Assembly (NCBI RefSeq): GCF_016508585.1
Contig: NZ_JADVOP010000023.1
Coordinates: 1 to 64,000 of the forward strand
DNA: 64,000 bases
From: Acinetobacter baumannii
GTDB taxonomy: Bacteria; Pseudomonadota; Gammaproteobacteria; Pseudomonadales; Moraxellaceae
Direction of reading: 5' to 3'
Shown here: in pieces, positions 1 through 64,000 of the stretch
Layout of the letters: the number at the start of each line of letters is the position of its first letter
Numbering within the stretch: the first letter of the stretch is position 1
Program-made: the position numbers and the translations under genes
The notes under the pieces: generated by a model
Databases searched by the model: none
The model's input: only the letters and a program-made list of their open reading frames with translations
Told to the model about the DNA's origin: nothing

Positions 1-69
1 CTTTAAATAAGTGTTAAATTATTATATTGGATTTAAATTAATGTTCTGCTGTTAGAAAAAAAATATAAT

Positions 70-96
70 AAAACCTCAAACAATCAATGAGGTTTT
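70..96 (-). terminator. Terminator after benE
   Basis: An inverted repeat of AAAACCTC and GAGGTTTT with an 11-base loop lies just past the benE stop codon. Read on the minus strand it is followed by a U-rich tail, as expected for an intrinsic terminator closing the catA-benABCDE transcript. Confidence 0.7.
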
Positions 97-122
97 ATAA
101 CAAGATTAAATGAATTTTTACT

Positions 123-1349
123 TTACTGACTCGGTGTAGAGTCCGGAACTGGCGTTGAAGTCTGAACTTTTGACTGCTTTGGCGTTAGTAGCAAATGACT
201 GATCATTCCAATACAAATACCCCAAAAAACCGAACTAAACCCTAAAAAGTGCATTCCAGAAACCGTGGCAAGAAATGTAATCAATGCAGCATCTCGCTGA
301 GAATCATCTTTCATAGCAGCACTCATATTGGTTGCAATTGCCCCTAGCAATGCCAAGCCTGCAAGTGCTGCAATCAATTCTTTAGGTAAAATACTAAAGA
401 GCATGACGAGGCTACCGGCAAATAAACCACCAAGAATATAAAAAATACCATTGGCAATGCCTGCAATATAACGTTTTTCTTTACGCTCATGAGCATCTTT
501 ACCTGTGCACAGTGCGGCAGTAATTGCAGCAAGTACAATGGTGATTCCTCCTGTAAACGCAACTACAATCGAGGTGATACTTGCGACTGTTAAAATAGGT
601 TTGGCAGGAGTTTGATAACCACTGAGTTTTAAAATAGCCATACCAGGTAAAAATTGCCCGGTTAAGCTGACAATGGTGAGTGGAATCGCAAGGTTTAGTG
701 TAGAAGACCATGTCCATTCAGGGTAAATCATATGTGGAATCGCAAGAGCAAAATCCATTGCAACAGGTTGGATTTGCCCTAGACTGAAACTCAGTACCAC
801 ACCTGCAATCAGTACCCAGATAATGGCATAACGGGGAGAATACCGTTTTGCCAATAGAAAACAAATCAGCATACCAAAGACAAGATAAGGCATGTTATCC
901 GAAGCTTTAAAAAGTCCCAGACCAAACTGAAAAAGAATGCCTGCCATCATGCCTGCCGCCAGTCCTTGAGGAATCCATTTTAAAAGTCTATCAAAGGAGC
1001 CAGTGATGCCGATTAAAAAAATAATAACCGCTGAAGTGATATAAGCAGCAACGACTTCATTTAAAGAAATATGTGGAAATAATGCCACAAGCAATGCTGT
1101 TCCGGGTGCAGACCATGCTGTAATGATTGGGGTTTTAAACTTGATGGATAAAATAATACCCGCAATCGCCGCGCCAATCGAACTTCCCCAAATCCATGAT
1201 GCCATCATGGAAGAAGAAACGTTGGCTTGTTGAGCGGCTTGAAAAAAGATAATCATGGGTCCCGCATAAGAAATCAGTACAGCTAAGAACCCAGCGACTG
1301 TTGCGGAAATAGACCAATCTTGTTTAAGTGTTTTTAACAGGGTTGCCAT
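123..1349 (-). CDS. benE: Benzoate/H+ symporter, BenE family
   Basis: The 408-residue protein is hydrophobic almost throughout, with about 11-12 predicted membrane segments, and reads as a BenE-family benzoate transporter: N-terminal SATVAGFLAVLISYAGP and an internal AWSAPGTALL segment are typical. It would sit in the inner membrane and bring benzoate in with protons. It is the last gene of the minus-strand catA-benABCDE operon, 59 bases after benD. The ATG is preceded by GGAGG at good spacing. The operon has no other importer, but a second benzoate importer of the MFS class lies across the regulator, so the two may be partly redundant. The assignment rests on family resemblance and on context. 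Confidence 0.93.
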   Translation of the reverse strand: MATLLKTLKQDWSISATVAGFLAVLISYAGPMIIFFQAAQQANVSSSMMASWIWGSSIGAAIAGIILSIKFKTPIITAWSAPGTALLVALFPHISLNEVVAAYITSAVIIFLIGITGSFDRLLKWIPQGLAAGMMAGILFQFGLGLFKASDNMPYLVFGMLICFLLAKRYSPRYAIIWVLIAGVVLSFSLGQIQPVAMDFALAIPHMIYPEWTWSSTLNLAIPLTIVSLTGQFLPGMAILKLSGYQTPAKPILTVASITSIVVAFTGGITIVLAAITAALCTGKDAHERKEKRYIAGIANGIFYILGGLFAGSLVMLFSILPKELIAALAGLALLGAIATNMSAAMKDDSQRDAALITFLATVSGMHFLGFSSVFWGICIGMISHLLLTPKQSKVQTSTPVPDSTPSQ

Positions 1350-1408
1350 TGGGCAAAGCCTCCATGCGATGAGTTCAATGTTCCTGTTGCATAATATGGA
1401 TGATCAGT

Positions 1409-2194
1409 TTATCCCTGATCACCACCACCGACAGGGACAACCGTACCTGTCATATATGAAGATTCATCTGATGCCAAAAATAAAATGGCATTGACCTGTT
1501 CTTGGATCGTGCCATAACGTCCCATAAAAGTTCGATCTATGGTTTGGTCAACAACATCCTGCATCCATTGTTGTTCATTTTCAGTCAATGCTGTGCTATT
1601 GCGTGGCACTTTACGTGGCGGCGCTTCTGTGCCTCCTGTCGCCACGGCATTAACTCGAATTCCATCTTTGGCATGTTCAAATGCGAGTCCAGTGGTTAAG
1701 CCATTGACGCCACCTTTGGATGCCGAATAGGGTACACGGTTGATACCGCAAGTTGCGATTGAAGAAACATTGACGATCGTACCGTGTTGGTTTTTGATCA
1801 TTTCAGGTAAAACCGCGCGACAACACCATAAAGTCGGGAACAATGAACGATTCACTTCTTTGATAATTTCCGCTTCAGAAAATTCCTGAAAAGGTTTCAT
1901 CCAAATTGCACCACCGACATTATTGACCAAAATGTCGACTCGTCCGTAGCAAGCAATCGCTTTGCTGACGACGGATTCAGCACCTGCAAAGGTTTCCAAA
2001 TCTGCATGAATCGTGACGGCTTTGCCGCCCAGTTGTATGATTTCAGCCAATACTTCTTCGACATATTCAGAACGATCAGCCATGACCACTAGTGCACCTT
2101 CAGCTGCCATTTGTAATGCAACGCCACGGCCAATACCTTGAGCCGCACCGGTAACAATCACCACTTTATTTTCAAATCTTTGTCTATTTGACAT
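1409..2194 (-). CDS. benD: 1,6-dihydroxycyclohexa-2,4-diene-1-carboxylate dehydrogenase
   Basis: A 261-residue short-chain dehydrogenase. It oxidises the benzoate cis-diol made by BenABC to catechol, releasing CO2 and reducing NAD+. The sequence shows the cofactor motif TGAAQGIG (residues 15-22), the NNVGG structural motif near 91-95, and the catalytic set with Ser144/145, Tyr156 and Lys160 (YSASK). The length fits the family. It lies 26 bases after benC and 59 before benE, and its ATG has a GGAG ribosome-binding site. SDR motifs alone do not give the substrate; the position between benC and benE does. Confidence 0.95.
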   Translation of the reverse strand: MSNRQRFENKVVIVTGAAQGIGRGVALQMAAEGALVVMADRSEYVEEVLAEIIQLGGKAVTIHADLETFAGAESVVSKAIACYGRVDILVNNVGGAIWMKPFQEFSEAEIIKEVNRSLFPTLWCCRAVLPEMIKNQHGTIVNVSSIATCGINRVPYSASKGGVNGLTTGLAFEHAKDGIRVNAVATGGTEAPPRKVPRNSTALTENEQQWMQDVVDQTIDRTFMGRYGTIQEQVNAILFLASDESSYMTGTVVPVGGGDQG

Positions 2195-2220
2195 TTACTC
2201 AGCTCCAAAATCAGACCAAA

Positions 2221-3315
<1,095 letters not shown>

Positions 3316-3332
3316 TTATGGTGTCTGCACAA

Positions 3333-3842
3333 TTAGAGGTGATAGATATCAATCACTTGATTGATGTAGTCATTTTTCAAAACCACATATTTATTTAAAA
3401 TCTGGGGTTGAGGGCCTGAAAAGTCGATTTCGTAGCGTGACATTCCAAAGTAGCTGTAACTGGTTTTGTAGCGGAAACTTAAGGTGTTCCAATTAAACCG
3501 AACCGTGACTTTAAGCCCATCAGTCGCAACCACTTCAATATTATTGATATTGTGACTGGTACGTGTATCGGGCATTGTTGCTGAAGAGCGTTCGGTTTTT
3601 ATACGGAAGATGCGATCTTCCAATCCTTGGCGATCTGGATAGTAAATCAATGAAATTTCGGCTTGCGGGTCTTCTGTAAGACGATCATCATCATCCCAAG
3701 CAGGCATCCAAAAAGACGCAGTGGGTGCATAACATGCCAACCATTGGTCCCATTCTTCATCATCTAAGAAGCGAGCTTCACGATAGAGAAACTGAGCAAT
3801 ATTTTCTAAAGACACTTGTTCAATATGTGCTGTTGCATTCAT
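3333..3842 (-). CDS. benB: Benzoate 1,2-dioxygenase, small (beta) subunit
   Basis: The 169-residue beta subunit of the terminal oxygenase has an NTF2-like cone fold and no cofactor of its own; it packs with BenA in an (alpha-beta)3 hexamer. Recognisable family stretches are [18 protein letters not shown] near the N terminus and [10 protein letters not shown] in the middle. Its ATG overlaps the benA stop by four bases, which indicates translational coupling and suits the fixed subunit ratio. AAGGAG precedes the start. Confidence 0.95.
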
Positions 3843-5239
3843 GCGATTTCTCCTTGCATGCTCGTTTCCTGTTGAGCCAATTTTTTTTCTGATTGGATGG
3901 CATGTTTCATCACCTCTAACCAGTATTGATGCTGTGCAAGGTATAAACCTTCATCTTCTGTTTTAATGCCGCTGAGTTTTGGCTTTAAACCAATTTCATT
4001 GGCAGCATCGTCTGGACCTTGGATCCAATGCTTTGAGCCGCGGCACATATCGTTCCATTCCAATTCAATACCCGCATAACCCGCTTGGCAGGCACGGAAC
4101 TCTTCGAGGTCGTCAGGAGTCGCCATACCTGATGCATTAAAGAAATCTTCATATTGACGGATACGGCGTGCACGTGCCTCTGGTGCTTCACCTACAGGTG
4201 CAATACAGTAAATCGTGACTTCTGTTTTATTGACTGAAATCGGGCGGAGTACACGAATTTGTGATCCGAATTGATCCATAAAATAAACATTCGGATATAG
4301 ACATAAATTACGAGAGCGTTCGATCATCCACTTCGACATGGGTGCGCCGAATTTTTCGGCATATTCTGCGGCTTTTGGATAGTTCGGACGATCTTCAGGA
4401 TTTGCCCATTGGGTCCACAACAGCATGTGACCATGCTCAAACCCATAAGAACCACCACCTTGTTTACCCCATGCACCTGCACTCATGGCACGAACATTAT
4501 CATTTTCCTGTTGTTTTTCTTTTCGTTGTTGGGTGGTTGCAGCGTAGTTCCAATGTACAGCCGAAACATGATAGCCATCAGCACCATTTTCAGCGGTAAG
4601 TTTCCAGTTTCCATCGTAGGTATAAGTCGATGCGCCCCGTAAAACCTCTAAACCTTGATCAGACTGGTCTACAATCATGTCAATGATTTTGGTGGTTTCA
4701 CCAAGAAATGAAACGAGGTTGGGTACATCAGGGTTTAAACTTCCGAAAAGAAAACCTTTATAACTCTCAAAACGCGCAACTTTTTTGAGATCATGAGACC
4801 CTTCTTGGTTAAAGCAATCTGAATAACCTGCTTCGCTTGGATCTTTAACTTTGAGTAATTTACCTGAGTTATTAAATGTCCAACCGTGAAAAGGACAGGT
4901 ATAAGTCGCCTTATTGCCACGTTTATGACGGCATAACTGTGCGCCACGATGGGAACATGCATTGATCATTGCATTTAATTCACCATTGCGATTACGCGCA
5001 ATGATGATCGGCTGGCGACCAATATGTGTCGTGTAATAATCATTATTGTTGGGAATTTGACTTTCATGTGCCAAATATACCCAATTACCTTCAAAAATAT
5101 ATTTCATTTCAAGATCAAATAGACTTTGATCTGTAAATACTGAGCGATGAAGTTTAAATTCACCTGTTTCAAAGTTATCGACCAAAAGCTCATCAATACG
5201 ATCAAGATGGCTGGTGTTTATCACTGGAATACGTGGCAT
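3839..5239 (-). CDS. benA: Benzoate 1,2-dioxygenase, large (alpha) subunit
   Basis: This is the catalytic subunit of benzoate dioxygenase, which adds both atoms of O2 to carbons 1 and 2 of benzoate. The Rieske centre is visible as Cys95-x-His97 and Cys115-x2-His118 (CPFHGW). The mononuclear iron site shows as [13 protein letters not shown] about 100 residues later. The reading frame opens seven codons upstream at 5260, but I chose the ATG at 5239: GGAG lies eight bases before it and the protein then begins [16 protein letters not shown], as I recall for A. baylyi BenA. That gives 466 residues. The gene lies 79 bases after catA. Confidence 0.96.
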
Positions 5240-5318
5240 GTTGTTTCTCCGGATTTCCAAATAAGATTGCGGAACCGAAATATCGAAATGAATTTTTTTT
5301 TCGGTTCAATACGTATGT

Positions 5319-6239
5319 TCAAGCGTGAGCACGTCGACGATCGACTTCTGTCGATGGGGTTTGAGCTTGCGTCTGGATCAGTTGAATATTGAATTCAATC
5401 TTTTTAAAGGCTTTGTCTAAACCATAACGGGCAATTTCAACTTCATCGGTGACGTCTATGGCAGCTGCGACCAGACCTTCACGTGTAGCAAAAGCAAAGT
5501 CATCCCAAAGGTACTGATCACCTTCGATATTGAATTGGGTGGTCAGTTTTCGATAACCTGGTGCTGAGACAAAATAATGTACATGCGACGGACGATTGCC
5601 ATGACGCCCCAATTGATTTAAAAGAGCTTGAGTTGTCCCATGAGGTGGGCATCCATAACCCACAGGCATCGTGGTTTGAGCGACATATTTTCCATTTACA
5701 TCGGTCAAAATGGTGCGGCGTAAATTAAAATCAGCTTGCGATTTGTCAAAAAAGGAATATGCGCCTAGGCGATTGGCATGCCAAATCTCAACTTTGGCAT
5801 TGGGAATGAGATTGCCTTGGAGATCTGTAACAGTGCCTTCAATCAACAGAGTATCAATCAGAGCGACTTCAGAACCATCATCCATACGGGCGAAACCGAC
5901 TGATTCTGGTGCGCCAGAAACATAAAGTGGACCTTCGATGGTACGTGGTGTTCCACCTGTAATCCCTGCTTTGACATCGGCTTCATCAGCACGCAGATCT
6001 AAAAAATGCTCAAGTCCTAAACCTGCGGCCAAGAGACCAAGTTCATTGGCTTGACCTGCATCGGTAAAATATTCCAGTCCTTTCCAGAGTTCAGTCTGGG
6101 AAATATCGAGATCATCGATGGCTTGAAAAAGATCAGCGACTAAGCGAACCACAATTTGTTGAATACGAGGATCAACCTTAGCTGTTGCTGTATCGATATT
6201 CATTTGCTTGACTAAAGCATCGATTTCTTGACGATTCAT
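5319..6239 (-). CDS. catA: Catechol 1,2-dioxygenase (intradiol)
   Basis: CatA opens the catechol ring between the hydroxyls to give cis,cis-muconate, the entry to the beta-ketoadipate pathway. The four non-haem Fe(III) ligands can be placed at Tyr161 (in RLGAYSFFDKSQ), Tyr195 (VGYGCPPHG), His219 and His221 (RPSHVHYF). The N-terminal helical region matches the dimer linker of this family. The open frame reaches 6332, but the ATG at 6239 has AAGGAG at proper spacing and the expected N terminus, giving 306 residues. It is the first gene of the operon, directly under the BenM-type regulator. The catBC and later pathway genes are not in the window. Confidence 0.95.
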   Translation of the reverse strand: MNRQEIDALVKQMNIDTATAKVDPRIQQIVVRLVADLFQAIDDLDISQTELWKGLEYFTDAGQANELGLLAAGLGLEHFLDLRADEADVKAGITGGTPRTIEGPLYVSGAPESVGFARMDDGSEVALIDTLLIEGTVTDLQGNLIPNAKVEIWHANRLGAYSFFDKSQADFNLRRTILTDVNGKYVAQTTMPVGYGCPPHGTTQALLNQLGRHGNRPSHVHYFVSAPGYRKLTTQFNIEGDQYLWDDFAFATREGLVAAAIDVTDEVEIARYGLDKAFKKIEFNIQLIQTQAQTPSTEVDRRRAHA

Positions 6240-6443
6240 ACTAAGCTCCTTAAGTATGAGTGGTTTGGCATCGCATGCTGAATAAAATTTGCTCGCAACT
6301 TTGCTGCCCACTTTCCGTGTTGTTGGCAACAAGACTTAACACTTAAACTGCTGTTGGTTATTCATTGGGCTAACAGAATGTCATGCTTGGTTTGGCGATG
6401 AATAACTAAAATGTTCAGTCTTGCTTTACATCTTGCTTTTGAT

Positions 6444-6458
6444 ATACCTTAAAAGAAT
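6444..6458. promoter_or_regulatory. Putative BenM/CatM operator, catA-proximal
   Basis: The site reads ATAC-N7-GAAT, one base from the ATAC-N7-GTAT consensus known for BenM and CatM. It shares the internal CTTAAAA with a second site 52 bp away. It lies between catA and the divergent regulator gene. Binding is inferred from the pattern only. Confidence 0.55.
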
Positions 6459-6495
6459 GAATGATCGCTGTCTAAGATCAAATTTGCATTTTTTT

Positions 6496-6510
6496 ATATC
6501 TTAAAAGTAT
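6496..6510. promoter_or_regulatory. Putative BenM/CatM operator, regulator-proximal
   Basis: The site reads ATAT-N7-GTAT, again one base from the LysR consensus ATAC-N7-GTAT, with the same internal CTTAAAA as the site at 6444. It abuts the ribosome-binding site of the regulator gene, so binding here could also repress the regulator itself. Confidence 0.55.
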
Positions 6511-6520
6511 GGAGTTTGAG

Positions 6521-7444
6521 ATGGAACTCAGGCATTTGCGCTATTTTGTTGCTGTTGTAGAAGAACAGAGTTTTACCAAAGCGGCTGAAAAGCTTTATAT
6601 TGCTCAACCCCCGTTGAGCAGACAGATTCAAAACCTTGAGAGTGAATTGGGGATCTCGCTTTTCGAACGGGGAAGTCGTCCATTAAAGACCACTGAAGCG
6701 GGACAATTTTTTTATCAACACGCCGTTAAACTTTTGTCTAATGCTGAAGAAGTAAAGTCGATGACCAAACGGATTGGTTTGATCGAAAAAACAGTCACCA
6801 TGGGTTTTGTCGGCTCACTATTGTACGGTTTACTGCCCAAAATTGTTTATATGTTTCGACAACAACAACCCCATCTAAAAATTGAATTGGTTGAAATGAG
6901 TACCAAAGATCAAATTCAAGCTTTAAAAGAGGGGCGTATCGATGTTGGATTTGGGCGTTTAAGGATTTCTGATCCCGCTGTTCGACGAGTTTTATTGCGA
7001 GAAGAACCCTTAATGCTGGCTGTTCATATCAGCCACCCTTTGGCTGATTCAAAAGGGACGTATTTTGCGGATATAGAAGACGAGAATTTATTTCTCTATC
7101 CAAGCCATCCGAAGCCCAACTTTTCTACACAGGTTCGTCATCTGTTCTCTGAACATGGTTTAGATCCTAAAAATTTAAAAGAGGTTCGGGAAATTCAATT
7201 AGCCTTGGGGTTGGTCGCAGCAGGTGAAGGTATGTGTGTTGTGCCTGAAAGTGCAAAAACCATTCAATTACCGAATTTAATCTATATCCCCATGTTGGAC
7301 AGCTCTGCAAAAAGTCCTATCTTTATGGCAATTCGTTGTATGGATGAAAGCGAGGATATTCGATCCTTGTTTGATTGTATTTACCAGGTTTATGATTTGG
7401 AAGGTTTTCAATATGATCGTGCAAGTTTTAGCACAATATATTAG
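6521..7444 (+). CDS. benM: LysR-type activator of benzoate genes, BenM-like
   Basis: A 307-residue LysR regulator with an N-terminal winged helix-turn-helix (MELRHLRYFVAVVEEQSFTKAA) and a C-terminal effector domain. It is close to BenM and CatM of A. baylyi. Arg160, Glu162 and Tyr291 line up with Arg160, Glu162 and Tyr293 of BenM, where Arg160 and Tyr293 are known to help form a second, benzoate-binding pocket; CatM as I recall it has His at 160. This favours BenM, which answers to both benzoate and muconate. The frame opens at 6509, but the ATG at 6521 is preceded by GGAG six bases away and gives the conserved N terminus. The gene is divergent from catA. Confidence 0.9.
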   Translation: MELRHLRYFVAVVEEQSFTKAAEKLYIAQPPLSRQIQNLESELGISLFERGSRPLKTTEAGQFFYQHAVKLLSNAEEVKSMTKRIGLIEKTVTMGFVGSLLYGLLPKIVYMFRQQQPHLKIELVEMSTKDQIQALKEGRIDVGFGRLRISDPAVRRVLLREEPLMLAVHISHPLADSKGTYFADIEDENLFLYPSHPKPNFSTQVRHLFSEHGLDPKNLKEVREIQLALGLVAAGEGMCVVPESAKTIQLPNLIYIPMLDSSAKSPIFMAIRCMDESEDIRSLFDCIYQVYDLEGFQYDRASFSTIY

Positions 7445-7923
7445 AGGTGATAACTCATCATAAATGGTTGGCGTTATGGGCTGAAATTAAGTATTGAATC
7501 TCTCGTCATGCAGAAAACATGAAATAAGATAGCGTATTTAAAAGCTCATAATGCAGTTAAAAAAAACTGTTTATTTGTTCATACTGTTTTAATCACATTG
7601 ATCAGTAAAAATATAATCGAATAACCAAGAGTACTTAAATATTTTAAGGCAAGCGCCATTATTGTTGATATTTTATGTGAAAAGTAACATATTGAAAAAG
7701 CAGAATAAGTCTTTTTATGTGCATTAATAATCTAAAAATAGCCAATTAAAATTTAAAATAAAAAATAAATGATCAAAAATATAAGGCTGTATTATTTTAA
7801 TCATACTTTTTAATCTATTGTTTATTCAAACAAAAATATTAAACCGACTTTTTAGGTATGGATATATATTCAATCGGTTTTGGACAAAAAATAGGGCTTA
7901 CTCCATTGTCTGAGAAAACTTAG
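7445..7923. other. AT-rich intergenic region before the benzoate importer
   Basis: About 480 bases very rich in A and T with no supported gene. It must hold the promoter of the downstream importer-porin pair. I looked for ATAC-N7-GTAT sites and saw none close to the consensus. Confidence 0.5.
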
Positions 7924-7950
7924 ATGACGTTTCTCAGCAGGAGGCTGAAT

Positions 7951-9315
7951 ATGCAATTAAATATCAATCAGATTGTGGACGAGGCAAAATTTACCCCATT
8001 TCATTGGGGGGTTTTATTATGGTGTTTATCTATCATTATTTTTGACGGTTATGATTTGGTTATTTATGGCGTAGCTTTACCGTTGCTGATGCAGGAGTGG
8101 GGGCTCACTGCTGTTCAAGCAGGAATGCTTGCCAGTACAGCGTTATTTGGCATGATGTTTGGTGCAATGAGTTTCGGGACTTTATCGGACAAACTTGGTC
8201 GTAAAAAAACCATTATGATTTGTGTGGCAATTTTCAGTGGCTTTACTTTCTTAGGTGCTTTTGCAAAAACACCTGTTGAATTTGGAAGTTTACGTTTTTT
8301 AGCAGGTCTTGGAATCGGTGGTGTGATGCCAAATGTGGTGGCTCTGATGACTGAATATGCACCTAAACGTATTCGCAGTACATTGGTTGCAGTGATGTTT
8401 AGTGGATATGCCATAGGAGGTATGGCTTCAGCATTATTGGGGGCTTGGTTGGTGGTGGATTATGGCTGGAAAATTATGTTTTATATCGCCATTATTCCTT
8501 TTTTAGCGCTTCCTTTGATCTGGAAATTTTTACCTGAATCTTTGATGTATTTGACTCAAAAAGAAAAAACTGATCATGTCCGTGAGATTGTGCAAAAAAT
8601 AGCACCACATCAGAATTTAACGGCATCAACTCAATTTGTTCTGAATGAAGTCACTGCTGAAGATCAAGCACCATTACGTGCGTTATTTCAACAAGGTCGT
8701 ACTTTTAGCACCCTCATGTTTTGGGCTGCATTTTTCATGTGTTTATTGATGGTTTATGCACTGGGGAGCTGGTTACCAAAGCTGATGATTCAGGCAGGTT
8801 ATTCTTTAGGTGCAAGTATGATTTTCTTATTTGCATTGAATATTGGCGGGATGGTCGGTGCGATTGGCGGAGGTGCATTGGCAGATAGATTTCACATTAA
8901 ACCTGTATTGACCATCATGTTTGCTGTTGGTGCTATGGCACTCATTTTACTTGGTTTTAAAAGTCCACAGGCCGTGCTTTATACACTGATTGCAATTGCA
9001 GGTGCAGCAACAATCGGTTCGCAAATCCTACTTTATACCTTTGTTGCTCAATTTTATCCTGCTGCTGTACGTTCAACGGGGATGGGATGGGCGTCTGGTA
9101 TTGGACGTATCGGTGCAATTGTAGGTCCAGTCCTCACTGGTGCATTGCTCACGTTTGAACTTCCTCATCAAATGAATTTTCTTGTGATTGCGATTCCGGG
9201 CGTAATCGCTGCATTGGCAATCTTTCTCGTTAACCTAAAGGCTTCTGTAGAAAAAAATCCAGTCCTTTCTTCAGCCTCAACACAACAAAATATTGTTGGA
9301 AATACAACAAACTAA
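7951..9315 (+). CDS. benK: MFS aromatic acid:H+ symporter, BenK-like
   Basis: A 454-residue major facilitator of the aromatic acid:H+ symporter family with 12 membrane segments. The first helix carries DGYDLVIYG, the acidic motif typical of this family, and the loop between helices 2 and 3 carries GTLSDKLGRKK, the general MFS motif A. The frame opens at 7924, but AGGAGG precedes the ATG at 7951 by seven bases. Together with the regulator and the porin behind it, benzoate is the likely substrate, although 4-hydroxybenzoate and vanillate carriers belong to the same family. Confidence 0.85.
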   Translation: MQLNINQIVDEAKFTPFHWGVLLWCLSIIIFDGYDLVIYGVALPLLMQEWGLTAVQAGMLASTALFGMMFGAMSFGTLSDKLGRKKTIMICVAIFSGFTFLGAFAKTPVEFGSLRFLAGLGIGGVMPNVVALMTEYAPKRIRSTLVAVMFSGYAIGGMASALLGAWLVVDYGWKIMFYIAIIPFLALPLIWKFLPESLMYLTQKEKTDHVREIVQKIAPHQNLTASTQFVLNEVTAEDQAPLRALFQQGRTFSTLMFWAAFFMCLLMVYALGSWLPKLMIQAGYSLGASMIFLFALNIGGMVGAIGGGALADRFHIKPVLTIMFAVGAMALILLGFKSPQAVLYTLIAIAGAATIGSQILLYTFVAQFYPAAVRSTGMGWASGIGRIGAIVGPVLTGALLTFELPHQMNFLVIAIPGVIAALAIFLVNLKASVEKNPVLSSASTQQNIVGNTTN

Positions 9316-9324
9316 TCTTTTTTT

Positions 9325-9351
9325 CAGCCTGAATCATGGAGATTAAGGCTG
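9325..9351. other. Stem-loop between importer and porin genes
   Basis: CAGCCT and AGGCTG form a short hairpin in the 77 bases between the two genes. The T-run lies before rather than after it on the plus strand, so it does not look like a plus-strand terminator. It could be a processing or stability element. Confidence 0.35.
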
Positions 9352-9392
9352 GTTTAGAATAATCAATCGTAGAGAATAGGATGCTTTCTACA

Positions 9393-10664
9393 ATGAAAAA
9401 AATGAATTACAGTATTATTTGGGTTTCAATCGGTTTATCTAGTCTAGGGATGACTCATGCAGGCTCACTTTCAGAGCTTGAACAATTGAAAAGTGAGGTC
9501 AAACAGTTGCGTGAAATGATTGGGCAGCATCAAAAACAGCAAAATCAAGCTGTTGAGCTGATACACAATCAGCCACAGACCATTCAACTGCCAGATGCAA
9601 ATTCCTCAACCTCACCGTTATTAATGCGTTCTAAAGCCGGCGTTGATGTCAATCTATATGGCAATGTCCGGGCAGATTTGTTATATCAGGCAGAAGGTGG
9701 AAGTGCTGATCGACTTTATAATCAAATCAATAGCGTACCATTGAAAGGCAATAACGAGAGCAGTGATGTACTGAGATCGACCCTTGCAGCGACGCGCATA
9801 GGATTAGATTTTAAAACCGCGGATCAGGATCTAAATGCAAAGATAGAAGTTGATTTCTTGGGCGCAAATGAGGCATTGAGAATCCGTCATGCTTATTTCA
9901 ATTATGGCGCATGGTTAGTTGGTCAAACTTGGTCAAATTTTGCTGTTCCAGATTATATGCCCGAAACGATTGATGCACTGGGTTATGTCGGTGGAGCAGT
10001 AAAGCGTGATCCTCAAGTCCGTTATACGCATAAATTCAATGCAGAAACACAATTGGTCAGTGCTGTGGAGGATTCAAAAGATGCGTTATCGCAGATGCGT
10101 TTGCCTTTATTTTCCACACGTTTGAATCATAGCTTTGCAGATCGTGCAGGTAGCATGAGTGTAAGGGCAATGATGAGTCAAAAGCGCACTGCTACAGATG
10201 ATGAATTGGCATGGGGTGTGGGTATCGGAGCAAAATATGAACTCAGTACAAAAACCACATTAAAAGCTGATTATTATCATGTTAAAGGCGACTCAAGTTT
10301 AGTGTCATGGACCAATGCTGGGTTTTCTGTGGATGCCAACAAGAAAATCATGGCAATGAATGAATTTGATTCTATTACTCTGGGCGTGACCCAACAGTTT
10401 AGTCCACAATGGCGTTCAACCTTGGGCTATGGTTATATGAAAGCGGATGAAAATCAGAAATATATTCAATATTTGAGCGATCCGACGAAAGCCAATAAGC
10501 ATGTGTGGCAGGCTTGGGCAAATGTATTTTACAGCCCGAAAAAACCGTTAAGCTTTGGACTGGAATATGTCTATGGCGAGCGTAAAGCCTTTGCTGCTGG
10601 TGTCAATGGGCAAGATACAGGGGAGGATAATCGTTTTAATGCAGTGGCGATGTATAATTTTTAA
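9393..10664 (+). CDS. benP: Outer-membrane porin, DcaP/BenP-like
   Basis: A 423-residue predicted outer-membrane porin. A signal peptide ends near THA-GS, followed by a coiled coil of about 35 residues (LSELEQLKSEVKQLREMIGQ) and then a barrel-like region ending in Phe (AVAMYNF), as outer-membrane barrels do. This order of coiled coil then barrel matches DcaP-type trimeric porins, which let dicarboxylic and aromatic acids across the outer membrane. An ATG at 9381 is also possible; I prefer 9393 because it leaves room for the AGGA ribosome-binding site. It lies behind the benzoate importer. The name benP is by analogy with A. baylyi and is less certain than the family. Confidence 0.8.
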   Translation: MKKMNYSIIWVSIGLSSLGMTHAGSLSELEQLKSEVKQLREMIGQHQKQQNQAVELIHNQPQTIQLPDANSSTSPLLMRSKAGVDVNLYGNVRADLLYQAEGGSADRLYNQINSVPLKGNNESSDVLRSTLAATRIGLDFKTADQDLNAKIEVDFLGANEALRIRHAYFNYGAWLVGQTWSNFAVPDYMPETIDALGYVGGAVKRDPQVRYTHKFNAETQLVSAVEDSKDALSQMRLPLFSTRLNHSFADRAGSMSVRAMMSQKRTATDDELAWGVGIGAKYELSTKTTLKADYYHVKGDSSLVSWTNAGFSVDANKKIMAMNEFDSITLGVTQQFSPQWRSTLGYGYMKADENQKYIQYLSDPTKANKHVWQAWANVFYSPKKPLSFGLEYVYGERKAFAAGVNGQDTGEDNRFNAVAMYNF

Positions 10665-10691
10665 TGGGAAATCTTAAACCAGGTTTCCCAT
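10664..10691 (+). terminator. Terminator after the porin gene
   Basis: ATGGGAAA and TTTCCCAT form an inverted repeat that begins in the porin stop codon, with a 12-base loop. The tail is A-rich rather than U-rich, so its strength is doubtful. Confidence 0.5.
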
Positions 10692-10740
10692 AAAAATTTA
10701 TAAAACTGCATCTTAAAATGGACAGACCTTTTCACATTTT

Positions 10741-10778
10741 AAAAGCACTCGTTTAATTAGGCTTAAACAAGTGCTTTT
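10741..10778 (-). terminator. Bidirectional terminator between porin and hydrolase
   Basis: AAAAGCACT and AGTGCTTTT pair, and inner bases CGTTTAA and TTAAACA extend the stem with small gaps. It lies between two convergent genes and has A/T runs on both flanks. Confidence 0.7.
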
Positions 10779-10788
10779 TATATATCAC

Positions 10789-11700
10789 TCATGCGGATTC
10801 TTTTAAAAAAGAACGAATTTCTTGACTAAACTTGACTGGTTCTGTGATGAGTGGGGTATGTCCAGAACGTTTAAAAATAATATTCTTCGCATTGGCTAGG
10901 CGATTGGAAATTTGTTTTTGTCCTTCAGCTGGATAAAGTGAGGACTTTTCACCAATGAAAAAGGTGGTAGGACAAGCCAATTGAGCAATGGCATCCCGGT
11001 AATCTTCATTATGATGGAGATAATTGTCGATATACCAAGTTAAATAGTCCATACGACGGATTGGCAAGAGGTGTTTTTGCAGTTGCGGATGTTTTAAGGC
11101 TAAATTAAACATAAATGGACTTAATTTGTTACTGCCTTGAATCTTAATGAAGTTCAGCCAAATTTGAATCAGTTCTGTTCGAGGTTCAAGTGGCAATTCA
11201 TCGACAAAACGATAGTCGGAATACTGATGTAAAAAGTCTGAAAAATCTTTGAGTAATCGCTTTATTTTAAAATATTTTTTCCCAAATAAACCAAATTCCC
11301 AAGTCTCGTCTGTTGGAATTTTAGGGGTTTGATCAATATGTAAATAGGCTTTCAATTTGCTGGCTAAATTCCCATACTGCATGCCATGCATTGCTGTGGT
11401 GGCACCCATGGAATACCCCATGAGAATAAAATGATTTAAATTCAGTTGCTCAATTAAACTTTCCAGGTCACGCCAGTGATTGGATATCGCATCAATATCC
11501 TGTGGAATATTACAGGTTCTTGAACCACCAAAACCGCGCCAGTCGGGAATATAAAATTTGTATTGTTTGATGTTGGGCAATAAGAAAGGGAGCCATTGCC
11601 AGCTATGCATGCCTAAACCTGACAAAACAAGTACAGGTTCACCTTGACCAATTTCACGGACAAATAATTTTTCGCCATCAGGCATTGTATAATGTGGCAT
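10789..11700 (-). CDS. Alpha/beta hydrolase
   Basis: A 303-residue single-domain alpha/beta hydrolase. The oxyanion-hole region is SGLGMHSWQW near residue 28, the nucleophile elbow is GYSMGA with Ser97, and the likely catalytic His is in RSGHTPLI near the C terminus. There is no signal peptide. The gene lies directly behind a PadR-type regulator on the same strand, so it is probably controlled by it. The substrate is unknown; esterases, lactonases and C-C hydrolases share this fold. Confidence 0.8.
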   Translation of the reverse strand: MPHYTMPDGEKLFVREIGQGEPVLVLSGLGMHSWQWLPFLLPNIKQYKFYIPDWRGFGGSRTCNIPQDIDAISNHWRDLESLIEQLNLNHFILMGYSMGATTAMHGMQYGNLASKLKAYLHIDQTPKIPTDETWEFGLFGKKYFKIKRLLKDFSDFLHQYSDYRFVDELPLEPRTELIQIWLNFIKIQGSNKLSPFMFNLALKHPQLQKHLLPIRRMDYLTWYIDNYLHHNEDYRDAIAQLACPTTFFIGEKSSLYPAEGQKQISNRLANAKNIIFKRSGHTPLITEPVKFSQEIRSFLKESA

Positions 11701-11708
11701 GCATATTC

Positions 11709-12260
11709 CTACGGATTGTCTTTATTCTCAAATGCTTTTAATTGTGGAATCACTTCATTGAGCCAGTTGATCCAACCAGTTTCCAAATCTATTCCCAATT
11801 GTAAAATCATTTTATGGATATATAAAGTACGATCAAGTGTCTCAGTGTGTTCAAAATCTTTGGAAAAGATTTGAAGATAGAGTTTTAGGTTTTCTTGATG
11901 CAATTTTAAATGACGTTCTAATTCAGGTAAAACAGTATTTCCACCAAATTGTGCTTCAGCACGTAAACGTACCATCAGTTCTTCACGGAGTTGAGCAGGT
12001 TGCCCTTGCTTGACCATCCAGTCCGCCAGTTCAACGCGCCCTAGTTGTTCAACCTGATAGGTTTTTTTACGACCTTGATCCGCTTGGTCTTCTAGAGTCG
12101 AAATCCAGCCCTTTTTTTGCATGCCATTGAGTTCACGATAAATTTGCTGATGGGTTGCATTCCAAAAGAATCCCATCGATCGGTCGAAACGTCGTGCCAA
12201 CTCAAAACCTGTGCTTGGTTTTTCAATCAGACTGGTCAATAAAACATGGGCTAATGACAT
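11709..12260 (-). CDS. PadR-family transcriptional regulator
   Basis: The N-terminal half is a PadR winged helix (MSLAHVLLTSLIEKPSTGFELARRFD ... QIYRELNGMQKKGWI) and the C-terminal half is a helical Vir_act_alpha_C-like dimerisation domain, 183 residues in all from this start. The frame also opens at 12308, but that ATG lies inside a perfect 16-bp palindrome that is probably the operator, so 12260 is the better start although its ribosome-binding site is weak. It lies eight bases upstream of the hydrolase gene and diverges from fadH. PadR proteins are mostly repressors relieved by small phenolic or other ligands. Confidence 0.82.
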   Translation of the reverse strand: MSLAHVLLTSLIEKPSTGFELARRFDRSMGFFWNATHQQIYRELNGMQKKGWISTLEDQADQGRKKTYQVEQLGRVELADWMVKQGQPAQLREELMVRLRAEAQFGGNTVLPELERHLKLHQENLKLYLQIFSKDFEHTETLDRTLYIHKMILQLGIDLETGWINWLNEVIPQLKAFENKDNP

Positions 12261-12299
12261 TGTGTAATATGAGATCAATAAAATAAATATAAAGTCATT

Positions 12300-12315
12300 A
12301 TGCAACATGTTGCAT
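12300..12315. promoter_or_regulatory. Putative PadR operator, site 1
   Basis: ATGCAACATGTTGCAT is a perfect 16-bp palindrome just upstream of the PadR gene. A near copy lies 49 bp away. Self-control by the PadR protein is inferred from position and from the known liking of this family for ATGCAA/TTGCAT-type dyads. Confidence 0.65.
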
Positions 12316-12348
12316 AAAAATCAAATCTCGATTATAAATAGTCAAACT

Positions 12349-12364
12349 ATGCAACTTGTTGCAT
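12349..12364. promoter_or_regulatory. Putative PadR operator, site 2
   Basis: ATGCAACTTGTTGCAT differs from site 1 by one central base and keeps both arms intact. It lies in the fadH promoter region, so one regulator could control both divergent units. Confidence 0.65.
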
Positions 12365-12398
12365 TAAAAAATATTAGACTTTTTCATCAGATTGATAG

Positions 12399-14450
<2,052 letters not shown>

Positions 14451-14471
14451 TCCAACTTAAAAATTAGTCAA

Positions 14472-14518
14472 AATCCTCTCTTGATCAAGCGGTTTTTGAA
14501 ACCGTTCTAGAGAGGATT
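14472..14518 (+). terminator. Long hairpin after fadH
   Basis: AATCCTCTC and GAGAGGATT pair across an inner CGGTTT/AAACCG hairpin, making a two-part stem of 47 bases. There is no clear U-run behind it, so it could be a terminator or an mRNA-end structure ahead of the next gene. Confidence 0.5.
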
Positions 14519-14537
14519 ATATTCAGGATGAAAAAAA

Positions 14538-14948
14538 ATGAGTTTTACACAAACCAAATCGGCAATTCAAAAATGGCATCATATGCTTGAAAGTCGTGAT
14601 ATGAGTATATTAAATGAATTACTTGCGGATGAAGTGGTATTTCGCTCACCTGTGGCTTATCACCCTTATGAAGGAAAGCAAGTTGTAAATTTCATTTTAA
14701 CGAATGTGATCCAAATTTTTGAGAATTTTACTTATCATCGTGAGTTTTATACGGAGAATGAACAAAGTGTTGTTCTGGAATTTTCAGCCAATGTCGGTGA
14801 GAAAAGGTTAAAAGGGATTGATATGATTCGTTTTAATGAGGATGGGAAAATCATAGATTTTGAAGTGATGATTCGACCAAAAAGCGGATTGGAGGCTTTG
14901 GCTGCTCAAATGGGGCAACGTATGGCTGCATTTATACCGCAAGCATAA
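14538..14948 (+). CDS. SnoaL-like / NTF2-fold protein
   Basis: A 136-residue protein with the pattern of the SnoaL-like polyketide-cyclase or NTF2 fold: an N-terminal helix pair (AIQKWHHMLESRDMSILNELLADEVVFRSP) and strands ending in GKIIDFEVMIRP. Many such proteins are small hydrolases or isomerases, others only bind ligands. It follows fadH by 87 bases with the hairpin between them. AGGATG precedes the start. The role is unknown. Confidence 0.7.
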   Translation: MSFTQTKSAIQKWHHMLESRDMSILNELLADEVVFRSPVAYHPYEGKQVVNFILTNVIQIFENFTYHREFYTENEQSVVLEFSANVGEKRLKGIDMIRFNEDGKIIDFEVMIRPKSGLEALAAQMGQRMAAFIPQA

Positions 14949-15023
14949 TAGTATAAATAAATCGAGGGGGCTTGACTCCCTTATTTTCAATATGATTGTC
15001 ATCAATACCAATTGAGGTGGAAA

Positions 15024-16121
15024 ATGTCTGTACTGCATAAGTTTACTGAGATTACCCAAGGTTTATTAGATCAAGTGACAGGTGCTGAACAGCCAAAGCT
15101 GTATTTTAATCAGCATGGAAAAATGTCTGAAATCTTAGAGAAGCTACCTCAATTACAAGATAAGTATCGTCCAACACTGTGGCTAACCAATACGCATGCA
15201 CATCTTTTATATTTTGATTTAATCAAAAAGAAGACCGTTAAGCTGCAATATGATCGAATTGATCAAATCACCATGCAAGATGGGGGAATTACTGCAATCG
15301 CATGGTATGGCTATGATTTACCAAAAAATACCCCCACAATTGTGATCATGCATACCATTACTGGAACGCCAGAGAGCATGCGTGAATTGGTTAAAGATTT
15401 ACATGAGTATACAGGCTGGCGAATTGCACTATGTTTACGCCGTGGGCATGCAGGTTTGCCAATGCCTGTTCCATTGATGTCAATTTTTGGTTCAACATCC
15501 GATTTAAAAGAGCAATTGGCGTATATACAGGATTTATTTCCACAGACTGAGTTATATGCAGTGGGATCATCGGCAGGCACGGGATTGTTGGTACGTTATC
15601 TGGGTGAGCAAGGTCTTGACACACCTTTTAGAGCAGCATTTGCAATGTGTCCGGGATACGATACTGAAATTGGGTTTGAAAATGTACATCCTTTTTATAC
15701 CAAGGTGATGACCAAAAAACTGTTTAAAGCATTTATCACGCCTTATGCGCAAACATGGACACCAGTACATTCAGTACAAAATGTATTGAAAACAAAAACC
15801 TTACAAGAGTTTCAGAGTGAATATTTTGAAATGGCGGGTTTTTCAGATTATGACAGTTATTCAAAAGCCACCAATCCTATCTATGTTTTTGAAAATGTCA
15901 AAATTCCATTAATGATTTTGAATGCAGAAGATGATCCTGTGTGTTCAATTAAAAACTTGGAACCCTATAAAGAAACCATTCAGAATATGGAGAATGTGGT
16001 GGTGGTGACAACCAAAAAGGGGAGTCATTGCGGTTTCTATGAGGGCTTGAATACCAAATCTTGGGCTTCACGTTTAATGGCAGACTTTTTAAAACAGTAT
16101 TCAGTACAGTCAGTCCGTTGA
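15024..16121 (+). CDS. Alpha/beta hydrolase, YheT/ABHD3-like
   Basis: A 365-residue hydrolase. After an N-terminal region of about 95 residues comes the hydrolase core with PTIVIMHTITGTPES, the arginine-rich LRRGHAG segment typical of the YheT/EMB8 group, the nucleophile elbow GSSAGTG (Ser183) and a C-terminal GSHCGFYEG with the likely catalytic His. Family members act as esterases or phospholipases. The frame opens at 15012, but GAGGTGG precedes the ATG at 15024. There is no signal peptide, so it is probably cytosolic or membrane-associated. Confidence 0.75.
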   Translation: MSVLHKFTEITQGLLDQVTGAEQPKLYFNQHGKMSEILEKLPQLQDKYRPTLWLTNTHAHLLYFDLIKKKTVKLQYDRIDQITMQDGGITAIAWYGYDLPKNTPTIVIMHTITGTPESMRELVKDLHEYTGWRIALCLRRGHAGLPMPVPLMSIFGSTSDLKEQLAYIQDLFPQTELYAVGSSAGTGLLVRYLGEQGLDTPFRAAFAMCPGYDTEIGFENVHPFYTKVMTKKLFKAFITPYAQTWTPVHSVQNVLKTKTLQEFQSEYFEMAGFSDYDSYSKATNPIYVFENVKIPLMILNAEDDPVCSIKNLEPYKETIQNMENVVVVTTKKGSHCGFYEGLNTKSWASRLMADFLKQYSVQSVR

Positions 16122-16186
16122 AAAACCATACTGTAAAATATCTTTTCTCTTAATCACTTAAATGAATGCGATCAATATATGGTTCG

Positions 16187-16380
16187 ATGATCTAAAGCTT
16201 GCACTGCCACGCTTTAGATCTAAAGTTTAAATCGTTTTGCGCAGGCGATGATAACTCGCTTTTCAGAGATGAAAAGTGACAAAAATCTTTCGTTGAGCGA
16301 GGGGCACATCCTATACCCCCGTTCAACATGACGACATCCATGTCGCCTCACGATAGCACCACCTATGATTCAAAATAGTA
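16187..16380. repeat. Degenerate dispersed repeat with hairpins, copy A
   Basis: The gene-free stretch after the hydrolase gene holds a run of hairpins: GATCTAAAGC/GCTTTAGATC (16189-16220), CTTTTCA/TGAAAAG near 16260 and CGACA-TCCA-TGTCG (16332-16345). Bases 16187-16250 align without gaps to 32465-32528, about 47 of 64 identical by my count. Both copies are intergenic. It resembles a small palindromic interspersed element. The boundaries are approximate. Confidence 0.6.
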
Positions 16381-16519
16381 AAATAAATGAATCCTCAAAA
16401 TCTTCTAAAAGCATAAGGTTCATTGGATATGAATGATGTATCTAAAGCACTTGTATGAATAATTAGGTGGTTTTACCGTATCTTAATATTATGTTTGCTA
16501 TGAAGATTATAAGTATCAA

Positions 16520-16547
16520 AAAACCAGTCATGAATGACTGGTTTTTT
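16520..16547 (-). terminator. Terminator after the Ala/Thr/Glu-rich lipoprotein gene
   Basis: AACCAGTCAT and its complement around GACTGGTT form a strong hairpin flanked by A- and T-runs on both sides. It can stop transcription from the minus-strand lipoprotein gene. Confidence 0.75.
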
Positions 16548-16583
16548 GGTTAAAACATTATTTCTGTGCAGAAAAGTTGTGTT

Positions 16584-17057
16584 TTAGTTTTTCAACGCAG
16601 GTGTAGCAGCAGCGATTGCAGCAGCAACTGCATCATCTTCAGATTGTGCCGTGCCAGCACTTGCTTTCGGTGCAGTCTGAGTCTTTGGCGCTGTTTGAGC
16701 AGTTTCATTTCTTACTGCTTCTGCTTTTGCAGGTTTAGCTTCTGTTGCAGCAGGTTTATTTTCAGTTGCCTGAGTCGCCTGTGTTGTTGCAAGCGCTTCA
16801 TGTGTTGGCTCACGACGAATTTCTGTAGTCGTATTCGCTGTTTCAGTGCGTTCAACTTCAACATGTGCAGGAATTTCGGCTTGTTGAGTATTTTGTTCAG
16901 CGCTCGGCAAGCTTTCAAACTGAGCTGGTTCAGATGTTGCTGTTTGAGCAGTTTCAACTTTCTCTTGCTCAGTCTCTTTCGGCTCTTCTTTTTTTACACA
17001 AGCAGATACAAGTAGTGCTGTCGCAATTGCGCCACAAATTAAAAGTTTCTTATTCAT
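16584..17057 (-). CDS. Low-complexity lipoprotein
   Basis: The 157-residue product starts with a lipoprotein signal, MNKKLLICGAIATALLVSAC, giving a predicted lipidated Cys20. The rest is a disordered-looking stretch rich in Ala, Thr, Glu, Gln and Pro with no recognisable domain, like a tether or linker in the periplasm. It has its own strong terminator and lies divergent from pyrG. The composition makes homology searches unreliable. No function can be given. Confidence 0.7.
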   Translation of the reverse strand: MNKKLLICGAIATALLVSACVKKEEPKETEQEKVETAQTATSEPAQFESLPSAEQNTQQAEIPAHVEVERTETANTTTEIRREPTHEALATTQATQATENKPAATEAKPAKAEAVRNETAQTAPKTQTAPKASAGTAQSEDDAVAAAIAAATPALKN

Positions 17058-17202
17058 AATTACTCAAAACAAAACAGATTAGAGAGATGTTACCTAGTAT
17101 AACAGTAAAATGATATTTAAAAATCACCTTATCAAGTGCTAATTTTTTATTGGAAATGCTGATAGAATAGCCAATTGTTTATTGTTCTATGAATTGATGT
17201 GA

Positions 17203-18927
<1,725 letters not shown>

Positions 18928-18954
18928 GTGTGTAAAACAAACTAGGAAGTTTAA

Positions 18955-19812
<858 letters not shown>

Positions 19813-19839
19813 TGCCCTTAAACAGCATCTTATTTTTAA

Positions 19840-21147
<1,308 letters not shown>

Positions 21148-21157
21148 TCTCTTTGAA

Positions 21158-21544
21158 ATGTTAGAAGTCTTTAAAACAACTTCAAGTAAAGTGATTGCAG
21201 TACTGGCGATTTTAATCGTTGCAGTATTGCAATATCGCTTCTGGTTTGGTGAGGGAGGTCATTTTCCTCACCAGGCTTTAGTGCAGCAAATTGAACAGCA
21301 AGCTGAAGTCAATGCTGATCTAAAAGAACGTAACCGTATCCTTGCTGCTGAAGTGTATGATTTGAAAAATGGTTCCGAAGCCATAGAAGAACATGCACGC
21401 TTAGACCTCGGTCTAGTGAAGCCACATGAAACATTTGTACAAATGAGTACCATCAGTACCCATTACAAGCAGATTTATACAGATCCAAATGCAGACTTAA
21501 GAACCAATGAAGACGAAAACGAACCTGTGCCAGACCAACCGTAA
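21158..21544 (+). CDS. ftsB: Cell division protein FtsB
   Basis: A 128-residue bitopic membrane protein. One membrane helix lies at about residues 13-30 (VIAVLAILIVAVLQYRFWFG), followed by a coiled coil (QIEQQAEVNADLKERNRILAAEVYDLKNG) and the conserved EEHARLDLGLVKPHETFVQ. FtsB joins FtsL and FtsQ in the divisome. The C-terminal tail is some 25 residues longer than in E. coli FtsB. It starts 10 bases after eno and overlaps ispD by 38 bases. Confidence 0.92.
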   Translation: MLEVFKTTSSKVIAVLAILIVAVLQYRFWFGEGGHFPHQALVQQIEQQAEVNADLKERNRILAAEVYDLKNGSEAIEEHARLDLGLVKPHETFVQMSTISTHYKQIYTDPNADLRTNEDENEPVPDQP

Positions 21545-22232
21545 AATTTGGGCAATTGTCCCTGCTGCTGGCTCAGGTCGTCGTTTTTCAAAAACACAAC
21601 TCAAGCAATATCAAATAATTCAAGATAAAACCGTCTTAGAGCATACAATTGACCGTTTGAATGCATTGCCACTTGCAGGTTATGTACTTGCAATTGGTGA
21701 GCAAGACCATTATGCCAAAACCCTGGCTCTAAAAAATAAACATTTAAGTCATTTTTGTTTAGGTGGCAACGAGCGTGTTGACTCCGTATTGAATGCTTTA
21801 ATGTATTTAGAACAGTTTGCGCAGGCAGATGATTTTGTATTTGTACATGATGCGGCACGTCCATGTGTGACACCTGAGTGTCTTGTTGATCTATTCAATA
21901 CAGCGCTCCATTCGAATAGCAATGCGATTCTTGCGATTCCAGTAAGAGATACTTTAAAGTTTGTTGATCAGCAACAAAAAATTGTCAAAACAGTGAGCCG
22001 TGATCAATTATGGCAAGCACAAACACCTCAAATATCCACTTTTTCAATCTTAAAAACTGCCATTGAAAAAGCACTGGAAGATGGGGTCTTGATTACAGAT
22101 GAGGCGAGTGCTTTAGAACACAGTAATCAGATTGTCAAAGTCGTGATGGGGCGTTCAGATAATATTAAAATTACCTATCCTGACGATTTGGAGCTGGCAA
22201 ATTTAATTTTACAGTCGCAACAATCGCATTAA
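21507..22232 (+). CDS. ispD: 2-C-methyl-D-erythritol 4-phosphate cytidylyltransferase
   Basis: The 241-residue IspD makes CDP-methylerythritol in the MEP isoprenoid pathway. It has the nucleotide-binding start IWAIVPAAGSGRRF and the DAARPCVTPE and RDTLKFV motifs. The only usable upstream start in frame is the ATG at 21507, inside ftsB, so the two genes overlap by 38 bases. The next-step neighbour ispF, often adjacent, is about 25 kb away here. CTP for this reaction comes from PyrG, at the head of the same gene run. Confidence 0.95.
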   Translation: MKTKTNLCQTNRKIWAIVPAAGSGRRFSKTQLKQYQIIQDKTVLEHTIDRLNALPLAGYVLAIGEQDHYAKTLALKNKHLSHFCLGGNERVDSVLNALMYLEQFAQADDFVFVHDAARPCVTPECLVDLFNTALHSNSNAILAIPVRDTLKFVDQQQKIVKTVSRDQLWQAQTPQISTFSILKTAIEKALEDGVLITDEASALEHSNQIVKVVMGRSDNIKITYPDDLELANLILQSQQSH

Positions 22233-22335
22233 AAAAAACTGCGAAAATAAAAATTATTCTCAAAGGATAGATGTTCTCCTTGAATATTTATCTCTATAAT
22301 TTGGCTAGATTAAGCTAGGTTTAAGATTTGCATTT

Positions 22336-23472
22336 ATGACACCCTCGCCCCAGTATAAGTTTTTACGTCAGTCCGTTCGAGATGGTTTAAGTATTAATCA
22401 GAAAATGTCGCGGTGGGATAGATTGCACCTGGATCCTTGGCTATTGGGCTTGTTATTAATCAATATGGTTCTTGGTCTATTAATGGTCTACAGCGCTTCT
22501 TCTGAAGACATGACCATGGTGGTTCGCCAAGCTGTCAGTTTTAGTGTGGGCTTTGTTTTGCTGTTTATATGTGCACAAATCCCCCCAAAAGTTTATCAAG
22601 CGATTAGTCCGTGGTTTTATCTGTTTGCTATTTTTTTACTGATTTTGGTGTTGTTGATTGGTGATGTGCGCTTAGGTGCAAAACGTTGGCTAACCATCCC
22701 TGGAATTGGCAGCATGCAGCCCAGTGAATTTATGAAATTTGCCATGCCATTGATGATGGCATGGTATTTTTCACGTAATCCCTTGCCTCCGAAATTTAAA
22801 CATATCGTGGTGGCTCTAATCATTATGGTGGTGCCATTTGGGTTGGCACTGCTACAGCCTGACCTAGCCATAGGTATTGTCATTGGTGGGGTCTTTGCCT
22901 TATTCCTCAGTGGCATGTCATGGACTTTAATCATGGGTACTTTGGCTGCTTTAGCAATGGCTTTTCCCTTGATTTGGACATTTGTGCTGCAAGCCTATCA
23001 AAAGAAAAGAATCATGACTCTATTTGATCCCGAGTCAGATGCATTGGGCGCAGGATGGAATATCATCCAGTCTAAAATTGCAATTGGTTCAGGAGGAATG
23101 ACGGGTCGCGGATTCTTGGAAGGCACGCAATCCCAATTGGGGTATTTACCGGAACACCATACCGATTTTATCATGTCGACTTATGCAGAAGAATTTGGTT
23201 TTATCGGGGTATTTTTCTTATTTGCATTGTATACCGCAATGATTTTTAGATGCATGATCATCAGTTTAAACAGTTTCCATAATTATGGACGCCTTTTGGC
23301 TGGAACAATTGGCCTATCATTGTTTTTCTATGTTTTTGTGAACTCAGGAATGGTGAGTGGCATCTTACCTGTCACAGGTGATCCATTGCCATTGATGAGT
23401 TATGGTGGATCGGCTGTAATCGCATTGCTGGCAAGTTTTGGAATCGTAATGTCCATTCATACCCATCGATAA
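22336..23472 (+). CDS. rodA: Peptidoglycan glycosyltransferase RodA
   Basis: A 378-residue SEDS-family polytopic membrane protein with about ten membrane segments. It has PSEFMKF, the QPDLAIGIVIG segment with the catalytic-type Asp of SEDS proteins, GSGGMTGRGFLEGTQSQLGYLPEHHTDFI and the C-terminal PLPLMSYGGSA. RodA polymerises glycan strands for side-wall growth. Its usual partner PBP2 (mrdA) is not adjacent. A strong hairpin with a U-run follows the gene. Confidence 0.92.
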   Translation: MTPSPQYKFLRQSVRDGLSINQKMSRWDRLHLDPWLLGLLLINMVLGLLMVYSASSEDMTMVVRQAVSFSVGFVLLFICAQIPPKVYQAISPWFYLFAIFLLILVLLIGDVRLGAKRWLTIPGIGSMQPSEFMKFAMPLMMAWYFSRNPLPPKFKHIVVALIIMVVPFGLALLQPDLAIGIVIGGVFALFLSGMSWTLIMGTLAALAMAFPLIWTFVLQAYQKKRIMTLFDPESDALGAGWNIIQSKIAIGSGGMTGRGFLEGTQSQLGYLPEHHTDFIMSTYAEEFGFIGVFFLFALYTAMIFRCMIISLNSFHNYGRLLAGTIGLSLFFYVFVNSGMVSGILPVTGDPLPLMSYGGSAVIALLASFGIVMSIHTHR

Positions 23473-23499
23473 ATGCCTGGGGTGGATCGATTCTACAAC

Positions 23500-23536
23500 A
23501 CTCTCTGAATCGTCATGGATGAAGAGAGTTTTTTAT
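23500..23536 (+). terminator. Terminator after rodA
   Basis: ACTCTCT and AGAGAGT form a stem with a 16-base loop, followed at once by a run of Ts. Confidence 0.8.
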
Positions 23537-23870
23537 TGTGTTCCGATCGATCGGCAATCATGTTTGAAACTCAATGATCCGCAACGCAGTTAATCCATCG
23601 CAGAAACAATACCTCCCAAAACAATTATTGCCTCAGACAAATGCGGATGATGCTGCCTTTGAGCATATTTCATCAACAACTTTTGTGGAACTCATATTGA
23701 TTAAATATAAAAAACCATAATTCAGTAGTATATGTAATCTTAATCGTTCAATACGAATTGTGTGTTGCCAAATTCTGTCTAAGTGCTACATTAAAAGAGT
23801 GACAAAAAATAGCGTATAACACATCACGATAGATTATAAGACGATAGATTCGTATAAGGTTCGGTTCAGT
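23537..23870. other. Intergenic region before dadA
   Basis: About 330 bases with no supported gene. It holds a short palindrome around GATCGATC near 23545, and the AT-rich half nearest dadA probably holds its promoter. I could not place promoter elements with confidence. Confidence 0.4.
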
Positions 23871-25139
23871 ATGCATATCATCATTATGGGCGCAGGTGTT
23901 ATTGGAACAACATCGGCTTATTATTTAAAACAAGCAGGTCATGACGTGACTGTAATTGACCGACAACCCAATGTAGCACTGGAAACAAGTTTCGCAAATG
24001 CAGGGCAGATTTCACCAGGATATGCCTCACCATGGGCTGCTCCAGGCATTCCTTTAAAAGCATTTAAATGGATGTTTCAGCCCCATTCCCCCCTTGCCAT
24101 TAAACTGACAGGAGATATGTATCAGTATCAATGGATGGTTCGTATGTTGGCTGAATGCAATATCAATCGCTATCAAATCAATAAAGAACGAATGGTGCGA
24201 ATTTCAGAATACAGTCGTGATTGTTTGGATGAGCTGCGTGCGGAAACGAAAATTCATTTTGATGAACGTCAGTTGGGAACCCTGCAACTGTTTCGTAAAC
24301 AACAACAGTTGGATGTTGCTGGCAAAGATACAGAAGTCTTAAAGCATGAGGGTGTACCATTTGAATTATTGGATAGAGCTGGTGTGATCAAAGCTGAACC
24401 CGCTTTGGCACATGCTACAGTAGACTTTGTCGGCGGCTTGCGTTTACCCAACGATCAGACTGGCGACTGTCAAAAATTTACGACAGAGTTGGCTGAACTT
24501 GCTGCACAGCAAGGTGTAAATTTCCTTTTCAATACTGTAATTGAAAAAATTGAAAAAGATTCTGATCGGATTACAGCCATTCAACTTAAGGATGGCAGTA
24601 CATTGAAAGGTGATGTCTATGTGATGGCCTTGGGTAGTTATAGCCACGAAATGTTAAAACAGTTGGATATTGATGCACCTGTATATCCATTAAAAGGCTA
24701 TTCGATCACCACCAAGATTATTGATCCTGCATTATCACCGATTTCCACAATCTTAGATGAATCTTATAAGATTGCTTTAACCCGTTTTGATGACCGTATT
24801 CGAGTGGGAGGAATGGCCGAAATTAATGGTTTTGACCGCTCTTTAAAATCAAGCAGAGAAGATACCTTATTGATGGTGCTCCAGCAATTATTCCCTAACG
24901 CCAGTGATATTACAGATGCCCATTTCTGGACGGGACTAAGACCTGCAACTCCTGATGGTACGCCGATTGTCGGTAAAACCAAATATCAAAACCTATATAC
25001 CAATACTGGACATGGCACATTGGGCTGGACCATGTCCTGTGGCTCTGCAAAACTGCTCTCCGATATTATTTCAGGAACGACACCACAAATTGAATATGAT
25101 GACTTGAACGTGTTTAGGTATGAAAGTAGCAATGCTTAA
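23871..25139 (+). CDS. dadA: D-amino acid dehydrogenase, DadA
   Basis: A 422-residue FAD enzyme of the DadA group. The N-terminal dinucleotide motif is [27 protein letters not shown], followed by [22 protein letters not shown], which is highly typical of DadA, and C-terminal [17 protein letters not shown]. DadA oxidises D-alanine and other D-amino acids to 2-oxo acids at the membrane and passes electrons to quinones. No alanine racemase gene (dadX) lies beside it. A second, more distant family member follows 1.1 kb downstream. Confidence 0.9.
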
Positions 25140-25450
25140 ATTGCCTGTTTTAGGCTTTGTCGCTTGCATAAGACATATGGATTTAATGCATGGCTCAAGT
25201 GCCAATAGGCAATAGATAAATCGATACTGATGAAACGGTCGGATTATATAATCTCCAAAATCACAGTATGGGCAATATTCAGCAATGTACTTATGCCGAT
25301 GGACTTATTCAAAACTTAAATGAAGTGTTAAATACTATCTAAGGATTAAATTTTAGATTACAGTTGATCAACTTTACAGCCGGATCATGGGTAAAGTTGA
25401 ATAAAATCAAGTGTAATCAATAAATTTAATGAGAAACTATCGAGTAGAAA
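25140..25450. other. Intergenic region after dadA
   Basis: About 310 bases. A 24-codon frame from 25268 has no ribosome-binding site of note and matches nothing I know. The rest shows no clear feature. Confidence 0.35.
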
Positions 25451-25939
25451 ATGAATGCGTTAAAAGTTTTACGTTTTGCTGTAGATGGTATTGCTGTAAT
25501 CGCAAATACTCAGAATGGTCAGATTAAACATTTATTAAATGATTTTGCAGCTTATGCCTATGAATCAGAATTTGAAAGAATTATGTATTTTTCCGCGACT
25601 GATTTATATGTAGAGTTAAAACTAGATGCGTCACATGTGCAATTGCTATTCAACTCGTGGACAGGTGAGACTTATACACAATGTAATATGAGTGTTGAAC
25701 TCAGTGAAGCATTGGTTTCTGAAAGTGGTGTCGCACTGATTTTAACTGAACGAGATGTTGACCAAACCCTTTGGCTTGAGCACTTATATGCTGAAAATAT
25801 GGCTGAATTAAATGTGGCATTATCTAAAATTGAGCAAATAGCACAATTAAAACAAAACAGTATTCAAGCTTATATTTTACGGTTCTTGACGGACGAGGAT
25901 AAACAGCAATTTTTAGCTGAGTTTGGTAAGACAGAATAA
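25451..25939 (+). CDS. Protein of unknown function
   Basis: A 162-residue soluble protein of mixed alpha/beta pattern with an acidic, helical C-terminal third (NVALSKIEQIAQLKQNSIQAYILRFLTDEDKQQF). No motif, signal peptide or membrane helix is evident. It lies between dadA and the glycine riboswitch on the same strand. I do not recognise the family; the reading frame is convincing for its length and codon use. Confidence 0.6.
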   Translation: MNALKVLRFAVDGIAVIANTQNGQIKHLLNDFAAYAYESEFERIMYFSATDLYVELKLDASHVQLLFNSWTGETYTQCNMSVELSEALVSESGVALILTERDVDQTLWLEHLYAENMAELNVALSKIEQIAQLKQNSIQAYILRFLTDEDKQQFLAEFGKTE

Positions 25940-26021
25940 TTTTTACCATTGATTACCGCAAAAGTGTATCTATTTTATTTAAAATGGCATATACATTGCT
26001 ATATAAAAGGAAAGATGATTG

Positions 26022-26091
26022 CAGGAGAGAAGTCTCTTGTAGACTCGCCGAAGGAGCAACGACCCCGGAAACTCTCAGGCAAAAGGACTGT
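26022..26091 (+). promoter_or_regulatory. Glycine riboswitch, first aptamer
   Basis: The first of two glycine aptamers. It shows the family landmarks in order: GGAGAGA, CGCCGAAGG, a variable hairpin and ACTCTCAGGCAAAAGGAC. The limits are approximate. It lies after the unknown gene at 25451 and before an FAD dehydrogenase gene. Confidence 0.93.
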
Positions 26092-26103
26092 AATTATCGT
26101 AAA

Positions 26104-26225
26104 ACCTCTGGAGAGAAGTCATTCTATTGAAAACAAAAAAGAAATGACTCACCGAAGGGGAAGGTAAAATCTAAATAGTTTAGATTCTTATCGAAGCTCT
26201 CAGGTACACATGACAGATGGGGCAT
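26104..26225 (+). promoter_or_regulatory. Glycine riboswitch, second aptamer
   Basis: The second aptamer repeats the landmarks GGAGAGA, CACCGAAGGGG, a hairpin (ATCTAAATAGTTTAGAT) and GCTCTCAGGTACACATGACAG. About 12 bases separate it from the first, the usual tandem spacing. It ends some 35 bases before the Shine-Dalgarno sequence of the downstream gene. Glycine is the expected ligand. Confidence 0.93.
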
Positions 26226-26233
26226 ACATTGAC

Positions 26234-26256
26234 AATGTAATGAGAAGAATTACATT
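26234..26256 (+). promoter_or_regulatory. Likely riboswitch expression-platform hairpin
   Basis: AATGTAAT and ATTACATT form a hairpin that ends four bases before AGGAG (26261-26265). There is no U-run, so transcription termination here is unlikely. An overlapping alternative, CATT-GAC-AATG (26227-26237), would exclude it. Control of ribosome access is an inference. Confidence 0.5.
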
Positions 26257-26272
26257 TCAAAGGAGTGTGTGT

Positions 26273-27517
26273 ATGTGTCATGTGGTTATTATTGGTTCGG
26301 GTATTACGGGTGTTACCTCAGCTTACGAACTTGCTCAATTAGGGTATCAAGTTACTGTTATTGATAAACATCTATTTCCGGCTATGGAAACGTCTTTTGC
26401 CAATGGCGGACAATTATCTGCATGTAATGCCGAAGTATGGAATCAAAAATCTACCGTGCTCAAAGGCATCAAATGGATGGCAAAAAAAGATGCACCGTTA
26501 TTGCTCAATCCTTCTTTTGACTTACATAAATATGCTTGGTTGGTGGAGTTCCTCGGTAATATCAAACACTATGAAGCCAATACCCAAGACACGGTCAGAA
26601 TGGCACTTTTAGCGCGCCAAAGGCTGTTTAGCATTGCTGAACAAGAAGGCATTGATTTTGATTTAGAAAAACGTGGAATTTTACATTTCTACCATTCTGA
26701 ATATGATTATAAAGTTGCAACAAGTGTCAACGCACTGTTATGCAAAGGTGGCTTAGAGCGTCATGCAGTGACCAATGAGGAAATCAAGGCCATAGAACCA
26801 AGTTTGACTGGCGAATATTACGGTGGTTTTTATTGTCCAGGCGATGCAACCGGAGATATTCATAAGTTCACAACAGGGCTGGCGAAAGCAACTGAAAAGT
26901 ATGGGGTAAAATATTTATTTGGAATGGAAGTGGTCAATGTAGAGCACACGTCCAAGGGGGTAAATATTCAATACCATCCAAGTGTAGAAAATATGGAAGG
27001 ACATTCGGCGACCATCGAGCAGTTAAGCGCTGATGCAGTGGTCATTTGTGGTGGCGTAGGAAGCTATCAGTTAGCCAATCAGTTAGGTGATCGAGTGAAT
27101 GTTTATCCTGTAAAAGGCTATTCCATCACGGTCCAGCTCAATGATGAAAAAAGTATTAATGGTGCACCTTGGGTCAGCTTGCTCGATGAAAGTGCGAAAA
27201 TTGTAACGTCTCGTTTAGGTGCGAATCGTCTACGTATTGCAGGCACAGCAGAATTTAACGGCTATAATCGTGATATTCGTTCTGACCGTATCCAGCCTTT
27301 AACGGATTGGGTCAATAAGAACTTTGATATATCAACCGAGCATTGTGTGCCATGGGCAGGTTTACGTCCAATGATGCCCAATATGATGCCTGTGGTAAAA
27401 CGAGGTAAGCGTGAACGTGTATTCTATAACACGGGACATGGACATTTAGGTTGGACCTTATCTGCTGCAACTGCCGTGATGATCAGTCAGGAGGTTGCAA
27501 GTTCACATCCGATCTAG
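26273..27517 (+). CDS. DadA-like FAD dehydrogenase under glycine riboswitch control
   Basis: A 414-residue FAD-dependent amino-acid dehydrogenase. It starts MCHVVIIGSGITGVTSAYELAQLGYQVTVID and has ETSFANGGQLSACNAEVW and a C-terminal GHGHLGWTLSAATAV, all parallel to DadA, but overall it is clearly diverged from the dadA product nearby. The frame opens at 26210 inside the riboswitch; the ATG at 26273 has AGGAG seven bases ahead and is the true start. Because its leader senses glycine, the substrate may be glycine itself or a closely tied D-amino acid, making this a glycine-detoxifying or -using dehydrogenase. That is inferred from the leader only. Confidence 0.85.
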   Translation: MCHVVIIGSGITGVTSAYELAQLGYQVTVIDKHLFPAMETSFANGGQLSACNAEVWNQKSTVLKGIKWMAKKDAPLLLNPSFDLHKYAWLVEFLGNIKHYEANTQDTVRMALLARQRLFSIAEQEGIDFDLEKRGILHFYHSEYDYKVATSVNALLCKGGLERHAVTNEEIKAIEPSLTGEYYGGFYCPGDATGDIHKFTTGLAKATEKYGVKYLFGMEVVNVEHTSKGVNIQYHPSVENMEGHSATIEQLSADAVVICGGVGSYQLANQLGDRVNVYPVKGYSITVQLNDEKSINGAPWVSLLDESAKIVTSRLGANRLRIAGTAEFNGYNRDIRSDRIQPLTDWVNKNFDISTEHCVPWAGLRPMMPNMMPVVKRGKRERVFYNTGHGHLGWTLSAATAVMISQEVASSHPI

Positions 27518-27594
27518 CTTTGGATCATGTTGTAGATACAAATGAATTAAATGTAAATGGCATTTTCTGGGTGATATGATCTGAATGTCAAAGT

Positions 27595-27616
27595 AAGAGG
27601 GGGATATGCCCCTCTT
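27595..27616. terminator. Bidirectional terminator, dehydrogenase/nitroreductase
   Basis: AAGAGGGG and CCCCTCTT pair in a compact GC-rich stem between two convergent genes. The T-run on the plus strand is broken. Confidence 0.65.
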
Positions 27617-27646
27617 AATCTTTATTGTCTAATCAACATTTCAGAC

Positions 27647-28300
27647 TTAAAGACGAGTAATAATATCTTTCTGTGCAAGACGAGATTTGGGTAATTTGGC
27701 GTTGAAATCGACATCACTGCGATAACCAAGCGTCATAATAACAGAAGGAATTAAGTTCTTTTCAGCTAGACCAAGTTCCTCCGTTAAAATTGCTTCGTCA
27801 AATCCACCAATTGGAGTAGCATCTATTCCTTCAATTCCTGCGGCTAAGAGCATTTGTCCAAGCGCAATAAAGGTTTGATTTTCTGACCAACGTTGAATAT
27901 CACCTTTTTCGTTACGGTAATACGAGACATAACCTGTACGGCTGTCTTTTTGTCCTTGTTTGGCTTGCTCATCTTTAAAGCGACCGCTTTGATCATCTTG
28001 TTGAAGTAAACTTTCTAAGTGTTGCTCGCTGATGTCTGCTTGTGTACAGAATACGATTGTATGTGATGAATCCAATACTTTGGGTGCATTGTAGGCATAT
28101 TTGCCGACAAGGGCTTTTGCAATGCGTTGTTTTGCCGCATCATGATCTGCGATAAAGAAATGCCAAGGTTGAATATTGATGGAGGAGGGGGTTAAACGCA
28201 AGATTTCAACTAAACGTTCAAATTGTGCATGCGGTATTTTCTTTGTTGCATCATAAGCCTTGGTGGTATAACGTGTTTTTGCTACAGTCAATAGATCCAT
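27647..28300 (-). CDS. nfsB: Oxygen-insensitive NAD(P)H nitroreductase, NfsB-like
   Basis: A 217-residue FMN enzyme of the nitroreductase family, close to NfsB/dihydropteridine reductase. It starts MDLLTVAKTRYTTKAYD, has the RLTPSSINIQPWHFFIADH flavin-binding segment and a C-terminal GYRSDVDFNAKLPKSRL. It would reduce nitroaromatics, quinones and pteridines by two-electron transfer in the cytosol. It stands alone between two terminator-flanked units. Confidence 0.85.
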   Translation of the reverse strand: MDLLTVAKTRYTTKAYDATKKIPHAQFERLVEILRLTPSSINIQPWHFFIADHDAAKQRIAKALVGKYAYNAPKVLDSSHTIVFCTQADISEQHLESLLQQDDQSGRFKDEQAKQGQKDSRTGYVSYYRNEKGDIQRWSENQTFIALGQMLLAAGIEGIDATPIGGFDEAILTEELGLAEKNLIPSVIMTLGYRSDVDFNAKLPKSRLAQKDIITRL

Positions 28301-28586
28301 GAATGTATCTCGTATATCGTAAAGTTTCGATATATTCTATGCTAAAATTCCTGAAAGTGAATCTTAAAATCGTAAATAAACATCAAAACCATAAGGGAAT
28401 TGAAATATTTGTATAAATTTTAACTGGATTTTCTATTTCATCTTCAGATTTTAAAGATTTTATTTAAACCCGTGTAATGAATGGTGCACATGTCAATTGA
28501 GTTTTTTGGTGTATTTTAAATGATGCTGCTGTACAAGCCTAAGCATAAATAGCATCCATTTTTACGCGCGATCTGTGTGATCGTTG

Positions 28587-29306
28587 TTATTGAATTACCC
28601 ATTGAATCAATCGCCATTCTGCATTTTCATTGACTTCCAAAAGCATTGCTTCAGAAGTTTTTTCTCGCCAATCACCAAGAACAATTCGAAGTTTATTTTT
28701 TACATCATGAATTGCAGGACGATGGGTATGTCCATGAATCAAGACATCTGAATTTTCTAAAGCCTGTTCTACAGCCTTTGGATTGACATCCATGATTTCG
28801 TAAGATTTGTTTTGTTGTGATTCGCGGCTTTGTTTACGAAAACCATTGGCAAGTTTCTGCCTAAAGCTGAGAGGCGTAGCTTTTAAGATTTTCAATACCA
28901 GAGGATGACGGATGACTTTCTTAAATCTTTGATAAGCAACATCATCAGTACACAATGCATCGCCATGTTCAAGACGGAACTGCGTTTGCGCAATTTTAAA
29001 ATGATAAATTTCAGGAAGTAACTGGCCGTTAAACTGATCCAAGAACGCTTGACCTAAAGCAAAATCACGATTGCCAACTTGAAAGTAAATTTGATTACCT
29101 GCTTGGTTAAACGCTTGTAAATGTTGAACAACTTCATTGAGCCAAGGCGCAGTATAATCATCGCCGATCCAAGCATTAAACCAATCGCCAAGAATAAACA
29201 ATTGAGTGTTTAGCGTTTTATAATGATCCAATAAATCAAAAAACCCTCGAACCAGTCGAGGGTGTTCTGGTGACAAATGTAAATCAGCGATAAACAGATA
29301 GGTCAC
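28587..29306 (-). CDS. lpxH: UDP-2,3-diacylglucosamine pyrophosphohydrolase
   Basis: A 239-residue calcineurin-like metallophosphoesterase that makes lipid X in lipid A synthesis. The metal-ligand motifs are all present: DLHLS at residues 8-12, GDWFNAW, GNRDF and GHTHRP. The length fits LpxH. It follows ppiB on the same strand, as it does in many gammaproteobacteria, with a 91-base gap that holds a long hairpin. Confidence 0.93.
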   Translation of the reverse strand: MTYLFIADLHLSPEHPRLVRGFFDLLDHYKTLNTQLFILGDWFNAWIGDDYTAPWLNEVVQHLQAFNQAGNQIYFQVGNRDFALGQAFLDQFNGQLLPEIYHFKIAQTQFRLEHGDALCTDDVAYQRFKKVIRHPLVLKILKATPLSFRQKLANGFRKQSRESQQNKSYEIMDVNPKAVEQALENSDVLIHGHTHRPAIHDVKNKLRIVLGDWREKTSEAMLLEVNENAEWRLIQWVIQ

Positions 29307-29324
29307 TTTTTTTCCTATAAAATT

Positions 29325-29390
29325 ATCCTACTCTCAGCATCTTGTGACTGGATGCCGTGTTGCTCTTTAATCAAAGTACAAAAGTAGGAT
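29325..29390 (-). other. Long stem-loop between ppiB and lpxH
   Basis: ATCCTACT and AGTAGGAT pair at the ends of a 66-base stretch, with an inner GCATC/GATGC hairpin. It fills most of the gap between two co-directional genes. It might attenuate read-through or protect the ppiB mRNA end. Confidence 0.45.
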
Positions 29391-29397
29391 TTATTTA

Positions 29398-29907
29398 TTA
29401 TTCAGCAATGATTTTTGCAGATTCGATCACTACATTTTCAAGCGGAACGTCAGCGTGGTAACCACGGTTGCCCGTACGAACACCTTTAATCGCTTCAACT
29501 ACATCCATACCTTCAGTCACTTTACCAAATACTGCATAACCCCAGCCTTGTGCAGTTTTACCTGTATGGTTAAGGAAAGAGTTATTTTTTACGTTGATAA
29601 AGAATTGTGCAGAAGCAGAGTGAGGTGCTTGTGTACGAGCCATTGCAATCGTACCTTCGTCATTGCTCAAACCGTTGTCAGCTTCATTTTCAATTGAATC
29701 ACGAGTTGTTTTTTCTTTAAAGTTTTCATCCATGCCACCGCCTTGGATCATAAAACCGTCAATAACACGATGGAAGATTACGCCATCATAAAAACCATCA
29801 CGAACATATTCTAAAAAGTTAGCAACAGTTTTTGGTGCTTTTTCAGAGTTAAGTTCAAGAACAATACGTCCTTTGTTGGTGTTTAATTCGACTTGAGGAA
29901 AACTCAT
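29398..29907 (-). CDS. ppiB: Peptidyl-prolyl cis-trans isomerase B (cyclophilin)
   Basis: A 169-residue cyclophilin without a signal peptide, hence cytosolic. Active-site stretches are [30 protein letters not shown] and the [14 protein letters not shown] segment. It catalyses proline isomerisation during protein folding. The ATG has AGGAG upstream. It diverges from glnS, and the two promoters must share about 165 bases. Confidence 0.94.
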
Positions 29908-30074
29908 TCTATAATCTCCTAATCATGACGAAAAATGTCATGGGTTTTTGGTTGAGAGAAGCATAAGCAAACTGTAAACTACATAGCAAGTAAAAATGTG
30001 AAATTCTTTTGTTAAAAAGGATAAAATCGCATTTTCTATATTCAATTTTAACTTTTAGAAGTGATTTATCAACT

Positions 30075-31796
30075 ATGAAGCCAAATGATGTTGTTTCAGA
30101 ACTGCCGAAAAGCCCGACAAATAATGCCAGCCCTGTCGATAATGCGCAGCAAGAACAACAACCGGGCTTAGATTTCGTACGTCAGGTGATTACTGATGAT
30201 CTATCAACAGGTCGTACACAACAAGTCGTGACTCGTTTTCCACCAGAGCCAAATGGTTATCTGCATATCGGTCATGTTAAAGCGATTTGCTTGAATTTCG
30301 GTATTGCAGAAGAATATGAAGGCTTATGTAACTTACGTTTTGATGACACCAATCCTGATGCTGAAGAACAAGAATATGTCGACGGAATTGCCAACGATGT
30401 AAAATGGTTGGGCTTTGAATGGAATGGTGAACCACGTTATGCATCAAGCTATTTTGACCAATTGCATGCTTGGGCAATCCAGTTAATCAAACAAGGCGAT
30501 GCTTATGTAGATTTGCAAAGCCCTGAAGAAATTAGAATTAACCGTGGTAATTTCGTAGAACCAGGTAAAAACTCACCTTACCGAGATACTTCTATTGAAG
30601 AGAATCTTGTTCGTTTTGAAAAAATGAATAATGGTGAATTTGCAGAAGGTGAAGCCGTATTGCGTGCCAAAATTGATATGGCTTCTCCGAATGTGCATAT
30701 GCGTGATCCAATTTTATATCGTGTACTTCATTCCGAACATCATCAAACGGGTGATAAATGGAAAATGTATCCAATGTATGACTATGCGCATCCATTGTCA
30801 GATGCAATTGAAGGCATTACCCATTCATTGTGTACATTGGAGTTTCAAGACCACCGCCCATTCTACGATTGGATTGTTGAAAAGGTCCATTCAAAGGCTG
30901 TACCACGTCAGTATGAATCAAGTCGTTTAAATGTAGACTATACGATTACTTCTAAACGTAAATTGCGCAAATTGGTTGAAGGGAATTATGTCAGCGGTTG
31001 GGATGATCCCCGTATGCCAACGGTGGTCGGTATGCGCCGCCGTGGATTTACTCCTGAAGGTCTACGTGACTTCTGTAAGCGTGTAGGGGTATCTAAAACT
31101 GATGGTATTGTGGATGTGGCAATGCTTGAATTCTGCATTCGTCAATCACTTGAAAATACAGCAGCTCGAGGGATGGCTGTATTAAATCCATTAAAAGTGA
31201 CATTAACCAACTTGCCGGCAGACATGGATTTAACCCATGCACGTCATCCAAATGTAGATATGGGTGATCGTGTTATTCCATTAACTTCTGAAATTTACAT
31301 CGATCGTAAAGATTTTGAAGAGGTACCCCCTAAGGGCTTTAAACGTTTGGTTCCAGAAGGTGAAGTACGTTTACGTCATGCCTATGTGATCAAGTGTGAC
31401 GAAGTGATTAAAGATGAAAACGGTGAGGTTGTTGAGCTGAAATGTTCAATAGACCCAGAAACTTTAGGTAAAAATCCTGAAGGACGCAAAGTAAAAGGGG
31501 TTATTCATTGGGTTTCAGCCACTCAAGGGATTCCGGCTGAAGTCCGTATTTATGATCGTTTATTTACTGAAGCTGCACCGGATGCCGATGATGATTTCTT
31601 GAAGTTTTTAAACCCTGAATCATTAAAAACCGTACAAGCAGTGGTTGAACCCGCTTTGGCTCAAGCCAAGCCGGAAGATCGTTTCCAGTTTGAACGAGAA
31701 GGTTATTTTGTTGCAGATCAGTATGATCATACGCTTGCAAAACCTGTGTTCAACCGTATCTTGGATTTAAAAGACAGTTTTAAACCGGGCAAATAA
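30075..31796 (+). CDS. glnS: Glutaminyl-tRNA synthetase
   Basis: A class I aminoacyl-tRNA synthetase of 573 residues that charges tRNA-Gln. It has the HIGH motif within [17 protein letters not shown], the [17 protein letters not shown] segment, the [18 protein letters not shown] pocket and the KMSKS-equivalent TSKRKL. The C terminus holds the two-barrel anticodon-binding domain. The frame opens at 30009, but the ATG at 30075 fits the family better; about 40 residues precede the catalytic fold, somewhat longer than in E. coli. Confidence 0.96.
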
Positions 31797-31831
31797 TCTT
31801 TGCATTGAGCGCTAAATCAGTTTCGACTTTA

Positions 31832-31855
31832 AACCTAGCTTCGGCTAGGTTTTTT
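31832..31855 (+). terminator. Terminator after glnS
   Basis: AACCTAGC and GCTAGGTT pair around the stable tetraloop TTCG, followed by a T-run. Confidence 0.9.
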
Positions 31856-31929
31856 GATTACGAAATTGATTGAGCAATGATATCGAATAGCGATATATTA
31901 AGCGTACAAATAATAATCAGGATAAGCCA

Positions 31930-32250
31930 ATGTCTTCCCAATTTGATTTTGTTACGGTTCATATCAAGCCTAATGTACATTATAAAGGGCGATCAATTAG
32001 TTATGTTATCGAATGTCAAGATGGTTCAAAAAAAACATTGGGTGTGATTTTACCTACTGAGAAACCGTTGATATTTGAAACACATGTTAGCGAAAAAATC
32101 GAAATTATTTCGGGGAAATGCTTTGTAAAAAGAGAGCAAAGTGAGGAAACGGAAGTGTACCATTCAGGTGAGTTTTTTACAGTCCCTGCAAATAGCCGAT
32201 TCAGTATGCAATCGACAGAAGTGGTTGATTATATTTGTCATTTGGAGTAA
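31930..32250 (+). CDS. ppnP: Pyrimidine/purine nucleoside phosphorylase, PpnP family
   Basis: A 106-residue small cupin-like protein matching the PpnP (YaiE, formerly DUF1255) family, with GRSISYVIECQDGSKKTLGVILP, EIISGKCFVK and GEFFTVPANSRFSM. Family members split nucleosides with phosphate to a base and ribose 1-phosphate, with broad substrate range. The full length is present. AGGATAA precedes the start, and a terminator separates it from glnS. Confidence 0.85.
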   Translation: MSSQFDFVTVHIKPNVHYKGRSISYVIECQDGSKKTLGVILPTEKPLIFETHVSEKIEIISGKCFVKREQSEETEVYHSGEFFTVPANSRFSMQSTEVVDYICHLE

Positions 32251-32464
32251 TCCCCATTCTTGAAATATGCATCATATCGATCAGATGCTTTGACAGCCCT
32301 ATATTTTGAGAAAAATTTTAGTTAATCTGCTTGAATGAATGATCGCTGTTCAATTTAATGTTTTCGTCTTTGCAGAGGACATCCATCGTCCACCTGTTAA
32401 AAAATGCATACTTTAAACGATAACTTCTTGATCAATAAAATCAAGGCGATAAATATACTGTTTG

Positions 32465-32600
32465 ATACTATAAAGCTTTTAATTGCATGTTTTACATCTA
32501 GAGTTTAAATAGATTTGTGTAGGCAATGCCTCACTTTTCAGAACAACATCCTTGTTGGATTGAATCATCAGTGGTTAATCATTAAGGCTTTAAATTTATT
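32465..32600. repeat. Degenerate dispersed repeat with hairpins, copy B
   Basis: This lies in the 440-base gap between ppnP and the SRPBCC gene. Bases 32465-32528 align with 16187-16250, and the CACTTTTCAG block follows in both. A 14-base hairpin CAACA-TCCT-TGTTG (32544-32557) matches CGACA-TCCA-TGTCG of copy A, with one paired G-C changed to A-T. Limits are approximate. Confidence 0.6.
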
Positions 32601-32689
32601 AACAAAAACTTGATACTGATTCTTATCTACGTATGCTATCAGTATGCTATTGTTCATCCAATCGTTATCCCTGTAAAAGAGTAATAAGA

Positions 32690-33133
32690 ATGAATCCAAC
32701 AATAGAAACACAAATGCTGATTCGTAAACCGGTATCCGAGGTTTTCAATGCATTTATTGATCCTGAAATAACCACTAAGTTTTGGTTTAACAGTGCGACC
32801 GGTCCATTAAAAGAAGGCAAAATTGTGCAGTGGAGTTGGGATAAATATCAAGTAAAATCAAAGGTCATGGTTTTTAATATTCTTGAAAATAAATTGATTC
32901 AAATTGCCTGGGGAGAACCTAAAACATCTGTGGATTTCATTTTTGAAGCATTGGGTGCCGAGCAAACCTATGTCACTATTCGTAATTATGATATCCCATT
33001 GCAGGGTGCTGAACTGATTAAATTTATTATAGATGCGACTGGTGGATTTACAACGGTGTTGGATGGTTTAAAAGCCTATTTGGAGCATGGTTTAGTTTTG
33101 AATTTGGTTGAAGATAAATTTCCACCATTTTAA
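32690..33133 (+). CDS. SRPBCC/AHSA1-type protein
   Basis: A 147-residue protein of the START-like SRPBCC fold, AHSA1/CalC type: IETQMLIRKPVSEVFNAFIDPEITTKFWF at the N terminus and GGFTTVLDGLKAYLEHG at the C terminus are typical. These proteins bind hydrophobic ligands in a deep cavity. The open frame starts at 32633, but the ATG at 32690 gives the family N terminus. The role is unknown. Confidence 0.75.
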   Translation: MNPTIETQMLIRKPVSEVFNAFIDPEITTKFWFNSATGPLKEGKIVQWSWDKYQVKSKVMVFNILENKLIQIAWGEPKTSVDFIFEALGAEQTYVTIRNYDIPLQGAELIKFIIDATGGFTTVLDGLKAYLEHGLVLNLVEDKFPPF

Positions 33134-33176
33134 CGGTGTTGGCTTGTCCATTTCACCGATCAGTGCATTAAATGAA

Positions 33177-33713
33177 CTACTTTTTGGTTTGTTGTTCTTT
33201 TAATGATAGATAAGTTGGGAGTTTGAGTTTGGACTGAGCTCTAAGTTTCATTTTGATATATAACACCAAAGCAAAACAGGTGGTGGCAACAGTTAAAAAT
33301 AAGCCGTTCATATAGGTCATGATTGAACTGATATAACCAATTGTGGTTAAACGATTCATCATTTTCACCACTTGAGGGCTACTCTCAATCCCTGTAATTG
33401 CCCAACTGCAGAGATGCTCGCAGTTATTGATAATAAGGTGATAGTTGTTTTCATGCATACGTGAGCGCATACGGCGTACGACATGGCGACCCGAAAACTT
33501 GGGTTGCTCATAAAGACGTATGCGAATGGTTTTACCATGTGAGAATTTTTCCAGAGAGGTCATTTCTATCGGACGTTTTTTAAAGAAATGTGCAAAACCA
33601 GAATAATGAATCACGCGACCTCGTCCTGCATAAATGCCATGATGGCTATAGCCAAAATGTTTGACGATTAAATGTGTTCCAATCGGGTATTTCGTTATTT
33701 GTTTTGTCTGCAT
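33177..33713 (-). CDS. LRAT-like (NC-domain) membrane protein
   Basis: A 178-residue protein with an LRAT/NlpC-P60-type cysteine hydrolase-acyltransferase core. The likely catalytic set is His25 (HHGIYAG), His36 (VIHYSG) and Cys98 (NNCEHLCSW), the last matching the NCEHF box of LRAT and HRASLS proteins. One or two membrane helices follow near residues 122-150, then a basic tail. Known relatives transfer acyl groups from phospholipids or hydrolyse them. Bacterial members are little studied. It is a single gene with no evident partner. Confidence 0.75.
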   Translation of the reverse strand: MQTKQITKYPIGTHLIVKHFGYSHHGIYAGRGRVIHYSGFAHFFKKRPIEMTSLEKFSHGKTIRIRLYEQPKFSGRHVVRRMRSRMHENNYHLIINNCEHLCSWAITGIESSPQVVKMMNRLTTIGYISSIMTYMNGLFLTVATTCFALVLYIKMKLRAQSKLKLPTYLSLKEQQTKK

Positions 33714-33895
33714 ATGTCACTCAGTTCAAATAAATTGTACACATGTATTTAATTGAAAGGATAGAATGATTATAGCGATGCATGATGAATTTAATAGCCC
33801 TTAAAGTGCTAATTAAGTAAAAAATTACATTTAAAATGCAAAATAACATGCATTATGAATTTAAAAATTGAAAAGATGATTCGGAATTCAAGTTT

Positions 33896-34651
33896 ATGCG
33901 TTTGAGATATTGGATCTACAACTTTCTGACCAGTATTGGATTGAGTACTTTTCCATTTCAGCTACATGCTGAGACAACTTATATCAAAATCAGTAAAGAT
34001 CAGAAAGTGATAGCAGATGTGGTGCGGATTGATGATCTGAGTAAGCTACAGTTATTCCTCAAAGACCCACAGGCTCGACCCTATAAGAAATTCGCTGCGT
34101 TACAGAAGAACCTGAAGCAATGTAAGATCAGTTTTGCTATGAATGCAGGGATGTACCATGTCAATTTTACACCTGTCGGACTGTATATTGAGCAAAACAA
34201 ACAACAGGTTGAATTAAATCAACAAAAGAACAAATTTGGTAACTTCTTTATGCAACCGAATGGGGTGGTGGCATGGAATGATCATCGAGTGGTAATTCAA
34301 ACCACATCCCAGTATCAGAAGTCTAAGTTTAAAGCGCGCTTTGCAACACAATCTGGTCCGATGCTGGTCATCAATGGGCAGATTAATCCAATCTTTGTAA
34401 AAGACTCAGATTCATTGAAAGTTAGGAATGGCGTGGGGGTTAAAAATAATCAGCTCTATTTTGTGATTAGTCGTGGCAAAATTAATTTTTATGAATTTGC
34501 TGATATTTTTAAAACCCAGCTCAAGACTGATCAGGCTTTATATTTAGATGGAAGCATCTCAAGCGCATACATTCCACAAGTCAAAAGAAATGATCAAATA
34601 TATGATCTAGGTCCTATGTTTGTTTATACAGAAGCAGAGCAGTGCCTTTAA
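33896..34651 (+). CDS. Secreted phosphodiester glycosidase-like protein
   Basis: A 251-residue protein with an N-terminal signal peptide ending near FQLHA-ET, then a domain of the NAGPA/DUF2233 phosphodiester glycosidase family: FAMNAGMYHVNFTPVGLYIEQ, FMQPNGVVAWND, SGPMLVINGQINP and LYLDGSISSAYIP are all characteristic. The founding enzyme uncovers mannose 6-phosphate by removing GlcNAc; bacterial members probably act on cell-wall or polysaccharide phosphodiesters. Expected location is the periplasm. The true substrate is unknown. Confidence 0.78.
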   Translation: MRLRYWIYNFLTSIGLSTFPFQLHAETTYIKISKDQKVIADVVRIDDLSKLQLFLKDPQARPYKKFAALQKNLKQCKISFAMNAGMYHVNFTPVGLYIEQNKQQVELNQQKNKFGNFFMQPNGVVAWNDHRVVIQTTSQYQKSKFKARFATQSGPMLVINGQINPIFVKDSDSLKVRNGVGVKNNQLYFVISRGKINFYEFADIFKTQLKTDQALYLDGSISSAYIPQVKRNDQIYDLGPMFVYTEAEQCL

Positions 34652-34724
34652 TCATGGACTAAAAAATGGTGGAAGAATATATGGATGTGGATCAAGGCAC
34701 ATCCATATACTGACGCTGATTAAA

Positions 34725-34970
34725 TTATTTAACCATGCCAATAATTGATGATTGCGCTTTACATGCTTTGATTGCATCTTCTTTTGACAATTTTTTGATT
34801 TCTTCTTCAAAAGCCTTTTTCTGTTCTTTCAGTGAATCTTCAGGAATACCGCTCTGTTTTGCTAAATCTTCCATATGTTTCCAAGATTCTTCGCATTCCT
34901 TTGGCAAGCCACCACATGCCGTTAACGCTGTTGCTAAAGCAATCATTGCTGTTAAATTTAATAATTTCAT
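34725..34970 (-). CDS. Small lipoprotein, DUF5339-like
   Basis: An 81-residue lipoprotein with signal MKLLNLTAMIALATALTAC and lipidated Cys19. The mature part is charged and helical, with Cys25 and Cys70 that could form a disulphide (PKECEESWKHMEDL, AIKACKAQSS). It resembles small Acinetobacter and Neisseria lipoproteins of the DUF5339 type, though I am not sure of that. No function is known. Confidence 0.65.
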   Translation of the reverse strand: MKLLNLTAMIALATALTACGGLPKECEESWKHMEDLAKQSGIPEDSLKEQKKAFEEEIKKLSKEDAIKACKAQSSIIGMVK

Positions 34971-35141
34971 ATTATTACCCTTAAATTGAAAGTTGATTTT
35001 TATTCATATTGATCATTAAAGTTTTTAGCATTCACAAATGACGATGAAATGAATTTTTTCAATAAAAAAGACTTCATTCTTCAAATATATACGCCAGAAT
35101 GAAGTCTACGCTAAAAAATAAGTTTAACCAAATCGTTGTTT

Positions 35142-36383
35142 TTAGAAACGATAGCCGATTTTTAGACCATAACCAATGGCATTGTTATTTCGATAGTCGC
35201 CTTGTTGTGCGATTTCAGAAGCACCCGGAACAGGAATATAATATGTTCCATCCTGCGCTGTTGCATCGCCAATCCATAGATATTTAACGCCTCCAGCAAT
35301 AAAGTATTGTGTAGTCGGATTGTATTGCACACCAATGCCCAATCCCCACCCACCTTTGGTTGGATTTAACACAGAAGCAGGATTACCTGTACCAGAGTCC
35401 CATGATACATCCGCTGAAGCTGCCCATTTTTCAGTAAACTGATGTCCCAGACCGAGTGTTAAATTGTATTGGTCTTTTTGATAATCGTCGAGATTGAATC
35501 CTCCCGAATACAATCCTTGACTCAGTTCAGCCGTGGCGAGCTCGGTTAAGGCGCCGAATTGGGTAGGGCGAATTTTAAAATCTTTCCAGTTTACCCAACG
35601 TGCATTTAAATACGCAATTGTGTCTCTATAAACACCAGTTTGTAAGTCTATATTGACAGATTGAGGTGTATTGATTTCAGTCGCTTTATCTTCAGTGATC
35701 GCCAGTGATTCACCAAAAATCGTTTCTTGTGCATCAATTTTGTGTTTAATTTTAGAGCGGTAGGTTACAGCGGCTTTTAAGGCAATTTCGGGAATTTGAA
35801 AAGCTGCACCTGCCACCCATCCAGCAGCACTGTCCTGTTTGAATTTTGCGTCATAACCATTGAATACACTCATGGAATTGCCGCGTAAAGATACTGATCC
35901 CTTGACCGTCTGATAAACGCCACCACCATACAAATTAAAATGTGTATTTGGCTGAAAACCCAATAGCATCGTTATATTCTGTGTATCTACATTGGCTGAA
36001 GTACCTTTCATGGAAATTTCAGTATCAGAAAAAGTATTATTGCTACGTAAAGGATATTCAATGTCCGCACCATAGGGTTGATCGTAAATCACGCCAAATG
36101 AGAATTTTGGCGCAATTTGAAGTTTCAATGCTGCATTATAGTATTGGAATGATCGTGCCATATCGCCAGTACTCAGATCATTACTACCAGCATTGACCAA
36201 ATCTGGACGATTCCTGACTTTACCGGAAACATCTGGATCAACTGCGGAAATGCTGACTTCAAAATAGTTTTTGTCTTCAAGAAATGCCAGTATGGATTGT
36301 CCGGATTGATCCATTGCAGCCGCCTGTGCATAAGCTGTCGAGAATAGGGTGAGTATACTGAGAAGAAGTGGCTGTGTTTTCAT
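35142..36383 (-). CDS. FadL/OmpP1-family outer-membrane transporter
   Basis: A 413-residue FadL-type barrel. A signal peptide ends near AYAQA-AAMDQ. The N-terminal hatch region follows, then repeated barrel strands such as KFSFGVIYDQPYGADIEYP, LGLGHQFTEKWAASADVSWD and a C-terminal YGLKIGYRF ending in Phe. FadL proteins let long-chain fatty acids and other hydrophobic compounds through the outer membrane by lateral diffusion. It diverges from a TetR regulator across 415 bases. Substrate may be fatty acids or hydrocarbons. Confidence 0.85.
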   Translation of the reverse strand: MKTQPLLLSILTLFSTAYAQAAAMDQSGQSILAFLEDKNYFEVSISAVDPDVSGKVRNRPDLVNAGSNDLSTGDMARSFQYYNAALKLQIAPKFSFGVIYDQPYGADIEYPLRSNNTFSDTEISMKGTSANVDTQNITMLLGFQPNTHFNLYGGGVYQTVKGSVSLRGNSMSVFNGYDAKFKQDSAAGWVAGAAFQIPEIALKAAVTYRSKIKHKIDAQETIFGESLAITEDKATEINTPQSVNIDLQTGVYRDTIAYLNARWVNWKDFKIRPTQFGALTELATAELSQGLYSGGFNLDDYQKDQYNLTLGLGHQFTEKWAASADVSWDSGTGNPASVLNPTKGGWGLGIGVQYNPTTQYFIAGGVKYLWIGDATAQDGTYYIPVPGASEIAQQGDYRNNNAIGYGLKIGYRF

Positions 36384-36798
36384 GCTGTTCGTTCCTTGAA
36401 TGTTTTTGTTATTACGGTCATAAAATTAAAATAAAATGGAAACCATTAAGCTATCTTAAGTCATTAGTTTCACTGATTTTATTCAAACACTTTATAGGAA
36501 GAGTGAATCATTTTTGATCATGTGAAAAAAGGGGATGAGTGACCGATTAAGGGGGGATTAACGGACAAAGTAATCATGTTTTAACGATTATTTTAATTGA
36601 ATTGTTTAAAGGATTGGCTTATTCAAATCATGCTTAAGCCTTCATTTTTATAAAAAATTCACGCATAACCAAAGTATTGTTTTTTAGATGATAAAAATAG
36701 ATATCACAATGAAATCTCTCAGATTGATAGCTTATTGATTTAAAATTTATTAGTATTTAATCTGAATTATCTTATTTTAATGGAACTTACAGATTGCT
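36384..36798. other. Divergent promoter region, FadL-type gene and TetR gene
   Basis: This AT-rich gap of 415 bases has no gene. It must carry both promoters. No clean dyad that I would call a TetR operator was found by eye. Confidence 0.4.
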
Positions 36799-37422
36799 AT
36801 GAATTATAAAAGATCCTCTGTCATGGAAGAAAAAATGCAGCAGAATCGTGAGATGATTTTATTGTCAGCTCGCGAACTGGTGGCACAAGGAGGATTTAAA
36901 GACGCTCAAATTCAAGCAATCGCTGATCGAGCGGGTGTCTCAAGTGGTTTGGTTTACCGTTATTTTGAAAATAAAAATCAAGTACTGATTGAAGTTTTAA
37001 ATGCTGCTATTCATATTGAAGTGAATATTTTGAATGATATTGCCCATACTGAATTAACTGCTGTTGAAAAATTGCATCGCGCAGTGACAACCTTTGTCAA
37101 AAGGGCGATGAATAGCCCGCGATTGTCATATTCCCTGTTGTTTGAACCTGTTGATCCACAATTCGAACTTGAGCGCTTTCAAAGCAAGCAATTGATTAAA
37201 GAAAGTATTATTAAAATTTTGACTGAAGGACGACACTCAGGTGAGTTTATATTTGAAGATTTAAATACCACCGCATTGTGTATCGTGGGAGCAATGACAT
37301 TCGTCGTGATTGAACCCCTCAGTATTGCAAAAACAAAACGCTTCGATAAAACTTATAAAGAATATTTTGTTAAACAAATTGCAGATTTTTGTCTACAAGC
37401 CGTAAAAGTTAAACATAGTTAA
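36799..37422 (+). CDS. TetR-family transcriptional regulator
   Basis: A 207-residue TetR-type regulator. The N-terminal DNA-binding domain reads NREMILLSARELVAQGGFKDAQIQAIADRAGVSSGLVYRYFENKNQVLIEVL, with the recognition helix near VSSGLVYRYF. The rest is a helical ligand and dimer domain. Since it diverges from the FadL-type gene it may control it and itself, in response to a fatty acyl-CoA or similar ligand. Start chosen at the first ATG; the ATG nine codons on is possible too. Confidence 0.82.
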   Translation: MNYKRSSVMEEKMQQNREMILLSARELVAQGGFKDAQIQAIADRAGVSSGLVYRYFENKNQVLIEVLNAAIHIEVNILNDIAHTELTAVEKLHRAVTTFVKRAMNSPRLSYSLLFEPVDPQFELERFQSKQLIKESIIKILTEGRHSGEFIFEDLNTTALCIVGAMTFVVIEPLSIAKTKRFDKTYKEYFVKQIADFCLQAVKVKHS

Positions 37423-37803
37423 ACTCGAGTTCGTGCTGACCCTATCTTTAACTTCTTGACACAATGGTTTTGGTTGATTTTTGCTGAGTTTTTATCCAAT
37501 CGCAGCATCAACCTGTGGCGAGTCTTACTTCTGATGAGGTGTAAGCTGCGAAACTCCGTAAGGCAATTATCTGCACAGCGCCATCATGTTTAGTGCAAAA
37601 CTTGTCGACAGCCAAAAGTTAATCAGTAGCATAACAATATCTTAATAAAAGACCTTTTGGTTCGAAGAGATGTAGATGACATCTTTGGATATCATATTTC
37701 ATCCTGAATTTTTATCGAACTCGTGTTACCTTAATTTCAGCGGGTTAATAATTCATCTATAAAATATCTTTTTTAAAACGTTGATTAGAAGGGGGGGGGA
37801 ATT
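37423..37803. repeat. Hairpin-rich intergenic element
   Basis: The 380-base gap holds a nested hairpin, CGCAGC (37501-37506) with GCTGCG (37545-37550) and CTTAC with GTAAG inside it, in a patch richer in G and C than its flanks. It is of the same general kind as the elements near 16.2 and 53.3 kb, but I could not align it to them. The last bases are a run of nine Gs (37791-37799) next to the following start codon. Confidence 0.4.
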
Positions 37804-38490
37804 ATGGCAAAGGATTTTAATGATCCAAGGGTGGTGGAAAGTTATGACGAGCATATCCGTAAATTAATCCCGGGTTATGAACTGTTTCATTTACAAGTCC
37901 ATGCTTTGCTACAGACTTATGTACCTTCACAAGCCGATATTCTGGTAGTGGGATGCGGTACAGGGTATGAATTACAGTATTTGGCAGAGAAATTTCCACT
38001 TTGGAGATTTACTGCAATTGATCCTGCTCCAAATATGATTGAAAAAGCCAAACAGCATATTGACGATTCAGGGTTATCTTCTCGAATTGAATGTATCGTG
38101 GGGGATAGCTCAATACTGCAAAATATCACCACAACTTTTGATGCAGCCTTGGCAATTTTGGTCTCGCATTTTGTTCCTGTTGAAAGCAAACTAGTTTTTT
38201 TTAAAGATATTGCAAATAGCCTAAGCCATACAGGGATATGTTTAAGTGTAGAATTGACTCAATTTGAAAATAAACATGATTTGGACGCTTTAAAAACCTT
38301 GACCCTAGATTCAGGATTACATGAAAAGCAAATACAGGTCATGGCAGATCGCATTACTGATGATTTTGCTTTGGTGAGCGCAGAAAACATGACGGATCTT
38401 TACCGAAATGCTGGTTTTAGTTTCGTTAAAACTTTCGCACAAGTATCGAATTATTATGGTTTTATTGGATTCAAGTCTTCAATACGTTGA
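37804..38490 (+). CDS. Class I SAM-dependent methyltransferase
   Basis: A 228-residue methyltransferase. Motif I is ILVVGCGTGYELQYLAEKFP, followed by FTAIDPAPNMIEKAKQHI with the acidic residue that binds the SAM ribose, and DAALAILVSHFV as motif IV. It has no added domains, so the acceptor is probably a small molecule and cannot be told from sequence. The ATG is preceded by GAA, nine Gs and AATT; the G-run forms the Shine-Dalgarno sequence and could vary in length. Confidence 0.8.
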   Translation: MAKDFNDPRVVESYDEHIRKLIPGYELFHLQVHALLQTYVPSQADILVVGCGTGYELQYLAEKFPLWRFTAIDPAPNMIEKAKQHIDDSGLSSRIECIVGDSSILQNITTTFDAALAILVSHFVPVESKLVFFKDIANSLSHTGICLSVELTQFENKHDLDALKTLTLDSGLHEKQIQVMADRITDDFALVSAENMTDLYRNAGFSFVKTFAQVSNYYGFIGFKSSIR

Positions 38491-38535
38491 TAAACTTTAT
38501 ATTATTAAATTTTAATTATATTTGTAGTCTACGAT

Positions 38536-38587
38536 ATCTATACTGGGGGATCAAAACCACTGTTTTTGAGTTAATCCCCGTATAGAT
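38536..38587. terminator. Hairpin between methyltransferase gene and plsB
   Basis: ATCTATAC-GGGGAT pairs with ATCCCCGTATAGAT across a 20-base loop, with one bulge. It lies between convergent genes. T-runs are weak on both sides. Confidence 0.6.
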
Positions 38588-38608
38588 TGATTCAAATTTA
38601 CATGACTG

Positions 38609-40810
38609 TTATTTATCCTTTACGTCTTTTTCAGCCTCTTTCACCACATTGACATCATATAAATGTGCAAGTGCTGAAAGTAAGCGAATTTTAGGATCAG
38701 CCTTTGAAATGGTGATATTATGCTCTGCATCTATATCAATCAGTTTTTCAGCACTGAAATATTCCAGAATACATTCAATTTGGGTATCCACTTGAGTTTC
38801 ATCCCATTTTAAGAAAAATGCTTTATGGATTGACGGATATTGTTCAATCACCTGTGAAAATAATTCAGATTTTGTAATTTTAAAATGCTGTTGCTCGGTA
38901 TTTTGTTTTAATACTTTGGCAATCAGAGCAGGCAGAATAAAAGTGTGCAGGATGTTATTACTAAAATATTTCAGTAAACCGACCTGAAGATCACTGACTT
39001 TTACCCAGCGTTCATTGTCATGTTCAATCAACTCAACTTGTTTGAGTTTCATGGCATATTGAATGATTTCTTTGTTGGAGAGTTCCGTTATTTGCATACG
39101 CTCATCATAGTGATGGTGTTTCAATAAATTGCGGAATTGTTCCAAACGAACTAAAACTTCACGTTCAGCTAAGGCATGTGTAGGCGCATTTAACAATACC
39201 AGAGAAATCAAACTGATTGGATTGATCACCACAGCTTTGTTGATATTTTCCAAAATGTCGATTGCAACATCGTTTACACTGGCTTTGACACTGTCAGGGA
39301 TCTCATCATGCAATCCGACATGTTGCGGTGCTTGATTTTTTAGCAGAATATCTTCAAGAAAAACAGGTTCACCCAAATTAACATGTACCACACCAAATAC
39401 TTTTTCAATTTTTTGAATAGACTTTAATAAACCAAATAAGGATTCAGCCTGTTTCTTTTGACCGCCCAATTCCTTGATGTATGAACTGCCTTCAATGAGC
39501 TTTTCATAGCCGAAATAAGTTGGGATAAAAGCGATCGGTTTACTGTTTCCTCGTAGGTAACTTTGGATTGTCATTGCTAACATGCCTTTTTTAGGCGGTA
39601 ATAATAATCCAGTACGGGAGCGCCCACCTTCAATGAAGTATTCCATCGGTGTGTTACGATTCAACATACTGTAGATATATTCTTTGAAAACAGCCGTGTA
39701 TAGTGCATTGCCATTGAAACTACGGCGAATGAAGTAGGCACCTGCACCACGCATCAGTTGCCCAACCACAGGCATGTTCAGGTTAATGCCTGCCGCAATA
39801 TGTGGAACCATCAGCCCACGGTTATAAATCACATAAGACAGTAATAAATAGTCAATGTGGCTACGGTGGCATGGGGTATAGACAATCTCGTAATCTTTGG
39901 CGAGTTCACGCACTGTATCAAAGTTATGTACTTCGATTCCATCATATAATTGGGTCCAAAGTTTGGTTAATGCAATCTCAGCAAAACGCAGCGTCGAGTA
40001 GGAAAAATCAGAAACGATTTCATCTAAATACTGATGTGCCAGATTTTCAGCTTCATTGATACTGATTTTTTTATGAATACTTTCATTAAGAATGGCTTCT
40101 TTTATCGCTTCAGTGGTCATCAATTTATTAATCACATTACGACGATCTGAAATATCAGGACCCAGAATAGCTTCTTTATAGCCATTAAACTGTTTATTCA
40201 GCTCAGTAACCACATAATGAGCAGGCGAGAAATTCGGTGTAAGTTCGATGGCTGAATTGATCAATTGACGCAGAGAAATTGCTTGATGGAACTCGATGTA
40301 ATTGTCACGGCCATAAAGCGTGATGTTGAGCGCTTGTTTGATACCTGTCGGTTTTGCCCAAGCATCTGCCATCAGTGCTTTATACCAACTGTCCTCATTT
40401 TCAGGGGCACGTCCCCATAAAATCGTCGTCGGGATCAGCAATACATCCTGTTCAGGATGTTTCAATAAAAACTCAACCAGACGAATGATTTTATCTGGGT
40501 AATATGCCGATGCATTACTTTTTGTTGGCTCTAAAGTTATAAAAGAATCATCTTCTTGATAGTCGGAAGAAAGTTGAAGAGGTGCGAATGCAGGACTAAG
40601 CTTTCTTTTTTCAGTTTCATTATCAATCAAGACTTTATTTGATGTTGAATCATCTTGAATCACATAGCAAATTGGAAAATGTGCTGTATCTGGATCATTG
40701 ATTGTATTTTCAAGTGTTTGTGTATCACCCAGAACTTGTGGGCTGACAATTTTATTTAAGATTTTTTTTGTAAATTGACGGTAAAATTTTTGATAAGCAC
40801 TGCTTGCCAT
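38609..40810 (-). CDS. plsB: Glycerol-3-phosphate acyltransferase PlsB
   Basis: PlsB puts the first acyl chain on glycerol 3-phosphate in membrane lipid synthesis. The four acyltransferase blocks are visible: TPCHRSHIDYLLL (catalytic His and Asp), GAGAYFIRRSFNGN, EYFIEGGRSRTG and AFIPTYFGYEKLIEG. The protein has 733 residues, shorter than the 807 of E. coli PlsB, but N- and C-terminal regions are both present. It is a single gene with its own start (GAAGAGAAG ahead of the ATG). Confidence 0.93.
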   Translation of the reverse strand: MASSAYQKFYRQFTKKILNKIVSPQVLGDTQTLENTINDPDTAHFPICYVIQDDSTSNKVLIDNETEKRKLSPAFAPLQLSSDYQEDDSFITLEPTKSNASAYYPDKIIRLVEFLLKHPEQDVLLIPTTILWGRAPENEDSWYKALMADAWAKPTGIKQALNITLYGRDNYIEFHQAISLRQLINSAIELTPNFSPAHYVVTELNKQFNGYKEAILGPDISDRRNVINKLMTTEAIKEAILNESIHKKISINEAENLAHQYLDEIVSDFSYSTLRFAEIALTKLWTQLYDGIEVHNFDTVRELAKDYEIVYTPCHRSHIDYLLLSYVIYNRGLMVPHIAAGINLNMPVVGQLMRGAGAYFIRRSFNGNALYTAVFKEYIYSMLNRNTPMEYFIEGGRSRTGLLLPPKKGMLAMTIQSYLRGNSKPIAFIPTYFGYEKLIEGSSYIKELGGQKKQAESLFGLLKSIQKIEKVFGVVHVNLGEPVFLEDILLKNQAPQHVGLHDEIPDSVKASVNDVAIDILENINKAVVINPISLISLVLLNAPTHALAEREVLVRLEQFRNLLKHHHYDERMQITELSNKEIIQYAMKLKQVELIEHDNERWVKVSDLQVGLLKYFSNNILHTFILPALIAKVLKQNTEQQHFKITKSELFSQVIEQYPSIHKAFFLKWDETQVDTQIECILEYFSAEKLIDIDAEHNITISKADPKIRLLSALAHLYDVNVVKEAEKDVKDK

Positions 40811-41042
40811 AATCTTCTCTTCAGATGAGTTATAGGGTTATTATGCTTGAAATAATATACAAATATATACTTTGATTTGCTGACAATTCAGTCAAATACA
40901 TTGCATAAAAACTAAACTTATGATTTATATAAGTAAACTGTTTGATTGTTGCTATAATTAAATTCAGTTACTGAATATCAAAGTGTCATGCCACAGCATT
41001 GTGATAGATTGATATAAACTCATTTAAATTCAAGGAAAGACC

Positions 41043-42041
41043 ATGTCTACAGATCCAAATTTCCCCAACACAGAAAATCGAGGTATCGCAGTATATGCCA
41101 ACAATGCTGAATCCATTGGCAATACACCGTTAATTCGTATCAATCGTCTGATTACAGGTGGAGCAACTGTTTTAGCAAAAACAGAAAGCCGTAATCCTGC
41201 ATTTTCTGTCAAAGACCGCATTGGTGCAGCATTGATTGCTGATGCAGAAGCCAAGGGACTTTTAAAAAAAGGCATGCACATTGTTGAACCAACCAGTGGC
41301 AATACCGGGATTGCACTGGCATTTGTAGCAGCAGCAAAAGGTTATGAAATCACGTTAACCATGCCTGCCAGCATGAGTATTGAGCGTCGTAAAGTATTAA
41401 AAGCCTTAGGTGCGAATTTAATTTTAACTGAGCCTGCAAAAGGGATGAAAGGTGCAGTCGAAGAAGCCGTGCGTTTAGCTACAGAGCAACCAGAAAAATA
41501 TTACTTACCGCAACAGTTTGAAAATCCAGCCAATCCTAAAATCCATGAAACAACTACAGGTCCCGAGATTTGGGCAGCCACCGCAGGTAAAGTTGATATT
41601 CTTGTGGCTGGTGTCGGTACTGGCGGAACGATTTCAGGAATCTCCAGTTATTTTGAAAATGTCAAAAATCAAGCGATTCACTCAGTTGCGGTTGAACCTG
41701 CTGACTCTCCAATCATTGGACAAATCAAGCGCGGTGAAACCTTAACCCCTGGTCCACATAAAATACAGGGTATCGGCGCAAACTTTATTCCTAAAAATTT
41801 AAACCTAGATTTGGTCGATGAAGTGATTGCTATTGAAAACCAAGTTGCCATTGATTTTGCACGCAAAAGTGCAACTCAGGAAGGTATTTTTGTGGGGATT
41901 TCCAGTGGCGCGGCATTAGCAGCAGCGGCACAATTGGCAGCTCGTCCTGAAAATGCAGGAAAAACAATTGTGGTGATTTTACCTGATGCGGGCGAACGCT
42001 ATTTGTCTTCAGTGCTATTTGAAGATATTTCTGCAGATTAA
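41043..42041 (+). CDS. cysK: Cysteine synthase A
   Basis: A 332-residue PLP enzyme that makes cysteine from O-acetylserine and sulphide. The PLP lysine is in [11 protein letters not shown]; the substrate loop is [10 protein letters not shown]; the phosphate-binding loop is [10 protein letters not shown]. The N terminus is a little longer than in most CysK. CysM and cystathionine synthases share the fold, but sequence favours CysK. AAGGAAAG precedes the ATG. Confidence 0.92.
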
Positions 42042-42096
42042 GTTCTCCTAAGTTGAATCGTATACCGCTGCTGTTCTAGGTTGCATCGACTATAAA

Positions 42097-42132
42097 TTAA
42101 GCCCTCTCAAGCATGACAAAGAGAGGGCTTAA
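42097..42132. terminator. Bidirectional terminator, cysK/transglycosylase
   Basis: TTAAGCCCTCTC and GAGAGGGCTTAA form a perfect 12-bp stem with a 12-base loop between convergent genes. Confidence 0.85.
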
Positions 42133-42164
42133 TTTGTTGATAGATAAATTTTACTGTTAGATTT

Positions 42165-42767
42165 CTACAAGGAAGATTTTAACTGTTTTTCATGCTGCTT
42201 CACTTGTTTGGCATATCTTTTCCCTTGGCGTTTCATCTTACGGTTTGTTTCGTAATTTGTCGGTCCCACATTGTAATAAGCCAATGCTTTTTTCCAGCTT
42301 CCTGCAGATTGGTTGTATTTTGCTAAAATCATGGTTCCACATCGCACATTGGTATATTCATCGAATAAATCTCCAGGGCATGCTTGTTGCCAGAAACGTG
42401 GCATTATCTGTGTTAAACCAACTGCACCTGATGGAGAAGTGACATAACTGCGGTAACTGGATTCCTGGCGAATTGTAGCTGCAATCAGTAATGGATCGAC
42501 ATTATATTGATCTGCACTTTGTACAATAAAAGGTGAGACTCTATTTGCAATATCTGGGGAAACTGAATAAGCCTTCTGTATGCCTGTCGAAAGTTTGGCT
42601 GCGCGTTTTTGCACAGAGCCGCCGCCTAAAGAAGAGCATGCTGTGATTGCAAGGGTTACACAAATTGTAGAAATTATTTTTAACTGATACTGAAAATTCA
42701 AAACAAAACCAATAACTGCGAATCCGAGATTGTTCAAGATGTTAAGTGTCGAATGTTGAGCTGTCAA
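42165..42767 (-). CDS. Lytic transglycosylase lipoprotein, SLT domain
   Basis: A peptidoglycan lytic transglycosylase of about 200 residues. The SLT domain has RQESSYRSYVTSPSGAVGLTQIMPRFW with the catalytic Glu, then CGTMILAKYN and ALAYYNVGP. A lipobox LAITAC gives a lipidated Cys44 counted from the TTG start at 42767, which has AGAGG eight bases ahead. There is no ATG in frame before the lipobox, and 44 residues is long for a signal peptide, so an internal TTG (for example at 42701) may be the real start. It would cut glycan strands in the periplasm. Confidence 0.8.
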   Translation of the reverse strand: MTAQHSTLNILNNLGFAVIGFVLNFQYQLKIISTICVTLAITACSSLGGGSVQKRAAKLSTGIQKAYSVSPDIANRVSPFIVQSADQYNVDPLLIAATIRQESSYRSYVTSPSGAVGLTQIMPRFWQQACPGDLFDEYTNVRCGTMILAKYNQSAGSWKKALAYYNVGPTNYETNRKMKRQGKRYAKQVKQHEKQLKSSL

Positions 42768-43120
42768 TCTGACAACCTCTGTAGATTTATTCTTGATTTG
42801 TATCTCCGTCTTTGAATGGTCTATTATTTAACCATAATTGTTCTAAAGGCAGTTTGTTTCAGCAATAACGTTTTTTTAAGAAGAATTTATCGAAGCGATT
42901 GAAAAATATAAAATGATACAAAAGTCAGATTAAAAAAGCATAAGCTCATATTTTTCTCGAAATGATTGTAAAAGCGCAGCATCTTGTTATATCAAAGATT
43001 ATTGAGAAATCAGATCATTTATAATTCATGAATTGTCATGGTAATTTCATATTTTGATCATAAAAGTTTCAAAAACATAGCGGAAAATCGGGGAGCTTTC
43101 TCTACATTGGTGTAATTGCT
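42768..43120. other. AT-rich intergenic region
   Basis: About 350 bases between divergent genes, rich in A and T, with no supported gene or clear repeat. It presumably holds both promoters. Confidence 0.4.
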
Positions 43121-43720
43121 ATGAATCAGGATATTTTTTCACCGCTTTACACATCACTGCAAACATCACAGGTACAGCTGTTGCCATTGCAGGCAGAACA
43201 TGCACTGGCATTGATGGATGTATGTAAGGATGGAAAGTTATGGGAGTTGGACTATACCTCGGTACCACACTACTCGCAGATGCAGACATATATCGCAAAA
43301 GCCCTTGAGCAAAAATCACAAGGTTTACGTGTTCCATTTGTGGTTTTCGATCAACATACACAGCGAATTGTCGGTACAACCAGTTTTAGAGATTTTCTCT
43401 GGGATGTACGTCGTGTTGAAATTGGTTATACATGGTATGGCGAGTCTGTACAACGTAGTCATATCAATACCAGTTGTAAATTTCTGCTCCTTCAGTACGC
43501 TTTTGAAACTTTACACGCCAATTCAGTTGCATTACGTACGGATATTCGCAATTTCAAAAGCCAAAAAGCAATCGAACGATTGGGCGCCCAGCGTGATGGG
43601 ATTTTGCGTCAGGATGCCTTAAGAAAAGATGGATCAGTACGTGATACAGTCATGTATAGTATTTTAAAAGAAGAATGGCTGGAAGTGAAACAGCATTTGA
43701 CTCAATTATTATCTCGTTAA
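43121..43720 (+). CDS. GNAT-family N-acetyltransferase, RimJ/RimL type
   Basis: A 199-residue acetyltransferase. It begins with the RimJ/RimL-type pattern (LQTSQVQLLPLQAEHALALMDVCKDGKLWELDY) and has RIVGTTSFRDFLWDVRRVEIGYTWYGESVQRSHIN, the acetyl-CoA segment, then NSVALRTDIRNFKSQKAIERLGAQRDGILR, the usual ending. Substrates may be protein N termini, amino acids or small amines. Confidence 0.8.
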   Translation: MNQDIFSPLYTSLQTSQVQLLPLQAEHALALMDVCKDGKLWELDYTSVPHYSQMQTYIAKALEQKSQGLRVPFVVFDQHTQRIVGTTSFRDFLWDVRRVEIGYTWYGESVQRSHINTSCKFLLLQYAFETLHANSVALRTDIRNFKSQKAIERLGAQRDGILRQDALRKDGSVRDTVMYSILKEEWLEVKQHLTQLLSR

Positions 43721-43774
43721 GTGATTGATAATTTTTATTTTTTGATTGACATGAATGCTGATTAATTTTTCTGT

Positions 43775-44316
43775 CTAGCTGCAATCGATATGTAAGCCAT
43801 GTTGTCGGCAATGGATGCATTGAAACAGATAGCCTGTGAAATCACCTTCGATCATGAGGTGATCACGTATTAGCTGTGATAGATAGCCATTTTCTTCGAT
43901 ATCGGCTTTAACTTCATTCCAATCGGTTTGAGCATTTCAATATCAGCATAAGCGATAAACTGACGTGGCGCATTGCAATGCACGAGCCAAACTTCTTGTT
44001 GCCAACGATGACAACTTGGTGTTCATCTACAGATCTCATCTAAAAATTCAGGATTGATTTTTGGAAATGCATCATTTGGATTTGAAGACACTCCTTCAAT
44101 GCTGCAGTAATCATTGTATTCTCCAGCATATTTCTGTGCTGCTGCGCCGTTGGCAATACATCATGGACAGATATAGTCGGGTTCATCTACGCTATAGAAA
44201 GAACCTATGTACTTTAAATCACGTTGTTGATTGCAAATCGAACACCTACCGATTTGTTTTTCAAATAGATCAAGTCTGTATGCATTGGGATGATATTTAA
44301 ATTGAGGGTAATCCAT
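43775..44316 (-). pseudogene. CbrC-family (UPF0167) pseudogene
   Basis: The minus strand encodes a broken CbrC-like protein. It starts MDYPQFKYHPNAYRLDLFEK with CSIC, continues YIGSFYSVDEPDYICP, then hits TGA at 44161-44163 just where relatives have Trp (CPWC). CIANGAAAQKY and SIEGV follow, then a second TGA at 44023-44025 before TPSCHRWQQEVWLVHC. Near 43930-43942 the frame shifts, and the C terminus (WNEVKADIEENGYL ... GYLFQCIHC) continues in another frame to a TAG at 43775. Two nonsense codons and a frameshift in one gene point to a pseudogene. The family function is poorly known. Confidence 0.85.
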
Positions 44317-44359
44317 ATTTTTTTAATTCTTTTCTCTAAATGTTTTTACCGACCTAAGA

Positions 44360-45400
44360 CTAGCAATAAAATTCTACACGAAAACTTTCGATTAGTTCAG
44401 GTGGTACCCGTGTTGTCTGTCCATTGGTCCGCATAAATAATTCGCCTTTATAATATAAAGGACGATCGGACTTATTACACTTGAACACCAGTACTGTTTT
44501 TCCCTGGATCTGTATTTCTTCCAATGTCGTGTAAATATTTGAGATTTTATTGCTTTCATGTGCAAGCTTGTCTATCAAACTTCTTTTCATTAAATCAAGT
44601 GAATCATTAAAATGTTCGGCAAGTTCTTGTTCAACTCCCACTATTTTTAGATCGTCTGCTACACCAATAAATACATAACCATTTCGTGTATTCATAAAGG
44701 CAAAACAGGCTTTGACCCATTTATCAGATTTACGATTGGTCAGTAAATCTGTGGTACGTTCTTTAAATTCAACCCTTTGATTTTCACCAAGCTGTATCAA
44801 GTTCAAATAGAAGTCGGAATGAGCATTCTGTTGGTAATTTTTTAGAGTGTTTTTAATTTTTTCCAGTGATTTGTAGGCAGTTACAGTTTCGAGATTATGA
44901 ATGTCCTGCCACTGATAAATAAGTTTGGTTTTCAACTCAGTGAGCACTTTGGGATCTGCAATATATTCGAAACTTGCACTAAGCTGCTGTAAAATTTCTC
45001 TATAAATCTCATGACTTGAAACAGGAATGGAAATTTTATTAAAAGTATCTCTGATTTTTTCCAATTTTTTATGCACTTCAAACGGGTCTTGATAAAAACT
45101 TAAATATTTTAATTCATTTAAAATGTGTTCATACGGGCGATGAAAGGAGCTTGGAAAAAGTTGTTTGGGCGGGATATGAATATATTTTTCAATCTGTTGA
45201 AAATAATGTCTAAGTGTTGGATATTTTAAAGCTTGATAAATGTTGATTTCAAACTTATCAGAAAAGGGGGTAGTGGTGTAAGCTTGAAAAAATAGTAAAG
45301 TTTGGATCTCTTTGTATTTATTGGGGTAATCATGCCAATGAGTTTCTAGAAACTCATTAAAATTCTTAAACTTATTGGTGATATACATGTTCAAATCCAT
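44360..45400 (-). CDS. AlbA_2 (Schlafen-type) domain protein
   Basis: A 346-residue protein. The C-terminal 140 residues form an AlbA_2/divergent AAA-4 nucleic-acid-binding domain: GENQRVEFKERTTDLL, then ACFAFMNTRNGYVFIGVADDLKIVGVE, and the end GELFMRTNGQTTRVPPE. The first 200 residues are helical and unlike anything I know. AlbA_2 domains occur in Schlafen proteins, in stand-alone regulators and in some anti-phage genes. AAGGTG lies five bases ahead of the ATG. The neighbours are a pseudogene and unknown genes. Confidence 0.75.
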   Translation of the reverse strand: MDLNMYITNKFKNFNEFLETHWHDYPNKYKEIQTLLFFQAYTTTPFSDKFEINIYQALKYPTLRHYFQQIEKYIHIPPKQLFPSSFHRPYEHILNELKYLSFYQDPFEVHKKLEKIRDTFNKISIPVSSHEIYREILQQLSASFEYIADPKVLTELKTKLIYQWQDIHNLETVTAYKSLEKIKNTLKNYQQNAHSDFYLNLIQLGENQRVEFKERTTDLLTNRKSDKWVKACFAFMNTRNGYVFIGVADDLKIVGVEQELAEHFNDSLDLMKRSLIDKLAHESNKISNIYTTLEEIQIQGKTVLVFKCNKSDRPLYYKGELFMRTNGQTTRVPPELIESFRVEFYC

Positions 45401-45599
45401 AGCAACACCTTTTATCCTCTATCATTTGGTGTTCGGTATTTACAACAAATATGTCATCAGACTATTTATATATACTTATATATAAGTGAAATAGGGCAGG
45501 AAATAAAGTGTAATGATTTAAATCGTATATTTAAAGTTGTTAGAAAATATAACAAATATTTCAATTTGATGAATAAACACTGAGTGCGGTGTTGGATAT

Positions 45600-46238
45600 T
45601 TAAGGGGCGATTTTTGGTATAGCCAAACTTGGATTCACAATAAATGACTCTAAACGAGCTTTTAAGGATGTTGCCCGCTCAGGTACATAAGGAAGAGCAA
45701 CTTCTGCTAGTTTTTTCACGAGTTCTAAATTACCAGCTGCGCCTGAGACATAGCATAAAGTACACATTTCACTTGGATGTACGGGTTTTTGGATTGCCAA
45801 AGTTACTTTTTTGATGAAATCTTCAGGCCATTGCGCCATTTCTCCAAAAAAAAGCTGACTCTGACGATCCCATTCAGAAACTAAAAATTCAACCATTTGT
45901 GCTGCATCTTGCGCTGACTGTGTATATGACCAATCACTGTCATAATCATTCATCAAGCCTGAAAGAATTGAACCACGCCACGCGCAATCATAATCACGCA
46001 TTTTCTCAATCTCTAAACCTTTGCCGGTACAGCCCATTACATATTCACCCAATGAAATGAGATGTATGCCTAGATTAATTTGAAAGCAATGCCTTTTTTT
46101 GAAATGCTGAATATCTACAATTCGAATCACTTCACCATCCACTTGCCAAAATACATCAGCTTTTTGGGTAAAACCCTGTGCTTTTAAAAGCGGATAGAAT
46201 TGGGTGCGTAACTGTTTGGAAATAAATTTTTTATCCAT
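45600..46238 (-). CDS. DUF4304-like protein
   Basis: A 212-residue protein whose start (MDKKFISKQLRTQFYPLLKAQGFTQKADVFWQ, then INLGIHLI) resembles the DUF4304 family, of unknown function and sometimes found in toxin-immunity neighbourhoods. The middle has DCAWRGSILSGLMNDYDSDWSY. The frame opens at a GTG at 46250, but the ATG at 46238 has GGTGAT ahead of it. It may be co-transcribed with the two genes upstream of it (gaps of 27 and 41 bases). Confidence 0.6.
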   Translation of the reverse strand: MDKKFISKQLRTQFYPLLKAQGFTQKADVFWQVDGEVIRIVDIQHFKKRHCFQINLGIHLISLGEYVMGCTGKGLEIEKMRDYDCAWRGSILSGLMNDYDSDWSYTQSAQDAAQMVEFLVSEWDRQSQLFFGEMAQWPEDFIKKVTLAIQKPVHPSEMCTLCYVSGAAGNLELVKKLAEVALPYVPERATSLKARLESFIVNPSLAIPKIAP

Positions 46239-46279
46239 ATCGAATATCACCCAATTTGAGTCGAACGGGTCAGAAAATG

Positions 46280-46963
46280 CTAACTTTGGACAACATAACC
46301 AAATAAACCCACTAGGCTTCCATTTGCGGTCAAGCCTAATGCCAGTCTAGGTAAGACACAACCTGTAATCACTGTTCCATGAGGATAGTCTTTGCGATCG
46401 ATCTGTTCCAACTGCATTGCGTCACCAATACGGATAAAGGCAGAATCAATAAAATCATTCTGCTGAGTAAACCATTCTTTCATTTTTTTCCAAGGTTCAA
46501 AGTAGCTTGGTGGCGATTCTTCACCATCTTGTTCAACTTCTTTCCACCACAAGGTTTTTGACGTCATTGGTTCTACAGTAATTGTTGCAAGTGGAAAAAT
46601 GGTGTTGGCGAATGACTGATAAATCAATTCAGGGGTAATCTTTTTAACAGGGACTTTTTGCTGATGCACAATATAGAAAGGGTGAAAATAATCACCGGAA
46701 TTTGATCCCATGCCCACTTCTACATTTGCCATAATCTTGGCGATTTCGGAACTGAGATTTTGGCATAATCCCAATTCATTTTGATCAATCGTGTGATTTG
46801 GGCTTGCTGGATATTTTGTAATTGTTCCATCATTATAGACTTGGGTAAAACGCGAAAGAATATTGTTTGGCCATTCATCGTGGTCTGAACCAACATCATG
46901 GTTCTGCATGCATGGTGATAATACCGTTAATTTCTCAGGATCGAGTGCAAGTGCCATATTCAT
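46280..46963 (-). CDS. Protein of unknown function
   Basis: A 227-residue soluble protein with no signal peptide or membrane helix. It has a Trp-rich middle (SKTLWWKEVEQDGEESPPSYFEPWKKMKEWF) and a hydrophobic, Gly-rich C terminus (ALGLTANGSLVGLFGYVVQS). I recognise no domain. It lies 27 bases after a secreted-protein gene and before the DUF4304-like gene on the same strand. Confidence 0.55.
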   Translation of the reverse strand: MNMALALDPEKLTVLSPCMQNHDVGSDHDEWPNNILSRFTQVYNDGTITKYPASPNHTIDQNELGLCQNLSSEIAKIMANVEVGMGSNSGDYFHPFYIVHQQKVPVKKITPELIYQSFANTIFPLATITVEPMTSKTLWWKEVEQDGEESPPSYFEPWKKMKEWFTQQNDFIDSAFIRIGDAMQLEQIDRKDYPHGTVITGCVLPRLALGLTANGSLVGLFGYVVQS

Positions 46964-46990
46964 TATTTTTTCCCGATCATATTTTAATTG

Positions 46991-47641
46991 CTAATCATAG
47001 AGACGATATATCCCGCTAAAACGCTCACAACCTTTTTGTTGTGTAGAAACAGATAAAATTGCTTTTTGAAAGTTTAAAGTGTATTTACAGTCATGTTCAT
47101 TGTCTAAGATTTCATTCTTTTTTTCTGGAGTCGTGTAAGCCAACAATGAAATTGTTTGGGCTTCTTTACGGTTGTTCGGATTTCGGTATGCAATGCCCTC
47201 TACTTTAATACGATCCTTGCTCAACTGATGGATTTGTAAATGAATCGGCTGTTCTGCAATTTTACCATGTTGGTATTTAATAAAGTGCTGAGTGAGGCTT
47301 TGATTCATGGATGTGTAAAAATTTAAATCTTCAAGACGAATATCGAACTGCTGTTTGAAACAATCTGAAGTTTTACATTGGCGTAAACGGTTAAGCCAAA
47401 GATGGTGGGTATCATTTATCAAACGTACTGGTGCATCTGTGACTAGATAGGTGGTGAGGTAACTTTCATTGAGTTGTTCACGAAGTTCTTTGTATTGTGG
47501 ACTACACAGTTTCTTGAATAAAGCAGCGTCTTGATGTTTACAGTCTACAGGGAGTGCATAAACAGCAGACGTGCTGATACAGCTCAAAATGAGACCAGAC
47601 AAGAGCGTTTTAATTTGATTAAATTCTGTATTCAACAGCAT
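46991..47641 (-). CDS. Secreted protein with LprI-like N-terminal region
   Basis: A 216-residue protein with a signal peptide ending near AVYA-LPVDC. The mature N terminus has the cysteine and aromatic pattern of LprI-like (DUF1311) domains: C-x6-LFKKLC, LREQLNESY, LWLNRLRQC, SDCFKQQFDIRLEDL. LprI-type proteins include lysozyme inhibitors. The C-terminal half is unrecognised and has two further Cys. The expected location is the periplasm. It leads the three-gene run 47641-45600. Confidence 0.6.
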   Translation of the reverse strand: MLLNTEFNQIKTLLSGLILSCISTSAVYALPVDCKHQDAALFKKLCSPQYKELREQLNESYLTTYLVTDAPVRLINDTHHLWLNRLRQCKTSDCFKQQFDIRLEDLNFYTSMNQSLTQHFIKYQHGKIAEQPIHLQIHQLSKDRIKVEGIAYRNPNNRKEAQTISLLAYTTPEKKNEILDNEHDCKYTLNFQKAILSVSTQQKGCERFSGIYRLYD

Positions 47642-47743
47642 GATCGCTTATACTTTCACAATGTTTGCATACGTACTATAGCGAAAGAGAAAGTACGAAT
47701 ACAAGATTTTTAAAACTTAAAAACTGCATAAAGGGAGTTGAAA

Positions 47744-48238
47744 ATGAGCGTACCGATTCGTATAGGGCAAGGAATGGATGTGCACGCCTTTGAAGAAGGT
47801 AACTTTGTCACTTTGGCAGGTATTCAAATTCCTCATTCTCATGGCTTAAAAGCACATTCAGATGGTGATGTTGTGTTGCATGCGCTGTGTGATGCTTTAT
47901 TAGGGGCATTGGCGTTGGGTGATATTGGTCAGCATTTTCCTGATACAGATCCTGAATTTAAAGGTGCTGATAGTCGTAAACTATTAAAACATGTCTATCA
48001 GTTAGTTTTAGATCGTGGCTATGTGTTGAACAATGCGGATATTACAGTGGCTTGTGAACGTCCAAAATTAGCCAAGCATAATTTGGAAATGCGCCAGAGT
48101 ATTGCAGATGTACTGGATGTTGAAATCACGCAGATTAGCATTAAAGCAACCACGACAGAAAAGTTAGGTTTTACAGGACGTCAGGAAGGAATATTGTCAA
48201 CAGCAACAGTTTTGATTTCACATCAAACCCATATATAA
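47744..48238 (+). CDS. ispF: 2-C-methyl-D-erythritol 2,4-cyclodiphosphate synthase
   Basis: A 164-residue MEP-pathway enzyme that makes the cyclodiphosphate. The metal site is in GQGMDVHAF and [40 protein letters not shown] and [14 protein letters not shown] complete the family pattern. The start ATG at 47744 has AAGGGAG six bases ahead (an in-frame TTG lies at 47738). Unusually for the group it is not beside ispD, which lies near 21.5 kb. Confidence 0.95.
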
Positions 48239-48297
48239 GACATCATAAGTGAATTCAGATGATTTTCTTTTAATGAGGATTTAAATACGGTAAGGGG

Positions 48298-48323
48298 GCA
48301 GGTATTCGGTATCTGCTCTTTTA
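48298..48323 (+). terminator. Terminator after ispF
   Basis: GCAGGTA and TATCTGC form a stem with loop TTCGG and one G-U pair, followed by TCTTTT. It stands 60 bases past the stop codon. Confidence 0.6.
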
Positions 48324-48504
48324 AGCTAGATATAGCGACAGCAATCCTTTCAGAGTGAATTCAACAGAATTATTCTCTATTTGCATATAACATGTGGCGA
48401 TAAAGATTGAGCAAATGACTGGTTTGTAACAGTTTAACGTTCAAAAGATAAAAATATAAAGTGCAAGATATGTGTAATTGGAGCGACTTTTTGAATTTTA
48501 GGTA

Positions 48505-48533
48505 CAAAAAAAGCCCTGTAAAGGGCTCTTTTT
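48505..48533 (-). terminator. Terminator after rpsT
   Basis: AGCCCT and AGGGCT form a hairpin with a 4-base loop and A/T runs on both sides, a few bases past the rpsT stop. Confidence 0.85.
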
Positions 48534-48544
48534 ACATGCATAAA

Positions 48545-48811
48545 TTAGTTAGCTAAAGCTTTAACTTGTGCATTTAAACGGCTCTTATGACGAGCAGCTT
48601 TGTTTTTATGGATGATACCTTTATCAGCCATACGGTCAATTACTGGAACCGCAGCTTTATAAGCTTCAGTTGCAGCAGCATATTCACCAGTAGCGATTGC
48701 AGCGATTGTGCGTTTGATATAAGTACGTACCATAGAACGCAAGCTTGCGTTGTGTTTGCGTGCTTTAACGTTTTGACGAGCACGTTTTTTTGCTTGAGCA
48801 GAGTTTGCCAC
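48545..48811 (-). CDS. rpsT: 30S ribosomal protein S20
   Basis: An 88-residue, very basic ribosomal protein: [34 protein letters not shown] and [24 protein letters not shown] are the family signature. S20 binds 16S rRNA early in 30S assembly. AGGAG precedes the start. About 210 bases of leader separate it from the divergent gene; in E. coli S20 controls its own translation, which may hold here too. Confidence 0.97.
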
Positions 48812-49024
48812 TCGTGCACTCCTTGATTAGATTGGTCTGGGCGGGCTGAAATCACATCTGAAAACCAACATCAGAGGATTATCACCAGCCCGTAAACAAG
48901 TGCCATATTGTGATTAAACAGGTCGGCAAAGTCAAGTCTTGACATGCTTTGACAACATTTTTGTTGAAGAAAAATTTGAAATAAAACGTTAGATTAGTAG
49001 TAAATCAAGGAGATTGTTTAAAAA

Positions 49025-49687
49025 ATGACTAATTCGATAAAAAATGCGATTGTGATTGGAGCAACAGGTTTAGTCGGTCAATGTTTAATTGAGCAACTCA
49101 ATTCATTGACAGAATGCGAAAAAATTACGGTGGTTGTTCGCCGTCAAAATCCTGAATTTAATCTATACAAAAAAGTTGAGCAATTTGTTTTGGAGGATTT
49201 TCTGTTATTAAATGATCAAGATGTAAGTGGCTATAGCCATGCATTTAGCTGCTTGGGGACGACCATTAAAAAAGCGGGTTCCAAAGAAGCTTTTTACAAT
49301 ATTGATTTTGAAATTAATGCCCATTTTGCAGATTTATTTGAAACAACAGAAACACATTTGATTTTAGTCAGTGCTATGGGCGCGAACGCGAATGCGCCAA
49401 TTTTTTATAACAGAGTTAAGGGTGAGCTTGAGACCTATATTCAACAGCTAGATTTATATCGTTTTTCAATCATTCGTCCATCTTTGTTGTTGGGTGACAG
49501 AAATGAAAAGCGTTTTTTTGAGGATATTTCACAAAAGCTTTATAGAAAATTTTCACATTTAGTCCCCAACTCCTTTAAATATAAGCCAGTGACAGCACAG
49601 CAAGTGGCTCATACTATGGTCGAGGCTGCACAAACGCAAACTCATAAAGTTGAAATTTATGATAATTTACATATACAGAATGCCTAA
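49025..49687 (+). CDS. NAD(P)-binding Rossmann protein, HTATIP2-like
   Basis: A 220-residue atypical short-chain dehydrogenase. It begins with NAIVIGATGLVGQCLIEQL and contains FSCLGTTIKKAGSKEAFYNIDFE, HLILVSAMGANANAPIFYNRVKGELE and FSIIRPSLLLGDR, as in the HTATIP2/YbjT-like group of NmrA-type proteins. The catalytic Tyr-x3-Lys is present as YNRVK. Substrate is unknown. It lies 15 bases before rraA, so they are probably one transcript. Confidence 0.75.
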   Translation: MTNSIKNAIVIGATGLVGQCLIEQLNSLTECEKITVVVRRQNPEFNLYKKVEQFVLEDFLLLNDQDVSGYSHAFSCLGTTIKKAGSKEAFYNIDFEINAHFADLFETTETHLILVSAMGANANAPIFYNRVKGELETYIQQLDLYRFSIIRPSLLLGDRNEKRFFEDISQKLYRKFSHLVPNSFKYKPVTAQQVAHTMVEAAQTQTHKVEIYDNLHIQNA

Positions 49688-49702
49688 TTAGGGAGAAATA
49701 AC

Positions 49703-50215
49703 GTGACAACAGTACCTTTTGTAACCTGTGATTTACTCGATGACAATCCAGATAAAGAAATTCAAACGCTGATCCCTTCATTAGATGGCAAATTCTTTAA
49801 AAGCTATGGGGCACGCAAAAGTTTTGGTGGTCAAATCGTGACAGTGAAGTGTTTTGAAGATAACTCTCGTGTAAAAGAGCTATTGGCGACAGAGGGTGCT
49901 GGTAAAGTCCTGGTTGTGGATGGTGGGGCATCCATGCGCTGTGCATTAATGGGCGATATGATTGCTGAATCTGCTGTAAAACATCATTGGAATGGTGTCA
50001 TTATTTATGGCTGTGTTCGTGATGTGGACGCGCTTGCTGAACTTGATCTGGGTGTACATGCATTGGCTTCAATTCCACAAAAAAGTCATCGTAAAGGCAT
50101 AGGCGAAGTCGATATTCCTCTATATTTTGGCAATGTAAGCTTTAATTCTGGTGATTATGTTTATGCAGACAACAACGGAATTGTGGTTTCAAAAGAAAAA
50201 CTAGTGGATTTATAG
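49703..50215 (+). CDS. rraA: Ribonuclease E activity regulator RraA
   Basis: A 170-residue RraA-family protein, with FFKSYGARKSFGGQIVTVKCFEDN, VVDGGASMRCALMGD and IIYGCVRDVDAL. The acidic residue after RD-x2 that aldolases of this fold need is Ala here, which favours the RNase E inhibitor over a hydroxymethylglutarate aldolase. The start is GTG with GGGAG eight bases ahead. RraA binds RNase E and slows RNA decay. Confidence 0.88.
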   Translation: MTTVPFVTCDLLDDNPDKEIQTLIPSLDGKFFKSYGARKSFGGQIVTVKCFEDNSRVKELLATEGAGKVLVVDGGASMRCALMGDMIAESAVKHHWNGVIIYGCVRDVDALAELDLGVHALASIPQKSHRKGIGEVDIPLYFGNVSFNSGDYVYADNNGIVVSKEKLVDL

Positions 50216-50257
50216 GCACTTTATAAAAATGTAGAGTGACTGCTCGAGGGTAGCAAA

Positions 50258-51043
50258 ATGGTACATCATCAAATTAAAGTCGTACAAGCATTGGCTTCAA
50301 CGCTGACTGGAGGAGGACGAGGGGTTACTGGAACAGCATTTCCCAATCAACCTGAAAAGTCCTTAAAGCTTTATGAGTTTGAAGGTTGTCCATTTTGCCG
50401 CCGTGTCAGAGAAGTGATGACTACATTAAATCTGGATTACGAAGTTTATCCATGTCCTAAAGGGGGAACCAAATACCGTAAGATTGTCAAAGAAAATGGT
50501 GGAAAATTACGTTTTCCTTATTTTGTTGATGAAAACACTGGAACAGCCATGTATGAATCAGTGGCGATTATTGATTATTTATTCAAGCATTATGGAAAAA
50601 GCGGTAAAACACCAAAAAAATATGCACATTATCCCCGATATCCAGTGATTGCTTTGGCGGGAACAGTGATCAATGGCGCACGTGGCGTATGGGTAAACCC
50701 AAAAATTATTGATCGAGCTGCACCTGAAAAGCTGTTAAATTTATGGGGCTTTGAAGCAAGTCCATATACAAGAATTGTGCGTTGCGTATTAACAGAACTG
50801 GAAATTCCATTTGTATTTCATAATGTCGCTAAAGAGTGTTGGCAAGATCAGGGTCCTGCGGCTTTACGTTTAAAACCGGGTAAATATGTACCCCTCAAGG
50901 GTGGAAAGCGTGAAAAAATTGTTCCTGTGATGGGACGTGTCAAGCAAGATATTCAAGTGCCGTATTTGGAGGACCCAAATACGGGAGCAAAACTGTTTGA
51001 ATCAGAATCTATCGTCAATTATCTGCAAAAACAGTATGGCTAA
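50258..51043 (+). CDS. Protein with two glutathione-S-transferase N-terminal domains
   Basis: A 261-residue protein with two thioredoxin-fold GST_N domains in tandem and no helical GST C-terminal domain. The first starts LKLYEFEGCPFCRRVREVM near residue 36 with an intact CPFC. The second starts LLNLWGFEASPYTRIVRCVL near residue 164 and has lost both active-site cysteines (ASPYTR). Each ends with ESVAIIDYL or ESESIVNYL, the glutathione-gamma-Glu motif. It could be a glutaredoxin-like reductase. GAGGG precedes the start. Confidence 0.8.
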   Translation: MVHHQIKVVQALASTLTGGGRGVTGTAFPNQPEKSLKLYEFEGCPFCRRVREVMTTLNLDYEVYPCPKGGTKYRKIVKENGGKLRFPYFVDENTGTAMYESVAIIDYLFKHYGKSGKTPKKYAHYPRYPVIALAGTVINGARGVWVNPKIIDRAAPEKLLNLWGFEASPYTRIVRCVLTELEIPFVFHNVAKECWQDQGPAALRLKPGKYVPLKGGKREKIVPVMGRVKQDIQVPYLEDPNTGAKLFESESIVNYLQKQYG

Positions 51044-51055
51044 TTCAAATATATC

Positions 51056-51079
51056 AAAGCGCCTTTTCTAAGGTGCTTT
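51056..51079 (+). terminator. Hairpin after the double GST_N gene
   Basis: AAAGCGCCTT and AAGGTGCTTT pair around TTCT. It has no long T-run. It covers the TTG at 51078, which argues against that codon as a start for the next gene. Confidence 0.55.
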
Positions 51080-51095
51080 GTACAAAGAGATCAAT

Positions 51096-51578
51096 GTGGG
51101 TATAGCTGAAAATTATATTGAATATAAAAATCATGTCAGTGCATTGGAAAATGATGCTCACTATAAAAAGCAGGTTTTGAGAATTCAACAGATTGTTTAC
51201 CAGCGTCAGTTGGTATCCTGTATGAATGATTCAACATGGATCAAGCTTCTTGACGCCATAAACGGTTTAGATTTTCCACCAGCTTTTATGGCTAAACTGC
51301 TAAAAGATCCAATTGATCAACACGCTGAAACACAGTTCTTAAATACCGTTCCGTGGTACTTTGGTGATTGGCAACCCTTTTATCAGGAAGGCATACCGAT
51401 TTTTATCAGTATTGAGTATTTGATCGTAAAACCGATGTTAATTGAACATCAAGGACGTTTAATTGCTGCCAAAATTTTAGATCAGACGGATCGATTTCGA
51501 AATGTGTTAAAGCGTTTGAATGTGATGTATCAGGAATATGAACCCAATGGCGGTTTTAAGATTTATGGGTACAGATAG
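51096..51578 (+). CDS. Protein of unknown function, possibly DUF6678-like
   Basis: A protein of about 160 residues with no signal peptide. The core WIKLLDAINGLDFPPAFMAKLL and the WYFGDWQPFY segment recall the DUF6678 family, but I am not sure. The frame opens at a TTG (51078) lying inside a hairpin stem; I chose the GTG at 51096, with AGAG ahead of it, as more likely. No ATG is available near the N terminus. Confidence 0.5.
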   Translation: MGIAENYIEYKNHVSALENDAHYKKQVLRIQQIVYQRQLVSCMNDSTWIKLLDAINGLDFPPAFMAKLLKDPIDQHAETQFLNTVPWYFGDWQPFYQEGIPIFISIEYLIVKPMLIEHQGRLIAAKILDQTDRFRNVLKRLNVMYQEYEPNGGFKIYGYR

Positions 51579-51773
51579 GAAAACATTATTTATGGATAAG
51601 TCTCTTATCTCCTAAGTGTGTTGATTATGTATTTTAAAATATACCGAATCAGGATTTTGTTGCCGCTTAAACGATCGATACTAGAGAAAATTATTATAAT
51701 TACGCGGATAAAACTTAAGCTTAAAAACAGTCTATGTTAGATTGTAACCAATAAAATATACTTGAGAACTGGA

Positions 51774-52715
51774 ATGACTTTAACTCGAATTCAACCTGTG
51801 ATAAATCGCCCAGGAGAAAATGCCTTATTTATTGTATTAGGTTTAAAACAAGGGACTGAAGTTGTCGATACGGTGATTGATTTCGCAGCTAACTTTTCTG
51901 CATTCACACGCAGTTTGAGCAACCGTTATCCTGATGAACAATTCAGTGCTGTATTGGGCTTTGGTGCACGTGCTTGGGATTGTTTATTTCCAAATCAACC
52001 TAAGCCACAAGAATTAGAGACATTTAAAGAAATACAAGGACCTAAATATACCGCAGTATCAACTGATGGCGATTTGTTCTTCCATATCCGCGCAAATCGC
52101 CAAGCCTTATGCTTTGAACTGGCAGACATCATCAATACTCAATTAAAAGAGGTGAGTTATCCGATTGATGAAGTGAATGGTTTTCGATATTTCGACGGTC
52201 GTGCGATTATTGGCTTTGTGGATGGTACTGAGAATCCTGAAACGGAAATTGCTGCAGAATATGCTTTAGTGGGTGATGAAGACCCCCTATTTAAAGGTGG
52301 CAGTTATGCCTTCATTCAAAAATATATGCACGATATGGATAAGTGGCGTGAGTTAAGTGATGAAGAACAAGAAAAAGTGATTGGACGGAAAAAGTTTAAT
52401 GACGTTGAATTGGGAGATGATGTCAAGCCGAAAACGGCACACAATGTGGTTAGTAAAGCACATGATGATCAAGGCAATGAATTAAAAATCATGCGTGCCA
52501 ATATGCCTTTTTCCAATCCATCAAAGAACGAATATGGTACTTTCTTTATTGGCTACGCCCGTAAGTTTAGTGTCACGCGTCAAATGTTGGAGCATATGTT
52601 TCAAGGAGATGATGAAGGAAACTTAGATCGTCTGCTTGATTTTAGTACGGCTGTGACAGGAACATTATTCTTCGTGCCTACTGTAGATTTCTTGGATAAC
52701 CTGGGTGATGAATAA
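51774..52715 (+). CDS. Dye-decolourising (Dyp-type) peroxidase
   Basis: A 313-residue haem peroxidase of the Dyp family. The GxxDG motif with the distal Asp is GFVDGTENP; the distal Arg is probably the one in KIMRANMPF; GTFFIGYARKFSVTRQMLEHMF is the usual C-terminal block. The proximal His is likely in KPKTAHNVV. There is no signal peptide, and no encapsulin gene lies next to it. The frame opens at a TTG 12 bases upstream; the ATG at 51774 gives the family N terminus. Confidence 0.88.
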   Translation: MTLTRIQPVINRPGENALFIVLGLKQGTEVVDTVIDFAANFSAFTRSLSNRYPDEQFSAVLGFGARAWDCLFPNQPKPQELETFKEIQGPKYTAVSTDGDLFFHIRANRQALCFELADIINTQLKEVSYPIDEVNGFRYFDGRAIIGFVDGTENPETEIAAEYALVGDEDPLFKGGSYAFIQKYMHDMDKWRELSDEEQEKVIGRKKFNDVELGDDVKPKTAHNVVSKAHDDQGNELKIMRANMPFSNPSKNEYGTFFIGYARKFSVTRQMLEHMFQGDDEGNLDRLLDFSTAVTGTLFFVPTVDFLDNLGDE

Positions 52716-52737
52716 ATCATCAGGTTGTATGAGCGAT

Positions 52738-52762
52738 AAAAGGGCGTAAAAACGTCCTTTTT
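52738..52762 (+). terminator. Terminator after the Dyp peroxidase gene
   Basis: AAAAGGGCGT and ACGTCCTTTTT form a hairpin with a tetra-A-type loop, followed by Ts. One G-T wobble is in the stem. Confidence 0.8.
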
Positions 52763-52827
52763 ACAGCGATGTTTAGCTTAATTTGTTAAGATATGGTCTT
52801 CTATTGTTTACTGGTTGAGTTTTAAAC

Positions 52828-53184
52828 ATGTTGACGAAGATAGCCGCTTTATTTAAAAACAATAAAAACTCAGCTGAACAAGCTTTTTTACAGCAACATC
52901 ACATTCAAATTGATGCTGAAAACGGTTTTGTGGTTGATGGCATTGTTGTAAATGTGGAGCTGGCTGAAAGACTCGAATACTTTTCTAACCGTAAACTGAA
53001 TAATTTTGATGATTTGCAGACATTGTTTTATAAAGCAATCTTGATCAATGAAAAGATTGATTTAGAAATTGCCTCTGGTCGTTATGTAACGAGATTAGGC
53101 AATACCGAAGAAAACTTAAAGCAGTTTAAAGAGATTGTTCGGAAACTAAACGATTACTATAAAGAGTTTAAGAGAGAAAAATAG
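52828..53184 (+). CDS. Small protein of unknown function
   Basis: A 118-residue, mostly helical and charged protein without signal peptide or membrane helix (for example LAERLEYFSNRKLNNFDDLQTLFYKAILINEKIDLEIASG, then a lysine-rich end KEIVRKLNDYYKEFKREK). I do not recognise it. It lies alone between a terminator and a repeat-like element. Confidence 0.55.
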   Translation: MLTKIAALFKNNKNSAEQAFLQQHHIQIDAENGFVVDGIVVNVELAERLEYFSNRKLNNFDDLQTLFYKAILINEKIDLEIASGRYVTRLGNTEENLKQFKEIVRKLNDYYKEFKREK

Positions 53185-53224
53185 ATTATGGTCGGGATAT
53201 TGAAATTTTATCTTGATTTTTAAG

Positions 53225-53525
53225 TTAAGATTGAGCGGGCATAAGGCATAGACTCCGCAAGCAAACGAAAGAGAATAGCGGAACTATTTTCAGGTTCCAT
53301 AACGTAGGCTGAGATAATTTTAGCCACAATCGTGAGCCAGAGCAAAGCGTGGCTTTGTTTGCGGCACAAGGCGTAGGGGGAACAAGCGTATTGTTGCAGC
53401 TTCGCATGATCTTGCGAAAACAGTGTCTATCCTTATTTGGAATGACTAAATTGCATGTTTCGCGTCTAGTATCGTCTAAAAAACATGCCTTGCCCAAACG
53501 ACCAATTATCAACAGACCCTATACG
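53225..53525. repeat. Hairpin-rich intergenic element
   Basis: This gene-free stretch is richer in G and C than its flanks and holds a chain of dyads: GGAAC/GTTCC (53279-53297), TTCGCA/TGCGAA (53401-53418) and GCATGTTT/AAACATGC (53453-53488); CCGCAAGCAAAC near 53253 also pairs in part with GTTTGCGG near 53357. Frames on both strands show no believable protein. It resembles a small interspersed palindromic element. Its right end reaches the ribosome-binding site of the next gene. Confidence 0.5.
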
Positions 53526-53542
53526 AATAGGAAAGATAGACC

Positions 53543-54070
53543 ATGTTAACTGCAAAAAATTGGGCTGAGATCGTTGAACAAGCTGGTGAGTTTATTGAAT
53601 TTTTAAAAGGTGATAATTTTTTCAGTCAGCCTTATACAACAGATAGAGATTATTGTGTCATCACCGATGTTGATCTGGCGATGAATTTTTCAACGGACAG
53701 GAGTTGGGATAAATTTACAGATTGGGAAACAGTCGTTGATTCACAGTTTCCTGAAGATTTTGATTGGCAATTGAACTCAAGAATTAACTATCAATTACAG
53801 CAAAACAATTATTACGACTTGTTCACAAAAAATTTAAATGGATTACTTGAAAAGTGGACAACATTTGATGGTCAAGCAATCGCAGAAGAATTAATCATGC
53901 ATGATATTGCTTATATTTTGAATTGTTATGCAAATCGCTATTTCCCACCTATATGGCAAGAGATTTTACAGGTTTATTATGCAGGTGGTTTACCTTGTGG
54001 CTGGAATGGATTTTATCCTGATGGAAAAATGGTCGTGTTTAGTCATCAATCGAATAAATTGAACAAATAA
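53543..54070 (+). CDS. Protein of unknown function
   Basis: A 175-residue acidic soluble protein rich in aromatic residues (MLTAKNWAEIVEQAGEFIEFL, SWDKFTDWETVVDSQFP, AYILNCYANRYFPPIWQEILQVYYAGGLPCGWNGFYPDG). I recognise no domain. AGGAAA lies nine bases before the ATG, supplied by the end of the repeat-like element. It is 42 bases before mfd on the same strand. Confidence 0.55.
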   Translation: MLTAKNWAEIVEQAGEFIEFLKGDNFFSQPYTTDRDYCVITDVDLAMNFSTDRSWDKFTDWETVVDSQFPEDFDWQLNSRINYQLQQNNYYDLFTKNLNGLLEKWTTFDGQAIAEELIMHDIAYILNCYANRYFPPIWQEILQVYYAGGLPCGWNGFYPDGKMVVFSHQSNKLNK

Positions 54071-54112
54071 AATCACTGAACTCAACAAAGTCATCATGTT
54101 AAACTATGGCTT

Positions 54113-57100
54113 ATGTCTTTTAGACCCGATATAAACATGTTTAAACAAGAAATCTCTGACCTTAATTTAAAACAATTGAAAGCAGGCGAAAAGCGTTGGA
54201 TTGGTACAATGCTTGGTTCTTCTGCTGCCTTACTCTTTAAGGAAATAACGGAGAAGTCTGAACAACTTTTTGTGCTGGTTGCGCGCAATAATCAACACTT
54301 GACGCAACTTGAAAGTGAACTTGAATTTTACGGTGTTAAGCCCATAATTTTTCCAGACTGGGAAATCTTGCCATATGACCGTTTATCACCACATCAAGAT
54401 ATAGTGTCTGAACGACTGTCTATTCTTGCCAATATGCCACAGAAAGGTATTTTGTTGGTATCGGCAACAACATTGGCACAGCGGGTTGCACCAACCTCAT
54501 GGATTTTAGGTGAACATTTTGATATTAAGATTGGTCAGAAGTTTGATTTAGAACAACAAAAATTAAAACTGGTTCAAGCAGGTTATCATTTGGTTGATAC
54601 GGTTTATGACCACGGTGAATTTGCAGTACGGGGCAGTATCATGGATATCTATGCGTCTGGGCAAAATGCACCGATCCGCATAGATTTGTTTGATGATGAA
54701 ATCGACAGTTTAAAATTCTTTGATCCTGAGACTCAAAGAACAACAACAAAACTTGAGCATTTCACTGTATTACCGGCTAAAGAGTTTCCTTTAAAAGAAG
54801 CGCGTTCAATATTCAGAGATCGCTACGCTGAAAGTTTTCCAACGGCGAATCCCAAGAAAAATCCAATTTATCAAGACGTATTAGAGGGAATTGCATCGCC
54901 GGGATTGGACTTTTATTTTCCTTTATTTTTTACCCAAGCTGCGATGCAGACACAAAGCTGTTTGACATCGTACTTACCCGGCAATGCAATTGTCATTACA
55001 GATAAGTATATTGAGGAAGGTTTAACCCAATTTTGGGCAGATGTCATGCGCCGTTATGAAGATAGACGGCACAATATTGATCAACCACTACTGCCACCTG
55101 AAGAAGTTTTTATAAAACCCAATCAGTTGTTTGAACATTTAAACCAGTTTGCAAGAATCATTGCATCTACAGAACAGATCGAATTAAAAACAGGTTGTAT
55201 TAATCTATCTGTCGAAATACCCCCAAAATTACCTGTCGACCCAAAGCAAGAACAACCTTTTAAGGTCGTCAAGCAATATGTTGATGATGCCAATCATCCT
55301 GTGCTATTGGTGGCAGAGAGTGCTGGACGTCGTGAAACTTTGAAAGACGCCCTAAGAGCGAGTCTGGGGGAAATCCCTGTTGTTGAGAATTTTCAAATTT
55401 TCCAGCAATCGAATTTCTCCGTTGCGATCACAAACGCGCCTTTAGACCGTGGTTTGGTCATTTGTGATGAATTGTCGGTAATTTCTGAAAATCAGCTTTA
55501 TGAACATCGGGTTGTACAGCGTCGTCGTAAGCGTCAACAGGAAGTTTCCGAAGAGTTTTTAATTCGAAGTTTAACTGAACTGAATATCGGTGCACCCGTG
55601 GTTCATATCGACCATGGTGTTGGTCGTTATGCTGGTTTGGTTACATTGAATATTGACGATCAGGATTATGAGTTTTTACAACTCAACTATGCCGACGATG
55701 CAAAAGTTTATGTACCTGTGACCAATCTGCATCTCATCAGTCGTTTTAGTGGAGGTGATCCAGACTTAGCACCTTTGCACAAACTTGGAACGGATGCATG
55801 GAACAAAGCAAAACGAAAAGCACTCGAACAGATTCACGATGTTGCTGCTGAATTATTGCATATTCAAGCACGACGCCAATCAAAACCGGGTATCAGTTTT
55901 GAATTGGATCAAAGTACATATATGCAGTTTTCCAGTGGCTTTGCCTATGAGGAAACGCTAGATCAAGCCAATGCAATCGAAGCGACACTATATGATATGC
56001 AACAAGCCAAACCGATGGATCGTTTAGTGTGTGGTGATGTAGGGTTTGGTAAAACAGAAGTTGCAATGCGAGCAGCTTTTGTGGCTGTTCAGAACAATCG
56101 ACAAGTGGCGGTTCTTGTACCTACCACATTGTTGGCACAACAGCATTATGAGTCTTTTAAAGATCGTTTTGCTGATTGGCCGATCCGTGTTGAAGTGCTC
56201 TCTCGTTTTGGAACAAGTAAAAGTCATGTCAAAATAATTGAGGACTTGGTTGAGGGTAAAGTTGATATCGTCATTGGAACTCACAAAATCCTTCAAGAAA
56301 ATGTGCAGTTTAAAAACTTAGGCTTGATGATTGTTGATGAAGAGCATCGTTTTGGTGTAAGGGATAAAGAACGCATCAAAGCCATGCGTGCTGATGTGGA
56401 TATGCTGACGCTGACGGCTACCCCGATTCCACGAACGCTGAATATGGCATTTGGGGGGATGCGTGATCTTTCGATTATTGCAACACCACCGGCACGTCGT
56501 TTAGCTGTTAAAACTTTTGTGAATGAGCAAACCAACGAGACCATGAAAGAAGCGATTTTACGTGAATTGCTTCGTGGTGGGCAGGTTTACATCCTGCATA
56601 ATGAAGTCGAGACCATTGAACGAGCTGCGGAGAATATTCGTCAACTGGTTCCTGAAGCAAGGGTAGCTGTTGCACACGGTCAAATGCGCGAACGTGAACT
56701 AGAACAGGTCATGCAGCAGTTTTACCACAAAGAATACAATGTTCTGGTGTGTTCAACGATTATTGAAACGGGAATTGATGTCCCGAATGCCAATACGATT
56801 ATCATTGAGCGTGCAGACAAGCTGGGGCTTGCGCAATTGCATCAACTGCGTGGACGTGTCGGGCGTTCGCATCATCAAGCGTATGCATATTTGATGGTCC
56901 CTTCGCTGAAAGGGCTAAAAGGTGATGCAGAAAAGCGTTTAGATGCAATTTCAAGAGCATCGAATCTTGGTGCAGGTTTTATGTTGGCAACTGAAGATTT
57001 GGAAATACGGGGTGCCGGTGAGTTACTGGGTGAACAGCAAAGTGGTTCAATGAATGCCATTGGTTATAGTTTATATATGGAAATGCTGGCTAAAGCGACC

Positions 57101-57598
57101 AAAGCCATTCAACAGGGTAAAACGCCAAATTTTGATACTCCGCTTTCGCTCACCTCGGAAATTACTTTACACATGCCTGCATTGATTCCTGATGAATACC
57201 TGGGTGATGTACATCAGCGTCTTATGTTCTACAAACGGATCAGCAATACAGATACAGCAGATAAATTAGACAATATTCGGATGGAGCTGATCGATCGTTT
57301 TGGTGTGCCGCCACAACCCGTCAAGCAGTTATTTAGCGTGCATCAAATTCGTATCAAGGCAGAGCAGTTGGAAATCACCAAGATCGATATTGGTGCACAT
57401 GGTGGTGTGATTGAATTTTCACCTGATACACCAGTGCAAGCGATCAGTATCATTCAATTGATGCAAAAACATCCGACCTGGTTCCGTATGGAGGGGGGCC
57501 AACGCCTGAAAGTAATGGTCATGTTGGAAGAATACGAGAAGCGGATTCAGTTTGTGCAAGATTTATTGAATAATTTGCTTGCTGAATTAAAGCGTTAA
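54113..57598 (+). CDS. mfd: Transcription-repair coupling factor
   Basis: Mfd frees RNA polymerase stalled at DNA damage and recruits UvrA. The 1161-residue protein has the UvrB-like N-terminal domains (DWEILPYDRLSPHQDIVSERL), the RNA-polymerase-interacting domain (VVHIDHGVGRYAGL) and the superfamily 2 translocase with Walker A GDVGFGKTEVAMRAAF near residue 645, the DEEH box IVDEEHRFGV, TATPIPRTL and GRVGRSHHQAYAYL. The C-terminal TRCF domain is present. Length is normal. The start is the first ATG. Confidence 0.96.
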   Translation: MSFRPDINMFKQEISDLNLKQLKAGEKRWIGTMLGSSAALLFKEITEKSEQLFVLVARNNQHLTQLESELEFYGVKPIIFPDWEILPYDRLSPHQDIVSERLSILANMPQKGILLVSATTLAQRVAPTSWILGEHFDIKIGQKFDLEQQKLKLVQAGYHLVDTVYDHGEFAVRGSIMDIYASGQNAPIRIDLFDDEIDSLKFFDPETQRTTTKLEHFTVLPAKEFPLKEARSIFRDRYAESFPTANPKKNPIYQDVLEGIASPGLDFYFPLFFTQAAMQTQSCLTSYLPGNAIVITDKYIEEGLTQFWADVMRRYEDRRHNIDQPLLPPEEVFIKPNQLFEHLNQFARIIASTEQIELKTGCINLSVEIPPKLPVDPKQEQPFKVVKQYVDDANHPVLLVAESAGRRETLKDALRASLGEIPVVENFQIFQQSNFSVAITNAPLDRGLVICDELSVISENQLYEHRVVQRRRKRQQEVSEEFLIRSLTELNIGAPVVHIDHGVGRYAGLVTLNIDDQDYEFLQLNYADDAKVYVPVTNLHLISRFSGGDPDLAPLHKLGTDAWNKAKRKALEQIHDVAAELLHIQARRQSKPGISFELDQSTYMQFSSGFAYEETLDQANAIEATLYDMQQAKPMDRLVCGDVGFGKTEVAMRAAFVAVQNNRQVAVLVPTTLLAQQHYESFKDRFADWPIRVEVLSRFGTSKSHVKIIEDLVEGKVDIVIGTHKILQENVQFKNLGLMIVDEEHRFGVRDKERIKAMRADVDMLTLTATPIPRTLNMAFGGMRDLSIIATPPARRLAVKTFVNEQTNETMKEAILRELLRGGQVYILHNEVETIERAAENIRQLVPEARVAVAHGQMRERELEQVMQQFYHKEYNVLVCSTIIETGIDVPNANTIIIERADKLGLAQLHQLRGRVGRSHHQAYAYLMVPSLKGLKGDAEKRLDAISRASNLGAGFMLATEDLEIRGAGELLGEQQSGSMNAIGYSLYMEMLAKATKAIQQGKTPNFDTPLSLTSEITLHMPALIPDEYLGDVHQRLMFYKRISNTDTADKLDNIRMELIDRFGVPPQPVKQLFSVHQIRIKAEQLEITKIDIGAHGGVIEFSPDTPVQAISIIQLMQKHPTWFRMEGGQRLKVMVMLEEYEKRIQFVQDLLNNLLAELKR

Positions 57599-57827
57599 TT
57601 TATCAATATGTTGAAGATGGGTAATCTTTATTCAGTACTGAGAAAAAATCATGAAATTTTTTCAGAGAAGCTCTTGAAAAAAAACAATGATTCTTTAAAG
57701 TGTAATTGTGATCAGGTTCAAAACAAACTGTGTTTATTTGTACCGAAACACGAGATAACCAATATTCACACGAAAACCGATGTGTTAGTATTAGCCATCC
57801 TTTTAATTTTGCGTCATTTATAAAGAT

Positions 57828-58262
57828 ATGTTTAGTTTGCATCCACAACTTGCTCAAGATACTTTTTTTGTAGGCGATTTCCCGCTTTCAACATGTCGTT
57901 TAATGAATGATATGCAATTTCCGTGGTTAATTCTTATCCCACGCGTACCTGGTATCACTGAATTATATGAATTGAGTCAAGCTGACCAAGAACAGTTTTT
58001 GCGCGAGTCAAGTTGGTTGTCTAGTCAACTGTCACGTGTTTTCCGTGCTGACAAGATGAATGTGGCTGCATTGGGCAATATGGTTCCACAATTACATTTT
58101 CACCATGTGGTGCGTTATCAAAATGATGTAGCTTGGCCTAAGCCTGTATTTGGCTTGCAGGCGGTTCCATACACCAATGAAGTGCTAGCACATATGCGTC
58201 AGACATTGATGTTGGCATTGCGTGGTCAAGGTGATATGCCGTTTGATTGGCGTATGGACTAA
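57828..58262 (+). CDS. HIT-family protein
   Basis: A 144-residue histidine-triad protein. The triad is MVPQLHFHHVVRYQND, a variant of HxHxHxx, and MNDMQFPWLILIPRVPGITELYEL is the usual N-terminal part. HIT proteins hydrolyse or transfer nucleotides from phosphate-linked dinucleotides and adenylated compounds. The gene lies 57 bases before the nucleotidyl cyclase gene on the same strand. Confidence 0.85.
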   Translation: MFSLHPQLAQDTFFVGDFPLSTCRLMNDMQFPWLILIPRVPGITELYELSQADQEQFLRESSWLSSQLSRVFRADKMNVAALGNMVPQLHFHHVVRYQNDVAWPKPVFGLQAVPYTNEVLAHMRQTLMLALRGQGDMPFDWRMD

Positions 58263-58319
58263 GTTTTTAAAACAGCACAAGGGAAGTGTTTAATAAAATG
58301 ACATCCGAGGTAAAATATT

Positions 58320-59756
58320 TTGCCATTTGAACGTATGTTAGATAAAGAGCCTAAGCAATTTGAAATATTCCAGCGTTTTATGGGATATTTGATTATTGCA
58401 CTGCTTGTTATCATTTATTATTTTACTTCTCCTGTTGCTAACTATCAGTTCTATGTTCCTTTTTTCATTGGTTTTATTTTTTTAGCCAGCCCCAAATTTT
58501 CTCGCTGGCTGGAATACTCTTACGGTTCAAAAATCCGTAAAAATATCTATTTTTTAGTGGATGTTATTGTTGTTTCGACAGCACTGGCTGCAGTACATTT
58601 GAGTTTGGTGGTTTCTTTTGTACTGTTGTTTGCACTGATCTATACTGCCATCAACAGTAAAATTTCTTTCATGATGGCGTCTTTAGCTATTCTGATCGCT
58701 TTTATTGTTTTCTATACCAACATTATCTTCATTTTCGGCTTCTACGATTATTTCCAGCAAACCAGTCCCGAACTTTCAGTGCTGTCTTTTATTGGCATTA
58801 TTCTGTTCGTTAATATCGGCAATTATTACCAAAATCGCCGTATTAAAAGTGTGGAAATCAAAAAAAACACCTATTTCAATGAAATGAACCGCTATATCGA
58901 GTTGTCAAATCAACTCAGCCGATATGCACCATTGCAACTTTGGCAAGCGATCATGCGTGGGGACACTGAAGCAAAAATTGAATATAAACGTAAAAAAATC
59001 ACAGTTTTCTTTTCGGATATCCAAGGTTTTACGGAATTATCGGAAACATTGATTCCAGATGATTTGGCATTTGTTCTAAATGATTATCTGAGCCATATGA
59101 CTGAAATTGCAAAGCAATATGGTGCAACCATTGATAAATTTATGGGCGATGCAATTCTGATTTTCTTTGGTGATCCAGATTCACAAGGTGTGGAGCAGGA
59201 TGCAAAAAACTGCATCGATATGGCAATTGCCATGCGACAGCAAATGAAGTTTCTGCGTGAACGCTGGGTGAAAATGGGATATGCGCCATTACATATCCGC
59301 ATGGGTGTGAGTACAGGCTATTGCCACGTTGGGAATTATGGTGCTGTACATCGTATGGCCTATACGATTGTTGGTCGCGATGCAAATTTGGCTGCACGTT
59401 TGCAATATGCTGCGGATATTGATGAAATTCTTGTTTCAGATGAAACTTATAAATTGATTAAAAATGATTATCTCTGTGCGCCTAAATCACCTATTGAATT
59501 AAAAGGTATTCAAGGTAAGGTGAGAACTTGGCAGGTCATGGAGAAATACTCCGCCAGTAAAAATGAAAATCAGCAATGGTTTGACTATGAATATAAAGGC
59601 TTTCATTTGGTGCTCAATTTAGAGGAAGTGCAAAATTTTGAGTATCCAGAACTGGTTGAAGTACTTGAAAAAATGGTTGACCGTATTAAAGTTCAGCAAC
59701 GACTGACCAATGCTCAGGGTGTTGCAAGATTAAATGCTGAAGATGAAATTCGCTAA
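58320..59756 (+). CDS. Membrane-anchored class III adenylate/guanylate cyclase
   Basis: A 478-residue cyclase. About six membrane helices fill residues 20-175, followed by a class III catalytic domain at about 225-400. The two metal-binding aspartates are Asp233 (VFFSDIQGFTEL) and Asp277 (DKFMGDAILIFFGDP), 44 residues apart as in known enzymes; GVSTGYCHVGNYG follows. This looks like the membrane cyclase that makes cAMP in Acinetobacter. The start is TTG at 58320, with GAGG nine bases ahead; the ATG five codons on has no ribosome-binding site. The product could be cAMP or cGMP. Confidence 0.88.
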   Translation: MPFERMLDKEPKQFEIFQRFMGYLIIALLVIIYYFTSPVANYQFYVPFFIGFIFLASPKFSRWLEYSYGSKIRKNIYFLVDVIVVSTALAAVHLSLVVSFVLLFALIYTAINSKISFMMASLAILIAFIVFYTNIIFIFGFYDYFQQTSPELSVLSFIGIILFVNIGNYYQNRRIKSVEIKKNTYFNEMNRYIELSNQLSRYAPLQLWQAIMRGDTEAKIEYKRKKITVFFSDIQGFTELSETLIPDDLAFVLNDYLSHMTEIAKQYGATIDKFMGDAILIFFGDPDSQGVEQDAKNCIDMAIAMRQQMKFLRERWVKMGYAPLHIRMGVSTGYCHVGNYGAVHRMAYTIVGRDANLAARLQYAADIDEILVSDETYKLIKNDYLCAPKSPIELKGIQGKVRTWQVMEKYSASKNENQQWFDYEYKGFHLVLNLEEVQNFEYPELVEVLEKMVDRIKVQQRLTNAQGVARLNAEDEIR

Positions 59757-59829
59757 AGCTAAGCGGCTTTAAAAATTTTAGCTGATAGATCCAAGTCAGC
59801 GATTAGGGTTCAAGACTGACCAATGAATT

Positions 59830-59857
59830 AAAAAACCACTCAATTGAGTGGTTTTTT
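59830..59857. terminator. Bidirectional terminator, cyclase/fdx
   Basis: A perfect 28-bp palindrome with core CCACTCAATTGAGTGG and six As and six Ts at the ends lies between convergent genes. Confidence 0.92.
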
Positions 59858-59888
59858 AATTTTTTAATTCGGCACTTTTATGAACTAT

Positions 59889-60227
59889 TTAGTGATTTTC
59901 TGAAGCATGGTTAATGGTGTATTTAGGAATTTCTACTTCCATATCTTCATCCGTGATTTTAACTTGGCATGAAAGTCGTGAGTCAGGCTCTAATCCCCAT
60001 GCGCGATCAAGTAAATCTGCTTCAATATCATCCATTTCTTCAAGTGCATCAAAGCCTTTGCGTACAATAACATGACATGTAGTACATGCCTTAGACATAT
60101 CACAGGCATGCTCAATTTTAATACCATTGCTTAATAAACTTTGGCAAAGATTGGCATTTGGTTCAACTTCAAACTCAGCACCATTTGGACAAATTGTTGC
60201 ATGAGGTAGTACTTTAATACGTGGCAT
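59889..60227 (-). CDS. fdx: ISC-type [2Fe-2S] ferredoxin
   Basis: A 112-residue adrenodoxin-like ferredoxin. The cluster ligands are in HACDMSKACTTCHV and LSCQV, the usual C-x5-C-x2-C...C spacing. It donates electrons for iron-sulphur cluster assembly on IscU. It ends the minus-strand isc cluster, 17 bases after hscA; no iscX follows, since the terminator comes next. Confidence 0.94.
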   Translation of the reverse strand: MPRIKVLPHATICPNGAEFEVEPNANLCQSLLSNGIKIEHACDMSKACTTCHVIVRKGFDALEEMDDIEADLLDRAWGLEPDSRLSCQVKITDEDMEVEIPKYTINHASENH

Positions 60228-60244
60228 AGTCTTTACCTTATAAA

Positions 60245-62104
60245 TTAGTTTGAGTTTGACCAGTCATCAAGTTTAGTGCCTTTGAGCGCATGATCAATAT
60301 GCTGATTCATACGTTCTGCAGCAAAAGCATCACTGTGGATTTTTAACTGCTCAACAGCATGTTCAATAGATTTTATATCGTCTGTTTCAAGTTGTGCTGT
60401 CAACTGTTCAGCTGCAAGATTCAATCCTTGCAGTTGTTCAGGACTGAGTAATTTGCTATCCACTTTCAGGGCTTGTTCTAAGGCCTCGAGTTCACGGCGA
60501 GCTTCAACCTTTGTTTCATTCAAATGACGTAAATGCTTGTCTTCTTCAGCGAACTTATAACCATCAAGTAAAAGACGTTCTGTGTCTGCTTCCGAAAGAC
60601 CATAAGAGGGCTTGATGTCAATCTTTGCATGGACCCCTGAAGTGGTTTCTTTTGCAGACACGGAAAGTAACCCATCTGCATCGACCTGAAAGGTCACTTC
60701 AATGCGTGCCTGACCCGCTGTCATAGGTGGAATGCCATGTAGTACAAAGCGCCCTAAACTACGGCAATGCTCAACCAAATCACGTTCACCTTGCACAACA
60801 TGAATCAACATGGCGGTTTGACCATCTTGATAGGTGGTGAATTCTTGACGGCGTGCTACAGGAATCGCTGTATTGCGAGAAATTAAGCGCTCTACCAATC
60901 CACCCATGGTTTCTAAACCAAGTGAAAGAGGAGTCACATCAAGCAGTAATGAGCCATCCTTTGAGTTGCCAATCAGTTGATTTGCAGTGATGGATGCTCC
61001 GATCGCTACGACTTCATCAGGATTGATTGTGCAGAGAGGTTCTTGGTTGAATACTTCACGAACTGCTTTTTGAACAGCATAAGAACGAGTAGAACCACCC
61101 ACAAGTACCACATTTTGAATATCATCCAGTGTAAGCTTTGCATCGCGCATGACACGTTTGCATACGCTTATTGTTTTATCGAGTGCTACCTGAATAATCT
61201 GTTCAAAGCTTGTACGGTCTAATGTGAGATGGTGTGTCAACACTTTAATATCAACAGATTCAGCATCACTCAATGCTTCTTTAGCTTTGCGAGCAGAAAC
61301 AATGAAATGTGCATATTCTGCATCGTCCAGAGTATCAATGTTAAGTTGCTTTTTTGCCCATTTTACAATCAAACGGTCTAAATCATCACCACCCAGTGCA
61401 GTATGGCCGCCCGTGGCTAAAACTTCAAAAACACCTTGTGAGAAACGTAGGATCGAAACGTCAAAAGTACCGCCACCTAAATCGTAGATAACATAATTGC
61501 GATCTGTTGCAAGGTTGGTGTCTTGATCTAAACCATAGGCTACAGCTGCTGCAGTAGGTTCATTCAATAAGCGTAATACATTCAGCCCGGCCAACTCAGC
61601 GGCATCGCGTGTTGCCTGACGTTGCGCTTCATCGAAATAGGCGGGCACAGTAATAACGGCGCCATTTACAGGATTACTCAGGCTTTTTTCAGCACGGTCT
61701 TTTAATTGCTTTAAAATTTCAGCCGAGATTTCTACAGGCGTTTTTCGACCTTGTGCCGTTTCAAAAGTAGGCATTTCATTGTCTGCACCTGTTAAAGTAT
61801 GTGGGTGCTGAAATTTAATATCTGCTTTAGAACGTCCCATAAAACGTTTTACTGAGACAATGGTATTTTTGGGATCGGTCGTAATGAACGGTTTTGCTGC
61901 ATCACCGTATTCTGTTGAATTTTTAGAATAATGTACGATGGATGGAAGTAACACACGACCTTGTTCATCATTCAGCACTTTGGCTTTACCTGATAATACC
62001 GTCGCAACCAAGGAATGTGTTGTACCTAAATCTATTCCAATGGCAATACGGTGTTCGTGTGGCGCACTTGATTGTCCTGGTTCAGCAATTTGCAAGAGTG
62101 CCAT
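60245..62104 (-). CDS. hscA: Fe-S assembly chaperone HscA (Hsp70)
   Basis: A 619-residue Hsp70 of the HscA class. The ATPase half has [50 protein letters not shown] and [14 protein letters not shown]; the substrate-binding half starts near [16 protein letters not shown]. It helps transfer clusters from IscU, which it recognises with HscB. The gene lies between hscB and fdx. Confidence 0.95.
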
Positions 62105-62169
62105 TTGTTACATCCTTAAAATAAAAGCTAAAAACAAATTCATGTTCAACATGTAGTTAAAATTAAAAG

Positions 62170-62685
62170 TTAGAAATCATCATCCAAGCTAAAATCTTCA
62201 TCATCAAGAAGTTGATCTTCAGCTTTGTCTATGTCATTCATTACTTTTTGGAAAAAACGCAATTTCCGTACAGTATCACGTGCTTCAGCCCAGTCTTCTT
62301 CAGCAAAATCAATTTTGAATTCACGAACTAAGCCATCGATCCATTGTTGCACTTCTTTTTTTAGAGAATGCAGTTGATCTGTATTTGTTGCTTCATCGAG
62401 TTGCTCACGAATTTCTAGAGCAGATTGCAAAAATTCAAAATCATTAATTGATTGATCTAAATGATGATCTTGTTTTTTGAGTGAAAGTAAATATGCGGCA
62501 CGGCTATCTACATGTGATAGGGCTTTATATGCTTGATTAATCTCACTCGATTTAATTAAAGCTTTGTCTTTATCATCCGCTTTATCAGGATGATACTGCT
62601 GCTGCAAGTTTAAGAAATTAGCTTTTAATGTTGCTAAATCAATATCGAGTGCTTCAGGGAGATCGAACAACTCAAAATGACTCAT
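62170..62685 (-). CDS. hscB: Fe-S assembly co-chaperone HscB (J-type)
   Basis: A 171-residue J-domain protein. The HPD motif lies in LQQQYHPDKADDKDKAL near residues 32-34, and the C-terminal three-helix domain binds IscU. It stimulates HscA ATPase. The acidic end EDQLLDDEDFSLDDDF is notable. It is 65 bases from hscA and 100 from iscA. Confidence 0.92.
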   Translation of the reverse strand: MSHFELFDLPEALDIDLATLKANFLNLQQQYHPDKADDKDKALIKSSEINQAYKALSHVDSRAAYLLSLKKQDHHLDQSINDFEFLQSALEIREQLDEATNTDQLHSLKKEVQQWIDGLVREFKIDFAEEDWAEARDTVRKLRFFQKVMNDIDKAEDQLLDDEDFSLDDDF

Positions 62686-62785
62686 GGGAGATACTCATCC
62701 ACGATGTTTTGCTAGAAAACAGGGTAATTAAATATGATTAAAACAGTGCAAGACACTGTTTTAACATGAAAAAAGTGCAGGGCGA

Positions 62786-63106
62786 TTATACAGTGAAAGA
62801 TTCACCACAACCACATTCACCTTTTTTATTGGGGTTATTGAACTCGAAACCTTCATTGAGACCATTTTTTACATAGTCCATTTCCATGCCATCGAGATAT
62901 ACCAAGCTTTTAGGGTCTACAAAAACTTTAACACCAAACTGTTCAAAGATTTGATCATGTTCGTCGATATCATCAACAAACTCAAGTACATAAGCCAAAC
63001 CAGAACAGCCTGAAGTTTTCACACCAAGACGAATACCTTCACCCTTACCGCGATTCTTTAAGTAATTGCTGATATGAGTTGCAGCATTTTCAGTTAAATT
63101 GATCAT
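62786..63106 (-). CDS. iscA: Iron-sulphur cluster assembly protein IscA
   Basis: A 106-residue A-type carrier. The three conserved cysteines are Cys34 ([10 protein letters not shown]) and the pair in GECGCGESF near the C terminus. It carries iron or [Fe-S] clusters to targets. It lies 46 bases after iscU in the minus-strand cluster. Confidence 0.94.
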
Positions 63107-63152
63107 GAAAACTCCATTAAAAAATTATCTGTAAAAACTTAAGCAACAAATA

Positions 63153-63539
63153 TTAAGCTTTAGTTTTCTTGCTACGGTAATCTTCAACAGCAGCTTTGAT
63201 TGCATCTTCTGCAAGTACAGAGCAGTGCACTTTTACAGGAGGAAGAGCAAGTTCAGTTGCGATATCAATATTCTTAATCGCTTGCGCTTCGTCTAAGGTT
63301 TTTCCCTTTAACCACTCGGTTACTAATGAGCTGGATGCAATTGCAGAGCCACAACCATAGGTCTTAAAGCGTGCTTCTTCGATTACACCATTGTCATTTA
63401 CTTGGATCTGTAAACGCATTACATCGCCACATGCAGGTGCGCCGACCATACCTGTACCAACATTTTCTGCATTTTTATCCAAAACACCAACATTACGAGG
63501 ATTTTCGTAATGATCAATTACTTTTTCACTATAAGCCAT
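63153..63539 (-). CDS. iscU: Iron-sulphur cluster scaffold IscU
   Basis: A 128-residue scaffold protein. The cluster ligands are Cys37 (GAPACGDV), Cys63 (YGCGSAIASSS) and Cys106 (VHCSVLAEDAI), and the HscA recognition motif LPPVK (99-103) is intact. Sulphur comes from IscS, encoded just upstream. Length is as usual. Confidence 0.97.
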   Translation of the reverse strand: MAYSEKVIDHYENPRNVGVLDKNAENVGTGMVGAPACGDVMRLQIQVNDNGVIEEARFKTYGCGSAIASSSLVTEWLKGKTLDEAQAIKNIDIATELALPPVKVHCSVLAEDAIKAAVEDYRSKKTKA

Positions 63540-63647
63540 GATGCTTCTCCAAACCTCGGGGTCAGCGTTAATAATATGTATTGCTACAATCTAATATGGT
63601 GGCATTTCACTGATTTTCAATGAAATGCCGTGTTTGATTTTAGAAAC

Positions 63648-64000
63648 TTAGTGTTCAGCCCATTCAACTGAATTTAAGTCGATACCTTCTTTATACATGT
63701 CCCAAAGCGGAGAAAGTTCACGCAATTTCTCAACAGCGGCTTTGGTAATTTTAATCACATGATCGATATCTTCTTCAGTCGTATAATGTCCGAAGCTGAA
63801 GCGAATTGAGCTATGCGCCAATTCATCAGAAAGACCAAGTGCGCGAAGTACATAAGAAGGTTCAAGTGTTGCAGATGTACATGCTGAACCGGATGAAACT
63901 GCAACATCTTTGAGAGCCATCATTAATGATTCACCTTCAACGAAGTTGAAACTTACGTTTAAGTAGTTTGCAACATTATATTCAGGATGACCATTTAAGA
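63648..64000 (-). CDS. iscS: Cysteine desulphurase IscS, C-terminal part
   Basis: The window ends inside this gene. The visible 117 codons run from [17 protein letters not shown] through [17 protein letters not shown], which holds the sulphur-carrying active-site Cys, to the family C terminus ([17 protein letters not shown]). IscS takes sulphur from cysteine and hands it to IscU. The frame is open to the window edge, so this is a cut gene and not a short one. iscR, if present, would lie beyond. Confidence 0.96.

Follow-up and report, generated by a model that had tools for sequence, protein, structure and literature searches.

In SAR11, Tripp is said to have described in 2009 a glycine riboswitch on malate synthase. 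The locus studied here, in which a glycine riboswitch precedes an FAD dehydrogenase gene, resembles that arrangement in that glycine sensing would be coupled to the glyoxylate-to-malate step, and differs from it in the gene concerned: malate synthase itself is the one reported in SAR11, while the riboswitch studied here precedes the dehydrogenase, which malate synthase G follows in some lineages only. In the available portions of the literature, the reported targets of glycine riboswitches are gcv genes, transporters, serine genes, glyA, serC, COG4198 genes and malate synthase, and glcB is named as a target in the accessible part of PMC2211319. An FAD dehydrogenase differs from these known targets, being neither a gcv gene, a transporter nor a serine gene, and neither glyA nor malate synthase. 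According to the available sections of PMC6944388, aptamer 1 is the better conserved in switches linked to gcv and aptamer 2 in those linked to transporters. A. baumannii is listed as having a glycine riboswitch, with no gene named, in the accessible text of PMC9495176. Our literature search, which covered parts of the sources, returned no description joining a glycine riboswitch to PRK12409, the family to which the dehydrogenase belongs; the pair is possibly listed in RegPrecise or in Additional file 5 of PMC3766115, which holds twelve 'glycine metabolism' orthologs. The riboswitch class is already known, and the kind of target is new with respect to the covered sources, subject to such a listing in Additional file 5 or RegPrecise.

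The locus lies in a 64,000-nucleotide stretch of an Acinetobacter baumannii contig (NZ_JADVOP010000023.1), hereafter the window. The first-pass annotation had claimed a tandem glycine riboswitch, and the RF00504 search confirmed it: both aptamers exceeded the gathering score of 32 bits (Table 1), aptamer 1 with an E value of 1.2e-13 in the window search, which listed this aptamer alone, and no match beyond these two was found in the whole genome at E <= 10. The start given there, 26022, was misplaced, since it falls ten bases into aptamer 1, which begins at 26012. Aptamer 2 has an enlarged arm, and its 3' core departs from the consensus. RNAalifold on 24 aligned Acinetobacter leaders recovered P1–P3 in both aptamers, and 12 of 40 pairs had both sides changed with pairing kept in at least one of the 24 leaders. 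In aptamer 2, P2 and the outer part of P3 covary, while four P1 pairs are invariant, so that P1 is uninformative. The tandem element is identified as firmly as sequence evidence allows, and it is predicted to bind glycine.

The reading frame ends at 27517, in agreement with the first-pass annotation. The ATG at 26273 is more likely to be the start than the ATG at 26210, because AAGGAG precedes it and it aligns with the first position of the family profile; the alternative ATG falls within aptamer 2. The A+U-rich hairpin in front of the ribosome binding site has a stem of 8 bp (26234–26241 with 26249–26256) and is absent from the RNAalifold consensus of the 24 leaders. On the 3' side, a terminator scan of 2 kb returned four patterns, three of them nested at 27594–27617, against a shuffle mean of 1.4, a result that alone is no proof of function; the terminator-like hairpin suggests a putative single-gene unit. 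Upstream, a 162-aa ORF (25451–25939) between this gene and a second dehydrogenase gene gave no Pfam or NCBIfam match at E <= 0.001.

Table 1. Features of the riboswitch–dehydrogenase locus, in window coordinates.
Feature	Position	Strand	Evidence
Glycine riboswitch aptamer 1	26012..26100	+	RF00504, 74.1 bits; P1 and P2 covary in 24 leaders
Glycine riboswitch aptamer 2	26098..26226	+	RF00504, 47.6 bits (whole-genome search)
A+U-rich hairpin directly before the ribosome binding site	26234..26256	+	Sequence; present in the predicted fold
Ribosome binding site AAGGAG	26260..26265	+	Sequence; comparable purine-rich site in most aligned leaders
PRK12409-family FAD dehydrogenase gene (414 aa), putative glycine dehydrogenase	26273..27517	+	NF009074, 719.9 bits against a cut-off of 494; Pfam DAO
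Terminator-like hairpin 3' of the gene	27594..27617	+	Pattern scan, 9 pairs

The gene product had been called DadA-like, a label that holds at the superfamily level (Pfam DAO) and fails below it: against the DadA model PRK00711, its second-best NCBIfam model, the protein scored 342.9 bits, under the cut-off of 383, whereas the NCBIfam scan placed it well inside NF009074 (PRK12409, 'D-amino acid dehydrogenase'; Table 1). The DadA that clears this cut-off of 383, with 675 bits, is the product of a separate, riboswitch-less gene (23871–25139), the second one upstream of the PRK12409 gene. The two proteins share the superfamily and a C-terminal GHGxLGWT motif, and they are 35% identical. The ThiO glycine oxidase model TIGR02352 scored 120.1 bits on the PRK12409 protein, far under its cut-off of 250.8, and 140.9 bits on DadA, so that PRK12409 is no nearer to ThiO than DadA is. 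Glycine oxidases such as ThiO have in common with it the DAO fold, the top structural rank described below and the reaction proposed here; ThiO differs in model score, and no thiamine gene was recognised beside PRK12409 among the listed window ORFs. An AlphaFold2 model of the protein (mean pLDDT 91.5, pTM 0.91) was compared with solved structures using Foldseek and VIA-align, and glycine oxidases ranked top (Z 41.8, rmsd 2.2, 346 aligned, 24% identity), with other DAO enzymes close behind, including sarcosine and iminodiacetate oxidases and dimethylglycine enzymes. For the window's DadA, used as a control and compared by sequence, the nearest solved structures were also glycine oxidases (6j38, 4ysh and 7cyx). 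The nearest solved structure was dropped as an argument for a glycine substrate since DadA matches glycine oxidases likewise; the modelled structure indicates the fold and not the substrate.

A draw of 149 Acinetobacter genomes was searched for both elements. Among the matches listed, a riboswitch match at E <= 1 was present in 128 genomes (127 over the cut-off), and PRK12409 was found at E <= 1e-160 in 126 genomes (130 genes). By coordinates, and among the matches listed, 125 of the 130 genes, spread over 122 of the 126 genomes, have a same-strand riboswitch 22–321 nt upstream. The five genes that have no riboswitch among these matches are those of G064, G001, G118 and G045 and one of the two copies in G139; the absence was re-examined by a separate aptamer search in the first four, and in G118 a degraded, sub-threshold aptamer of 27 bits persists. 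Riboswitches at other positions, again among the matches listed, precede gcvHPT (five genomes) or a broken PRK12409 gene (G127; 91% identity to the window protein over the first 47 residues), or are divergent elements (G139 and G120). Across 80 named loci with flanks of up to 4 kb, some shorter, PRK12409 had no conserved operon partner; the best neighbour counts were 7 for a nitroreductase, 6 for DadA and 5 for malate synthase G. The closest of the named loci is that of Acinetobacter guillouiae CIP 63.46 at 95% protein identity, the window's own and very near genomes possibly having been left out. The divergent glycine riboswitches of G139 and G120 (L191, 945–4409; L192, 8494–11916) lie beside the second PRK12409 copy and face a fumarylacetoacetate-hydrolase-family gene, an MFS transporter and an M20-type amidohydrolase. 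The divergent element may be what is left of a further PRK12409 copy; behind it, a decayed PRK12409 remnant is weakly matched in G139 (E 7e-6 and 3e-5, in two collinear stretches) and unsupported in G120 (E 11).

Beyond Acinetobacter, 28 distinct genomes with PRK12409 were found in draws of 293 genomes from the order, 274 from the class and 299 from the phylum, the protein of G469 being under the family cut-off. A glycine riboswitch lies directly upstream in 25 of these 28 (order, 14/14; added by class, 4/6; added by phylum, 7/8). By our estimate, chance alone would put a riboswitch that occurs about once per genome in front of a given gene in roughly one of some thousands of genomes. The pairing, which the first-pass annotation took to be unusual, is instead the rule both in Acinetobacter and in the PRK12409 family. 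The exceptions are G469, G613 and G966, in whose fetched regions no glycine aptamer was found even at E <= 5. G613 and G469 are small genomes (1.2 and 0.9 Mb) with a divergent PRK12409-like gene (L166 and L167; 518 and 433 bits), set in a similar gene order in the two. In G966 (L174, 1625–4218), the riboswitch-less PRK12409 gene overlaps an upstream gene that by eye resembles an amino acid permease. In G661, where PRK12409 is split into two ORFs, the fetched region holds an nhaA-I riboswitch (L055, 145–208).

The glycine cleavage system is rare in the genus: GcvP was found in five of the 149 Acinetobacter genomes, and TIGR00461 gave 0 candidates in the window's genome. In those five genomes, the riboswitch precedes gcvH-gcvP-gcvT (gcvH and gcvT were named by NCBIfam in G091 and, in the remaining genomes, from the similarity of their N-termini), and PRK12409 is missing from four of them. 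The five gcv loci have flanking genes in common and may represent one event. An apparent exclusion between GcvP and PRK12409 in the genus (Fisher's test, p = 0.002) was set aside because the loci share their flanks and the genomes are related. Neither gene was found in 19 of the 149 genomes. Aptamer 1 of the G091 gcv leader is 88% identical to window aptamer 1, against 56, 52 and 75% identity to the riboswitches that precede gcvP in three genomes from other genera, the first two of these three figures being lowered by a long insert. A placement of gcv behind the riboswitch by rewiring within Acinetobacter would fit these sequences. Coexistence of the two systems is commoner outside Acinetobacter: of the 28 PRK12409 genomes there, 15 match GcvP, all but one of them over the cut-off (the match of G608 is split and below it), and PRK12409 is therefore no replacement for GcvP in those genomes that have both. 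Both listed aptamers lie at PRK12409 in the seven genomes of the order that carry the two systems. In G909 (L172), one strand carries gcvP as the upstream neighbour, then a glycine riboswitch, then PRK12409.

Malate synthase G consumes glyoxylate, joining it to acetyl-CoA. Four Acinetobacter genomes carry two PRK12409 copies (G034, G089, G120 and G139), and in all four one riboswitch-linked copy is followed on its strand, after 231–249 nt, by a malate synthase G gene. These four adjoining proteins are all over the TIGR01345 cut-off, two having also been checked by NCBIfam, and each genome has a second malate synthase G elsewhere. The four PRK12409 copies concerned, which include L151 (G139) and L152 (G120), probably share one origin; L107–L109, three of the five malate synthase G hits among the named loci, were excluded as linked, since all they hold of malate synthase is the end of a gene, some 3.6 kb upstream and separated by three ORFs. 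In the gap between the two genes, terminator-like matches (1/4) and promoter-like matches in the gene direction (2/4) were near the shuffle expectation, and co-transcription is likely as judged from these gaps. Outside the class, PRK12409 of G766 is followed after about 20 nt by the start of a broken malate synthase G gene. Among the 23 non-genus regions L153–L175, malate synthase G was found in one and gcvP in one, L163 standing outside the count since its gene is masked by an overlapping ORF. At the level of whole genomes, malate synthase G was present in the window's own, where it lies on another contig, and in 30 of the 32 PRK12409 genomes tested (the misses are G469 and G932); it was present in 2 of 14 control genomes, which are no background for related genomes without PRK12409.

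The first-pass annotation had predicted an oxidative route induced by glycine and acting on it or on an amino acid linked to it. This prediction is supported by the riboswitch, which stands at 125 of 130 PRK12409 genes in Acinetobacter and in 25 of the 28 genomes outside, by gcvHPT in place of PRK12409 behind it in five genomes and by malate synthase G as an adjoining gene in some lineages. Taken together, these results make it likely, on sequence grounds, that PRK12409 is a glycine-induced and probably quinone-linked glycine dehydrogenase behind a gcv-like tandem switch, and that it serves as a glycine outlet that replaces gcv in most Acinetobacter. Glycine would act on the tandem riboswitch, which would be of the catabolic, gcv-like kind, to turn on a single FAD dehydrogenase gene. 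The enzyme would oxidise glycine to an imine that hydrolyses to glyoxylate and ammonia, and malate synthase G would then condense glyoxylate with acetyl-CoA. Excess glycine would thereby be disposed of, and in most Acinetobacter the route would take the place of the glycine cleavage system. Enzymes of the DadA type pass electrons to quinone, and serine hydroxymethyltransferase can leave glycine in excess from one-carbon metabolism. We infer the substrate, the product, the acceptor, induction over repression and translational control. We also lean, with somewhat less assurance, towards a broader reading in which PRK12409 proteins in general are misnamed respiratory glycine dehydrogenases that form, with malate synthase G, a riboswitch-controlled glycine–glyoxylate–malate module across Pseudomonadota, which would have displaced gcv in nearly all Acinetobacter, the same type of riboswitch sitting on either disposal route. 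If so, a family now named D-amino acid dehydrogenase would gain a specific function, a single RNA sensor would serve two unrelated enzymes with the same job, and the disposal of glycine from one-carbon metabolism would be explained in Acinetobacter, a genus both environmental and clinical that is mostly without glycine decarboxylase.

PRK12409 might instead be a true D-amino acid dehydrogenase, acting for example on D-alanine or D-serine, with glycine a mere signal of peptidoglycan stress or amino acid surplus. The NCBIfam family name, the rank of DadA as second-best model and the shared GHGxLGWT motif all agree with such an activity. However, the genome already has its separate, riboswitch-less DadA, and a D-amino acid substrate accounts neither for gcvHPT behind the same riboswitch nor for the malate synthase G neighbour; we consider this explanation unlikely and keep glycine as the preferred substrate.

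The direction of switching was approached through the relative strength of the two aptamers. Aptamer 1 outscored aptamer 2 in all 14 PRK12409 genomes of the order, by a mean of 14.1 bits, and in the 24 Acinetobacter leaders the mean majority share of columns was 0.89 for aptamer 1 against 0.72 for aptamer 2. The switch thereby resembles gcv-linked tandem RF00504 elements, with two over-threshold aptamers of which the first is better conserved (available sections of PMC6944388), and this dominance of aptamer 1 favours, by analogy, an inducing, catabolic switch. A repressing switch, with glycine silencing the gene in the manner of certain transporter-linked glycine riboswitches, appears improbable. 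When P1 of aptamer 2 was forced in 77 leaders (the 80 named loci and the window, minus L095 and L145 with short upstream DNA and L099 and L106 with missing motifs), the accessibility of the start region fell in 22, as repression would have it, but rose in 26, including that of the window (0.39 to 0.53), and stayed within 0.02 in 29. The gcv-like dominance of aptamer 1 also speaks against repression, and if the enzyme is indeed a glycine-degrading one, its repression by glycine would serve no purpose. Also improbable is a substrate derived from glycine, such as sarcosine, dimethylglycine or iminodiacetate, with glycine or glyoxylate as the product. Sarcosine and iminodiacetate oxidases and dimethylglycine enzymes do figure among the structural relatives of the model, but a glycine-making enzyme would be induced by its own product, and no methylamine-catabolic partners were recognised around the non-genus genes when the first 40–50 residues of the listed neighbouring ORFs were inspected by eye.

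For an inducing switch on the proposed glycine dehydrogenase, transcription termination is disfavoured because the pattern scan found no terminator-like site between the aptamers and the gene. In the window, nine nucleotides of aptamer 2 (26207–26215) are perfectly complementary to codons 2–4 (26276–26284), a length reached in 22 of 2000 mononucleotide shuffles; by eye, the complement is missing from most leaders and kept only in close relatives. Sequestration of the start codon is not supported as a general translational switch, accessibility being mixed across the 77 leaders; in the window itself, the complement could serve as the switch element.

Four genomes with neither PRK12409 nor GcvP (G317, G358, G398 and G387; L176, L177, L178 and L179) carry a tandem glycine riboswitch before a PRK10578-like membrane protein. 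Three of the four proteins were scanned, all scoring under the cut-off of that model, and the fourth was matched by eye. In these four riboswitches, the score of aptamer 1 minus that of aptamer 2 averaged 2.6 bits and was positive in 3/4. The membrane protein behind them is perhaps a glycine transporter.
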